Source of the DNA: a virus
Direction: 5' to 3' (one strand)
Length of the DNA: 31,789 bases
IMG/VR virus record: IMGVR_UViG_3300020118_000203
Span: 1-31,789 of that record
Shown here: one piece after another, positions 1-31,789 of the stretch
Layout of the letters: every line of letters begins with the position of its first letter
Position numbering within the stretch: the stretch's first letter is position 1
The notes under the pieces: model-generated
The model's database searches: none
Seen by the model: only the letters and a program-made list of their open reading frames with translations
Told to the model about the DNA's origin: nothing
Made by a program: the position numbers and the translations under genes

Positions 1-249
1 AGATCCCGTGGGCGGCGCGGTGATGGTCTCGCCGTGAATGATGAGCTTCAGTTTCGGATCGTGGCCGAGAGCGGTGTATTTGTCGGGCTCGACCGGCATC
101 CGGGCCCCGGAGGGCATCCGAAGGAAACGGATCTCTTTTCCGCAGGCCCGGCACGGAGTGACCAGGCTTATCAGATTATAGAATCCTGTGCCGTCGAGAT
201 CGCGCTCGATGGCTGATACGTGGGATGATAGGGATGAATCGGGGGTCAT
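1..249 (-). CDS. Small Zn-ribbon-like phage protein, cut by left edge
   Basis: An open frame of 83 codons starts at ATG (249-247) and runs off the left edge without a stop. The visible part has a CRACGKEI knuckle near residues 33-40, followed by a basic hydrophobic strand (RFLRMPSG) and PVEPDKY, a pattern common in small phage proteins with one metal-binding CxxC. A second Cys pair is not visible. The gene begins 4 nt after the stop of the upstream small gene, so it belongs to the leftward early operon. No function can be named. Confidence 0.7.
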   Translation of the reverse strand, partial: MTPDSSLSSHVSAIERDLDGTGFYNLISLVTPCRACGKEIRFLRMPSGARMPVEPDKYTALGHDPKLKLIIHGETITAPPTGS

Positions 250-253
250 AGTT

Positions 254-478
254 TTAACAGATTGCGGGCATTCCCGGACTGTCTGGAACTATTTGCATAA
301 GGATGGGCTCGTGGAGCTTTGGACAAAGCGTCCAATGCGTCCAGGTGTCTATCGGAATGGTGAATTTTCGGAAGTGAAGGTCGCGGTGATGAGAGCGGCA
401 CCGGGCGCAGCTCTCTATCCCGACGGTGACGTCAGCTTCTTTCGGGATAGATGGTCCGGGGAGTTGTGGTTTTTTCAT
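254..478 (-). CDS. Small Cys/His-containing early protein, unknown function
   Basis: This 74-residue protein has CARC at residues 24-27, a nearby HH pair and a later LCP motif, so metal binding is possible but unproven. Its ATG overlaps the stop of the preceding HTH gene (ATGA), and the next gene starts 4 nt after its TAA. That packing supports a real gene in the leftward early operon. I do not recognise the family. A longer plus-strand open frame across 188-598 is less likely because it breaks the operon. Confidence 0.6.
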   Translation of the reverse strand: MKKPQLPGPSIPKEADVTVGIESCARCRSHHRDLHFRKFTIPIDTWTHWTLCPKLHEPILMQIVPDSPGMPAIC

Positions 479-789
479 GAGACGAATCGCGCCTGTTTAT
501 GGAGTCTGATGGGCTTCATTGTCTTGACCTTCTGGAACTGCTCGGCAAAGGCGGCGAGATCCCGGACCTTGAACTTCCATTGCTTGCCGATCGTGTAGTA
601 CGGCAGACCAATATTCACGAGGATGAGGATCTGCTGTTTGCTCGTCTTCAGGTATCGGGCCGCTTCCTGGGTCGTGAGGAAGTCGTCTGAGGCATAGAGC
701 GGTTTCGAAAGCCGATCGGCGAGGAGGCCGAGGTTCGATTCGACTTTTTCGAGGAGCTCGATAACTCTTCTCTCTCCTTGGGGACTCAT
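475..789 (-). CDS. Excisionase-like HTH DNA-binding protein
   Basis: The 104-residue protein has an HTH_17 / excisionase-type core at about residues 38-83: an LTTQEAARYLKTS helix, then a second helix and the wing GLPYYTIGKQWKFKVRDLAAF. Proteins of this type bind DNA as recombination directionality factors or small MerR-like regulators. The N-terminal 35 residues look like a coiled coil (LLEKVESNLGLLADRL). The ATG overlaps the upstream stop (ATGA). A functional integrase and attP in the same genome make an Xis role plausible. A purely regulatory role is the alternative. Confidence 0.7.
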   Translation of the reverse strand: MSPQGERRVIELLEKVESNLGLLADRLSKPLYASDDFLTTQEAARYLKTSKQQILILVNIGLPYYTIGKQWKFKVRDLAAFAEQFQKVKTMKPIRLHKQARFVS

Positions 790-1262
790 GAGACCTTCTG
801 CTTTTTCTCGAGGTTGTCGATTTGCTCAGTCATCACTCCGAGGGTCATCATGATCTTTGCGATCGTCTTACGGCATTCCTTCAGCTCTGCCGGCTGAAGC
901 CCGTCCTGGAGGAGTTGAGCGATGCGGCCTTGAGCGGCGTCGACGGTGAGGAGCTCATCGACGAGCGAGGCGCCACTGGGGCGTTCGCGCCGGACCGGGA
1001 GAAGATAGAGATTCAGATTCTTCGCGAGCCAGTTGACGACTTCGACGCCCAAGGGTGCAAGCTCGCCAGTGAGCATGGGGACGTCAGCGACGTCGAGATT
1101 TAGATCGCCTGAGTAGCCGAAGAAGCGCGAGACCGAGCATTGTTTGATTCCGAGTGCGTCGGCGATCACCTTCTGGCCGATCCGTTCGTCTGTGATGAAA
1201 TCGGCGAGATGCTCCCTCAGATCTTCTTTCAGGCGTTCTCTTTTTTCGGCGGGCGTGGGCAT
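786..1262 (-). CDS. CII-like phage transcriptional regulator
   Basis: This 158-residue protein has an N-terminal helix-turn-helix at about residues 28-50 (IGQKVIADALGIKQCSVSRFF) and a C-terminal helical region (AELKECRKTIAKIMMTLG...IDNLEKK) likely to oligomerise. Size, fold pattern and position as second gene after the divergent promoter match CII-type activators that help decide lysis or lysogeny. It starts at ATG 35 nt after the upstream gene and ends in an ATGA overlap with the excisionase-like gene. The family assignment comes from sequence pattern only. Confidence 0.6.
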   Translation of the reverse strand: MPTPAEKRERLKEDLREHLADFITDERIGQKVIADALGIKQCSVSRFFGYSGDLNLDVADVPMLTGELAPLGVEVVNWLAKNLNLYLLPVRRERPSGASLVDELLTVDAAQGRIAQLLQDGLQPAELKECRKTIAKIMMTLGVMTEQIDNLEKKQKVS

Positions 1263-1297
1263 GAAAAGTGTGCTCTCTATGCGTGAGGTTGCGGTCG

Positions 1298-1543
1298 TTA
1301 TTCGGTAGCTTGTTTTTCGCGGGAGGCTTTGCGCGAGCTCGTGCCGTTGGCCGGATAGGCGTCAACGAATTTCGCGATGCGTTCGAGGGCGGCGACGCGT
1401 TTGCCGGTCAGGGCCATCGATACCAGGCTCCTCCCCATCTTCAGCTCCTTCTGGATCCTCTGAGATTTGAGGCCCTTGTCGAGCATGCTTTTGCGGACCT
1501 TTATGTGCAGCGGCTGATCGCCCGGCTCGGATTGCTTCTCCAT
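1298..1543 (-). CDS. Cro-like small HTH regulator, first leftward early gene
   Basis: The chosen start is the ATG at 1543-1541, giving 81 residues. A longer upstream frame would run through the promoter region and is rejected. Residues about 10-45 (LHIKVRKSMLDKGLKSQRIQKELKMGRSLVSMALTGKR, here split for reading as two helices around LKMGRS) form a helix-turn-helix resembling Cro/C1-type proteins. The tail is basic. It is the first gene behind the strong leftward promoter and faces the XRE repressor gene, the usual place of a Cro antagonist. No binding site can be assigned to it specifically. Confidence 0.65.
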   Translation of the reverse strand: MEKQSEPGDQPLHIKVRKSMLDKGLKSQRIQKELKMGRSLVSMALTGKRVAALERIAKFVDAYPANGTSSRKASREKQATE

Positions 1544-1582
1544 CTCGTTTTCTCTATGTTTCGTGGCATTGTTCACGCGTGG

Positions 1583-1611
1583 AATATAACACAAACTAAA
1601 GCATTTGTCAA
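1583..1611 (-). promoter_or_regulatory. Strong leftward early promoter
   Basis: Read on the minus strand, the -35 box is TTGACA (1611-1606), the spacer is 17 bp, and the -10 box is TATATT (1588-1583). This is a near-consensus sigma-70-type promoter about 40 bp upstream of the Cro-like gene. One operator-like repeat lies inside the spacer, so repressor binding there would block polymerase. Confidence 0.8.
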
Positions 1612-1637
1612 GAGAAAAGTAAAACAATTTAAAGCAT
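1591..1637. promoter_or_regulatory. Two operator-like repeats between divergent regulators
   Basis: The sequence ACAA-nn-TAAAGCAT occurs at 1591-1604 and again at 1624-1637, 33 bp apart, about three helical turns. The first copy sits in the spacer of the leftward promoter and is part of a partial dyad (ACAAA...TTTGT, 1591-1608). The second overlaps the start codon of the rightward repressor gene. The arrangement fits cooperative repressor binding with autoregulation. Which HTH protein binds is not shown. Confidence 0.55.
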
Positions 1638-2022
1638 GGAGGAAAATGCCGAGATCGGCGCCCGTTTGGAGCATTTTGGGCTTGAGAAGTATCACACATT
1701 GGCGGCTTTTGCTGCCGCCCTCCGGATATCCCCTCAAAATCTGAACGGTTACATCCGAGGAGTCAGGCGGCCCGGGAATAAGATGAAAGCCCGGCTGCGG
1801 GCGCTCGATGCCGACATCGAATGGATTATGACCGGTCGCTCATCAATCCGGCAGACGATAGCATCGGCCGGCGATATCGAGCTCTTGACTTTCTTAAAGG
1901 AATTGGGTATTGATTCGATCGACAAGGCCCGGGAGATCCTAAGTCCGGAGGCTCTGGCTCAGGATATTGCTGCGATGGTCCGAGAGAAAATGACGAGATA
2001 TCGATCGAAGAGGAAGCGATGA
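1636..2022 (+). CDS. XRE-family repressor, putative lysogeny (CI-like) regulator
   Basis: This 128-residue protein carries an XRE helix-turn-helix at about residues 18-50 (LAAFAAALRISPQNLNGYIRG) followed by ALDADIEWIMTG, a characteristic end of this HTH family. No LexA/S24 peptidase motif is present, so induction would not be by self-cleavage. The C-terminal half is helical and ends in a basic tail. The start ATG has no Shine-Dalgarno site and lies on an operator-like repeat. A weak rightward TTGTCA(1605)/TTTAAA(1628) pair would give an almost leaderless message. It is divergent from the Cro-like gene and heads the lysogeny operon. Confidence 0.75.
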   Translation: MEENAEIGARLEHFGLEKYHTLAAFAAALRISPQNLNGYIRGVRRPGNKMKARLRALDADIEWIMTGRSSIRQTIASAGDIELLTFLKELGIDSIDKAREILSPEALAQDIAAMVREKMTRYRSKRKR

Positions 2023-2711
2023 GATCCCTGCGATTATATTCAATGCTTGCACTGATCAATGCCATCGGTCTACTTGGTTGTGGGAGTGATACGGTGATGA
2101 TCAAGCAATATTCTTTGAATTCTCAGAAGCATATAACCCCGGGAGAGGCTCTGATGGAATGGGGTTACTACTTGTCGCACCGCGCTACGCACGTGGTCGA
2201 TGGAGGTATCCGAAAACAACTCTTGTATGGGGGCGTCGATCATGGCACTCTCCAGATAAGTTATCGCGAATTCTCGCTCGCTCAGGCCGGCGAGTTCGCC
2301 AGAGCTCCTTTCTATCAGGATTTGAAATATGATCTCGCTTCCTCGTCGATCATCGCATTTCAAGACATACGAATTGCGATCGATTCTGCCGACCAGCAAG
2401 GCCTACTCTTCAGAGTGCTGAAAGGACCGAGCGAGACGTTCGAAGCCACTCCGCTCGATTTGGGGGCAGATATCTCCGGAATGATTATCGGAACCGGCTA
2501 CGAAGTGAAGGGAGTCAGAACCGGCAGCGCCGCCTTTGCGGCGAAGATCCAGATTGGCGATACATTAGTCAGCATATCCGATACTCCTATTTTGGGTAAG
2601 AAGGTCGATGAGATCCAAGATTTGCTTTGGGGAGATCCCGATACCTCCGCAGAGATAAAACTGTCCAGGGCAGGAAAAGAAGTGAATCTATACATCCAGC
2701 GCCATCGATGA
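2019..2711 (+). CDS. Lipoprotein with C-terminal PDZ domain in lysogeny operon
   Basis: The 230-residue protein starts with a short basic n-region, a hydrophobic stretch and a lipobox LLGC (Cys21), so it should be exported and lipidated. Residues about 155-228 match a PDZ domain: VKGVRTGSAAFAAKIQIGD, then TLVSISDTPI, a helix and a final SRAGKEVNLYI strand. The middle (25-150) is not recognised. There is no protease or peptidoglycan hydrolase domain. The ATG overlaps the repressor stop (ATGA) and its stop overlaps the integrase start, so it is expressed with lysogeny functions. Superinfection exclusion or lysogenic conversion is an inference from position and export, as for the lipoprotein Ltp in the lysogeny module of Streptococcus phage TP-J34. 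Confidence 0.8.
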   Translation: MRSLRLYSMLALINAIGLLGCGSDTVMIKQYSLNSQKHITPGEALMEWGYYLSHRATHVVDGGIRKQLLYGGVDHGTLQISYREFSLAQAGEFARAPFYQDLKYDLASSSIIAFQDIRIAIDSADQQGLLFRVLKGPSETFEATPLDLGADISGMIIGTGYEVKGVRTGSAAFAAKIQIGDTLVSISDTPILGKKVDEIQDLLWGDPDTSAEIKLSRAGKEVNLYIQRHR

Positions 2712-3715
2712 GCACCCTCCGCCGCCGCAAGAACGGCTACTTCTTCATCGACATCCGGACCGAGGGGGCGAGGAAGCGGATCTCACTCGATACCAAGGAT
2801 CGGCGGACCGCCAAGGCGAAGGCAAATATCATCGAGCGGGATCTCACGGGCGGCGAACCGGTATCCCGGGCGACACTCGATGACTTTAAGCTCGAATTCG
2901 AGCTCTACTCAAAAGCCCGGAAGGCGCCGAGCACGACGAAGGCCGAACGCTACGCGCTCAATAAGCTCTCCAAGTTCATCCGGATGCGGTATCTCGATCA
3001 GATCACACCAAAGATGGCGGATGCGTTCGTAACTGCGATCGCGCGGGAAAAGAAGAAAGATAAGACGCTCACCCCCGGCGCCGTCAATTTCTACATCCGG
3101 ACCTTGAAGGCGATCTTCACCACGGCTCACAAATGGGGCTACGTCGACCGGAATCCGTTCGTGGGAGTGAAGGCAATCCGCTTCGAGCGATCGATGCCGA
3201 GGATCCTCACACTCGGGGAAATCGCATCGGTCTTTGAAGCGGCGAAGAGAATCGAACCTGCGATGGTGCCTTTGATCGAATTTTATCTCTTGACGGGGAT
3301 GCGGAGAAACGAGACGTTGAATCTGGAATGGACGGATGTGGACCTTGCGAGGAACGTACTGACTTTGCGGAACACGAAGGGGAAACGGGCGAGGACCGTG
3401 CCCATGGCGCCGAGGGTGAAGATGATCCTGGACTCGAGGCGCGAGCTCGCCAGGCCTTTCCTATTCCGACCGAGCACCGTCAGCCACAAGTTTACTCTCA
3501 TCGCCCAGGAGGCCGGGATCCCGGACATCTCACTTCATGATCTTAGGCGGTCCTTCACGAGCTACGCCCAGGATATCGGGATGCCGGCGATGTTCCTCCC
3601 CTGGTTAATCGGACACACGGAAGAGCAGACGACCCAGCAGCACTATACGGGGTTTTACGATGAGATGATCGCGCAATACTTCATGAAGCTCGAAGCGAAG
3701 ATCTTCCCCAATTGA
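2708..3715 (+). CDS. int: Tyrosine-family phage integrase
   Basis: The 335-residue protein (start ATG 2708, overlapping the lipoprotein stop as ATGA) has the three parts of a lambda-type integrase: an N-terminal arm-binding region (about 1-60), a SAM-like core-binding domain (about 55-150) and a catalytic domain. The active-site set is complete: Arg199 in TGMRRNE, a basic beta-hairpin with NTKGKR near 222-227, His277 and Arg280 in LHDLRR, His303 in IGH, and nucleophile Tyr313 in HYTGFY. It should join attP at 5147-5377 to a tRNA-Leu gene. Genes of unknown function separate it from attP by about 1.4 kb. Confidence 0.96.
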   Translation: MSTLRRRKNGYFFIDIRTEGARKRISLDTKDRRTAKAKANIIERDLTGGEPVSRATLDDFKLEFELYSKARKAPSTTKAERYALNKLSKFIRMRYLDQITPKMADAFVTAIAREKKKDKTLTPGAVNFYIRTLKAIFTTAHKWGYVDRNPFVGVKAIRFERSMPRILTLGEIASVFEAAKRIEPAMVPLIEFYLLTGMRRNETLNLEWTDVDLARNVLTLRNTKGKRARTVPMAPRVKMILDSRRELARPFLFRPSTVSHKFTLIAQEAGIPDISLHDLRRSFTSYAQDIGMPAMFLPWLIGHTEEQTTQQHYTGFYDEMIAQYFMKLEAKIFPN

Positions 3716-4191
3716 GCTTTTTTCCCTCCTTGACCTTATTCGAAATCATCCAGGCGGCATTGGGAGCCGCGACTGCGGTCTTCGCCGCGGTCCTCGTTAG
3801 GGCGACGTTTGTGCTCGCGAGAGTCACCAGGGCCATGGACGAGCACGAGATGCAAAGACGGCGCGAGCAAGACCTTCGCAACTGCATCCAATTCGCACAA
3901 ACAATCCTGAGTCCCGGAGCTGACGCCGGTTCACCAATGGGTGATCTCTTTACCAGCAAGCCCGTTCAACCATACAACGATCTCCTATCGCTCGGCAAAT
4001 ATTTTCATGATGTCGATACTAAGCGCCAGCTCGAAGTATTAACATCGCGTTTGACCGCCGCTCTCGTGCGCGGCGGCAACCCATTTTTAGGCGATAAGGC
4101 ATTGACCGATGCTCGATTGAAGCTTCGCGAGCGGCTTGTCCAGGAGATTGTCGAATGGCAGAGGGACTTGGGAAATTATCAGCGCTCTTAA
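3712..4191 (+). CDS. Membrane-anchored protein of unknown function
   Basis: The start is TTG at 3712, overlapping the integrase stop (TTGA), a coupling also seen at two other junctions in this genome. The 159-residue protein has one N-terminal transmembrane segment (about residues 9-36, AALGAATAVFAAVLV) followed by a charged, mostly helical cytoplasmic region with DEHEMQRRREQDLRNCIQFAQTI and a C-terminal helix. I do not recognise the family. Its place behind int suggests cargo expressed in the lysogen, possibly with the next small gene. Confidence 0.6.
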   Translation: MSFFPSLTLFEIIQAALGAATAVFAAVLVRATFVLARVTRAMDEHEMQRRREQDLRNCIQFAQTILSPGADAGSPMGDLFTSKPVQPYNDLLSLGKYFHDVDTKRQLEVLTSRLTAALVRGGNPFLGDKALTDARLKLRERLVQEIVEWQRDLGNYQRS

Positions 4192-4229
4192 AAAGGCTGG
4201 GGCCTTTACGTCAACAGGAGAGGATCGGC

Positions 4230-4493
4230 ATGGCAGATGAAACCCTAACGCTCAATCCAACTTCTCGGGATGCAGCTTTAATATATATTCTGGCAGAGGC
4301 CAGGACAGCGAATTCCCTACTTGCATTAATTTTAGGCCACATCGGCAACAAATCCTTCCAAGAAGTCGACGCCACGCTGATCGGGATGAGGCTTGAAGAA
4401 TTGAAGCACGTATTTTCGATTCTGTCAAAAACACCCGGCTTTGACGCAGATCGCTGGCGGAAAGCTCTGGGATCGAACGGAGGCCCGACCTAA
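4230..4493 (+). CDS. Small helical protein, unknown function
   Basis: The chosen start is ATG 4230, preceded by the strong Shine-Dalgarno run AGGAGAGGA (4216-4224). An upstream ATG at 4155 would overlap the previous gene by 37 nt and has no such site. The 87 residues are largely helical with a moderately hydrophobic middle (ANSLLALILGHIG). No domain is recognised. It is the last rightward gene and converges with the DUF2513-like gene; the 40 nt between them show no clear terminator. Confidence 0.55.
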   Translation: MADETLTLNPTSRDAALIYILAEARTANSLLALILGHIGNKSFQEVDATLIGMRLEELKHVFSILSKTPGFDADRWRKALGSNGGPT

Positions 4494-4535
4494 GAAGCTG
4501 ATCCCGAAACGGCGTCGCGCTGGTTTGGCGATCAG

Positions 4536-4859
4536 TCATTTCGTGGTCGGAGGAATTCGAGGAGTTTTATCGAAATAGGATCTGACGTCCTGGATCCCGA
4601 TTTTCTCCATGCCTTCCCTTACAATCTGCTTGAGCGAAAAGTATGATAGCGGAAACTGAGCCTTCTCATGTCGATCGAGACACCGGCTCCAGGTTTCGTC
4701 GTCGAGGATGTCGGCCGCGAAACTTCTTCCTTCATCGGTGAGCGTCACCAGGCCCGCTTCCTTCAATAAGCGCAAATGCAGGCCCAGTACATGATCCGGT
4801 TCTCTGGGCGAATCGAGATCCAGCAACAGACTCCGGAGGAGGTTAAAGTCGCGCTTCAT
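4536..4859 (-). CDS. DUF2513-like protein
   Basis: The 107-residue protein begins MKRDFNLLRSLLLDLD and continues with LHLRLLKEAGLVTLTDEG...SFAADIL, matching the DUF2513 pattern: an N-terminal helix, then a winged-helix-like HLxLLxEAGL segment and a Gly-Phe/Ser turn. Members occur in phages and mobile elements and have no established role; a DNA-binding fold is likely. The ATG (4859) overlaps the upstream stop as TGATG; a TTG directly upstream at 4862 is an alternative start. It forms a two-gene leftward unit with the next gene. Confidence 0.7.
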   Translation of the reverse strand: MKRDFNLLRSLLLDLDSPREPDHVLGLHLRLLKEAGLVTLTDEGRSFAADILDDETWSRCLDRHEKAQFPLSYFSLKQIVREGMEKIGIQDVRSYFDKTPRIPPTTK

Positions 4860-5155
4860 CAATCGATTTCTCGATCCACTTCTGGAAGCACGAGCTGCTT
4901 ACCGCGAAAATCGTGTGTGCAATCAGTCTGATAGATGATCACCCCATTGGTGACATAGAAATGGCAGGTTTGCTCCGGGCTCTCAAACGGCGTCTTTGTC
5001 ACTTTCACTGAGGGCTGAAATGACGGGGCATCGACGCTGCCGTTGAAGGTCCAACGTTCGTCTACCCAATGAAGAAATCCGCACGCCGGGCAATGAAAAC
5101 TCCAGCCGAGATGCTTCCCCTCCCTCACAACTTCCATTACTTTTCGTGTGCCCAT
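4859..5155 (-). CDS. DUF6527-like small Zn-binding phage protein
   Basis: The protein shows the linear pattern of a small phage family often mislabelled 'ammonia monooxygenase' (DUF6527): GWSFHCPACGFLHW (CxxC at 22/25), WTFNGSVDAPSFQPSV (35-50), CHFYVTNG (64-71) and DCTHDFRGKQLVLP (78-91). Cys and His residues suggest one bound zinc. The molecular role is unknown. The start is uncertain: ATG 5155 gives 98 residues and ATG 5182 gives 107; neither has a good ribosome site. The 5155 start codon lies inside one integrase arm-type repeat, so binding at attP could affect expression. Confidence 0.7.
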   Translation of the reverse strand: MGTRKVMEVVREGKHLGWSFHCPACGFLHWVDERWTFNGSVDAPSFQPSVKVTKTPFESPEQTCHFYVTNGVIIYQTDCTHDFRGKQLVLPEVDREID

Positions 5156-5165
5156 ATTGTGCCCA
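5147..5165 (+). repeat. Left integrase arm-type repeats
   Basis: TGTGCCCAT at 5147-5155 and TGTGCCCA at 5158-5165 are direct repeats one helical turn apart. The same pair recurs on the far side of the core. They overlap the possible start of the DUF6527-like gene. Confidence 0.75.
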
Positions 5166-5255
5166 CGTGACTCCGGAGGCATTCAGACCGGTACGGAGAA
5201 GGACATAAAATTATCGAATCGGCTCAAAATTCGCATGCGGGGCAGTTCCCATCAC

Positions 5256-5312
5256 GATTCAGGGTCTAGTGCCGGCAACGGCGTACAGGTTCAAGTCCTG
5301 CTCCGGGCACCA
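5256..5312 (+). other. attP core: 3' half of tRNA-Leu(CAG)
   Basis: From the anticodon loop TTCAGGG (5258-5264, anticodon CAG) the sequence follows a class II tRNA: 3' anticodon strand TCTAG, long variable arm with GCCG/CGGC stem, T-arm CAGG-TTCAAGT-CCTG, acceptor strand TCCGGGC and ACCA (5309-5312). Upstream of the loop only two of the five anticodon-stem pairs adjacent to it and one outer pair can form, and no 5' acceptor or D-arm exists, so it is not a working tRNA gene. On integration it would restore the 3' end of the host gene, whose 5' acceptor strand should read GCCCGGA. The crossover is probably in the anticodon stem-loop. Confidence 0.85.
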
Positions 5313-5330
5313 AAAAAGGCCACTTTTGAC

Positions 5331-5344
5331 GTGATAAAAATCAC
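5331..5344. repeat. Perfect inverted repeat in attP
   Basis: GTGAT-AAAA-ATCAC is a perfect 5-bp dyad between the core and the right arm sites. It could bind Xis, an IHF-like protein or another factor. It lacks a T-run and is short for a terminator. Confidence 0.4.
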
Positions 5345-5357
5345 GGCTCGCCGCGAG

Positions 5358-5377
5358 TGTGCCCATAGTGTGCCCAT
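5358..5377 (+). repeat. Right integrase arm-type repeats
   Basis: TGTGCCCAT occurs at 5358-5366 and 5369-5377, 11 bp apart, in the same orientation and spacing as the left pair. The pair starts 45 bp past the tRNA-derived core. Confidence 0.75.
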
Positions 5378-5510
5378 CTTTTTCAGATACCCACTCACTT
5401 CCTTCCCGGACCTGCGCAGCCAGCGAGCCAAATAGGTCGCCTCAAGCCCGTCATACCAGCTACAATAGATCCCGGAGAACCTCGGTTTCATCAGAGGCCG
5501 GCGAGCTCGC

Positions 5511-6047
5511 TCACGATCCGATTCCCTCCCTTTTGAAGGCATCAAAGAGCACTATCACCTCGGATGCATAATTCGGGTTGCCGCCGCCATTCCAGAGTTG
5601 GAGGGCCTTCCTGACGTCCGAGCCACCGGCGAGTTTGAGCTTGACCGTGAACCACTTCATACCCCACTCTACCTGCCAGGCGGGACGGACCATGAAGGCG
5701 TTAATGCCTTTCGGGACGGAGACCTCAGAGAGCGGGTCTTGGAGCTGGAAGGTGCTCGTCTGGTTATTGTAGGTCTTGAAGAAGTCGAAGAACCCGATCT
5801 CGCGCAGGGATTGACCCATGACCTGCATAAGACCATAGCTGCAGGCGAGGAGGACCTCGGTTGTGGTCGACAGCGATCCAGGGGCGGTATAGCGCCTATA
5901 GAACCCCTCCTCGAGGCGACATGCATCATCCGAGAATCCCCCGCCCGAGCCGGACTCCCTCGAGCATATCGCGAGCCCGAGCGCGGGATCAATATTGAAG
6001 CGTGGTCCGAACTGTTCGCAAAGCTGCCTCACCTGATCTTTCGTCAC
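5511..6047 (-). CDS. Endolysin, lytic transglycosylase (SLT) type
   Basis: The 178-residue protein has a goose/soluble lytic transglycosylase fold signature: catalytic Glu31 in CSRESG, SYGLMQVMG at 70-78, and a late WNGGGNPNYASEV block (152-164). Such enzymes cleave the MurNAc-GlcNAc bond of peptidoglycan. The start is GTG 6047, with AAGGAG seven bases upstream; an upstream GTG at 6113 lacks a good site. There is no signal peptide, so release would depend on a holin. It is the last gene of the late operon and follows several small membrane-protein genes. Confidence 0.9.
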   Translation of the reverse strand: MTKDQVRQLCEQFGPRFNIDPALGLAICSRESGSGGGFSDDACRLEEGFYRRYTAPGSLSTTTEVLLACSYGLMQVMGQSLREIGFFDFFKTYNNQTSTFQLQDPLSEVSVPKGINAFMVRPAWQVEWGMKWFTVKLKLAGGSDVRKALQLWNGGGNPNYASEVIVLFDAFKREGIGS

Positions 6048-6143
6048 CTCACTTCTCCTTTGTGTGATAAAATGGGGACCGCCCTCGATCGTCAGGTCGA
6101 AACGCCAGAACACGGGGCCCCATACCCTGGCGCGGGCGGTCTC

Positions 6144-6281
6144 TCAAAGCAGCATCGACAGGAAGAGGAGCGCGAGCGATCCCAATGCGAGGTCGAAGCG
6201 CCCAAGGTTGACGTCGAAGAGGGCCAGCACGCACGTGATGAAGCCGCATGCCACGACCAGAGTCCTGATCTGGGACCTCAT
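6144..6281 (-). CDS. 45-aa double-spanning membrane protein
   Basis: The ATG at 6281 overlaps the stop of the holin-like gene (ATGA). The 45 residues contain two hydrophobic stretches (LVVACGFITCVLALF at 8-22 and LALGSLALLFLSMLL at 31-45) with a short charged link, a class II holin-like or antiholin-like shape. No larger frame at this place is credible. The 96 nt between its stop and the endolysin start hold only the endolysin ribosome site and no convincing gene. Confidence 0.6.
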   Translation of the reverse strand: MRSQIRTLVVACGFITCVLALFDVNLGRFDLALGSLALLFLSMLL

Positions 6282-6862
6282 TTGGCGGCGACCTCCTCGA
6301 CCTGCTTCTTGCCCCTGAACCATGATGCGATCCCGAGGATCGGAGTGACCACCGCCAGAAGGGCGGCCATTGCCCCCAGCATCCCGGGGATGTATTGAAG
6401 CATCTCGGGCTTCCCTCCCCAGAACATGACTGAGGCGTAAGCCCACGCGATAGTCAGGGCGAGGACCACTACCGTGAGGGCCACCGCGAAGCCTACCGCC
6501 GGACGCCAGGCATAGGTCACGAAGTGCTCGGACTTCGCTTCCGCCTGCATCGTGAGGTTGACGTCGGCCGCATTCTGGACGGCGAGCTGGTTCAGGGCCT
6601 CGACATCTTTGAACCCGAGCGCCTGCATCTGGATGGCGAAATCCTGGTCGGCCTTCTTGAGCAAGAGAAGCTGATCGGGGCTCGCACCCTCGACCGCTCC
6701 CTGGAACGCAGCCTTGTCCTTCTCCGGGTCGCCCGTGCTCGCGAGTCCGAACGCCTTCAAGCCCACATTGACGGCGGAGCCGACGAGCGGGCCCCCGAGG
6801 GCCGAGGCAATCCAGGGGGCTACGCCCGCGATCTTGCCGATGATATCTCCGAGATCCATCAT
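6278..6862 (-). CDS. Holin, GTA_holin_3TM-like
   Basis: The 194-residue protein has a Gly/Ala-rich N-terminus, a charged helical middle (DPEKDKAAFQGAVEGA...KKADQDFAIQMQ) and then YAWRPAVGFAVALTVVVLAL and further hydrophobic segments, ending in a basic WFRGKKQ tail. This order, and the xRPAVG motif before the membrane region, match the GTA/phage 3TM holin family. The protein should form the membrane lesions that let the endolysin out. ATGA overlap upstream and downstream shows tight coupling with the two other membrane genes. Confidence 0.8.
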   Translation of the reverse strand: MMDLGDIIGKIAGVAPWIASALGGPLVGSAVNVGLKAFGLASTGDPEKDKAAFQGAVEGASPDQLLLLKKADQDFAIQMQALGFKDVEALNQLAVQNAADVNLTMQAEAKSEHFVTYAWRPAVGFAVALTVVVLALTIAWAYASVMFWGGKPEMLQYIPGMLGAMAALLAVVTPILGIASWFRGKKQVEEVAAK

Positions 6863-7182
6863 GCCTCCAGCTGGTGCTGCGTCCTCGCATGGATCGCGGC
6901 GAGGAGGCTATTGAAGATTCCGAGCTTATAGAGGAGCATCGATATTACACCATTGACGAGACCATCCCTGAGCCAGGTCAAGACGTCGGAAGGTGGAACC
7001 GGGATGAGCGCCATCACCGAAGCGGCAAACGTGATTGCGACCGCTACAATGAGCGTCTGGATCGCCATCGCCTTATCGACGGCGTGTGTCCAATGGGCCG
7101 CGATCCAGCCCGAAATGACGAAAGCCGGGCCGCCAGCCACCAGGAGCGAGAGAACGAATGACGTGAGATCAAAGGGCTGCAT
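6859..7182 (-). CDS. Small multi-span membrane protein, putative holin/antiholin
   Basis: Three hydrophobic segments lie at about residues 7-28, 40-62 and 74-93 of 107. The start is ATG 7182, preceded by AGGAG. It overlaps the 3TM holin-like gene by ATGA. A second holin-type protein beside the main holin often modulates lysis timing, but nothing in the sequence proves that role here. No family is recognised with certainty. Confidence 0.6.
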   Translation of the reverse strand: MQPFDLTSFVLSLLVAGGPAFVISGWIAAHWTHAVDKAMAIQTLIVAVAITFAASVMALIPVPPSDVLTWLRDGLVNGVISMLLYKLGIFNSLLAAIHARTQHQLEA

Positions 7183-7211
7183 AATATTTTCTCCTATGTT
7201 TTTTCATGTTT

Positions 7212-7607
7212 TCAGACCATGGGCCTCTCATGGACTTCCGGAGCATCCGGGACCCAACGGCCTGAATGTAGAACCAGGGGCTTTTCGATTTTCATCCTTC
7301 CGAGCTCGGTATTGGAGACGACCATGATCGTTCCGCCCGAGGGCATTCGTTGCCCTTCCTCCCAGGTATAGATATAGAAGACTGTGACCCAGATATTCTG
7401 ACGGGTAATGCGGCCGCGGCGGCCATCGATGACGACGGCATCGTCGACATTGTAGGTCTTCCCCATTTTCCAAAAGGCCCCTTCGATCGCGCGGCTGACC
7501 GTGTTTCGGATCGCAGCGAGGAGGAAAAGGGTGATGATGAACCACCATGCCCGATCGAGGACGACGTTGATGACCGCCTTGAGGAATTCAAGCTTATCGT
7601 CGGCCAC
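7212..7607 (-). CDS. MscS-like single-span membrane protein
   Basis: The start is GTG 7607 (GTG GCC GAC GAT). The 131 residues hold one transmembrane helix (about 15-34, AWWFIITLFLLAAI) and then a segment like the MscS beta domain: GKTYNVDDAVVIDGRRGRITRQNIW (50-73, written here as one strand pattern around VDD, GRRGRI), VTVFYIY and GGTIMVVSNTELG (91-103). The MscS order 'GD x V x I x G x x G x V ... G x x x x V P N' is recognisable. The pore-lining helix bundle and the large C-terminal cage of full MscS are missing. It sits in the lysis cassette between small membrane genes. A regulator of lysis or osmotic response is possible; function is not shown. Confidence 0.6.
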   Translation of the reverse strand: MADDKLEFLKAVINVVLDRAWWFIITLFLLAAIRNTVSRAIEGAFWKMGKTYNVDDAVVIDGRRGRITRQNIWVTVFYIYTWEEGQRMPSGGTIMVVSNTELGRMKIEKPLVLHSGRWVPDAPEVHERPMV

Positions 7608-7704
7608 GTCGTTTCCAGGAGCGATATTCCAGCCAGGCTATCACCAGGACGAGCGCGACGCCACATGCTACCCAGAATATGGCCCAGCACAAAAGGAGCT
7701 TCAT
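7594..7704 (-). CDS. 36-aa single-span membrane peptide
   Basis: ATG 7704 overlaps the upstream stop (ATGA). The 36 residues form one hydrophobic helix (LLLCWAIFWVACGVALVLVI) followed by a basic tail (YRSWKRRGRR), so the topology should be tail-inside. The stop (7594-7596) lies 14 nt inside the MscS-like gene. Size and position suggest a lysis accessory factor, but there is no family match. Confidence 0.55.
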   Translation of the reverse strand: MKLLLCWAIFWVACGVALVLVIAWLEYRSWKRRGRR

Positions 7705-8591
7705 TTGAGGTTCTTGACTTGGGCAACGAGCTGGTTGCCGGTCTTGCCTGCGAGCAAGGTATCGTTCCTCGTACCCTGCCAGATATAGAAGCCATAGGAT
7801 GTGAGGATCGGTTCATAGTAGAAGACGAGGTAGTAGTGATCGTTCCCACATCCGCCGCACTCTCGGATATTCCCGGCATCGTTCGGAGTAATCTCCACGA
7901 TATAGAGCCCGGTGCTATCGGTGATCGCTACGTTGAAATACAGATCCCATTGACCGGCCCACATCGTATCGTTTGAAAAAGGCTTGAAGCAATGGAGGGT
8001 GGGAAGGCATGACGTTTCAAATTCAAACGAAGGCGATTCGTTCGGCCCAGGTTTATATCCGATCCAGACCTTGTGTACGGTCCCGTCCGCATAGATCTTG
8101 CCGACCTTGATCTCGACGAAATTCACCATGAGTGCCGAGTCGTCAGTGAAAAATACATTGGGGGAGGAGGCAACGAAGTAGAACGGGCAACTATATTGTG
8201 CATGATGGGCGTCTATACCACTAATGTCGTCGCCCAGGACCCGGGGAGAGTTCCATTTGTTCCCGGGCAGGAGGATCCCGATGTCGCCATAGACGACGCC
8301 CATGGGAATGCTTATTCGTCCCTTCATCGGAACCATGACGAGAACGGTATCCCTGCCCGGGTGCCCCGTGAAATGGTCATGCTCATCGACTGTGTCAACG
8401 ATGGCAATCGCGGGGGTCGTCGGCTCCGTCGGCTGCTTTGCCTTCTCGCATCCCGGGAATCTCAACACTCCGAACACGCCCAGGATAATCACCAGCAGTA
8501 TAACCGCCACGATCACCAAGACGATAGCCCACTTCATATGCTTATCGTCCACTTTACCGTGAAAATGGAAATGAGAGCCTTCATCGGTCAT
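7701..8591 (-). CDS. N-terminally anchored protein, unknown function
   Basis: The start is ATG 8591, with AAGGAG overlapping the TAA of the previous gene; a longer frame to 8657 is rejected. Of 296 residues, the first 20 are His-rich (HFHFHGKVDDKH), then one long transmembrane helix follows (about 20-43, VLVIVAVILLVIILGVF). The remaining 250 residues look like a beta-rich extracytoplasmic domain containing a CGGCG motif near residue 250 and several aromatic strands. It separates tail-fibre genes from the lysis cassette. No homologous family is recognised. Confidence 0.65.
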   Translation of the reverse strand: MTDEGSHFHFHGKVDDKHMKWAIVLVIVAVILLVIILGVFGVLRFPGCEKAKQPTEPTTPAIAIVDTVDEHDHFTGHPGRDTVLVMVPMKGRISIPMGVVYGDIGILLPGNKWNSPRVLGDDISGIDAHHAQYSCPFYFVASSPNVFFTDDSALMVNFVEIKVGKIYADGTVHKVWIGYKPGPNESPSFEFETSCLPTLHCFKPFSNDTMWAGQWDLYFNVAITDSTGLYIVEITPNDAGNIRECGGCGNDHYYLVFYYEPILTSYGFYIWQGTRNDTLLAGKTGNQLVAQVKNLK

Positions 8592-8601
8592 TTGGGTCTC
8601 C

Positions 8602-8964
8602 TTATGCCTGTGGGGCAACAACTGCCCCGAATAAAAGGACGTCCACGTGGTCTCCATTGCAGTTGAATCCGAACTTTACAAATCGCTCGCCGGATGACTT
8701 GAGGCTCCCGGGGAGCGAGCCGAATACGCCATTGGCGCAATTGTCGGGCGAGAACGACAGACCATCTCCCATGCTATCAAAGTTCTCCCCGTCACTGCCG
8801 CAAAACTGCTGAACCCCCACGCCCGTCTCCGGAGACATGGGCCCGAGGGCGAATTGAAAGACGACCTGATCGATGTCGGGAAGCGCCTGGGTATCAATCA
8901 CATCCGTGAAAATGTAATCCTCCCTCGTCATGCGCTCGGCGACGAGCTTTCCAATGATGTTCAT
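8602..8964 (-). CDS. Tail-tip region protein, unknown function
   Basis: The 120-residue protein begins MNIIGKLVAERM, has no leader or membrane helix, and looks beta-rich with many Gly, Asp and Phe residues and three Cys. The ATG overlaps the stop of the exported protein upstream (ATGA). Position at the end of the fibre genes suggests a small virion or fibre accessory protein. No family is recognised. Confidence 0.65.
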   Translation of the reverse strand: MNIIGKLVAERMTREDYIFTDVIDTQALPDIDQVVFQFALGPMSPETGVGVQQFCGSDGENFDSMGDGLSFSPDNCANGVFGSLPGSLKSSGERFVKFGFNCNGDHVDVLLFGAVVAPQA

Positions 8965-9584
8965 GGGTTAGTTTCTCCGGTAATTTTGTCCGTCACAATT
9001 CCGCCATAGGAGGTTTGAGCGTGATGCTCAAGGGAACCGATCACCTGCTTTTTCTTTGTTGCCGGGAGGGTATAAAAGACGGTAATGCGGAAGGCGTCTA
9101 CGCTTAGGGTTTGTGTATTGTCATTCGATGCGCTGCTGAACCTGCCACCAAAACCAGATGAGTTAATATCTGCTGGGGCCCAGGGAAGAGAGAACAGGGT
9201 ACCATCCCCGCCAACCGACATCCACGTTAGTGTAGTAGACACGGTTATGGTTAGAACATCCCCGTTGCCGGCGCCACCCTGCAAGACCCCTATACCCTGA
9301 GACGTCTCTCCAGCAATAGAGCTCTTACATTTCACCTCTGACTGTATCCCCGTAATTGTTGCCGTTCCGGGAATTGAAAACCCGAAGGCATCTGACCATA
9401 GTTCGTTCCCCACCCCAGCGCCAGTGGCACAAGTAGCGAACACACCGTCTTCAACCTGGGCGTTACTTGCATTTGCCCACGTTATATCTCCGGTGCCGTC
9501 AAAGGCATGTGTAGAAAACAACGGCCCCTGCGAGGTCCCCAGGAGCGCGAACGCGAGAAGGGCAATCCAGAGATTCTTCATCAT
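8961..9584 (-). CDS. Exported beta-rich virion-type protein
   Basis: The 207-residue protein opens with a Sec-type leader (MMKNLWIALLAFALLGTSQG). The body carries a layout common in phage virion proteins: W-A-NASNAQVEDG, then ...GFSIPGTATITGIQSEVKC, T-rich strands, and a late SVDAFRITVFYT strand. This jelly-roll-like pattern occurs in tail-fibre and surface proteins of many phages, normally without a leader. It overlaps the neighbouring genes at both ends by ATGA. Either export is real or the leader-like stretch has another use. Confidence 0.7.
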   Translation of the reverse strand: MMKNLWIALLAFALLGTSQGPLFSTHAFDGTGDITWANASNAQVEDGVFATCATGAGVGNELWSDAFGFSIPGTATITGIQSEVKCKSSIAGETSQGIGVLQGGAGNGDVLTITVSTTLTWMSVGGDGTLFSLPWAPADINSSGFGGRFSSASNDNTQTLSVDAFRITVFYTLPATKKKQVIGSLEHHAQTSYGGIVTDKITGETNP

Positions 9585-10657
9585 TGCCTTGTCTTTGTCA
9601 GGAGAATCTGAACGGCAATATTGGTCGGGCTTCCCGAGGGTGCATTGATGACGACGAGCAGAAGATCACCAATATTGAGTGTCTGGTTCTGATCCGCGTT
9701 TCCCGTCGTCCAGTTCCCCGGATAGCCCGTCACGCTCGTCGCGAACACGCTCGTCGCCTTTGTCCGCACGACCGTCCCCGATCGGGATCTGAGCACATTG
9801 ACAGAGTCGCTCGTTCCTCCTTTTATCTGCACCTGAATCTGTGCAACGCTCATGCCCGAGGCCCAAACATAGATCGGAAGCGTATCGGCAGCAGTCGGGG
9901 AAGGGAATTGCGCGGGTCCGACGCGGAGGGAGTCGGTGTAAGTGGCGATATAGTTCTTGGCGGCGAGCGCGGCCTTTGAGATGAATATGGTATTGGTATC
10001 GTTCCGCTTCGCCGTGCCATTGGTATCCGATGGAATCAGATATGTTCCGCTTGCCTGTTTTGTATTCAGATTCGCCTTTGTGGCCACGAGTGATACTGTA
10101 TCAAGGCGCTTCAGCATCCCGGTCGTATCTGAGGGAACGAGGTAGGTCCCCGCAGCTTGCTTGCCCAGTAATCCCGCCTTCGTAGCGATGTAGGTATTCG
10201 TATCTGCCCTTTTCGCAACGCCGTTCGTATCAGATGGAACGAGGTACGTTCCCGAGGCCTGTTTGCTGGCAAGGTCGGTCTTGGTCGCGAGCTTACCGGC
10301 TGTCGTGTCCGGCGCGATGATACCGGTGGACGAGTTATAGGTCGCATATCCGGCCACACCAATATCCGATCGAACGACGGAGGCCGGGACCGTTCCGGCA
10401 ATGCGGGAGGAATCCGGGGTGAGCTGCCCGTTCGACTGATTGTAGAGCAAGCCCGGCTGGACAACGAGCTGGGTATTCTGGATGAAGCCGCCGACGTCCG
10501 CAAAGTTGTAATCTCCGGAGGCCTTCACCACATCGCCCGTTCTTGTGAAAACAGAAATCACGGCGCCAGCGCCCCCGCCAGTCGTGGGCTTACGGAGATC
10601 CTGCGCCTCGAGAGAGGTCGCAAGTATGAGGAGAAGCATGATTGCCAAGGTTTTCAT
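9581..10657 (-). CDS. Tail fibre protein with leader and 34-aa repeats
   Basis: The start is ATG 10657 with GAGG upstream. The 358-residue protein begins with a leader (MKTLAIMLLLILATSLEAQ, cleavage likely before Gln19), then the fibre motif VFTRTGDVVKASGDYNFADVGG (36-57, two halves around GDVV). Three tandem 34-residue repeats follow, starting at Gly136, Gly170 and Gly204 (GTYLVPSDTNGxxKR). The C-terminal 110 residues form a beta domain that may bind receptors. Fibre proteins with such repeats are trimeric shafts. The leader is unexpected for a virion protein. Confidence 0.75.
   Translation of the reverse strand: MKTLAIMLLLILATSLEAQDLRKPTTGGGAGAVISVFTRTGDVVKASGDYNFADVGGFIQNTQLVVQPGLLYNQSNGQLTPDSSRIAGTVPASVVRSDIGVAGYATYNSSTGIIAPDTTAGKLATKTDLASKQASGTYLVPSDTNGVAKRADTNTYIATKAGLLGKQAAGTYLVPSDTTGMLKRLDTVSLVATKANLNTKQASGTYLIPSDTNGTAKRNDTNTIFISKAALAAKNYIATYTDSLRVGPAQFPSPTAADTLPIYVWASGMSVAQIQVQIKGGTSDSVNVLRSRSGTVVRTKATSVFATSVTGYPGNWTTGNADQNQTLNIGDLLLVVINAPSGSPTNIAVQILLTKTRQ
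9947..10252 (-). repeat. Three 102-bp tandem coding repeats
   Basis: The three 34-codon units of the fibre shaft share GTYL(V/I)PSDTxG, (A/L)KRxDT and xxKQA(A/S) or related positions. They lie in one frame without gaps, which suggests duplication of a shaft module. Confidence 0.7.
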
Positions 10658-10670
10658 CGCGGGGTCCTCT

Positions 10671-11000
10671 TCAGTAAGCCAAATAGCTGAAATGAATCGT
10701 CCCGGCGCTCGACCAGAATCGGGCCCAGCCGGCAGCCGAGACCGGCAGTGATAGGACCTGTCCTTGGCGGATCGGGAAGCGATGGCCGGCCGTCGTGTCG
10801 TTCCGCCAGGCATACCAGAGGATGGCGGATCCGGAGGTCTCATCGTTACTCACGAGCATATGATAGACCGGTGTGACGAACCCGATCGAATCTTTCGTCG
10901 TTCCGACCGAGGTTGTATCGGCGTAAAGGGTATTGCTCTGAGCCCGGGCGCCCGCGCAGAGCGCGAAGGCGAGGATAACTATGAAGAATATTCGTTTCAT
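10671..11000 (-). CDS. Small exported tail-region protein
   Basis: The start is ATG 11000, preceded by AAAGGAG; a longer frame to 11237 lies inside the next gene's shadow and is rejected. The 109-residue protein has a typical leader (MKRIFFIVILAFALCAGARA, cut before Gln) and a beta-rich body (SNTLYADTTSVGT...WYAWRNDTT...AAGWARFWSS). It lies between two fibre-type genes that also have leaders. No family is recognised; a fibre cap or baseplate surface protein is plausible. Confidence 0.7.
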   Translation of the reverse strand: MKRIFFIVILAFALCAGARAQSNTLYADTTSVGTTKDSIGFVTPVYHMLVSNDETSGSAILWYAWRNDTTAGHRFPIRQGQVLSLPVSAAGWARFWSSAGTIHFSYLAY

Positions 11001-11026
11001 CTGTGGTTCTCCTTTTGTTTTCTCTG

Positions 11027-12478
11027 TCAAGATTGCCCTCCGACATAGAAGGTGCTCGTCGTGTTCCATTCGATCGTCGTGCTCGATGCGCCTGTGACGC
11101 TCAAACTGACCGTCGAGCCCGAGAGCGTGAAGGTGACACTCCAGCCCGTTCCGCCCGACCCATCGTGGATCGTGGTGGTCGAACCCTGTTGGAGCGCCGA
11201 GCCGCTTGTGTTGTAGAAAGTTCCCGAGACGATCCACCCGGCAGCATTATTGAGGCCGCCTGAGACGTTCTTGCCGGCGGTGACGAATGCCTGCCAGACT
11301 ACGAGCTGGTTGCTACTGACTGTGGCCGAGAGGAGCGTCGTCTGCGTGGCATCGGTGGTCTGGACTTTCTGCTGGATTCCATAGGTGGCCGGCGAGGTGC
11401 CGCTGGTGCCTGTCTCGAAATACCAGACCTTATTGCCGAGCGTACCCTGCTTCGTATGCAAGCGCGCGAGAGTCGAAGTCGGGAAGCCGATCGCCACATC
11501 CCCGCTATTCTCATTGATCAGCATCGGATTGCCCTGGCCGATTTGTGTCTGGCTTCCCGAGGCGGCCGCGAGGATCAGATTTCCGGAGGAGGTGAGCTTC
11601 GTCGCAGAGATGAATGCATTGGCAGTCAGAAGCGAGCTGAAGGTCTTCGCTCCGGCGATCGTCTGGCTTCCTGTCGTCACGAAGCCCCGTGCCGAGGCGC
11701 TTGCATCGGGGATAGCGAAGGTGTGCGTCGTGCCTGAGGATGAGATCGTGAAATCTGTTCCGGTCGTCGCAGTTGCAAAGGTCTGCGTCGCCCCTGTGAG
11801 CGTGTTGAGGGTCATGATGCCGCCGGATGAGGGCGTCACCCAGGAAGTATTGGAGCCATCCGTCTGCAGCTGCTTGCCGGAGTTTCCGCCCTGGGAGGGC
11901 AGCAGAGCGTTGAGCGCCGCATTCGCGGTGACTTGCCCGGTCCCCCCATTCGCGATCGGGAGCGTTCCCGTGACTCCCCCGTTGCCTGAAGTCCCCAGGT
12001 TGATTGCCGGCACATCCGCCCCTACCATCAGCCGAAACGTGGGAAGGCCGCTCGAGCCATTCGGGGCCGCGAAGAACTTGTTCGCCGCCTCTGAAGCCCA
12101 AGTGACCGTGAACGTGCCCGTCGTCGTCACCGGGGAGCCGGAGACGGACATCTCTGAGGGGACGACGAGAGCGACGGATGAGACCGAGCCACCCCCGGCG
12201 CCGGAAATCTCAACATAGGTGCCGTGATCAATGACGGTCGTCGCGCCGGTCCCGAGGAGTTGCTTGATGACGTTCTTCGATCCTATGACATAGAGCTTCA
12301 CATGAGAGCCGGAGGCATTAGTAATGCTATCGAGCTTGAAGAGATCCATCCACATGCCCCGGGACCCGTTCCACATCCACACCATCCCCGGCCTGGGAGC
12401 TGGCTGGGAGGATGCTATGGAGGAAATCGCAAAAACGGCGAAAAGACCTATGGAGATGGTATAGAGGATCTTCTTCAT
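11027..12478 (-). CDS. Tail fibre protein with N-terminal leader
   Basis: The 483-residue protein starts with a leader ([20 protein letters not shown], then IASSQPAP) and contains classic fibre elements: [20 protein letters not shown] near 95-115, [10 protein letters not shown] near 172-181, and a Gly/Ser/Thr-rich beta shaft with [13 protein letters not shown] and [19 protein letters not shown] motifs. The C-terminal 120 residues (from about 365) look like a receptor-binding beta domain. The ATG overlaps the stop of the discoidin-like gene (ATGA). Fibre identity is firm; the leader is the odd feature. Confidence 0.8.
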
Positions 12479-13242
12479 CGGGTTGCGAGCTGCTCCTTCA
12501 TGGTGATCTTATCAAACTGGTTGAGGTTCGCCCGGAAGAGCTTCGTCGGGTCGATATCGATATCGAGAGAGACAAAGTATGCGGTGCTTCCCGTGTCCTG
12601 AAAATAGAAGGGGCGCAGACGCCCTCTGACCTTCTGGAAAAAGACTTGAAACGCGGCCAGGGTCGCATCGTCGAGCCCGGGCTTCAGGAATGTGATCTGC
12701 CAGGAGAGCCTTCCACCGAAGACCTGGCTCGCCCTCACCGTCCCATCGAGGGCGATCTCCTCGGATGTCTGATATTTGGCATTCGTGACGTTTGCTGGGA
12801 AGTCGTAGGGAAATCCGAAGTCGAGTTTCTTCCCGAGATAGAGGGCTCCGAGCTCCGGCGCCTGCGCGAATGGGGTAATAAAAAGCCGCCAATACCTCGC
12901 GGTATGAGCTCCAAAGGTCGTGAAGAAGGGGCTCCCCGCGGGCGAGGGGCTTCCAATGACACTCGTAGCGGTGAACCAGGTCGAGTTGTCGGAGGAATAT
13001 TGGAGCTCGGTCGGCACATTCCCCGTATGTAGGTTCGACTTCTGGAAAGCGATGCAATCACACTCGACCGCGGTGCCGAAGTCGATCGTGAGCGTCTGGG
13101 CGGCGGTCGAAGCCGTCTTCCAGGTGTCGGTCCCGATATAGGTCGTGAGATTCGACAGCGGATGACCTGCAACAGGAGTCTGGCTCGAGGACAGAGAAGA
13201 ATAGGTCGAAAGATCGACGGCGAGGAAGATGGGGTTGCTCAA
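12475..13242 (-). CDS. Tail-tip protein with discoidin-like N-terminal domain
   Basis: The start is TTG 13242, overlapping the previous stop (TTGA); upstream residues of the longer frame belong to the shadow of the larger gene. Of 255 residues, about 10-125 resemble an F5/8-type C (discoidin) domain: [50 protein letters not shown] and ARYWRLFIT. Such domains bind glycans or lipids. The C-terminal half ([13 protein letters not shown]... RLRPFYFQD) resembles siphovirus minor tail proteins that attach the tip. It has no leader, unlike the fibre genes that follow. Confidence 0.7.
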
Positions 13243-16200
13243 AGCGCGTCCACTCCTCTCAGGTAGGCCGACACGATTGCGACCTGGTCCGGGGTATGCG
13301 CGCCGTCGTAGATCAAGATCTCTTCGATGTCTCCGATGAACGGAAGCGCTCCGGCGGCATTGTGAGCCCCGATCGTGAGCCCATGGAAACCCTTGAACGA
13401 TCCGGGGCCATAAGTCCCCGCGGATCCGCCGTCGAGCATGATCACACCCGCGCCCGCCGGGTTGCCTCGTGAATAGCTCGCTACATGCCATACGTTATAG
13501 AGCCACTCCGCGTCGTCGAAATCATGGCCATCCTGATAGGTGGTTCCATTCCCGCCCTGGATCTCGATATGGTTCGCGAGCCCGAGACCCGCGTCCGATG
13601 GATAGAGTTGCCACGAGAGGTAGACATCGCGGCCCACGAGCCCATAACCGGAGCTCGCGGAGGCGTCAGTGGTCCGGTTGAAGACGATATATATCGTATA
13701 GCCCGAATCTCCAGGCTGCGCCGGCGTGGTGATCCACTTCGTGCCTGAGAAGCGCAAGATGGGGTGACCGTTGATGATGTTCGTTTTGTAGATCGGCTGG
13801 TTCGCGCCCGTGGCTTGAACGGCATGATTCCCGAGCCCGGAGAAGTCCGTCCACGAGGCGATCGCATCGCCGTCGGATAAGCCCATCATCTTGCGTGAGG
13901 CGCCCCAGAATATCAATCCACCGATCGAGCCGTCGAGCGGGTCCCAGGGCGGGGGTACGATCGGCTCAAGCTTCAGGAGCGCATCGACCGTTGCGGATCC
14001 GTCCGGCGAGCAGCCCATCGTATAGATAGGGCCAGAGCCCGAACCTGTGATCTTCGTACCAATGAGGGTGACGTCGGCCCGGTCGATCGGTTCATACTGA
14101 AAAACCGGCACATTCCCCATCCTCAGACGATAGAGCGAGCGGTCGACCTTGAAGAATTGCCAGGCATAAAAGGCCACATCGCGGGCGATGGCGTCGGGGA
14201 TGAAGTCGTTAGAGATTGTTTGCGTTCGCTTATCCGAGAGCACGGCGACATCGAAGGCGGTCCCGTTATAGGTCGTGATCTTGGTCGCCGAGTTGATCTG
14301 GATCAGGTCGGCCTTCGGATATGCGAGAAGGGTCTCCTGGACATCCGAGACGTTCGAGCGGTCGAGCGCGAGCCCATTTCCGGTCGTGGTGGGGTTTCCC
14401 GAATCATCGGCCCTGCGGTAGCAGATTGCGCGCTTGGCGAATGAGATCGTGCCGAGGAGGAGAAACGAGTTCAAGATCTTCTTGATCGCCGGGGTGATGG
14501 AGGTATCTTTGAAGTTCGCCATCGTGAGCGCCGGCACCACCTTCGCGCACCACTGCAGTAGGTCACGCACTCCCGTCTGGTAGATCGCCGCATCGTTTAT
14601 CAGATACAGTCTTCCGTTGGCCTCGACCATCTGGTGATATTTCGTGTAGATATGGCTTCCGGTGATTGCATTCGTGCTCGTGAGAAGCGTGGGCGTGTTG
14701 TTCAGCACCGAGTAGAGCGCAAGCCCGAACATCGATGCCGCGTCGACCGTGAAGTAAGTGAGGTTGTCGACGGGGTCAGCATAGATGTTATCGCATAGCC
14801 CATCCGGGGAGAGATCGAGTACCTGGACCGCCGTCGCACTCGAGTCGGTATGCGACCAGATCGCGGGGGCTATCCCAGAGGGATCAAACCAGTAGTACAC
14901 CCTTCCCTCGGCATCATTGTGCGCGGCGGCCCGGAAGTAGTTGTCGATCCCCGGCACTTTCTCGCCATTGTCCACCCAGGTTCCCGATCCGTTCACCTGA
15001 AACTCCCTGAGGGCGTGCTGGCCGGAGTTGTTGTAGACTCTGAAGCGGATCTTGCTCGACCCGATCTTATGCATGAAGATGGAGCGGATGCCGTTGCCGG
15101 TGGTGTAGGCGAGGCCGATGCCGGTCGCGATCGTCGTCACCGCAAGCGAGGAGCCGTCGATCCTTTGGAACTTACCCCTCGAGGTCGCGCCGTCGTCATC
15201 GGTGAAGACGAGGGCATACTCCCACGAGCTCCCCGCATAGTTGAAGTCGACGAGCTCCATCGAAAGATGCACGCTATTGCCGGTTGCGACGGCCGAGGAA
15301 AGGGTATTCGACCCGACATCGTAGCGGTAGATGCTGGTCCCATTGTAAATCCAGACGTGGTTATTTCGCGCATTATAGAAGAGCCGCGTGATAACTGCCG
15401 AGGGGATTGTGGTTTTGAGCGTATAGATCCCCGTCAAGACGTCCCTGAAATAGAGTTTCGCATCTACAGCCACCCAGAGATTCGTCCCGTCGGTCTCGAG
15501 GGCGTTCTTCACGCCCGTCACGATGCCGTCATTATTCGGAGGCACATCGATATGTGAGAGCCTCTTCTGACCATCCCAGGTTGAGAACTCGATCGTGTCG
15601 AAGTTGACACTCGTCATGCCAATCTGCTCATAAAGCTTCGCGAGGATGAACCGGATATCGGCGTCGGCATACCATCTCTTGGGGAGCGTCTGGCCTGTCT
15701 GGACCACCACGAAGTCGTCATAGACGGCGTTCGGGAATGAAGTCGGTGAGACGACGTAAACCTTCACCCTCTGCGTATCCGTCCCGCCGGTGGGCGCGTT
15801 GCCGATGGTATAGGTGCCGTTCGAGGGGATGGCGACCCACGCCCCGCCGTCGAAGTTCACACCCTGGGCCGGGTCCCAGCCAATCGCGTGCGTTCCGAGC
15901 GTGACGGCATAGCTCGCGATGTTGACATCGATGATATAGATGCCGGCGAGAGTCGGGAGAATTAATCCATCATGCGATCCGTCGACGTTATGGAATATCG
16001 GCTGGCAGCTCACAACCTCGGCCGGGAGACGGTTCCCGAGCTCATCTGCCGAATAGCACGTCAGGGCGGTCTGGTCGTCGAGCTCCATCGAGAGGCTCCC
16101 CGGCGGGTCGATCCACCCGGCGAAATAGTAGATCACGTCCGAGGCACCCTGAAGCATCATCTCGGTCTTAATCTCGACTCTATCGATGCCGTTGAAGACA

Positions 16201-16457
16201 TTATCCTTCCACCACTGAATGTCTTTGATCGAGAATGAGATCGAGTCGGCGGTAAACTGCCCGAGCTGATATTCCACCTTGGCGATCGAATCAGCGAGTG
16301 AATCGCGGACAATCCGATCGGTGACTTCGGTCCAGGCTGTGCCGGAATCGAGCGGCTCGGAGAGCAAAGCCGTTTTTCTCACGAAGGAGCGGAAGATGAG
16401 GATCTTCGAGGCGCCGCGCGCCAGGTCGTTGAACTCGGGAGAGGCGGTAAGCTTCAA
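13239..16457 (-). CDS. Large tail-tip protein with C-terminal LamG-like domain
   Basis: The 1072-residue protein directly follows the tape measure gene (ATGA overlap), the position of the distal tail/baseplate hub. Residues 1-150 are a tail-protein-like N-terminus (SISFSIKDIQWWKDN, then DDQTALTCYSADELGNRLP). The middle (about 310-640) has repeating beta-propeller-like strands (TDGTNLWVAVDAKLYF, NNHVWIYNGTSIYRYD, EGRVYYWFDPSG). Residues about 841-1072 match a concanavalin A/LamG fold: GLIFWGASRKM, DGDAIASWTDFSGLGNHA, LRFSGTKW, GDIEEILIYDGA and a last helix. This end should bind host surface glycans. Confidence 0.8.
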   Translation of the reverse strand: MKLTASPEFNDLARGASKILIFRSFVRKTALLSEPLDSGTAWTEVTDRIVRDSLADSIAKVEYQLGQFTADSISFSIKDIQWWKDNVFNGIDRVEIKTEMMLQGASDVIYYFAGWIDPPGSLSMELDDQTALTCYSADELGNRLPAEVVSCQPIFHNVDGSHDGLILPTLAGIYIIDVNIASYAVTLGTHAIGWDPAQGVNFDGGAWVAIPSNGTYTIGNAPTGGTDTQRVKVYVVSPTSFPNAVYDDFVVVQTGQTLPKRWYADADIRFILAKLYEQIGMTSVNFDTIEFSTWDGQKRLSHIDVPPNNDGIVTGVKNALETDGTNLWVAVDAKLYFRDVLTGIYTLKTTIPSAVITRLFYNARNNHVWIYNGTSIYRYDVGSNTLSSAVATGNSVHLSMELVDFNYAGSSWEYALVFTDDDGATSRGKFQRIDGSSLAVTTIATGIGLAYTTGNGIRSIFMHKIGSSKIRFRVYNNSGQHALREFQVNGSGTWVDNGEKVPGIDNYFRAAAHNDAEGRVYYWFDPSGIAPAIWSHTDSSATAVQVLDLSPDGLCDNIYADPVDNLTYFTVDAASMFGLALYSVLNNTPTLLTSTNAITGSHIYTKYHQMVEANGRLYLINDAAIYQTGVRDLLQWCAKVVPALTMANFKDTSITPAIKKILNSFLLLGTISFAKRAICYRRADDSGNPTTTGNGLALDRSNVSDVQETLLAYPKADLIQINSATKITTYNGTAFDVAVLSDKRTQTISNDFIPDAIARDVAFYAWQFFKVDRSLYRLRMGNVPVFQYEPIDRADVTLIGTKITGSGSGPIYTMGCSPDGSATVDALLKLEPIVPPPWDPLDGSIGGLIFWGASRKMMGLSDGDAIASWTDFSGLGNHAVQATGANQPIYKTNIINGHPILRFSGTKWITTPAQPGDSGYTIYIVFNRTTDASASSGYGLVGRDVYLSWQLYPSDAGLGLANHIEIQGGNGTTYQDGHDFDDAEWLYNVWHVASYSRGNPAGAGVIMLDGGSAGTYGPGSFKGFHGLTIGAHNAAGALPFIGDIEEILIYDGAHTPDQVAIVSAYLRGVDAL

Positions 16458-19400
16458 GGCAGGATCGTCGGCTTGGAGCGGGTATTCTTGAAGAATGCAG
16501 CCGGGTCTTCGACGCCGAGCTTTCTCATGCCCTGCTCGACAGCAGTCTTGACGTTATCGGCCGTAACCGCTCCTTTGAAATTGATCGTCAGATACAGATT
16601 GTGGACCTGATTATTGTTGTTGACGATCGTCTGGCCGCGCGGGCTGATCGTGGATTGCGAGGATCCTTGAGCCGGGAAGCTCGGCAACGGCCCGAAGGCT
16701 GACGGTTCGATACCGAGTTCGATCGGCGAGCCATTACTATCGACAATGCCGCCATCGTGAAATTCTCTGAGATTCGAGATAATCGTTTCCGCATCGCGCG
16801 CGATCGCGAGGGTGGGGAGCTGATCAGCGCGGGAGAGGATCTCAAGGCCTTGGGAGGCAATAATCTTCAGGAGATCCGGATGGGAGCGCATTTCTCGCTC
16901 GATCGTATAATAATTGGCGAGGATCTCTTGGATGGAGGATTCCTGCCGCTCGGTGCGGATGGTCTCGCCGCCGCGGACCAGGATCGGGAACTCACGCGAG
17001 GGGGGCGCATCAATATAGACGCCCTCGTGGGCCTTGGGAAGCTGCTCTGGAGATGCGGATGAAATGATCTTCTCTTTCTCGAGCTCCCTGAGCAACGATT
17101 CCGCATGATCGACGTCTTTAATCAGCGATGAGAGAACGACCGGCGGCGCTCCTGCGATCGGAGCCGCCGGAATCAAGGAGCGGCCGGGGGCACCTCCAGA
17201 GACAGGTCCTTGGATCTGTCCGGCTTCACTTCCAGCCATTGCCGGGTTTCCAGTGACGGGAGCAATGAGCTTCTCAATCAACGAGACATTCTTTTCGATC
17301 TCGCGGATGAAACTTGAGCTTGCAACGCCCTCTGCAGTCGCATGAGAAGATTCACCTGGCGTTGGCTGATCGCCTGAGGCTGCTCGGTCGCCTATCGCGG
17401 CGCCGTCGTGAGGCTTCGGGGGCGCCTCGGCGTTCGAGAACGAGACGAGCTTCTCCCGTTCGAGCTGCCTGATCAGCGATTCTGTCTGATCTATCTCCTT
17501 GATCAGCGACGAGAGAAGGATCGGCGGATTTCCTGCGATCGGTGCCGCGGGAATCGACGAGCGGCTCGGGGCAGCTCCAGGGACGGATCCCTGGACCGGT
17601 CCGGCTTCACTTCCAGCAACTGCCGGGTTTTCAACAACGGGCTTGATGAGCCTTTCGATCAACGAGACATTCTTTTCGATCTCGCGGATGAACGTCGAGC
17701 TCGCGATATCGCGTCCCGATGGCCGAGCCTGGACCGGGGGAGCGGGACCCTCGCCCGATGAGCGCATATCGCTCACTGCGGCCCCATCGTGAGCGCGGGG
17801 CATTGTCGCATCGGGTGTTGCCGATTCAGGTTCGATCGGAATTGATCCCGGGCCAATCACCGATTCGATGGTTTTCAGCTCTTTGGCGAGCTCGGTTCTT
17901 TCGGCGTCGGTCGTCAGACGATCGATCAGCGCTATTGATCGATCGAACTCCTTGATGAGCGATGAAATTACACTCGAGGATCGGGAGGTAGTCTTGGAAG
18001 CTGAAACGGGCTGGCCGGCGAGGGCGCCCGACGGTGAGGATCTCTCCACTCCTTGAGGCTCACTTCCAGCGACTGCCGGATTTCCGGGCTCGGGGGGAAT
18101 CAACTTCTCGATGATCGAGATGCTGTTTTCGATCTCGCGGATGAACTCGGAGCTTGTGATATCGCGTCCGGATGGCGGAGCGGGAGTCTGAGCGGTGAAC
18201 CGATCGGCCATAGACGTCGCGTCGCCGACCGCGGCGCCATTATGGGCCCGAAGCAATTCGATCGCTGCATGATCGGCCATGGGCGCCGGAAGGCTCGCCC
18301 GGATGCCGAGCGTCGATTCGATCGTTTTCAAACTTTCCATTATCCCGGTCTTTTCAGACTGCGAACGCATGCGATCGATCAGCTTCTCGGAGCGGGAGAT
18401 CTCGGAGACGAAATTTTGCAGGCGCTCGAGTTTTGATACTCTCTCCGAGGACCTGGCTGTTGCCGCTGGGCCGCCGGCAGGAGGCGAAATGACTATCGTT
18501 CCGCTGTGGGCCTCGTGCGCAGCACCCCCAGCGGCTCCGGTGAGATTGGGGAGCTCGGGTAGATCCAGATCGAGATCGAAGATGCGCGCGGCAGCTGGAA
18601 CCCCCTTGAGAACTTCCGGATGATCCCGAAGCGATTCTCGCAAGATTTTCTCGCTTCTGATGACCTCCTGGATTCGGGCCTCCTGGAGCTCGGTACGAAC
18701 GGTCTCCCCTCCTCGCACCAGGATGGGAAACTCTCTCGAGGGCGGTCCGGCGATATACTGGCCTTCATGGGCCGTGGGTATGGCGCTGCCTGAGCCGCCG
18801 GCGATGTCGATCCCGCCGATCGAGCCCCCAGGGACCTGACCGCCTTCATGGAAGAGAAGGGCGAAGATATCTGTGACCGCGAGCGTGGCGAGCTTTTCGA
18901 GCGCGGTTGTGACGACATCATCCCAGAATTTCGCCCAGACATCGGAGAGCTGATCAAGGGTGGAGCGTGTGTTGTCGGCATACGCCTTATTCAGATCCTC
19001 CTCGCGCTGGATCCGGTTTGCGGTGAGATCCTGGAGGCGAAGGTCATACTCTTTGCGTGAAATCTCCCCATCATGGAGCTGCTTGGCGAGCGAGAGGCGG
19101 GTTTTCTGATCCTCGATATTCGCGAGCTCGTTACGGCGTTTCATCCCTTCGAGATCATTCGCCGCGCGGGTGTTGTCAAATCCCAGGAGAGTCGAGAGCG
19201 CCTTGCCGGCAGCTTTGCCTGTGGCATCCTCGAAGGATTTCCAGAGGTCCTTGAACTCCCTTGAAGAATTCTTCGTCAGCCGGTCGATCGTCGCCTGGAC
19301 CTGTTCGATATTCTCATCGATACGTGCAAAATCCTCCGGATCCACATCGAAGGCGATATGGCGCCTTTGCTCTTCGAGCTTATGCAGCTGCTGTTCCAAG

Positions 19401-21016
19401 CCTTCGATCGTATCTTTGGGATATTCGATCTCAACGCCCACCACGACCGGCGTTTTCATCGATTCTCTCAAACGATCAGCCCAGCCTTGTGCTTCCTGAA
19501 GCTTCGCATTCAGCGCATCCCACTGTGGCGAGAGGGCCGGGGTCCTGAGGAGCTCTTCATTGAGCGAGTGAATCTGGGCGTCGATATCGTTCAGCGTGAA
19601 GCCGCGGAACGAGGTTTTCAGCTTGTCGGCGGCCTCATCGGCGGAGAGAAGATGCTCGGAGAGAATTCTGTGAGACGCCGCCAGCTGCTCAGCTTGTTCC
19701 CTGGAAGCGGCGAGCGTTTTATCGAGATCTTTCTGAGCGTTGATGATCCGGGCGGTATCCTGGATCCACTTCAGAGTCGAGGGATCGAGCTCATCGACGG
19801 CTTTCTGCATCTCCTTGATATGCTGTCGGGCGCCATCGACAGTAGCAAGCAGCTCCTTGAGATCATCTTTCTGGGCGGCGAGCTCGGCGAAAAGCCTCGG
19901 AGGGGCGCTCCTGCCGAGCTCTTTTACCTTTGCCTCGATCGCCGTGATATTGGCTTCGATCGCGGCGAGGCTCGATTTGTCGCCCGAGAGATGACTCAAG
20001 ACCTGATCGACGCCAGAGAGATCGGTTTTGAGGTTCTTCGCTTTACCTGAGAGGATATCGGCGCCCTGGCCTGCGGCCGCGAAGGCATCGAAGGTCTTTT
20101 TCTCGAGATCATTGACGGTCGCATCGAGCTCCTTGGCGAAATCCTGGACCGATGTGCTTCCGCTAATCCCGAGCTTATTGAGCGCAATCTCACCAACTTC
20201 GGCGATCCCCACCAGGCCTCTGACCGCTTCGACGAAGGCGCCGGCGAGCGCGGTCTCGACGCCCATGGCGACGATCTCGACTTTTTCGGCGGCGATACTG
20301 AAGACGTCCTTGAGATCGTTCGTGGCAGCTTTCACCGCCTGAATCTTTTCCTCGTTCGTGAGCATGGCGAGGTTCGCCAGATCGAGCTTATCGATATACT
20401 TCTGATGGATCTGGGTGAGGATCTCCATCTGGGTACTCTGGCCTGCGACTTCACCCGTCATCGCGGCGAGCGCCGCGGCAGAGTCCTTCGAGCCCTTGGT
20501 GAGGTCGACCTGGATGCCGGCGAGCTTCAACATCCGCACCGAGCCGCGTCCGACGCCTTCGGTGATCTGGTCGAAGGCATCTGCGGTCGATATCCCCATC
20601 TGTCGGGCCCGATCGCGCGCGAGGAGCATCAGGCTCCCGATTTCATCCAAGGGGACATTGAGGGCGAGGGCGCGGTTGGTGGATTCGATGATCTTCTGAT
20701 CGTCGATCAAGCCGCCGGACTTCTCTTTGATATCGGCGAAGACGGTTGTCGCATCCTCCCCCATTTTCGTCACATTCTGCTCAAAGACCTGACGTGCCTG
20801 CTCGATTTTCGCGCCTTCATCGGCCATATCCATGAGCTTATGGACCGTGAAGGCGGTCCCGCCGATCGTAAGCCCAAGAGAGAGCCAGTCGGATTTGACG
20901 GTCTGGGTGAGGGTATGCGAAGTGGTCCCGATTTCTGAGGCGACCTTCTTCCAGACGCCGGAAGCTTCATCGCGGAGTTTCAGGATCATCTCTATTTCGC
21001 GATTGGTGACGGCCAC
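16454..21016 (-). CDS. Tape measure protein with repeat-expanded C-terminal third
   Basis: The 1520-residue protein starts at GTG 21016, behind the tail chaperone genes, as in lambda H. Residues 1-725 are helical and coiled-coil (LDKTLAASREQAEQL, LEQQLHKLEEQRRHI) with hydrophobic patches at 45-65, 240-285 and 708-722. From 749 a duplicated block appears: AHEGxYIxxPPSREFPILVRGGET occurs at 749-772 and 1329-1352, and between them three 'HxGAAxxD ... (S/T)FIREIE ... NPAxAGSE ... SSLIKE' units begin at 925, 1076 and 1203. By the lambda ruler ratio the length suggests a tail of about 0.2 micrometre (inference). No peptidoglycan hydrolase domain is seen. Confidence 0.92.
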   Translation of the reverse strand: MAVTNREIEMILKLRDEASGVWKKVASEIGTTSHTLTQTVKSDWLSLGLTIGGTAFTVHKLMDMADEGAKIEQARQVFEQNVTKMGEDATTVFADIKEKSGGLIDDQKIIESTNRALALNVPLDEIGSLMLLARDRARQMGISTADAFDQITEGVGRGSVRMLKLAGIQVDLTKGSKDSAAALAAMTGEVAGQSTQMEILTQIHQKYIDKLDLANLAMLTNEEKIQAVKAATNDLKDVFSIAAEKVEIVAMGVETALAGAFVEAVRGLVGIAEVGEIALNKLGISGSTSVQDFAKELDATVNDLEKKTFDAFAAAGQGADILSGKAKNLKTDLSGVDQVLSHLSGDKSSLAAIEANITAIEAKVKELGRSAPPRLFAELAAQKDDLKELLATVDGARQHIKEMQKAVDELDPSTLKWIQDTARIINAQKDLDKTLAASREQAEQLAASHRILSEHLLSADEAADKLKTSFRGFTLNDIDAQIHSLNEELLRTPALSPQWDALNAKLQEAQGWADRLRESMKTPVVVGVEIEYPKDTIEGLEQQLHKLEEQRRHIAFDVDPEDFARIDENIEQVQATIDRLTKNSSREFKDLWKSFEDATGKAAGKALSTLLGFDNTRAANDLEGMKRRNELANIEDQKTRLSLAKQLHDGEISRKEYDLRLQDLTANRIQREEDLNKAYADNTRSTLDQLSDVWAKFWDDVVTTALEKLATLAVTDIFALLFHEGGQVPGGSIGGIDIAGGSGSAIPTAHEGQYIAGPPSREFPILVRGGETVRTELQEARIQEVIRSEKILRESLRDHPEVLKGVPAAARIFDLDLDLPELPNLTGAAGGAAHEAHSGTIVISPPAGGPAATARSSERVSKLERLQNFVSEISRSEKLIDRMRSQSEKTGIMESLKTIESTLGIRASLPAPMADHAAIELLRAHNGAAVGDATSMADRFTAQTPAPPSGRDITSSEFIREIENSISIIEKLIPPEPGNPAVAGSEPQGVERSSPSGALAGQPVSASKTTSRSSSVISSLIKEFDRSIALIDRLTTDAERTELAKELKTIESVIGPGSIPIEPESATPDATMPRAHDGAAVSDMRSSGEGPAPPVQARPSGRDIASSTFIREIEKNVSLIERLIKPVVENPAVAGSEAGPVQGSVPGAAPSRSSIPAAPIAGNPPILLSSLIKEIDQTESLIRQLEREKLVSFSNAEAPPKPHDGAAIGDRAASGDQPTPGESSHATAEGVASSSFIREIEKNVSLIEKLIAPVTGNPAMAGSEAGQIQGPVSGGAPGRSLIPAAPIAGAPPVVLSSLIKDVDHAESLLRELEKEKIISSASPEQLPKAHEGVYIDAPPSREFPILVRGGETIRTERQESSIQEILANYYTIEREMRSHPDLLKIIASQGLEILSRADQLPTLAIARDAETIISNLREFHDGGIVDSNGSPIELGIEPSAFGPLPSFPAQGSSQSTISPRGQTIVNNNNQVHNLYLTINFKGAVTADNVKTAVEQGMRKLGVEDPAAFFKNTRSKPTILP
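17032..18772 (-). repeat. Degenerate tandem repeats in tape measure gene
   Basis: Bounding copies of the AHEG...PPSREFPILVRGGET module lie at the two ends. Inside are three repeat units starting at about 18244, 17791 and 17410 (spacing 151 and 127 codons). Near-identical DNA stretches encode FIREIEKNVSLIE and AGSEAG, a substrate for recombination. Confidence 0.75.
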
Positions 21017-21020
21017 GGCT

Positions 21021-21287
21021 TCAGCGCTTGGGGGTACACTGGAGTTTCATGTCCAGATAGATCGCACGCATCTGGGAGAAGGCGGCGGGCATTTTTAAGT
21101 AATCTTGGAACGTCATTTGGATCAAGCCGTTTTCCAGTTCATTCAAGAATGAGACGATGGCCAATTGCTCTCTGAACGTTTTCCGCAAGTCATCCGGCGA
21201 AACGGTCTCGCCGGTCGTGGGATCCTGGATGATCCCTTCGCCCTTCAGGATCTTCGGCTCGAAGAACACCTGGAGGGCGCGCCTCAG
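21021..21287 (-). CDS. Tail assembly chaperone T-part, made by -1 frameshift
   Basis: The frame is entered from the preceding gene by a -1 shift at the AAAAAAC heptamer (21293-21287); the next codons CTG AGG CGC lead straight into it. It adds 88 residues to give a fused protein of about 228 residues. It includes PKILKGEGIIQDPTTGETV and an FLNELENGLIQMTFQDYLKM segment. In lambda and most siphoviruses the rare G-T fusion product recruits the tape measure protein. Independent start at GTG 21269 (82 residues) is possible but less likely given the slippery site and operon position. Confidence 0.8.
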   Translation of the reverse strand: MRRALQVFFEPKILKGEGIIQDPTTGETVSPDDLRKTFREQLAIVSFLNELENGLIQMTFQDYLKMPAAFSQMRAIYLDMKLQCTPKR

Positions 21288-21706
21288 TTTTTTATTTCTT
21301 GCTCCGAGAGCCGGTGTGCGCTCGTGATCTCAACGGCGAGCTTCTGGATCCACGTGATATCGAACTTTTTCAGGAGCTCATCGGGAAGGCCCTGGCGCCT
21401 ACCCACATTGGTAACGGGAATCGCTTCGGTGCGGAACGCGATCTCTTTGCCATCTGAGCCGGCAAAATTCTTCCAGCCCTTGAGGCCGAAGCGGACGATC
21501 TCGATGTCTTTTACCTGCACCCAGAACGTGACGTCGCTCGGGGCGTCATCACCGTTCCGATTGAGCTTGTACCGGGTGCGGCCGTCATTGATCGCGCTCA
21601 TGAGGAGGGCGTCGACGATTCCGAGCTTGAAGATGGTGCGGTCTTCGACCGTGTCGGGTTCGAGGGAGAAATCCCAGATATAATCGGGATCGATGGCGCG
21701 TAACAT
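21284..21706 (-). CDS. Tail assembly chaperone G
   Basis: The 140-residue protein starts at ATG 21706 with AAGGA 12 bases upstream and ends SEQEIKN followed by TGA. Features fit a tail chaperone: a conserved-looking N-terminal DPDYIWDFSLEPD, a mixed alpha/beta middle and a helical acidic end (AHRLSEQEIKN). It sits between the major tail protein and tape measure genes, the invariant place of the G/G-T pair. Its last codons, ATA AAA AAC, form the frameshift heptamer. Position and slip site, not sequence similarity, carry the call. Confidence 0.8.
   Translation of the reverse strand: MLRAIDPDYIWDFSLEPDTVEDRTIFKLGIVDALLMSAINDGRTRYKLNRNGDDAPSDVTFWVQVKDIEIVRFGLKGWKNFAGSDGKEIAFRTEAIPVTNVGRRQGLPDELLKKFDITWIQKLAVEITSAHRLSEQEIKN
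21287..21293 (-). promoter_or_regulatory. -1 ribosomal frameshift slippery site
   Basis: The heptamer is A AAA AAC in the zero frame, directly before a TGA stop (21286-21284). It is of the X XXY YYZ type. The stop follows immediately, so only ribosomes that slip make the fusion. A downstream stem-loop was not established by eye. Confidence 0.8.
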
Positions 21707-21741
21707 GTTTTATATTCCTTCTTGTGACGTGAACAGGATTT

Positions 21742-21779
21742 AAAACAAGGAGCTGCCGGTCAACTCCGACAGCTCCTTG
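21742..21779 (-). terminator. Intrinsic terminator after major tail protein gene
   Basis: On the minus strand a 14-bp stem (CAAGGAGCTGTCGG with CCGGCAGCTCCTTG, one G-U pair) encloses the 6-nt loop AGTTGA and is followed by TTTT. It begins 22 nt past the stop of the major tail protein gene. It would lower expression of the chaperone and tape measure genes relative to the tail tube. Confidence 0.85.
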
Positions 21780-21801
21780 ACCGCTTTTGATGCCTTGACT
21801 C

Positions 21802-22758
21802 TTAGGTCAGCGCGATCGATACGTGATCGTCGCCCGTATTCTGATTGAACTGGAGCGGGACTTTGTAGGTGAGAAGTCCTTTCCGGTCCTGATAGGAGGC
21901 GTCAAGGTACTGGGCCCCGGGGAACGTGAACGTGACAATATTGCCGGCGGTGGCTCCGACCGTGATCCCGATCGTGCCCTGGGCGCCCGTCATGACCTTA
22001 TCCCAGAAGGCGTGATCAGCGACCGCGGCGACTTCAGGATCGCAGGACCCTTCAGGAGCCCGGTTGGTGATGATGAAGCCGAGGAGCGCGTTCGGGGAAT
22101 TCGCATCCTCGCGGGGGGTGACGGTGTTTTTGAGCATGTACTCGAAATTCGCGATCACGCCCGCGAAGCCGAGCATCGAGAAGTTGGCCGACTGCAGGAT
22201 CTCCGGGATCTGCGCGAGATAGGTCTGGGTCGGGAAGGAAGCATCGGTCGGCGTCGCATACTCGCCTGAGAAGGTGAACTCCCAGTAGCCGAGCTTTCCG
22301 GCGGCCAGGGTGAGCTTGAAATCACCCAGGGCGCCTTTAACCACGTGCTTCACCCCGTCCATGAAGCACTGGATCGTGCAGGATTTGCCGGGCCCGAAGA
22401 ACGACGAGCTCGCCGGGGCGGAGGTCGGCGCATAGGTGACGCTCGTAGCGGCGACGACGGTTTCTGTGAAGCCGCAGGCCTGGATCGCGGCCGAGAAGGG
22501 CGCATAGGCCGTGCCGGCGGTGCCAGAGCCTTTTACCTCGGTTCTGAAAGTCACCTGGACATACTTTGTGCCCATGACATGGGGCAGCGTGTCGATCGTG
22601 CTCCGCTTCGGCTCGCGCTTGAGGAGCTCGGGGATCGGCTTGATATCGAGAGCTTCCACGAGCATGAAATCGGTCGCGGTGAGAGTGGCGGCGGTGCCCT
22701 GAGTGGTCTCGGTCTTGATACCGAGCACCATTTTGTGGGAAAGTTTTGGCGAGCTCAT
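21802..22758 (-). CDS. Major tail (tube) protein
   Basis: The 318-residue protein is beta-rich with a pattern typical of siphovirus tail tube proteins: an N-terminal TETTQGTAATLTATDFMLVEA strand pair (16-36), FRTEVKGSGTAGTAYAPFSAAIQACGF, a hydrophobic GALGDFKLTLAAGKLGYWEFTFSG barrel section and a C-terminal YLDASYQDRKGLLTYKVPLQFN region. ATG 22758 is preceded by GAGGAG and overlaps the stop of the 55-residue gene upstream (ATGA). A strong terminator follows, as expected for a highly expressed tube subunit. Confidence 0.85.
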   Translation of the reverse strand: MSSPKLSHKMVLGIKTETTQGTAATLTATDFMLVEALDIKPIPELLKREPKRSTIDTLPHVMGTKYVQVTFRTEVKGSGTAGTAYAPFSAAIQACGFTETVVAATSVTYAPTSAPASSSFFGPGKSCTIQCFMDGVKHVVKGALGDFKLTLAAGKLGYWEFTFSGEYATPTDASFPTQTYLAQIPEILQSANFSMLGFAGVIANFEYMLKNTVTPREDANSPNALLGFIITNRAPEGSCDPEVAAVADHAFWDKVMTGAQGTIGITVGATAGNIVTFTFPGAQYLDASYQDRKGLLTYKVPLQFNQNTGDDHVSIALT

Positions 22759-22922
22759 AGCGGTTTAGTCTCCTCTTTTTGGAATTCGGTTTCGTTACTG
22801 CAGAGCTTGCCCGTATTGGGATCTCTGACTGTGAAAATAAGAGCCTGGGGCGCCGGCGGATTCGGGGGCGGCGCGGATTTCGGGTCTTGCTCGTCGGATG
22901 AATCGGATTCGATGTCAATCAT
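22755..22922 (-). CDS. 55-aa acidic, Pro-rich protein upstream of tail tube gene
   Basis: The ATG at 22922 has GAGG eight bases upstream and the stop overlaps the major tail protein start (CTATGA). The 55 residues start with an acidic run (MIDIESDSSDEQD), then a Pro-rich stretch (SAPPPNPPAPQ) and a short strand (LIFTVRDPNTGKLC). It resembles small accessory ORFs found between tail genes. Function is unknown; the tight coupling supports a real gene. Confidence 0.6.
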   Translation of the reverse strand: MIDIESDSSDEQDPKSAPPPNPPAPQALIFTVRDPNTGKLCSNETEFQKEETKPL

Positions 22923-22937
22923 GGCAATCCTCGAGAG

Positions 22938-23393
22938 TTAAGATTCCTGGAACTTGTTCGTCCGGTAGAGGACGTAAAAATTGAGAATGGCGCCCCCGAT
23001 GGTGCGCTCTTTCTGGTCCATGAGGATCGAATCATCCTCGAGGAAGGTTGCAGTCGCGAGGCCGCCCCATTTGATATCATCACCTGTGGCTTTGTAGACA
23101 TCGGCGATGATTTTCCGGACCTCCTCATGGGTGAGAGATCCAGAGGTGCAGACGAGCTCGACCTCGAAATAGAGATTCCAGTTATCGAAGCTCGCGGGTC
23201 CGCCGGTGACTTCATCGGCTTTGACTTCCTTATAATCCCGGATATTGAGAGCGGGGAGGTCCTGGGCCTGGATGATGCCAGGGCGCCAGACGAAGACATT
23301 GTTTCCGACGTTGGTGTGATAGGTATTCGCAATCTTGATTGTCTGGTATTTTGTTTTGATCGCATCGACAATGCTCTGCCGTTTGATAGCCAT
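22938..23393 (-). CDS. Tail terminator-like (gpU/Z-type) protein
   Basis: The 151-residue protein has the alternating pattern of siphovirus tail terminators or tail-completion proteins: N-terminal helix RQSIVDAIKTKYQTIK, a LPALNIRDYKEVKADE strand-turn, NWNLYFEVELVC, helix THEEVRKIIADVYKATG, and a closing GAILNFYVLYRT strand. It lies two genes upstream of the tail tube gene, between head-tail joining and tube genes, as in lambda U and Z. Assignment rests on position and fold pattern. The start at 23393 has no clear ribosome site and follows the previous stop at once. Confidence 0.65.
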   Translation of the reverse strand: MAIKRQSIVDAIKTKYQTIKIANTYHTNVGNNVFVWRPGIIQAQDLPALNIRDYKEVKADEVTGGPASFDNWNLYFEVELVCTSGSLTHEEVRKIIADVYKATGDDIKWGGLATATFLEDDSILMDQKERTIGGAILNFYVLYRTNKFQES

Positions 23394-23394
23394 T

Positions 23395-23712
23395 TCAAGA
23401 GGCCGAGTCCCTGGATAGGTTCACCATCGTAATTCCGGTTGTCGATGGATGCACCTCGGTGACATGATACACGATGATATCGATCGTAAGCGTGGCCTTG
23501 TTATTGATCCCAGGACAATTGGCACTCCGGATGAGTGCGGTTGGCCCGACTGATTCGAAAGTCGTGCCCCCGATCGATACATCCATCTTTTCGCGCTCGA
23601 AGATGATCTTGATTGAGTGGGATCCGCCTGAGGGGTCGACGTAGGTGCAGGGATCGGCGAAATCGCTCTCATCGAAAAAAACGTCGATATCCTCTTCCCA
23701 GATCTTGGTCAA
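23395..23712 (-). CDS. Head-tail joining-like protein (gpFII type)
   Basis: The start TTG 23712 overlaps the upstream stop as TTGA, the third such overlap in the window; a start at 23787 would overlap the previous gene by 79 nt. The 105-residue protein begins TKIWEEDIDVFFDES, is beta-rich (SIKIIFEREKMDVSIGG, LTIDIIVYHVTEV) and ends in a hydrophilic tail. Size, position and strand order resemble the lambda FII family of head-tail connectors. The match is by pattern only. Confidence 0.55.
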   Translation of the reverse strand: MTKIWEEDIDVFFDESDFADPCTYVDPSGGSHSIKIIFEREKMDVSIGGTTFESVGPTALIRSANCPGINNKATLTIDIIVYHVTEVHPSTTGITMVNLSRDSAS

Positions 23713-24206
23713 GGTTTGTAATTCACCGTCGATGTATATTTGGGGCTCGTCACGCCCTGGCCTGACGATCTGAAGGCATAACGCCACCTCAGGACGACAT
23801 CCAGGCCTGTGAACTTCTCGGCCGCCGCGCTACGGAGCGAAAACTCCTTCCAGGATGATCCCGTCGATTGGAAAATGAGGGAGTCTGCGAGCACATTCGT
23901 CCAGGTGGACGATCCCCGGATCTCGATGTCGGCATATACATCGATCTTCGCGCTATCTGTGACCATCACCGTGTTGGAGAGAAATTTCGCAGCTCCCACC
24001 CTGAGGCCGCCCGCCGAAGGCGATGGGAACGTATCGATCTGGCTTGCGATGAACGATGCGCCTGATGCGAGCGAATACGTGTTGAAGAGCGAGATGCCCT
24101 TCGGATTGAAGCTCGTTTGCGCCGGCGCCGGGTCCGTCAGCGCGAAAACGAGCAGAAGGGGGATGAGAAGCGCCCCGACGATATGTTTGTGTGAGCTCGT
24201 CGTCAT
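23709..24206 (-). CDS. Exported protein within head-tail module
   Basis: The 165-residue protein starts with a clear Sec leader: a basic N-terminus, IVGALLIPLLLVFAL and APAQ with likely cleavage before Gln. The mature part is Ser/Thr-rich and beta-type (RVGAAKFLSNTVMVTDSAKIDVYADIEI; LDVVLRWRYAF). The ATG overlaps the previous stop (ATGA). No family is recognised. An exported protein between capsid and head-tail joining genes is unusual. Its composition resembles the exported fibre proteins at 8961-12478. Confidence 0.65.
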   Translation of the reverse strand: MTTSSHKHIVGALLIPLLLVFALTDPAPAQTSFNPKGISLFNTYSLASGASFIASQIDTFPSPSAGGLRVGAAKFLSNTVMVTDSAKIDVYADIEIRGSSTWTNVLADSLIFQSTGSSWKEFSLRSAAAEKFTGLDVVLRWRYAFRSSGQGVTSPKYTSTVNYKP

Positions 24207-24406
24207 GATTTGTCTCCGTCCGGCTGTGTCGTCTTGTCTTTCTTATCTTTCTTGACGGCCTTCGAATTGTCGCCTTTCGAGAGCCGGCCGATCGAGACGA
24301 GGTAATTGCCTTCCTGCTCATCGAGTGTGACAACGTCGCCAACCTCTTTATGCTCGCCCTCGATGAAGCAGCTTTTTTCGACCGTGTAACTCAGAAGTTT
24401 GCCCAT
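24203..24406 (-). CDS. Small head protein, unknown function
   Basis: The 67-residue protein has a compact SH3-like beta pattern (SYTVEKSCFIEGEHKEVGDVVTLDEQEGNYLVSIGR, given here as successive strands around EVGD) and a very basic-acidic tail (KAVKKDKKDKTTQPDGDKS). GGAG precedes the ATG. Its place after the capsid gene is that of a head decoration or FI-type protein, but no assignment is secure. It begins 28 nt past the terminator that follows the capsid gene. Confidence 0.6.
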   Translation of the reverse strand: MGKLLSYTVEKSCFIEGEHKEVGDVVTLDEQEGNYLVSIGRLSKGDNSKAVKKDKKDKTTQPDGDKS

Positions 24407-24433
24407 TTGAAATTCTCCTTATCGATTGGGTTC

Positions 24434-24468
24434 AAAATGCGGCGCCCCGGATAGACAAGAGGCGCCGC
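24434..24468 (-). terminator. Intrinsic terminator after major capsid gene
   Basis: On the minus strand GCGGCGCCTC (24468-24459) pairs with GGGGCGCCGC (24448-24439), one G-U pair, around a 10-nt loop, and ATTTTG follows. It starts 49 nt past the capsid stop. The T-run is short, so it may act as an attenuator. Confidence 0.65.
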
Positions 24469-24516
24469 CTCGTAATTTTCAGGAACGCTTCAGCTTCCGC
24501 GCGGGGACCTCAGCCC

Positions 24517-26529
24517 TTACGAAATGCTGTTTGAGGCCGCGATCGCGGCGACCTGTCGCAGCACGGTATCGACGTCGACGTAGATATTGACGCGCGTGAG
24601 GCCGTCCTTATCGCCCGCATAGGGATTCACCAGGATATCCAGATTGCCCCAGTAGCCCAGGATCTCTTGTGAGAAATCGCCGAAGAACATGTAGCCCGAG
24701 GCGATCTGATTCGAGATGATCGAGCCATAGCCGTTGACGAGCCCGGAATCATCCATCAGGAACACCGGAAAGCCGGGCGTCTTCGGCCGCGTCTTCATGA
24801 TGCCACGGACGGCGGGATTGGTGATATAGAACATCGTCTCGACGTCCGCGTTTCCGACCGCGACGTCGGTTTCGAATTCGACGACGGCATCCCATCCCAT
24901 GCTCGCACCACTGACGGCGCCGATGCCGGTTTCATTCGCGATGCCCTTGGGCTGATTCGAACTTCCAAGCCCGTGAAAGACGGCCTTATCAACGCCGAGG
25001 CGCGCGATCGTCAGGAGATCGTTCTGGACGAGCGTCTCGATCGACGGGGTCGACTGCAGGAGGAGAAGCCTCGTGTACTCCTGGAATGCGCGGCCTTCCT
25101 TGGGGCTCATTGGGAGCGAGCCTGTGGTGAGGGCGGATCCTGAGGTCGTGCCCGTCTCCCCGGTCCATTCGAAGCTCGCGGCGCCCGTCTGGCGCGGGAT
25201 GGAAATATTGCCCTGGAGTCCGAAGAGAACCTGGACGCCGGCGCGGCCTGCGACCGCCCGATTTCTCAAGAGATCGACGAAGAGATCGGCGCGAAGGTCT
25301 GTGGCAATGAGCTCCTTGGCTCCGCTTGTCGTTGTGGTCGTGAGCGCCCGGGCGGCATGGACGAGGCCTGCCTCGAGGGCGATCCGCTTGAGTTCCGCAA
25401 CCTCTGATTCCGAGCCGATCGGGATGACGCTCGCCCGGTTCTGTATATCCCAGGGAACGAAACTTCCATTGGGCTTTTTCTGGACGCGCTTGGCGATCTC
25501 GGTCGAACATTCCTCCTCGAACTCCGCCTTGATGCGAGAGTTCGGAAGCTTCGACTGGATGAGCCTGAGGAGAGAATACCGCTTCGTCTCCTTCTCCGAG
25601 AGCCCGAGCTGGGAATCGGGCGTGAAGATCGCACCGCCGTCTGCGGCCATCCGATCTGCGATCAGCCCTTTGAAATCGCGGACCGGCAAGCCTTTGTTGA
25701 TCGCCTCCGTGCGGAGCTCCACGATCTTCGGCATGCGCGTGGTGAATTTGGCTGAAATCGATTCGATATCAGCCACCCGCTGCCGCTCGTCCCTCAGGAT
25801 CTCTTCTTCGGTCTTCGCCGGCGGGTCCTGTACTGTTTCTTTTGTCATGGTTCTTACTCCCATAATGGTGATTGGTTCCTCTTCCGGCTTATGGCCTTCG
25901 GGGATGAGTGAATTCAGATCAAAATTGCGCCCTTCGGCGATCATCTCGAACGCCTTGAGATCGTCGTAATATTCGAGGCCGCGATGGCCCACGGAGGTGT
26001 CGGCGGGGATCGAAACGGACGATCCCTCGATGGGCTCCCAATCGTCGATGCGGTAGACGGGAGCCTTATCGCGCAGCGCCATCGCCTTTATCTCGTCGGT
26101 CATCTCCTCGGGTGCAAGCTCGGTATAGCGATGGACGAGATATCCTTGAGAAGTCTCGAGCCTGATTTTGTCGCTATGGAGCGAGAAAAGCTCATCCCCC
26201 AAGAGTGTGCGCGCGAAACGGACATCACCGGAAGTATTCTTGCCGTCGTTTTTGTAATTCTCAATTCGTCCGCCCTGCCGGCGCATATCATGCATATCGA
26301 GGAAGGCGAGGCCGCCTGATGCCCGGCCCATGCGAACCGCGGCCGGGTCGTGATTTAGAACCTCAATCCCCCACCACCGGGAGATGGGATTATCGGAGGA
26401 GAAGGTCATCGGAATGGTTCGACTCTCCTTATCGATTGCGGCATCTCTTTGCTGGTGGATGATCCGGTAATGCGGCTTCGAGGTGATATACGCTCGGACT
26501 TCCTCGGGGCTCAAATGTTTCTTCTTCAT
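24517..26529 (-). CDS. Fused prohead protease and HK97-type major capsid protein
   Basis: The 670-residue polyprotein has an N-terminal U35-type prohead protease (about 20-200): MTFSSDNPISRWWG strand, His80 in FLDMHD, and Ser170 in IEGSSVSIPAD, the expected catalytic His and Ser. A charged helical delta/scaffold-like part (about 240-350, EEEILRDERQRVADIE, EFEEECSTEIAKRVQ) follows. The C-terminal part from about 400 is HK97-fold capsid: LRNRAVAGRAGVQVLFG, SIPRQTGAASFEWTGE, and a late YGSIISNQIASGYMFFGDFSQ P-domain. Self-cleavage should release protease, scaffold and shell. AGGAG lies 10 bases upstream of the ATG. Confidence 0.9.
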   Translation of the reverse strand: MKKKHLSPEEVRAYITSKPHYRIIHQQRDAAIDKESRTIPMTFSSDNPISRWWGIEVLNHDPAAVRMGRASGGLAFLDMHDMRRQGGRIENYKNDGKNTSGDVRFARTLLGDELFSLHSDKIRLETSQGYLVHRYTELAPEEMTDEIKAMALRDKAPVYRIDDWEPIEGSSVSIPADTSVGHRGLEYYDDLKAFEMIAEGRNFDLNSLIPEGHKPEEEPITIMGVRTMTKETVQDPPAKTEEEILRDERQRVADIESISAKFTTRMPKIVELRTEAINKGLPVRDFKGLIADRMAADGGAIFTPDSQLGLSEKETKRYSLLRLIQSKLPNSRIKAEFEEECSTEIAKRVQKKPNGSFVPWDIQNRASVIPIGSESEVAELKRIALEAGLVHAARALTTTTTSGAKELIATDLRADLFVDLLRNRAVAGRAGVQVLFGLQGNISIPRQTGAASFEWTGETGTTSGSALTTGSLPMSPKEGRAFQEYTRLLLLQSTPSIETLVQNDLLTIARLGVDKAVFHGLGSSNQPKGIANETGIGAVSGASMGWDAVVEFETDVAVGNADVETMFYITNPAVRGIMKTRPKTPGFPVFLMDDSGLVNGYGSIISNQIASGYMFFGDFSQEILGYWGNLDILVNPYAGDKDGLTRVNIYVDVDTVLRQVAAIAASNSIS

Positions 26530-26530
26530 T

Positions 26531-28099
26531 TCAGTTTACTCCTACAAGTGCGCCATTTGTTTTCTTGTCTTTTGCTGGAGCGGCGCCCGGCTCCTGGAGA
26601 TCCGGGCCGCCTGTAAGGGGCGCGGTCGGCTTCGCGTCGAAATTGAGCGTGACCCCGTATTTTTTCGCGAGTTCATTGGCGCGCGCGGCTTCTTCCAGGA
26701 TCTCCTCAAGATCATCTCCGTTCTGGGCAACCTCGCGAGTGAGCGAGGTGAGGCCTGAGCGAAGCTTCATGAGTGTCGCCTCCGCATCCTTGGTCGGATC
26801 AACCCAAGGCCAGCGCTTCCCGATGAAATAGGGCTTATCGTAATAATCGAACTCGGCCATGGGATCCCGGCGCCGGCCGTCGAGTGTGATCGCCCCTTTG
26901 AGGAGCGCCTGTTCCAGCCAGCTTGAGAAGAGCGGCTCGAGGAAGGACTCTATCATCCACTCCTGAGCCATCATCCAGCTCTCGCGCTCATCCAGGAGGC
27001 CCACGCGGCCGGAGGAATAGCTCGTCTCGGTGAGATCGTTCGCAAGGGTGATGTAGCTGACGTCGAGGCCGCTCGCGGCGCGCTTGCCCTCCATTTTCAT
27101 GAAGGGTTCGAACTGAGCATCGGGGAAATTCGCGTGAGGCTGGTTAACCTCGTATCCTTTGGGAAGGAGATGATAGGATCCTTCCTCGGTGTCGATCGTG
27201 ATATTTCCATCGGCATCCTTCCCATCACCGACGAATTCCGCAGGGATCTGATCGGGTTTGGGCTGGATGAAACCGAGTCGTCGGGCGGCGATCGTCGCAT
27301 TGGTCAGATTCGCGCTTTCATACTCCGCAATCTTCTGCATGCGGAGCATCGAGGGGGCCATCTCGGAGACGCCTCGCGTCTGGAAGGCGCGCGTCTTATC
27401 GAAGCCATAGTAGATTTGATCGGCCGGCACGCGCGTCCGATCGGCAACGAACCCCAGGGAGAAGACCGAGATTCCGGGCACCCACTTCCTCAACCAGTAG
27501 GCGACGCGCCTCCTGTTTTTATCGAATTCAATTCCCATGATGACGACATTGCCGCCCGGGGCGACGACGGTGTAAGTCTCATCGAGAATATCGGGCTCGA
27601 GGACCTCGAGCTGGAATCCATATTTGGAAGAATTCCTCACACCCCGGACGAGGAACTCGCCATCGCGCTTGAGGTGGGTCGTGACGATATGCTGGATCGA
27701 CCGGAAGGATTCCTGACCGGTGACGTCACAATTCTTCCGGCGGGACCAATCCCTGAAGGCTTCCTCGATCATGGCATTCGCATGCTTATCGGGAATTTTA
27801 TTTCCCTTGGCGTCGATATCGACGACCTTCATTTTCAGCGCGAAGCCATAGGCGCCCGGGATATTCTTTCTCGCGAGCTTGAGATAGCGGCTTCCGAAAC
27901 AGTCGTTCTGTTCGAGATAGCGGGCCCGGGCACGCAGCGGAACGAGGCCCTGCCGCACATCCTGATCCATTGAAGTCGGGCCGATCGGGAAACTGAGCGA
28001 GAGGCGGTCGAGCTTCGAGGCCTCGTAGCTTCGGAGCTTCGAGGCGACGCGAAAGAGATGCGTTGCTACGACGCGGGCGATATCGCGCATGAAGCTCAT
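26531..28099 (-). CDS. Portal protein, lambda gpB family
   Basis: The 522-residue protein matches the lambda-type portal layout: N-terminal RARARYLEQNDCFGSRYLKLARKNI (57-81, in two parts), a wing region with EAFRDWSRRKNCDVTGQESF, DGEFLVRG, LEVLEPDILDE, the stem/clip LGFIQ-P and MEGKRAASGLDVSYITLANDLTETSYSSGR (about 345-375), and an acidic C-terminal crown. It forms the dodecameric DNA entry ring. It lies between the head-completion-like protein and the capsid gene, with an ATGA overlap upstream. Confidence 0.92.
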   Translation of the reverse strand: MSFMRDIARVVATHLFRVASKLRSYEASKLDRLSLSFPIGPTSMDQDVRQGLVPLRARARYLEQNDCFGSRYLKLARKNIPGAYGFALKMKVVDIDAKGNKIPDKHANAMIEEAFRDWSRRKNCDVTGQESFRSIQHIVTTHLKRDGEFLVRGVRNSSKYGFQLEVLEPDILDETYTVVAPGGNVVIMGIEFDKNRRRVAYWLRKWVPGISVFSLGFVADRTRVPADQIYYGFDKTRAFQTRGVSEMAPSMLRMQKIAEYESANLTNATIAARRLGFIQPKPDQIPAEFVGDGKDADGNITIDTEEGSYHLLPKGYEVNQPHANFPDAQFEPFMKMEGKRAASGLDVSYITLANDLTETSYSSGRVGLLDERESWMMAQEWMIESFLEPLFSSWLEQALLKGAITLDGRRRDPMAEFDYYDKPYFIGKRWPWVDPTKDAEATLMKLRSGLTSLTREVAQNGDDLEEILEEAARANELAKKYGVTLNFDAKPTAPLTGGPDLQEPGAAPAKDKKTNGALVGVN

Positions 28100-28659
28100 T
28101 GGGTCGGCGCCAGCCTTGCGAGAACTTTTCGAGAGCCCAGGCCCTGGTTGATCCTTTCCAGATTCTCCTCGTTCTGAATCTCGAGGATGAGCTGGGACCG
28201 GAGTTTCATGAGATCCTCGAGCTTCGGGCGAATGAGGCGACGGCCGGCGATCTCGAGCTCGAGGACGGGCCGGGTGGAATAGGATTTGATCGCCGCTTCC
28301 ACTTTCTCGAGACTCTGGCGCGCGAAGGATCTCCGATCCGACGGCGAGGTTTCATCGGCAAGATTCGGGAGAATCTCGATGGACCCGGTCCAGAGCGTGT
28401 GACGCTCGAGATCGGCTCCCGATCCGCGCTCGACGTAACCGACAAACGAATAGACGCCGGCGGCAAGAGCTTTCGACGCATCAGAAGAGATAGCAAACAG
28501 GTAGGCGTCAGAATCGACGGTAGATGTGACGTCGAATTTTCCGGAGGCGCTTGTCAGGTGATACTTCGCCGCCCATCCACCGATGGGGGGATAGAGATCA
28601 GATGTCTTCTTCCAGGCGACGCTATCGCCCGCGCGGAAGGAGTTAAGCTCTGAATCCAC
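28096..28659 (-). CDS. Head-completion-like protein between terminase and portal
   Basis: The 187-residue protein has an N-terminal beta domain (AGDSVAWKKTSDLYPPIGGWAAKYHL, AGVYSFVGYVERG, WTGSIEILPNL) and a C-terminal helical part (RPVLELEIAGRRLIRPKLEDLMKLRSQLILEI, ERINQGLGSRKV, treated as separate helices). The second part resembles gpW-like head-tail joining proteins and conserved 'LxxLRxxL...E' phage proteins. The start GTG 28659 lacks a strong ribosome site. The pairing with the portal gene (ATGA) supports a head-completion role, but the N-terminal domain is unassigned. Confidence 0.6.
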   Translation of the reverse strand: MDSELNSFRAGDSVAWKKTSDLYPPIGGWAAKYHLTSASGKFDVTSTVDSDAYLFAISSDASKALAAGVYSFVGYVERGSGADLERHTLWTGSIEILPNLADETSPSDRRSFARQSLEKVEAAIKSYSTRPVLELEIAGRRLIRPKLEDLMKLRSQLILEIQNEENLERINQGLGSRKVLARLAPTQ

Positions 28660-28716
28660 TACCAGCTTCGTTTCATTTTATGCGGTCCGGAATGATGAGT
28701 TCTTCATTCGGGAACG

Positions 28717-28745
28717 ATAATCGCGAACTTCTGTGTAATTGTCAG
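28717..28745 (-). promoter_or_regulatory. Possible late-operon promoter
   Basis: Minus-strand CTGACA (28745-28740), a 17-bp spacer and GATTAT (28722-28717) would start a transcript about 50 nt upstream of the head-completion-like gene. The match is moderate and no activator site is evident. Confidence 0.3.
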
Positions 28746-28764
28746 GGGATTTTTGGGGATTTTT
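28745..28764 (+). repeat. Two tandem GGGGATTTTT repeats
   Basis: GGGGATTTTT occurs twice without a gap, at 28745-28754 and 28755-28764, and is followed by GCTCCCCC, which could pair with either G-run. It overlaps the -35 box of the candidate promoter. Confidence 0.6.
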
Positions 28765-28851
28765 GCTCCCCCAACCGGGTCTAAATCAACAACTTAGCTC
28801 TGCGGGGTTTTTGAGAAAATCGGAACTTGAGGGGTGAGCGCGGAAAAGCTA

Positions 28852-29079
28852 CTAAAATCGGGGTTTATCGATCCGGCGGATGGTGAGTTCTCGGGGTTGA
28901 GCAGGGGCCGATGAAGGAAGAATTTTAAACGTGAGAATCCTCTCGATCTGATAGGATGAGAGCGAATCGAGGATCGATTCTACTACCTCCGAATCGCTCA
29001 TATGCAGATCCGCTCCGATCGCTCTCAGCTTTGCGGCATTGCGGACAATCTTAGGCCGAGAGACCGTTTGTTCTGTCAC
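28852..29079 (-). CDS. Small protein after large terminase gene
   Basis: The 75-residue protein starts at GTG 29079, overlapping the terminase stop (GTGA). It has a helical middle (SEVVESILDSLSSYQIERIL) and a basic C-terminus (LTIRRIDKPRF). It takes the place of lambda W, but the sequence does not match gpW clearly, so identity as a head-tail joining protein is only positional. The non-coding gap follows it. Confidence 0.6.
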   Translation of the reverse strand: MTEQTVSRPKIVRNAAKLRAIGADLHMSDSEVVESILDSLSSYQIERILTFKILPSSAPAQPRELTIRRIDKPRF

Positions 29080-31058
29080 CGGCGGCGATCGCGCGAGCGG
29101 GAGATCTTCGTGATGAAGCTCGCCGAGCGCTTGGGGGGCTCGGGAACCGGATGATCATTCTGACTATCGGCGATGGGCGAGGATTTCAGTGCGCTGATTT
29201 TTTCTTCGAGCCTCTCTTTGAGCTTGTCAAAATTCGGGCGCAGGAGCTCGACGGCCGCCAAATTGTAGACCTTGCAGTCGAGCATTTCATTGCGCTCTCC
29301 CTCTTTCAGCTTCCACACATACTTATAAAAGCCCTTGGCATCCCGAACGATCACGCGCTTCTCGGCGGTGAGCTGGCGGAAGTAATCATCCTTGCAGCGA
29401 TCGGGGAAGTGCATATAGCCCGGACCGGGTTTGTCGATCGCGAGGCGGTCCATGATCCGGGTCTTGATCGCATCGACGCCGATGATGGCGAGACGGGCCC
29501 GCTGCTTATTGTTGTAGTGGACCTTGATGATGAACTCGCGCTTGGAGCCCTCCTCCCCTTTGACGGCGAAGAAGCGTTTCATCTGGCGCTCCTTCACATA
29601 GGAGTAGGCGTTCTGCGTCGAATAGCCGCTATCGACGGTGACGCAGGCGAGACCATTCGAGGTCCAGGGTTTCAAGACGAGCCCCGATTCATGATGCCAT
29701 TCGATCGCGAGGAAGGTATCGAGCTCCGCCCAGGTCGCGGATCGGTCCGGGGATCCGATGATGATGCGGCGATCGATGAACCAGTTTTCAAAATTGAGCC
29801 CCCACCCTTCTACGGTCGCCTCGAGGCGGTCGATCTGGATGTCGACTGCGGCAGTGAGGACCAGGGCGCCAGAGGGGACATGCTCATACTTCTCCACGCG
29901 CTTTAAGAGGCTATCCTCATCGATCTCGATCGACTTCTCCTCTTCGAAGGTCTCACCCAATCGTTGATTGATGAAGACTCGGAGGCGTTCTTTAAGTTTT
30001 TTGGTGCCCAGGAATCCCTTTGCCAGTTCATTCCAGCTTGAGAATGGACTGACGAGCTCGGAGAGATGGAAGCCGGCATGATTTGTCACCTCTGGTTTGA
30101 GCGCGATCCACTTGCCGGCGCGGATCATGGCAAGTTTCGACCGCTCCTCGAGCTTGGCATGGCAGTTCTGGCACTCATAGTAGCACCAGGAGAGATTCTC
30201 TTTGTCGAACCTCAGATACGATCCCGAGAGGGAGCTAAACTGGGAGCGCGGCGAGAAGATGAGGAGCTGGCTGAACCGGCACTCGGGGCATGGAACATAA
30301 AAATGCCGCTGGTCTGAAGTGAGATATTCCGCTTCGATCCTCGAGAGGCCGCGGGTCGTGGGGTTTGAAACTTTGACAATCTTCCGGTGATGGTAGAGAT
30401 AGGTGATCGTGCGGTTACGCGCGAGCTCGATCTGGTCGCCCTCGCCGCCTGCGGAAGTCTCATAGCCGTCGACGTCGTCGAGCAAGACGCGCTGGATAGT
30501 TTTCTGGCGGAAGCCGGCCGCAGAGTTGGAGCCGATTATATACAGAACTCCGCCAGGGAAGTTTTTGTGGAGGATCTCGTTTTTGCGGTCCTTGATCTTG
30601 TCAGAATGGACCTTGCCGCGGAGGCATGGTGTATCGCGGACCATGGGATCGAAGTGATCCTTCGACCAGGTGCGACCCTCATTCTTCCCGGGCTGGACGA
30701 CGAGTATGGGCCCCGGGTCCTGGTCGATCCAATAGCCGACGGCATTATCGATCACGGCCTGGGTGCCGCCCGTGCGGACGCTCTTCATGAGGGTGATCTC
30801 ATCGATCCGGGGGTCGGTGAGAGCATCCATCATCTCGCGCTGATACTCAGCCTTGCTTGTCTCCCACCGGCCGCTTTCCGCGCTTGCCTCGGGCGAGAGC
30901 ATCCGGTAGCGGTCCGCCCACTGGCTTACCGTCAGGAGCGGCGGCGGCTTGAAGATCTCGGTCGACCGGACGAGCCGCAATCGGAAGTTTTCGAGTCCTA
31001 CCGATTCGATCGGGGACTGAGGAGAGCTCCTCGAGGCATTTGCGGATGAAGTTGACAA
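29076..31058 (-). CDS. Large terminase subunit, GpA family
   Basis: The 660-residue protein is a GpA-type packaging ATPase/nuclease. The ATPase half has TVSQWADRYRMLSPEA (43-58), a Walker A-like loop KSVRTGGTQ (92-100) and Walker B VLLDDVDG (191-198), with IIGSNSAAGFR between them. A zinc-ribbon-like CPEC...CQNC pair follows (about 256-300). The nuclease half begins near TAAVDIQIDRLEATVEGWG. Such enzymes cut concatemers at cos sites and drive DNA into the prohead. The start ATG 31058 overlaps the small terminase gene by 212 nt, needed to keep the FKPPPLLTVSQWAD part. Confidence 0.92.
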   Translation of the reverse strand: MSTSSANASRSSPQSPIESVGLENFRLRLVRSTEIFKPPPLLTVSQWADRYRMLSPEASAESGRWETSKAEYQREMMDALTDPRIDEITLMKSVRTGGTQAVIDNAVGYWIDQDPGPILVVQPGKNEGRTWSKDHFDPMVRDTPCLRGKVHSDKIKDRKNEILHKNFPGGVLYIIGSNSAAGFRQKTIQRVLLDDVDGYETSAGGEGDQIELARNRTITYLYHHRKIVKVSNPTTRGLSRIEAEYLTSDQRHFYVPCPECRFSQLLIFSPRSQFSSLSGSYLRFDKENLSWCYYECQNCHAKLEERSKLAMIRAGKWIALKPEVTNHAGFHLSELVSPFSSWNELAKGFLGTKKLKERLRVFINQRLGETFEEEKSIEIDEDSLLKRVEKYEHVPSGALVLTAAVDIQIDRLEATVEGWGLNFENWFIDRRIIIGSPDRSATWAELDTFLAIEWHHESGLVLKPWTSNGLACVTVDSGYSTQNAYSYVKERQMKRFFAVKGEEGSKREFIIKVHYNNKQRARLAIIGVDAIKTRIMDRLAIDKPGPGYMHFPDRCKDDYFRQLTAEKRVIVRDAKGFYKYVWKLKEGERNEMLDCKVYNLAAVELLRPNFDKLKERLEEKISALKSSPIADSQNDHPVPEPPKRSASFITKISRSRDRRR

Positions 31059-31479
31059 GGTATGGCTCGATCTCTTTGTTGGCTAACTCACGCGCAGCAT
31101 GCTTCGGGATCCCCATGAGGATCGAGCGAATGCCTGAGAGCACAGGTTCGACGGCGTCGACGGCGTCGTCGACGGATATGACGGATCCACGTTCTTTGAG
31201 CAGGCGGATCTCGAGCATGTCGGCCTGATACTGGGCCTTGCGCTCCTCAGAGCGCTGGATCGATTGGCCCTCTTTCCTACTTTCCTCGGCCATGTCGTGG
31301 TAATACTTGACGAGCCAGCGGGCGCATGCCCTGAAATCGTACTTACCCCGGGCGAGGCGAGGGAAGCCCTTCTCCTTGGCGAGCCGGTTGAACCAGCGCT
31401 TGGAGGTGATAACATCCTTGAAAAACTCGGTGAGGAAGTCGAGTGAGACGACGTCACGCTTCCGGGTCCTTTTTTTCAT
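30847..31479 (-). CDS. Small terminase subunit, Nu1-type
   Basis: The 210-residue protein starts at ATG 31479, preceded by AGGATGA. Residues about 10-60 form a winged-helix-like part (FFKDVITSKRWFNRLAKEKGFPRLARGKYDF, in pieces) followed by YYHDMAEESRKEGQSIQRSEERKAQYQADMLEIRLL coiled-coil helices, the usual layout of a Nu1-like DNA-recognition subunit. The last ~70 residues (SVPDRIGRTRKL...) are basic, low-complexity and lie in the frame that overlaps the large terminase start, so they may be a tail that touches the ATPase or merely a run-through of the frame. Confidence 0.75.
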   Translation of the reverse strand: MKKRTRKRDVVSLDFLTEFFKDVITSKRWFNRLAKEKGFPRLARGKYDFRACARWLVKYYHDMAEESRKEGQSIQRSEERKAQYQADMLEIRLLKERGSVISVDDAVDAVEPVLSGIRSILMGIPKHAARELANKEIEPYLVNFIRKCLEELSSVPDRIGRTRKLPIAARPVDRDLQAAAAPDGKPVGGPLPDALARGKRGKRPVGDKQG

Positions 31480-31515
31480 TCATCCTGGTGGGCGAGGATT
31501 GAAAGAGAGCTACGG

Positions 31516-31789
31516 TCAGCCTTTTGCGCTGGCACCATTCGAAGCTGAATCGATCGATTGCAAATGTGTGATGATGTCACGCAGCTTTTGCGCACGATCG
31601 AGGAGCTGGCGCTCTTCGCGCTTCAATTCCAGGATTGCAGTTTCGAGCCCACCCCCCCCACTACTGATGCGGCCTTGTGGGATCCATTCTTCCGCGGACC
31701 GGGATGAGCAGCGGATTTTGACTTGCCGTTGCCGTGCTTTTTCATCTGGATCCGCATATAGCTGATCGTCGCAGGTTTGACTCGGCCAT
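31516..31789 (-). CDS. Coiled-coil protein, cut by right edge, frame broken at G-run
   Basis: The frame ending at TGA 31518-31516 is open to the edge. Its last 45 residues look coding (ETAILELKREERQLLDRAQKLRDIITH, a coiled coil). Upstream of a run of eight G (31669-31662, minus) another frame looks better: VKPATISYMRIQMKKHGNGKSKS and AAHPGPRKNGSHKAAS. One extra G, a -1 slip at GGGGGGG, or transcript slippage would join the two. It precedes the small terminase gene, so it may be a packaging or DNA-binding accessory. The product is not recognised. Confidence 0.5.
   Translation of the reverse strand, partial: WPSQTCDDQLYADPDEKARQRQVKIRCSSRSAEEWIPQGRISSGGGGLETAILELKREERQLLDRAQKLRDIITHLQSIDSASNGASAKG

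Follow-up and report, generated by a model that had tools for sequence, protein, structure and literature searches.

Why would a temperate phage carry the gene of a lipoprotein with a PDZ domain between its repressor and its integrase genes, and what could the product do for it? The gene lies in a virus record of 31,789 bases from a temperate tailed phage, and this whole stretch is the window referred to below. The minus strand of the window encodes a lambda-type large terminase, the portal, the major head protein and a head-tail attachment protein, while its left end is a lysogeny region with two diverging arms. The rightward arm runs from an HTH repressor through the lipoprotein gene to a tyrosine integrase, with each start codon overlapping the preceding stop. 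On the leftward arm, an HTH gene is followed by a CII-like gene and then by an excisionase-like gene of the HTH_17 type. The features of this region are the following.

475..789, minus strand: HTH_17 excisionase/Cox-like gene (Pfam HTH_17, 2.1e-9; phrog_66, 2.5e-5)
786..1262, minus strand: CII-like regulator (Pfam Phage_CP76, 6.4e-5, just below cut-off; phrog_101, 0.0029)
1298..1543, minus strand: small HTH (Cro-like) gene facing the repressor, assigned by position (Pfam HTH_31, E 0.029, below cut-off; start codon picked by eye)
1583..1611, minus strand: divergent promoter resembling sigma-70 sites, TTGACA-17-TATATT, its second hexamer preceded by TG (11/12 matches)
1587..1637, no strand: possible operator, an 18-bp direct repeat (83% identical, copies separated by 33 bp), of which the second copy lies across the start codon of the repressor
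1636..2022, plus strand: short HTH repressor of 128 aa, without the S24 peptidase part (phrog_8, 5.6e-6; phrog_4, 1.1e-5; Pfam HTH_3 below cut-off)
2019..2711, plus strand: PDZ-extended YREF-domain lipoprotein gene, 230 aa, ATG start (ORF reading)
2019..2081, plus strand: lipoprotein signal peptide with lipobox LLGC, Cys21 (read by eye; Cys21 invariant in a 41-row alignment whose rows, except for the window protein and four genome loci, were picked for having a lipobox)
2187..2429, plus strand: YREF domain, residues 57-137, the conserved core of phrog_1353 (profile match over residues 56-136, E 2.4e-10)
2457..2696, plus strand: PDZ domain, about residues 147-226 (Pfam PDZ_6 above cut-off; prc PDZ region)
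2708..3715, plus strand: tyrosine integrase (Pfam Phage_integrase, 3.9e-18; phrog_1, 7e-56)

The region between the diverging arms looks like an immunity switch, and the operators within it are only a guess; the 18-bp repeat, present in two copies, may be due to chance. In positions 1-5200, two promoter-like sites were found against 2.9 expected in shuffles, so that the number of sites alone is not significant, and the same search returned no promoter of its own for the lipoprotein gene. The repressor stop codon (TGA, 2020-2022) overlaps the lipoprotein ATG (2019-2021) within an ATGA, and the lipoprotein stop codon (TGA, 2709-2711) overlaps the ATG of int (2708-2710) in the same way. The lipoprotein ATG is preceded by GAAGAGGAAGCG. 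Nothing SD-like is found ahead of the int ATG, which makes translational coupling of int plausible. The initial annotation had placed the lipoprotein gene in a lysogeny operon between repressor and int, which is confirmed, and had it translationally coupled to both neighbours. The overlaps are present on both sides as that proposal implies, and it is for int that coupling is plausible from the sequence. The location of the gene in the lysogeny operon and its co-expression with the neighbouring genes are thus well supported, and we infer that it is transcribed in the lysogen.

The base composition of the gene differs from that of its surroundings. Its GC content is 0.50 and its GC3 is 0.545, whereas int has a GC3 of 0.78 and terL one of 0.756. 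The two gene halves have a GC content of 0.494 and 0.504; the values of int and terL are 0.57 and 0.577, respectively. Since both halves are equally low in GC, the composition suggests that the fused lipoprotein-PDZ gene was acquired as one piece, in a moron-like manner.

The N terminus of the protein, MRSLRLYSMLALINAIGLLGC, contains two Arg, a hydrophobic stretch and the lipobox LLGC ending at Cys21. With this reading by eye of the translation of 2019-2711, the lipoprotein assignment of the initial annotation holds. That annotation had recognised the lipobox and the PDZ domain only; between them lies the YREF domain. It matches profile positions 149-225 of 230 in phrog_1353, which is about the last third of the profile. 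The invariant residues Y82, R83, E84, A94, F98 and D105 are all kept, and the motif YREF..ARPAF..YD of the phrog_1353 C-terminal domain is present. In an AlphaFold2 model built with 41 sequences, residues about 31-138 are largely confident and beta-rich, with pLDDT values of 83-98 per ten-residue block except for 56 in residues 51-60. Foldseek returned no match for the YREF domain at E <= 0.001 in PDB or BFVD. The best VIA-align hit is an S-layer domain with a Z of 6.5, within the range that the tool calls common.

Proteins of phrog_1353 are encoded by many Klebsiella, Salmonella, Acinetobacter and Moraxella phages. We read six relatives, namely STM2726 of Fels-2, the proteins of the Salmonella phage SE479_1PHIH2, of the Microcystis phage yong1, of the Acinetobacter phage Ab1656-2 and of the Moraxella phage Mcat28, and a Pantoea plasmid protein; all six have a lipobox and carry the YREF domain at the protein end. 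A domain pattern scan yielded at least 120 phage loci. An automatic call assigned a lipobox in 107 of the 120 listed loci, and several of the others are truncated at the 5' end. Three proteins (L064, L130, L189) appear to be exported without a lipobox, so that anchoring is not essential to the family. From these sequences we conclude that phrog_1353 is, by prediction, a family of exported lipoproteins, of which the window protein is a variant and not a typical member, because its profile match is partial and 149 residues follow the start of the motif. It shares the lipobox, the YREF domain (C-terminal in those proteins) and the same invariant residues with the lipoproteins of Fels-2, Ab1656-2 and Mcat28, but its N-terminal region is shorter, YREF is followed by four extra residues, and the PDZ domain has been added.

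Matches by tblastn were obtained in 34 phage and 11 plasmid records, none covering 80% of the query, and among the matches listed the alignment is limited to the middle of the window protein. Single-sequence patterns found no close full-length relative in viral or genome contigs, and a pattern fitting the AFYQ motif of the window protein found only L102 in viral contigs. A two-row alignment search gave none in viral contigs and four compact lipoproteins of about 150 aa in genome contigs, from Paraburkholderia, Cupriavidus and Vibrio. The Paraburkholderia and Cupriavidus proteins align from residue 1 or 7 to residue 133 or 135 with 27-28% identity, a span which argues that export signal and YREF domain have been inherited as one unit. 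In Pseudomonadota genomes, the whole-protein search matched 3 of 299 and the domain profile search 9 of 398, a patchy distribution. No PDZ was found in the six of these nine ORFs that were read (L166-L168 were left out). No phage hallmark was found among the ten neighbours of the compact relatives that were scanned, and a wider envelope function of the family is therefore possible.

That the C-terminal part is a PDZ domain, as the initial annotation had it, is borne out by the sequence profile. Pfam PDZ_6 matches residues 163-215 with an E of 2.5e-7 and 30.8 bits against a cut-off of 27, and Pfam PDZ (2.9e-4) and PDZ_2 (1.5e-3) both fall under their own cut-offs. Among NCBIfam models, prc (C-terminal processing peptidase, 3.2e-7) comes nearest, matched over its PDZ region; among solved chains, the D1 C-terminal protease does so (0.0046). 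Prc/CtpA and the D1 protease thus provide the best profile and solved-structure matches of this part; in contrast to them, the window protein has no protease domain. The PDZ region has pLDDT blocks of 34-58 in the full AlphaFold2 model and a mean of 46.8 when modelled alone, with no homologues for that part. Given the low confidence of these models, the PDZ call rests on the sequence profile. Foldseek with the low-confidence PDZ-only model gave no PDZ among the matches listed.

The kinship to peptidases raises the main rival to a role in phage exclusion, namely a role in host physiology. By means of its PDZ domain, the lipoprotein could bind a periplasmic protease or the substrates of such a protease, or recruit them, and thereby tune envelope stress or fitness of the lysogen, leaving other phages unaffected. 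The Prc/CtpA and D1 protease matches point in this direction, as do the compact YREF lipoproteins encoded away from recognisable phage genes. We nevertheless consider it unlikely. The PDZ domain is missing in all 115 phage relatives with a complete 3' end among the matches listed, and therefore it cannot explain the function of the family.

In these 115 relatives, the protein ends 52-59 residues past the YREF tyrosine, compared to 149 residues in the window protein. A tblastn search of 50,697 phage records with the PDZ part gave no match, and the domain looks rare in phages, as had been claimed. No second PDZ-bearing phrog_1353 member was found within the searches made, which covered a non-random sample of at least 120 loci with one required motif spacing, so PDZ fusions may exist elsewhere. 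By sequence comparison, the window protein appears to be a PDZ-extended variant of the phrog_1353 family and a single case within these searches, with the PDZ domain as a private C-terminal addition behind the unit of export signal and YREF domain. Such a solitary domain might also be decayed or a passenger without ligand, leaving the YREF half alone functional. The PDZ-free relatives among the matches listed, the lack of a phage homologue in the 50,697 records and the low-confidence model would fit a passenger. This explanation is distinctly unlikely, given a Pfam score over the cut-off, an intact reading frame and a composition equal to that of the first half of the gene.

The genomic neighbourhood of YREF proteins offers a further view on their role. 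Among the matches listed, 107 complete proteins reduce to 43 representatives at 85% identity. We scanned 86 of their 151 listed neighbours, which comprise all 79 first neighbours and seven second neighbours picked by length, a choice that favours tape-measure matches; tape-measure family phrog_1506 was matched in 9/86 and repressor family phrog_4 in 8/86. Several YREF relatives are encoded no more than two genes away from a tape-measure gene, which would suit a protein that is made late, has a role in structure or assembly (associated with tail or lysis) and is not a lysogen protein. For the window protein this is highly improbable, as its gene lies on the opposite strand from the identified head and tail genes and forms a single series of overlapping genes with repressor and int. 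To our knowledge, exported lipoproteins are not expected in virions.

Repressor neighbours were traced individually for chosen candidates. Seven of the eight phrog_4 matches were traced in this way, six being upstream of the YREF gene and one, in L104, convergent beside it. A further pattern added L188 and L189 with the order repressor, YREF. In total, the YREF gene is immediately preceded by a same-strand gene of a CI-type repressor in eight loci (L064, L102, L111, L124, L130, L131, L188, L189), with a spacing from overlap (L130, L189) up to about 150 bases (L131). In L190, a short HTH repressor is located about 400 bases upstream. The repressors of seven loci were compared and have best local identities of only 22-48%, so the pairing does not stem from one recent lineage; L111 and L131 are related, with lipoproteins 72% identical. 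In the stretches read, by eye and without a profile scan, int was not seen directly behind the YREF gene in any of the eight pairs; the record of L102 is cut off at its end, and the reading of L188 and L189 covered about 2.6 kb. Conservation of the neighbourhood, which the initial annotation had put forward as a check, holds at the level of the lipoprotein family: the order of CI-type repressor and YREF protein recurs in eight other loci, and neither a PDZ domain nor adjacency to int was seen among them. The recurring placement by CI repressors and tape-measure genes suits a phage-directed role better than the tuning of host physiology discussed above.

Among these loci, four YREF lipoproteins with an AF[YST]Q motif are encoded beside or near repressor genes (L102, 6588-7277; L104, 4039-4689; L188, 507-1217; L190, 2743-3513), and this subgroup might represent an exclusion-type branch of the YREF family. 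In L078, a VasI-like gene (type VI secretion accessory) follows the YREF lipoprotein gene at 1054-1668. In Fels-2 and its relatives, the YREF gene belongs to an accessory region at a distance from cI and int and not, as in the window, to the repressor-int operon. The Fels-2 gene STM2726 is found between a replication gene and the portal gene, adjoining a dinI-like gene; the available text of one paper lists it only in a table of operons (PMC2225428).

The closest operon precedent is the Vibrio phage K139, closer than the phage TP-J34 to which the initial annotation had pointed. The annotated operon cI-orf2-glo-int of K139 has overlapping genes and a lysogenic promoter, with cox and cII running divergently, and it encodes an exported protein, Glo, between cI and int, like the window. 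Glo is annotated there as periplasmic and involved in phage exclusion. The literature describes it as a soluble periplasmic exclusion protein (PMC3952083) and glo as an immunity gene of the K139 family (PMC4870250). K139 has one extra operon gene, orf2, and Glo is soluble whereas the window protein would be lipid-anchored. A common family was rejected, with no local alignment at E <= 100 and with Glo belonging to phrog_7270 and the window protein to phrog_1353.

Ltp of the Streptococcus phage TP-J34 is likewise encoded in a lysogeny module. According to PMC3952083, it is a lipoprotein transcribed from the prophage that halts DNA injection, apparently via the tape-measure protein. Ltp differs in having a repeat domain of another family, a Gram-positive host and no PDZ. 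Pfam at E <= 0.1 gives only PDZ models and a weak ADH_N match for the window protein. As a precedent, Ltp holds for a lipoprotein in the lysogeny module; it does not hold for the build of the protein, which has no Ltp-family Pfam match and a phrog_1353 core. The lipoproteins Lpp021 and Lpp010 of mEpimmI coliphages, according to PMC11893012, exclude phages when expressed alone. They are encoded in a structural cluster, in contrast to the lysogeny region of the window, and are likened here by description. The window gene is therefore akin to glo, ltp and the genes of Lpp021 and Lpp010 in layout or location and not in sequence as tested (Ltp by Pfam; Glo).

We propose, with a probability of roughly one half, that the gene encodes a membrane-tethered exclusion lipoprotein expressed in the lysogen, to which the PDZ domain adds a peptide-binding site. 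As a lysogenic-conversion gene, it would be transcribed in the prophage together with repressor and integrase. The product would be exported, lipidated on Cys21 and tethered to the envelope; in a diderm host it would face the periplasm. The beta-rich YREF domain would carry out the task common to the phrog_1353 family, most likely the blocking of DNA entry of a superinfecting phage, in the manner of Glo and Ltp, which act outside the cytoplasmic membrane. The PDZ domain would add a binding site for carboxy-terminal peptides that captures a partner. The candidates are a tail protein that is injected, or a host envelope protein or C-terminal protease substrate required for entry, each of them captured by its C terminus.

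We favour exclusion because the export part and the YREF domain form one unit, CI-type repressors recur upstream and tape-measure genes recur as neighbours, and because of the patchy distribution, the low GC content and the precedents of K139 Glo, Ltp and Lpp. Counted against it are the lipobox-less proteins of L064, L130 and L189, the location of the Fels-2 gene away from cI and int, the compact relatives without phage hallmarks, the unrelated sequence of Glo and the lack of a structural match. PADLOC gave no match to the window protein, and the open-access papers searched contain nothing on the function of phrog_1353 or on any PDZ phage lipoprotein; both also weigh against exclusion.

If exclusion is true, a function would be assigned to a common prophage gene, possibly one that shapes which phages infect lysogens. 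The recurrent pairing with CI in so common a family makes a role in the lysogen testable. The PDZ variant provides a handle on function, as PDZ ligands are short C-terminal peptides. A tentative extension, which we hold for doubtful, is that the proteins of phrog_1353, a large family, all serve temperate phages of Gram-negative hosts as superinfection-exclusion lipoproteins and have gone unrecognised as such. The window protein would be the PDZ-armed member of this family and the first phage exclusion protein based on a PDZ domain, which would grip an injected tail protein or a host entry factor by its C terminus.

For the phage as a whole, integrase relatives were not found in viral contigs, and TerL identifies sister phages in 21 loci. 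None of these 21 records matches the lipoprotein and one contains a distant integrase; as most of them are fragments, the absence of the lipoprotein there says little. The nearest sister, the fragment L016, is 81% identical to the window in TerL, 88% in the portal and 87% in the head protein, and extends upstream of the terminase region by about 9.5 kb of sequence not present in the window. Downstream of int, 3712-4493 on the plus strand contains two small genes with no family match in Pfam or PHROG, the second with a GC3 of 0.504, as low as that of the lipoprotein gene. On the minus strand, 16454-21016 encodes a 1520-aa protein with no match in PHROG (E <= 0.001) or Pfam (E <= 0.01), which follows a minor-tail gene and two small genes in the position expected for a tape measure. 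Two virion-type proteins encoded at 12475-16457 on the same strand have sub-cut-off matches to Laminin_G_3 and F5/8 type C (galactose-binding) domains and are probably host-binding tail proteins.

Follow-up and report, generated by a model that had tools for sequence, protein, structure and literature searches.

Why should the 3' half of a tRNA-Leu(CAG) gene lie between phage genes, framed on either side by a pair of identical octamers? We examined this locus in a 31,789-bp stretch of viral DNA (the window), which is the whole of its IMG/VR record, linear and without end repeats. The initial annotation had read it as an intact phage attachment site (attP) in which a tRNA-Leu(CAG) core stands between paired arm sites. 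We conclude with high confidence that a temperate tailed phage has its attP here, at positions 5147-5376, and that its tyrosine integrase (Int) is of the lambda type, the parts given below to binding, crossover and the recombination directionality factor (RDF) being those expected of the class. The features that bear on this reading are given here, where L026 is an independent relative, IMGVR_UViG_3300013232_000207.

475 to 789, minus strand: candidate excisionase (RDF), a helix-turn-helix (HTH) protein, with weak matches to phrog_66 (excisionase and transcriptional regulator; E 2.5e-5) and phrog_25665 (excisionase; E 7e-4)
1636 to 2022: HTH repressor-like gene, left of attP
2708 to 3715, plus strand: tyrosine integrase gene int (phrog_1 integrase, E 3.4e-56; Phage_integrase, E 4e-18)
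3712 to 5182: four small open reading frames (ORFs) in the int-attP interval, from the ORF list (3712-4191 and 4155-4493, plus strand; 4536-4862 and 4859-5182, minus strand)
5147 to 5154, plus strand: putative arm-type site P1, an exact TGTGCCCA repeat, kept in L026
5158 to 5165, plus strand: putative arm-type site P2, an exact TGTGCCCA repeat, TGCGCCCA in L026
5166 to 5200, plus strand: CGGAGGCATTC..TACGGAGA stretch of degenerate 10-bp repeats, kept in L026, a candidate excisionase (Xis)/RDF or accessory site
5258 to 5312, plus strand: attP core, tRNA-Leu(CAG) nt 32-76, from the anticodon loop to CCA, by sequence; the L026 counterpart is identical at 46/55 positions
5330 to 5345, plus strand: inverted repeat CGTGA-N6-TCACG, at core+18 in the window and core+17 in L026
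5358 to 5365, plus strand: putative arm-type site P'1, an exact TGTGCCCA repeat, kept in L026
5369 to 5376, plus strand: putative arm-type site P'2, an exact TGTGCCCA repeat, kept in L026

The four exact octamers at the site form two pairs, each with a start-to-start spacing of 11 bp, that stand 211 bp apart; three of the four extend to TGTGCCCAT, the exception being the copy at 5158, where the next base is C. A fifth exact copy lies at 22567, and chance predicts 0.31 copies per window, with a maximum of 2 in 100 shuffles. Using a layout scan for an identical 8-mer pair with a fixed period of 9-13 bp that occurs twice within 60-400 bp, we found one case in the window and none in 200 first-order Markov sequences. 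When one mismatch is allowed, the octamer occurs 15 times against 15.65 expected, which is not unusual, so the signal lies in the exact copies and in their layout. Exact positions, chance counts and the Markov control agree that the paired TGTGCCCA repeats with identical 11-bp spacing, as first described by eye, are real.

Between the two TGTGCCCA pairs lies the 55-bp core (TTCAGGGTCTAG...CTCCGGGCACCA), which contains the anticodon CAG, the 3' strand of the anticodon stem, a long variable arm (CCGG-CAAC-GGC) and the T arm, and which ends with the acceptor strand TCCGGGC, the discriminator A and CCA. From this 3' strand the 5' acceptor strand predicted for the host gene can be read directly as GCCCGGA, just as had been proposed. 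ARAGORN and Rfam detected neither a complete tRNA nor a 5' half in the window. The top pair of the T stem, A49-C65, is a mismatch; the complete tRNA-Leu(CAG) of another record (MT835977, L062) has the same bases at 49 and 65, so the mismatch need not be a defect. That record gives the best match to the core in the phage collection and was rejected as a second example of the site, as it has the complete tRNA and no TGTGCCCA arms. Compared with plasmids and named phages, the core shows generic tRNA-Leu similarity only.

L026, one of 57 TGTGCCCA-N3-TGTGCCCA loci in IMG/VR, encodes an Int that is 47% identical to the window Int over 333 residues. Directly after its int gene come, in this order, TGTGCCCA/TGCGCCCA, a tRNA-Leu(CAG) 3' half and TGTGCCCA/TGTGCCCA. 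Both phages have 92 bp between left arms and core; the right spacing is 45 bp in the window and 43 bp in L026, and the arm-to-arm span is 230 and 228 bp, respectively. After P2, the L026 counterpart of the CGGAGGCATTC..TACGGAGA stretch consists of three 10-bp repeats, CATTCGGAG/CATTCGGAG/CATACGGAG. This repetition of arms, core, spacing and order beside a related integrase strongly supports the reading of the locus as an attP whose tRNA-Leu(CAG) core is framed by paired arm sites. L026 differs from the window in that attP abuts int, P2 is TGCGCCCA, the core departs in its anticodon stem and variable arm, and the neighbouring genes are others. Since the other L026 genes tested have no matches in common with window genes, what the two phages have in common appears to be an integration module and not the genome as a whole. 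A search for further close Int relatives with back-translated peptides returned L026 as the only close one; the comparison of attP is with this single relative. A scan for CCGGGCACCA-N30-60-TGTGCCCA gave 32 loci, among which L026 is the only attP, the rest being chance or unrelated occurrences, and the single match to TGTGCCCATANTGTGCCCA (L002) has no integrase or tRNA nearby. The inverted repeat CGTGA-N6-TCACG, which the window and L026 both carry between the core and the right arms, could serve a host or phage accessory factor.

The window int probably starts at 2708, where the L026 Int begins to align (M28 of the longest ORF); the N-terminal arm-binding domain of the window Int matches Pfam Arm-DNA-bind_2 at E 0.13 only. 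The gene is not adjacent to attP but 1.4 kb away, separated from it by the four small ORFs, the last of which (4859-5182, minus strand) matches DUF6527/phrog_3362. Because the L026 int ends approximately 10 bp from the first arm and these ORFs are absent there, they are probably cargo. On the other side of int, between it and the repressor-like gene, 2019-2711 encodes a lipoprotein-like protein with a C-terminal PDZ domain, a candidate lysogenic conversion gene.

The locus is an ordinary attP of a known class, that of tRNA-targeting tyrosine integrases of the anticodon-loop type: a tyrosine integrase is encoded in the same element, the core is the 3' part of a tRNA, running from anticodon loop to CCA, and has no 5' half, paired direct-repeat arms that are kept in a relative stand on both sides of it, and phage genes flank it left and right. 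Lambda, too, has a tyrosine integrase, an excisionase and an attP that combines arm-type and core-type sites, but the core is intergenic rather than in a tRNA gene, and the arm sites are unevenly arranged and follow a different consensus. Closest in plan is the attP of Cluster J mycobacteriophages (Omega, BAKA), which lies downstream of a tyrosine integrase gene and has a 44-bp core equal to the 3' half of a tRNA-Leu, with its left end in the anticodon loop, such that the tRNA is restored on integration; pairs of direct repeats of about 10 bp (P1/P2 and P3/P4) stand on either side (PMC3706429). The window shares with it the tRNA-Leu core starting in the anticodon loop, the paired arms on both sides and the upstream int. 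It differs in the arm consensus (TGCATACg/tPuPy in Cluster J, TGTGCCCA in the window; PMC3706429), in the isoacceptor (CAA in Cluster J, CAG in the window) and in the four small ORFs that split int from attP.

By analogy with the class, the N-terminal domain of Int would bind the TGTGCCCA arms, P1-P2 on the left and P'1-P'2 on the right, and its catalytic domain would work on the core. The strands would probably be exchanged within the anticodon loop or beside it, at about 5258-5264, because the tRNA match begins there in both the window and L026. A functional site that instead crosses over near the tRNA 3' end, as at the tRNA-Leu used by NBU1 (PMC10865867), is an unlikely variant; the genome collection yielded no attB, attL or attR to place the crossover, but in the window and L026 alike the tRNA match extends as far as the anticodon loop and ends there, the left limit expected for anticodon-loop exchange, and Cluster J phages show the same limit (PMC3706429). 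With exchange at the anticodon loop, a phage integrating into the host tRNA-Leu(CAG) gene would substitute its own copy for the 3' half of that gene, leaving the lysogen a complete tRNA. Excision would require an RDF, plausibly the HTH protein encoded at 475-789, perhaps bound at the 10-bp-repeat region beside P2.

To the right of attP we identified a holin-like gene followed by tail, major capsid, portal and terminase large subunit genes, and the resulting order of terminase, portal, capsid, tail, lysis, attP, int and repressor is that of a lambda-like virion. Since both flanks are phage DNA in this order, the sequenced molecule had attP and not attL or attR. An unintegrated genome, as the initial annotation had it, is the most likely reading of these flanks, with the qualification that the record is a linear fragment without end repeats. 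That same property would suit an assembly across the attL and attR of tandem or collapsed prophages, whose junction looks like an attP; we find this very improbable, since we recognized no host-like genes among those of the window, and its genes keep the lambda-like virion order. It is highly improbable that the tRNA 3' half is a decayed phage tRNA relic and the TGTGCCCA pairs regulatory, for example operators for the divergent ORF 4859-5182, at whose 5' end the left pair lies, since L026 has arms, core and spacing beside int without this ORF, and TGTGCCCA pairs are enriched beside integrases and flank the 3' halves of other tRNAs.

The core predicts a host tRNA-Leu(CAG) gene as the target, but the exact host target that had been expected was not found in the genome collection. 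The proposed search with the core named no host: neither the exact 55-mer nor a version relaxed to R/Y at 49 and 65 matched an attB in the genome collection, a search that would miss mismatched or unsequenced hosts. The same two versions likewise found no attL or attR in the genome collection.

We also compared the site with other phages that carry paired TGTGCCCA repeats. In two of the loci, L052, which is Gordonia phage Dardanus, and L053, which by similarity is Gordonia phage Schmidt, TGTGCCCA-N3-TGTGCCCA pairs about 218 bp apart flank tRNA 3'-end sequence, as in the window; unlike the window, they use another tRNA, and the core is oriented opposite to the arms. The Schmidt integrase is approximately 22% identical to the window Int. 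Dardanus gene 35, annotated as 'tyrosine integrase', has 62 codons and contains the left arm pair, and the Dardanus integrase may be truncated beside a kept attP-like site.

In tRNA-dependent lysogeny, a short core does not restore the tRNA and the phage carries a tRNA of the same isotype (PMC10865867). The window does not follow this plan, as its 55-bp core reaches CCA and no tRNA gene was found in this incomplete record. Two other loci resemble it, with an integrase of the Arm-DNA-bind_3 type: L011 (1234-1545) and L022 (9569-9880, minus strand) have attP-like sites with two TGTGCCCA pairs 218 bp apart and a short core, ACTTTTAATC, equal to the anticodon loop of tRNA-Lys. A complete tRNA-Lys(TTT) follows directly after the right pair, with int at the opposite side; beyond these, L022 has ORFs that are tail- and amidase-like. 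Direct repeats with a 10-bp period just inside the left arm pair are clear in L026, L011 and L022 and degenerate in the window; a possible role for them is as an RDF/Xis filament site.

One point of wider interest is that the TGTGCCCA repeat recurs in many unrelated phages. The 57 IMG/VR loci with TGTGCCCA-N3-TGTGCCCA compare with 6 for the reversed control ACCCGTGT-N3-ACCCGTGT in the same collection. A tyrosine integrase lies within 300 bp at 19 of the 57 loci (5.2 by random placement, at most 13 in 2000 placements) and within 700 bp at 23 (7.2 by random placement, at most 16 in 2000), counts that are approximate as the integrases were found by a profile built from the 57 loci themselves; none of the six control loci has an integrase. 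At nine further loci, the window not counted, a second pair with at most 3 of its 16 positions mismatched flanks a T-loop-like motif of a tRNA 3' half, although about 6% of random positions (144/2320) have a second pair in range by chance, so that individual weak cases could be accidental. By eye, the cores at the other two-pair loci include 3' halves of tRNA-Ser, tRNA-Ala and tRNA-Val. The integrases near TGTGCCCA pairs are very diverse, mostly 20-28% identical to the window Int, and their arm-binding domains match Arm-DNA-bind_2 in L021 and L055, Arm-DNA-bind_3 in L022 and, weakly, Arm-DNA-bind_4 in L053 and L012. We tentatively suggest that TGTGCCCA-N3-TGTGCCCA could be a widely shared arm-type address, read by integrases of the Arm-DNA-bind_2, _3 and _4 families that target different tRNAs. 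We found no paper describing TGTGCCCA, GTGCCCA or TGGGCAC as an arm site in a search that much subscription literature lay outside, and we make no claim of first discovery.

The window site predicts a host tRNA-Leu(CAG) gene and is otherwise a new and clear-cut case of a familiar kind. Its practical use is a motif, paired TGTGCCCA repeats at 11 bp, which marks attP in uncultured phage genomes without knowledge of the host. If the idea of a shared address is true, arm recognition would be conserved while core specificity changes, and the motif alone would suffice to locate attP in raw metagenomic phage DNA. If the motif is indeed common to divergent arm-binding domains, it would offer a way to test how the specificities of arm and core evolve apart from each other.

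What the first reader, a model, noticed from the sequence alone, without database searches (positions are those of the whole stretch)
8961..12478. Four consecutive fibre/tip proteins carry Sec signal peptides
The genes at 11027-12478, 10671-11000, 9581-10657 and 8961-9584 each begin with a charged n-region and a hydrophobic core, and two of them end in a clean AxA before Gln (ARA-Q, LEA-Q). Their bodies contain classic tail-fibre motifs ([25 protein letters not shown]). Virion tail proteins normally fold in the cytoplasm and lack leaders. Ribosome sites and ATGA junctions place the starts exactly at the leaders. Possible meanings: fibres exported and attached to virions after lysis, display on the lysogen or infected-cell surface, or leader-like segments reused as membrane or tip anchors.
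Basis: partly seen in the sequence, partly recalled or inferred. Interest (0 to 1): 0.8.

Follow-up and report, generated by a model that had tools for sequence, protein, structure and literature searches.

The report
Phage fibre proteins with export signals
A temperate phage from an uncultured bacterium, and several relatives, put host-style export signals on the front of proteins that look like ordinary tail-fibre parts (and on one protein beside the capsid gene), so these proteins are probably sent out of the cytoplasm where phages are normally assembled; this is a recurring but little-described feature of environmental phages that could be tested directly.

Summary
Confirmed and extended. 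The four genes each begin with a good Sec/signal-peptidase-I leader, and all four (not two) have Gln at the likely +1 position: ASS|Q, ARA|Q, LEA|Q, GTS|Q. A fifth leader, APA|Q, lies on 23709-24206, near the capsid gene. No other called gene on that strand scores. This fits the 'Q-rule' of Bacteroidetes signal peptides. A phage 59% alike in capsid protein has the same three-gene order, each gene with a leader. The capsid-linked protein keeps leader and |Q in four phages whose capsid proteins share 37-87% identity with the window's.

In most uncultured phages the same fibre modules have no leader (about 62 of 77 loci for one module, 39 of 42 for another). The gene at 8961-9584 equals the leaderless protein M(A/S)(T/S)QGP... 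with a leader set exactly in front, and two other contigs show the same join. Leaders are therefore add-ons. Runs of such genes recur in other viral contigs.

Best reading: real, selected export signals. The proteins go to the periplasm late in infection and act there or outside after lysis. Whether they join virions, coat the cell or act as free adhesins is unresolved. Porphyromonas prophages have Q-rule genes of unknown function, so the principle is not wholly new.

The parts
11027..12478 (-). P0001, 483 aa fibre-type protein; leader 12407-12478 (ASS|QPAP)
   Evidence: C-terminal domain homologous to L010 14581-16263, which also has a leader
10671..11000 (-). P0002, 109 aa small protein; leader 10941-11000 (ARA|QSNT)
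   Evidence: L010 has a leader-bearing small protein in the same slot, no detectable sequence match
9581..10657 (-). P0003, 358 aa fibre-type protein with TRTGDVV module and repeats; leader 10604-10657 (LEA|QDLR)
   Evidence: orthologue with leader in L010 16674-17210
8961..9584 (-). P0004, 207 aa, leader 9531-9584 joined to a common leaderless phage protein (TS|QGP...)
23709..24206 (-). P0005, 165 aa capsid-linked protein; leader 24120-24206 (APA|QTSF)
   Evidence: homologues with leader and |Q in L003/L011, L010, L004
24517..26529 (-). major head protein, close to P0005 (context; a 67-aa gene lies between)
   Evidence: phrog_617
12475..13491 (-). tail protein directly upstream of the leader array (context; F5/8-type-C-like match; its better ribosome site is at 13242)
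5511..7182 (-). putative lysis genes downstream of the array (GTA_holin_3TM match at 6278-6859; weak endolysin match at 5511-6113)

Best explanation
The phage carries five late genes for small or fibre-type structural-looking proteins with genuine, host-adapted, cleavable Sec/signal-peptidase-I leaders. Four lie in a row between the tail-tip and lysis genes; one lies close to the capsid gene. The leaders are modular: they stand in front of phage proteins that work without one in other phages. Late in infection the proteins are exported through Sec and processed to an N-terminal Gln (probably cyclised in a Bacteroidota-type host), and they collect in the periplasm because no outer-membrane sorting domain is present. 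Lysis then releases them, and they act outside the cytoplasm, most likely as accessory adhesins that join or help the released virions. Shown by sequence: leaders, sites, conservation, grafting, position. Inferred: export itself, timing, compartment. Least certain: the final task.
For: Five of 39 called genes have leaders, all with Q at +1. The Q-rule is a mark of Bacteroidetes SPI substrates (PMC5837995). Same three-gene, three-leader order in related phage L010. P0005 keeps leader and |Q in L003/L011, L010 and L004. Leader joined exactly to the usual start of a leaderless phage protein, with a second such join in L149/L152. Runs of leader genes in L018, L035, L054 and L074. Position between tail and lysis genes. 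No match to a sorting domain in the Pfam scans.
Against: No SignalP or experimental proof. In most phages the same modules work without export. Tail genes of the annotated phages examined have no such leaders. Proteins exported to the periplasm would not meet virions before lysis, and no mature N-terminal docking motif is shared by the five. Host unknown.
Confidence: 0.5

Rival explanations
1. The exported proteins are not virion parts. They sit in the periplasm or on the surface of infected cells or lysogens, changing adhesion or blocking superinfection, and merely reuse fibre modules.
For: The P0004 domain and the fibre modules also occur in exported cellular proteins with leader|Q (L139, L140, L142, L092). 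The phage has an integrase. Q-rule genes in Porphyromonas phages were read as possible outer-membrane modifiers (PMC10367356).
Against: The genes lie in the late structural block, not in a lysogeny region; no sorting domain or lipobox for surface display was found; one gene is tied to the capsid gene.
Confidence: 0.3
2. The leaders are not cut. They are hydrophobic anchors of the fibre proteins in the tail tip or inner membrane.
For: Position next to tail-tip genes.
Against: A -3/-1 site with Q at +1 is kept although the leaders themselves diverge; a capsid-side protein has one too.
Confidence: 0.08
3. The genes were captured from exported host proteins and the leaders are passengers without use to the phage.
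For: Related modules in cellular leader proteins.
Against: Leader kept with |Q in four P0005 homologues across deep divergence; P0004 aligns with leaderless phage proteins from their usual start onwards, which suggests a leader joined to a phage protein rather than a captured host gene.
Confidence: 0.08
4. Wrong starts or chance hydrophobic N-termini.
For: Leaderless homologues of P0004 and of the P0003 module exist; two of four ribosome sites are weak.
Against: No ATG, GTG or TTG between leader and QGP in P0004; shuffled controls give no Q-type leaders; conservation in L010, L003 and L004.
Confidence: 0.04

Closest known systems
Q-rule signal-peptide genes of Porphyromonas gingivalis prophages (proposed Nixviridae; PMC10367356)
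   Same: Temperate phages with several genes whose predicted leaders expose Gln
   Different: Those are described as genes of unknown function; here the bodies are fibre-type or capsid-linked, clustered, and have leaderless phage homologues
Leaderless tail-fibre and tail-spike proteins of tailed phages with RTGxV..GDY / NGGTG modules
   Same: Same modules and place after the tail proteins
   Different: About 62 of 77 surveyed loci have no leader
Exported Bacteroidota proteins carrying the P0004 domain (L139, L140, L142)
   Same: Leader followed by Q, and the P0004 domain
   Different: Several end in what looks like a T9SS sorting domain; P0004 does not
Ignavibacteriae chromosomal protein with fibre modules (L092)
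   Same: Sec leader joined to NGGTG and TRTG modules
   Different: A 1.2k-residue cell protein with no phage genes next to it

Membership tests
Sec / signal-peptidase-I substrate following the Q-rule | charged n-region, hydrophobic core, small residues at -3/-1 | tested here: met
   all five genes, by my own rule; SignalP not available
Sec / signal-peptidase-I substrate following the Q-rule | Gln at +1 | tested here: met
   five of five; P0004's Q is inherited from a QGP motif
Sec / signal-peptidase-I substrate following the Q-rule | export and cleavage in the host | not testable with these tools
   needs an experiment
Sec / signal-peptidase-I substrate following the Q-rule | Bacteroidota (or similar) host | tested here: inconclusive
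   related capsid genes occur in genomes of the phylum of L092 (10 of 395) and of another phylum (43 of 349)
Tailed-phage tail-fibre protein | gene directly after the tail proteins | tested here: met
Tailed-phage tail-fibre protein | fibre-type modules | tested here: met
   P0001, P0003 and P0004 by homology; P0002 no match
Tailed-phage tail-fibre protein | present in virions | not testable with these tools
   no virion proteomics
Type IX secretion cargo | C-terminal sorting domain | tested here: not met
   no Pfam or NCBIfam match in P0001-P0005
Phage exclusion lipoproteins (Cor/Llp type) | lipobox with Cys at +1 | tested here: not met
   Q, not C, at +1 in all five; the Cor match of P0002 is only E 0.049 and includes the leader

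The most novel reading that the evidence does not exclude
A group of tailed phages sends part of its virion set, tail fibres and a capsid-linked protein, through the host Sec pathway and adds them to particles outside the cytoplasm (in the periplasm or after lysis), a second assembly route that arises by adding host-style leaders to ordinary fibre genes.
Probability: 0.22. Interest if true: 0.87.

Novelty: new variant of a known kind. Interest (0 to 1): 0.6.

Why it matters
Tailed-phage virion proteins are taken to fold and assemble in the cytoplasm. If fibre-type proteins are exported and later joined to virions, receptor binding could be changed outside assembly and shared between virions in a lysate. 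If they stay on cells, phages are using fibre parts as exported adhesins or shields. Either way, leader grafting onto fibre genes is a concrete signature that can be searched and tested, and the Q-rule form of the leader is also a hint to the host phylum.

Tried and rejected
Close relatives of P0001, P0002, P0004 or the upstream tail protein in viral contigs by single-protein scans: none found. P0001 has one partial match in annotated phages, in a leaderless protein; P0003 and P0004 have none. Pfam, PHROGs and NCBIfam on the leader proteins: nothing beyond weak matches. Structure prediction of P0005 and P0004: mean pLDDT 42 and 36, not used, so no fold search was made. Prophages with related capsid proteins in genomes of the phylum of L092: no Q-type leader arrays in the stretches read; the best-matching genome contig L196 lacks a P0005-like gene. 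Host assignment by capsid profile: not specific to one phylum. L006 has a leader protein in the P0005 slot; homology was tested and not supported. Counting the Gln of P0004 as independent Q-rule evidence was dropped because leaderless homologues carry the same QGP. Literature searches found no paper describing leaders on tail fibres; the library is partial and the hits were judged by title and abstract only.

Full report
What is there. The window is a whole IMG/VR virus record of 31,789 bases with a late gene order read on the minus strand: terminase (29076-31058), head-tail joining protein, portal, major head protein (24517-26529), neck and tail genes, a 1520-residue ORF in the place of the tape measure, two large tail proteins, then the array under study, then putative lysis genes; on the plus strand there is an integrase.

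The leaders. With one fixed rule applied to the called genes, only these five of 39 score, all Q-type. In 866 genes of 79 other viral loci the rule finds 24 Q-type leaders, and none when the proteins are shuffled. The chance of five of five is about 3e-7 from the window's own protein stretches, or 1.5e-3 under a harsher shuffle of the leaders' own residues. Gln at +1 is the mark of signal-peptidase-I substrates in Bacteroidetes (mean Q-value 71% in that phylum; 77% in Ignavibacterium album, below 9% in most Chlorobi; PMC5837995).

Conservation. One related contig (L010; capsid protein 59%, upstream tail protein 42% identical) has the same order after the tail protein: a large fibre protein starting MTRLLIASLLFVSVGFG|QQ, a small protein starting MKTTVLCIMLIALSLNAHA|GK, and a partial orthologue of P0003 starting MKRLLLTILCLILQTCEVIYA|QSG. 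The leader sequences differ freely but the architecture and, in two of three, the Gln remain. P0005 has homologues in three further phages: L003/L011 (APA|Q), L010 (LDA|Q) and L004 (AFA|Q). All have the leader and |Q, although the capsid proteins are only 87, 59 and 37% identical to the window's. In L004 the gene lies just before the capsid gene, not after it. Between the window and L003 the leader codons carry both synonymous and replacement changes (5 and 7 in 29 codons, against 22 and 17 in 82 body codons), so the leader varies within its type rather than being frozen. In L006 a leader-bearing protein of like size, without detectable homology, sits in the same slot.

Leaders are add-ons. 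Of 77 viral loci where the P0003 module was found in an open frame, about 15 have a leader at a plausible start, 13 of those with |Q; the rest do not (some loci are near-duplicates). For the P0004 domain, 39 of 42 viral loci have no leader. Aligned, the leaderless proteins typically begin M(A/S)(T/S)QGP or a variant, and P0004 reads MMKNLWIALLAFALLG-TSQGP...: the leader stands exactly before the usual start. L149 and L152 show the same join with another leader...ALAFA-TSAGP. The QGP motif also means that the Gln of P0004 is inherited, so it should not be counted as separate Q-rule evidence.

Recurrence. Runs of leader-bearing genes occur in other viral contigs: L018 (3), L035 (5), L054 (5), L074 (3 near the capsid gene, then 2), with pairs or scattered groups in L038 and L047. 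L074 carries a clear capsid gene (phrog_212) and L038 a tail gene; L018 and L047 are less certain to be phage. By contrast, the tail genes of the annotated phages I opened (Riemerella RAP44, Elizabethkingia TCUEAP3, two Porphyromonas phages, MW202475) and of prophages with related capsid proteins have no such arrays.

Cellular side. The P0004 domain is also found, at 29-31% identity, in Bacteroidota-phylum proteins of up to 3694 residues that begin with a leader followed by Q, several ending in what look like T9SS sorting domains (my reading of the C-terminal sequences, not a profile match); L142 is a 389-residue protein with leader|Q and this domain close behind it. An Ignavibacteriae chromosomal gene (L092) joins a leader to the same NGGTG and TRTG modules as P0001 and P0003. 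These parts are therefore at home both in phages and in exported cell proteins.

How it probably works. Shown by sequence: leaders, sites, conservation, grafting, gene position. Inferred: late transcription with the tail and lysis genes, Sec export, cleavage, Gln cyclisation, and storage in the periplasm, since no sorting domain or lipobox was found. After lysis the proteins are free in the medium together with the virions. I favour accessory adhesins that join or help virions, because the genes sit among virion genes and the same modules serve other phages without leaders, but display on the infected cell or lysogen is almost as likely. An uncut anchor is unlikely given the kept cleavage site.

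Comparison with known cases. The nearest published case is a set of five Q-rule genes of unknown function in Porphyromonas gingivalis prophages (PMC10367356). I found no paper that describes leaders on tail-fibre proteins or the grafting, but the library is partial and subscription journals are mostly missing. I therefore file this as a new variant of a known kind: phage-encoded Sec substrates, here built from virion-type proteins.

Limits. No SignalP, no experiment, unknown host. Only one related contig carries the array; P0005 rests on four sequences. Some leader-bearing loci in the survey may be bacterial or redundant. The leader rule and gene caller are my own heuristics. The structure models were too poor to use.

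Noticed in passing
window 2019-2711 (+): A gene just before the integrase looks like a lipoprotein (MRSLRLYSMLALINAIGLLGCGSD) with a PDZ domain (PF17820 above its cut-off); a possible lysogeny-expressed envelope protein.
   Followed up: no
L092:2823-6512: Ignavibacteriae MAG chromosomal gene (next to an aminotransferase-like gene and an IspE-like gene) joining a Sec leader to the same NGGTG/TRTG modules as the phage fibre proteins.
   Followed up: partly
L074:1752-3135: Three leader-bearing small genes in a row shortly after a major head gene (phrog_212) in a phage otherwise unlike this one.
   Followed up: partly
L035:5419-11471: Five leader-bearing genes in a row, followed by a gene that reads like a peptidoglycan hydrolase (from sequence only).
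   Followed up: partly
L004:1356-1790: Homologue of P0005 lies just before the capsid gene instead of after it, still with leader and |Q.
   Followed up: partly
L128:2519-2908: Porphyromonas phage gene annotated as holin begins MRKFILLLIAVLGISLGLAA|QTLV, a Q-type leader by my rule, which may question the holin call.
   Followed up: no
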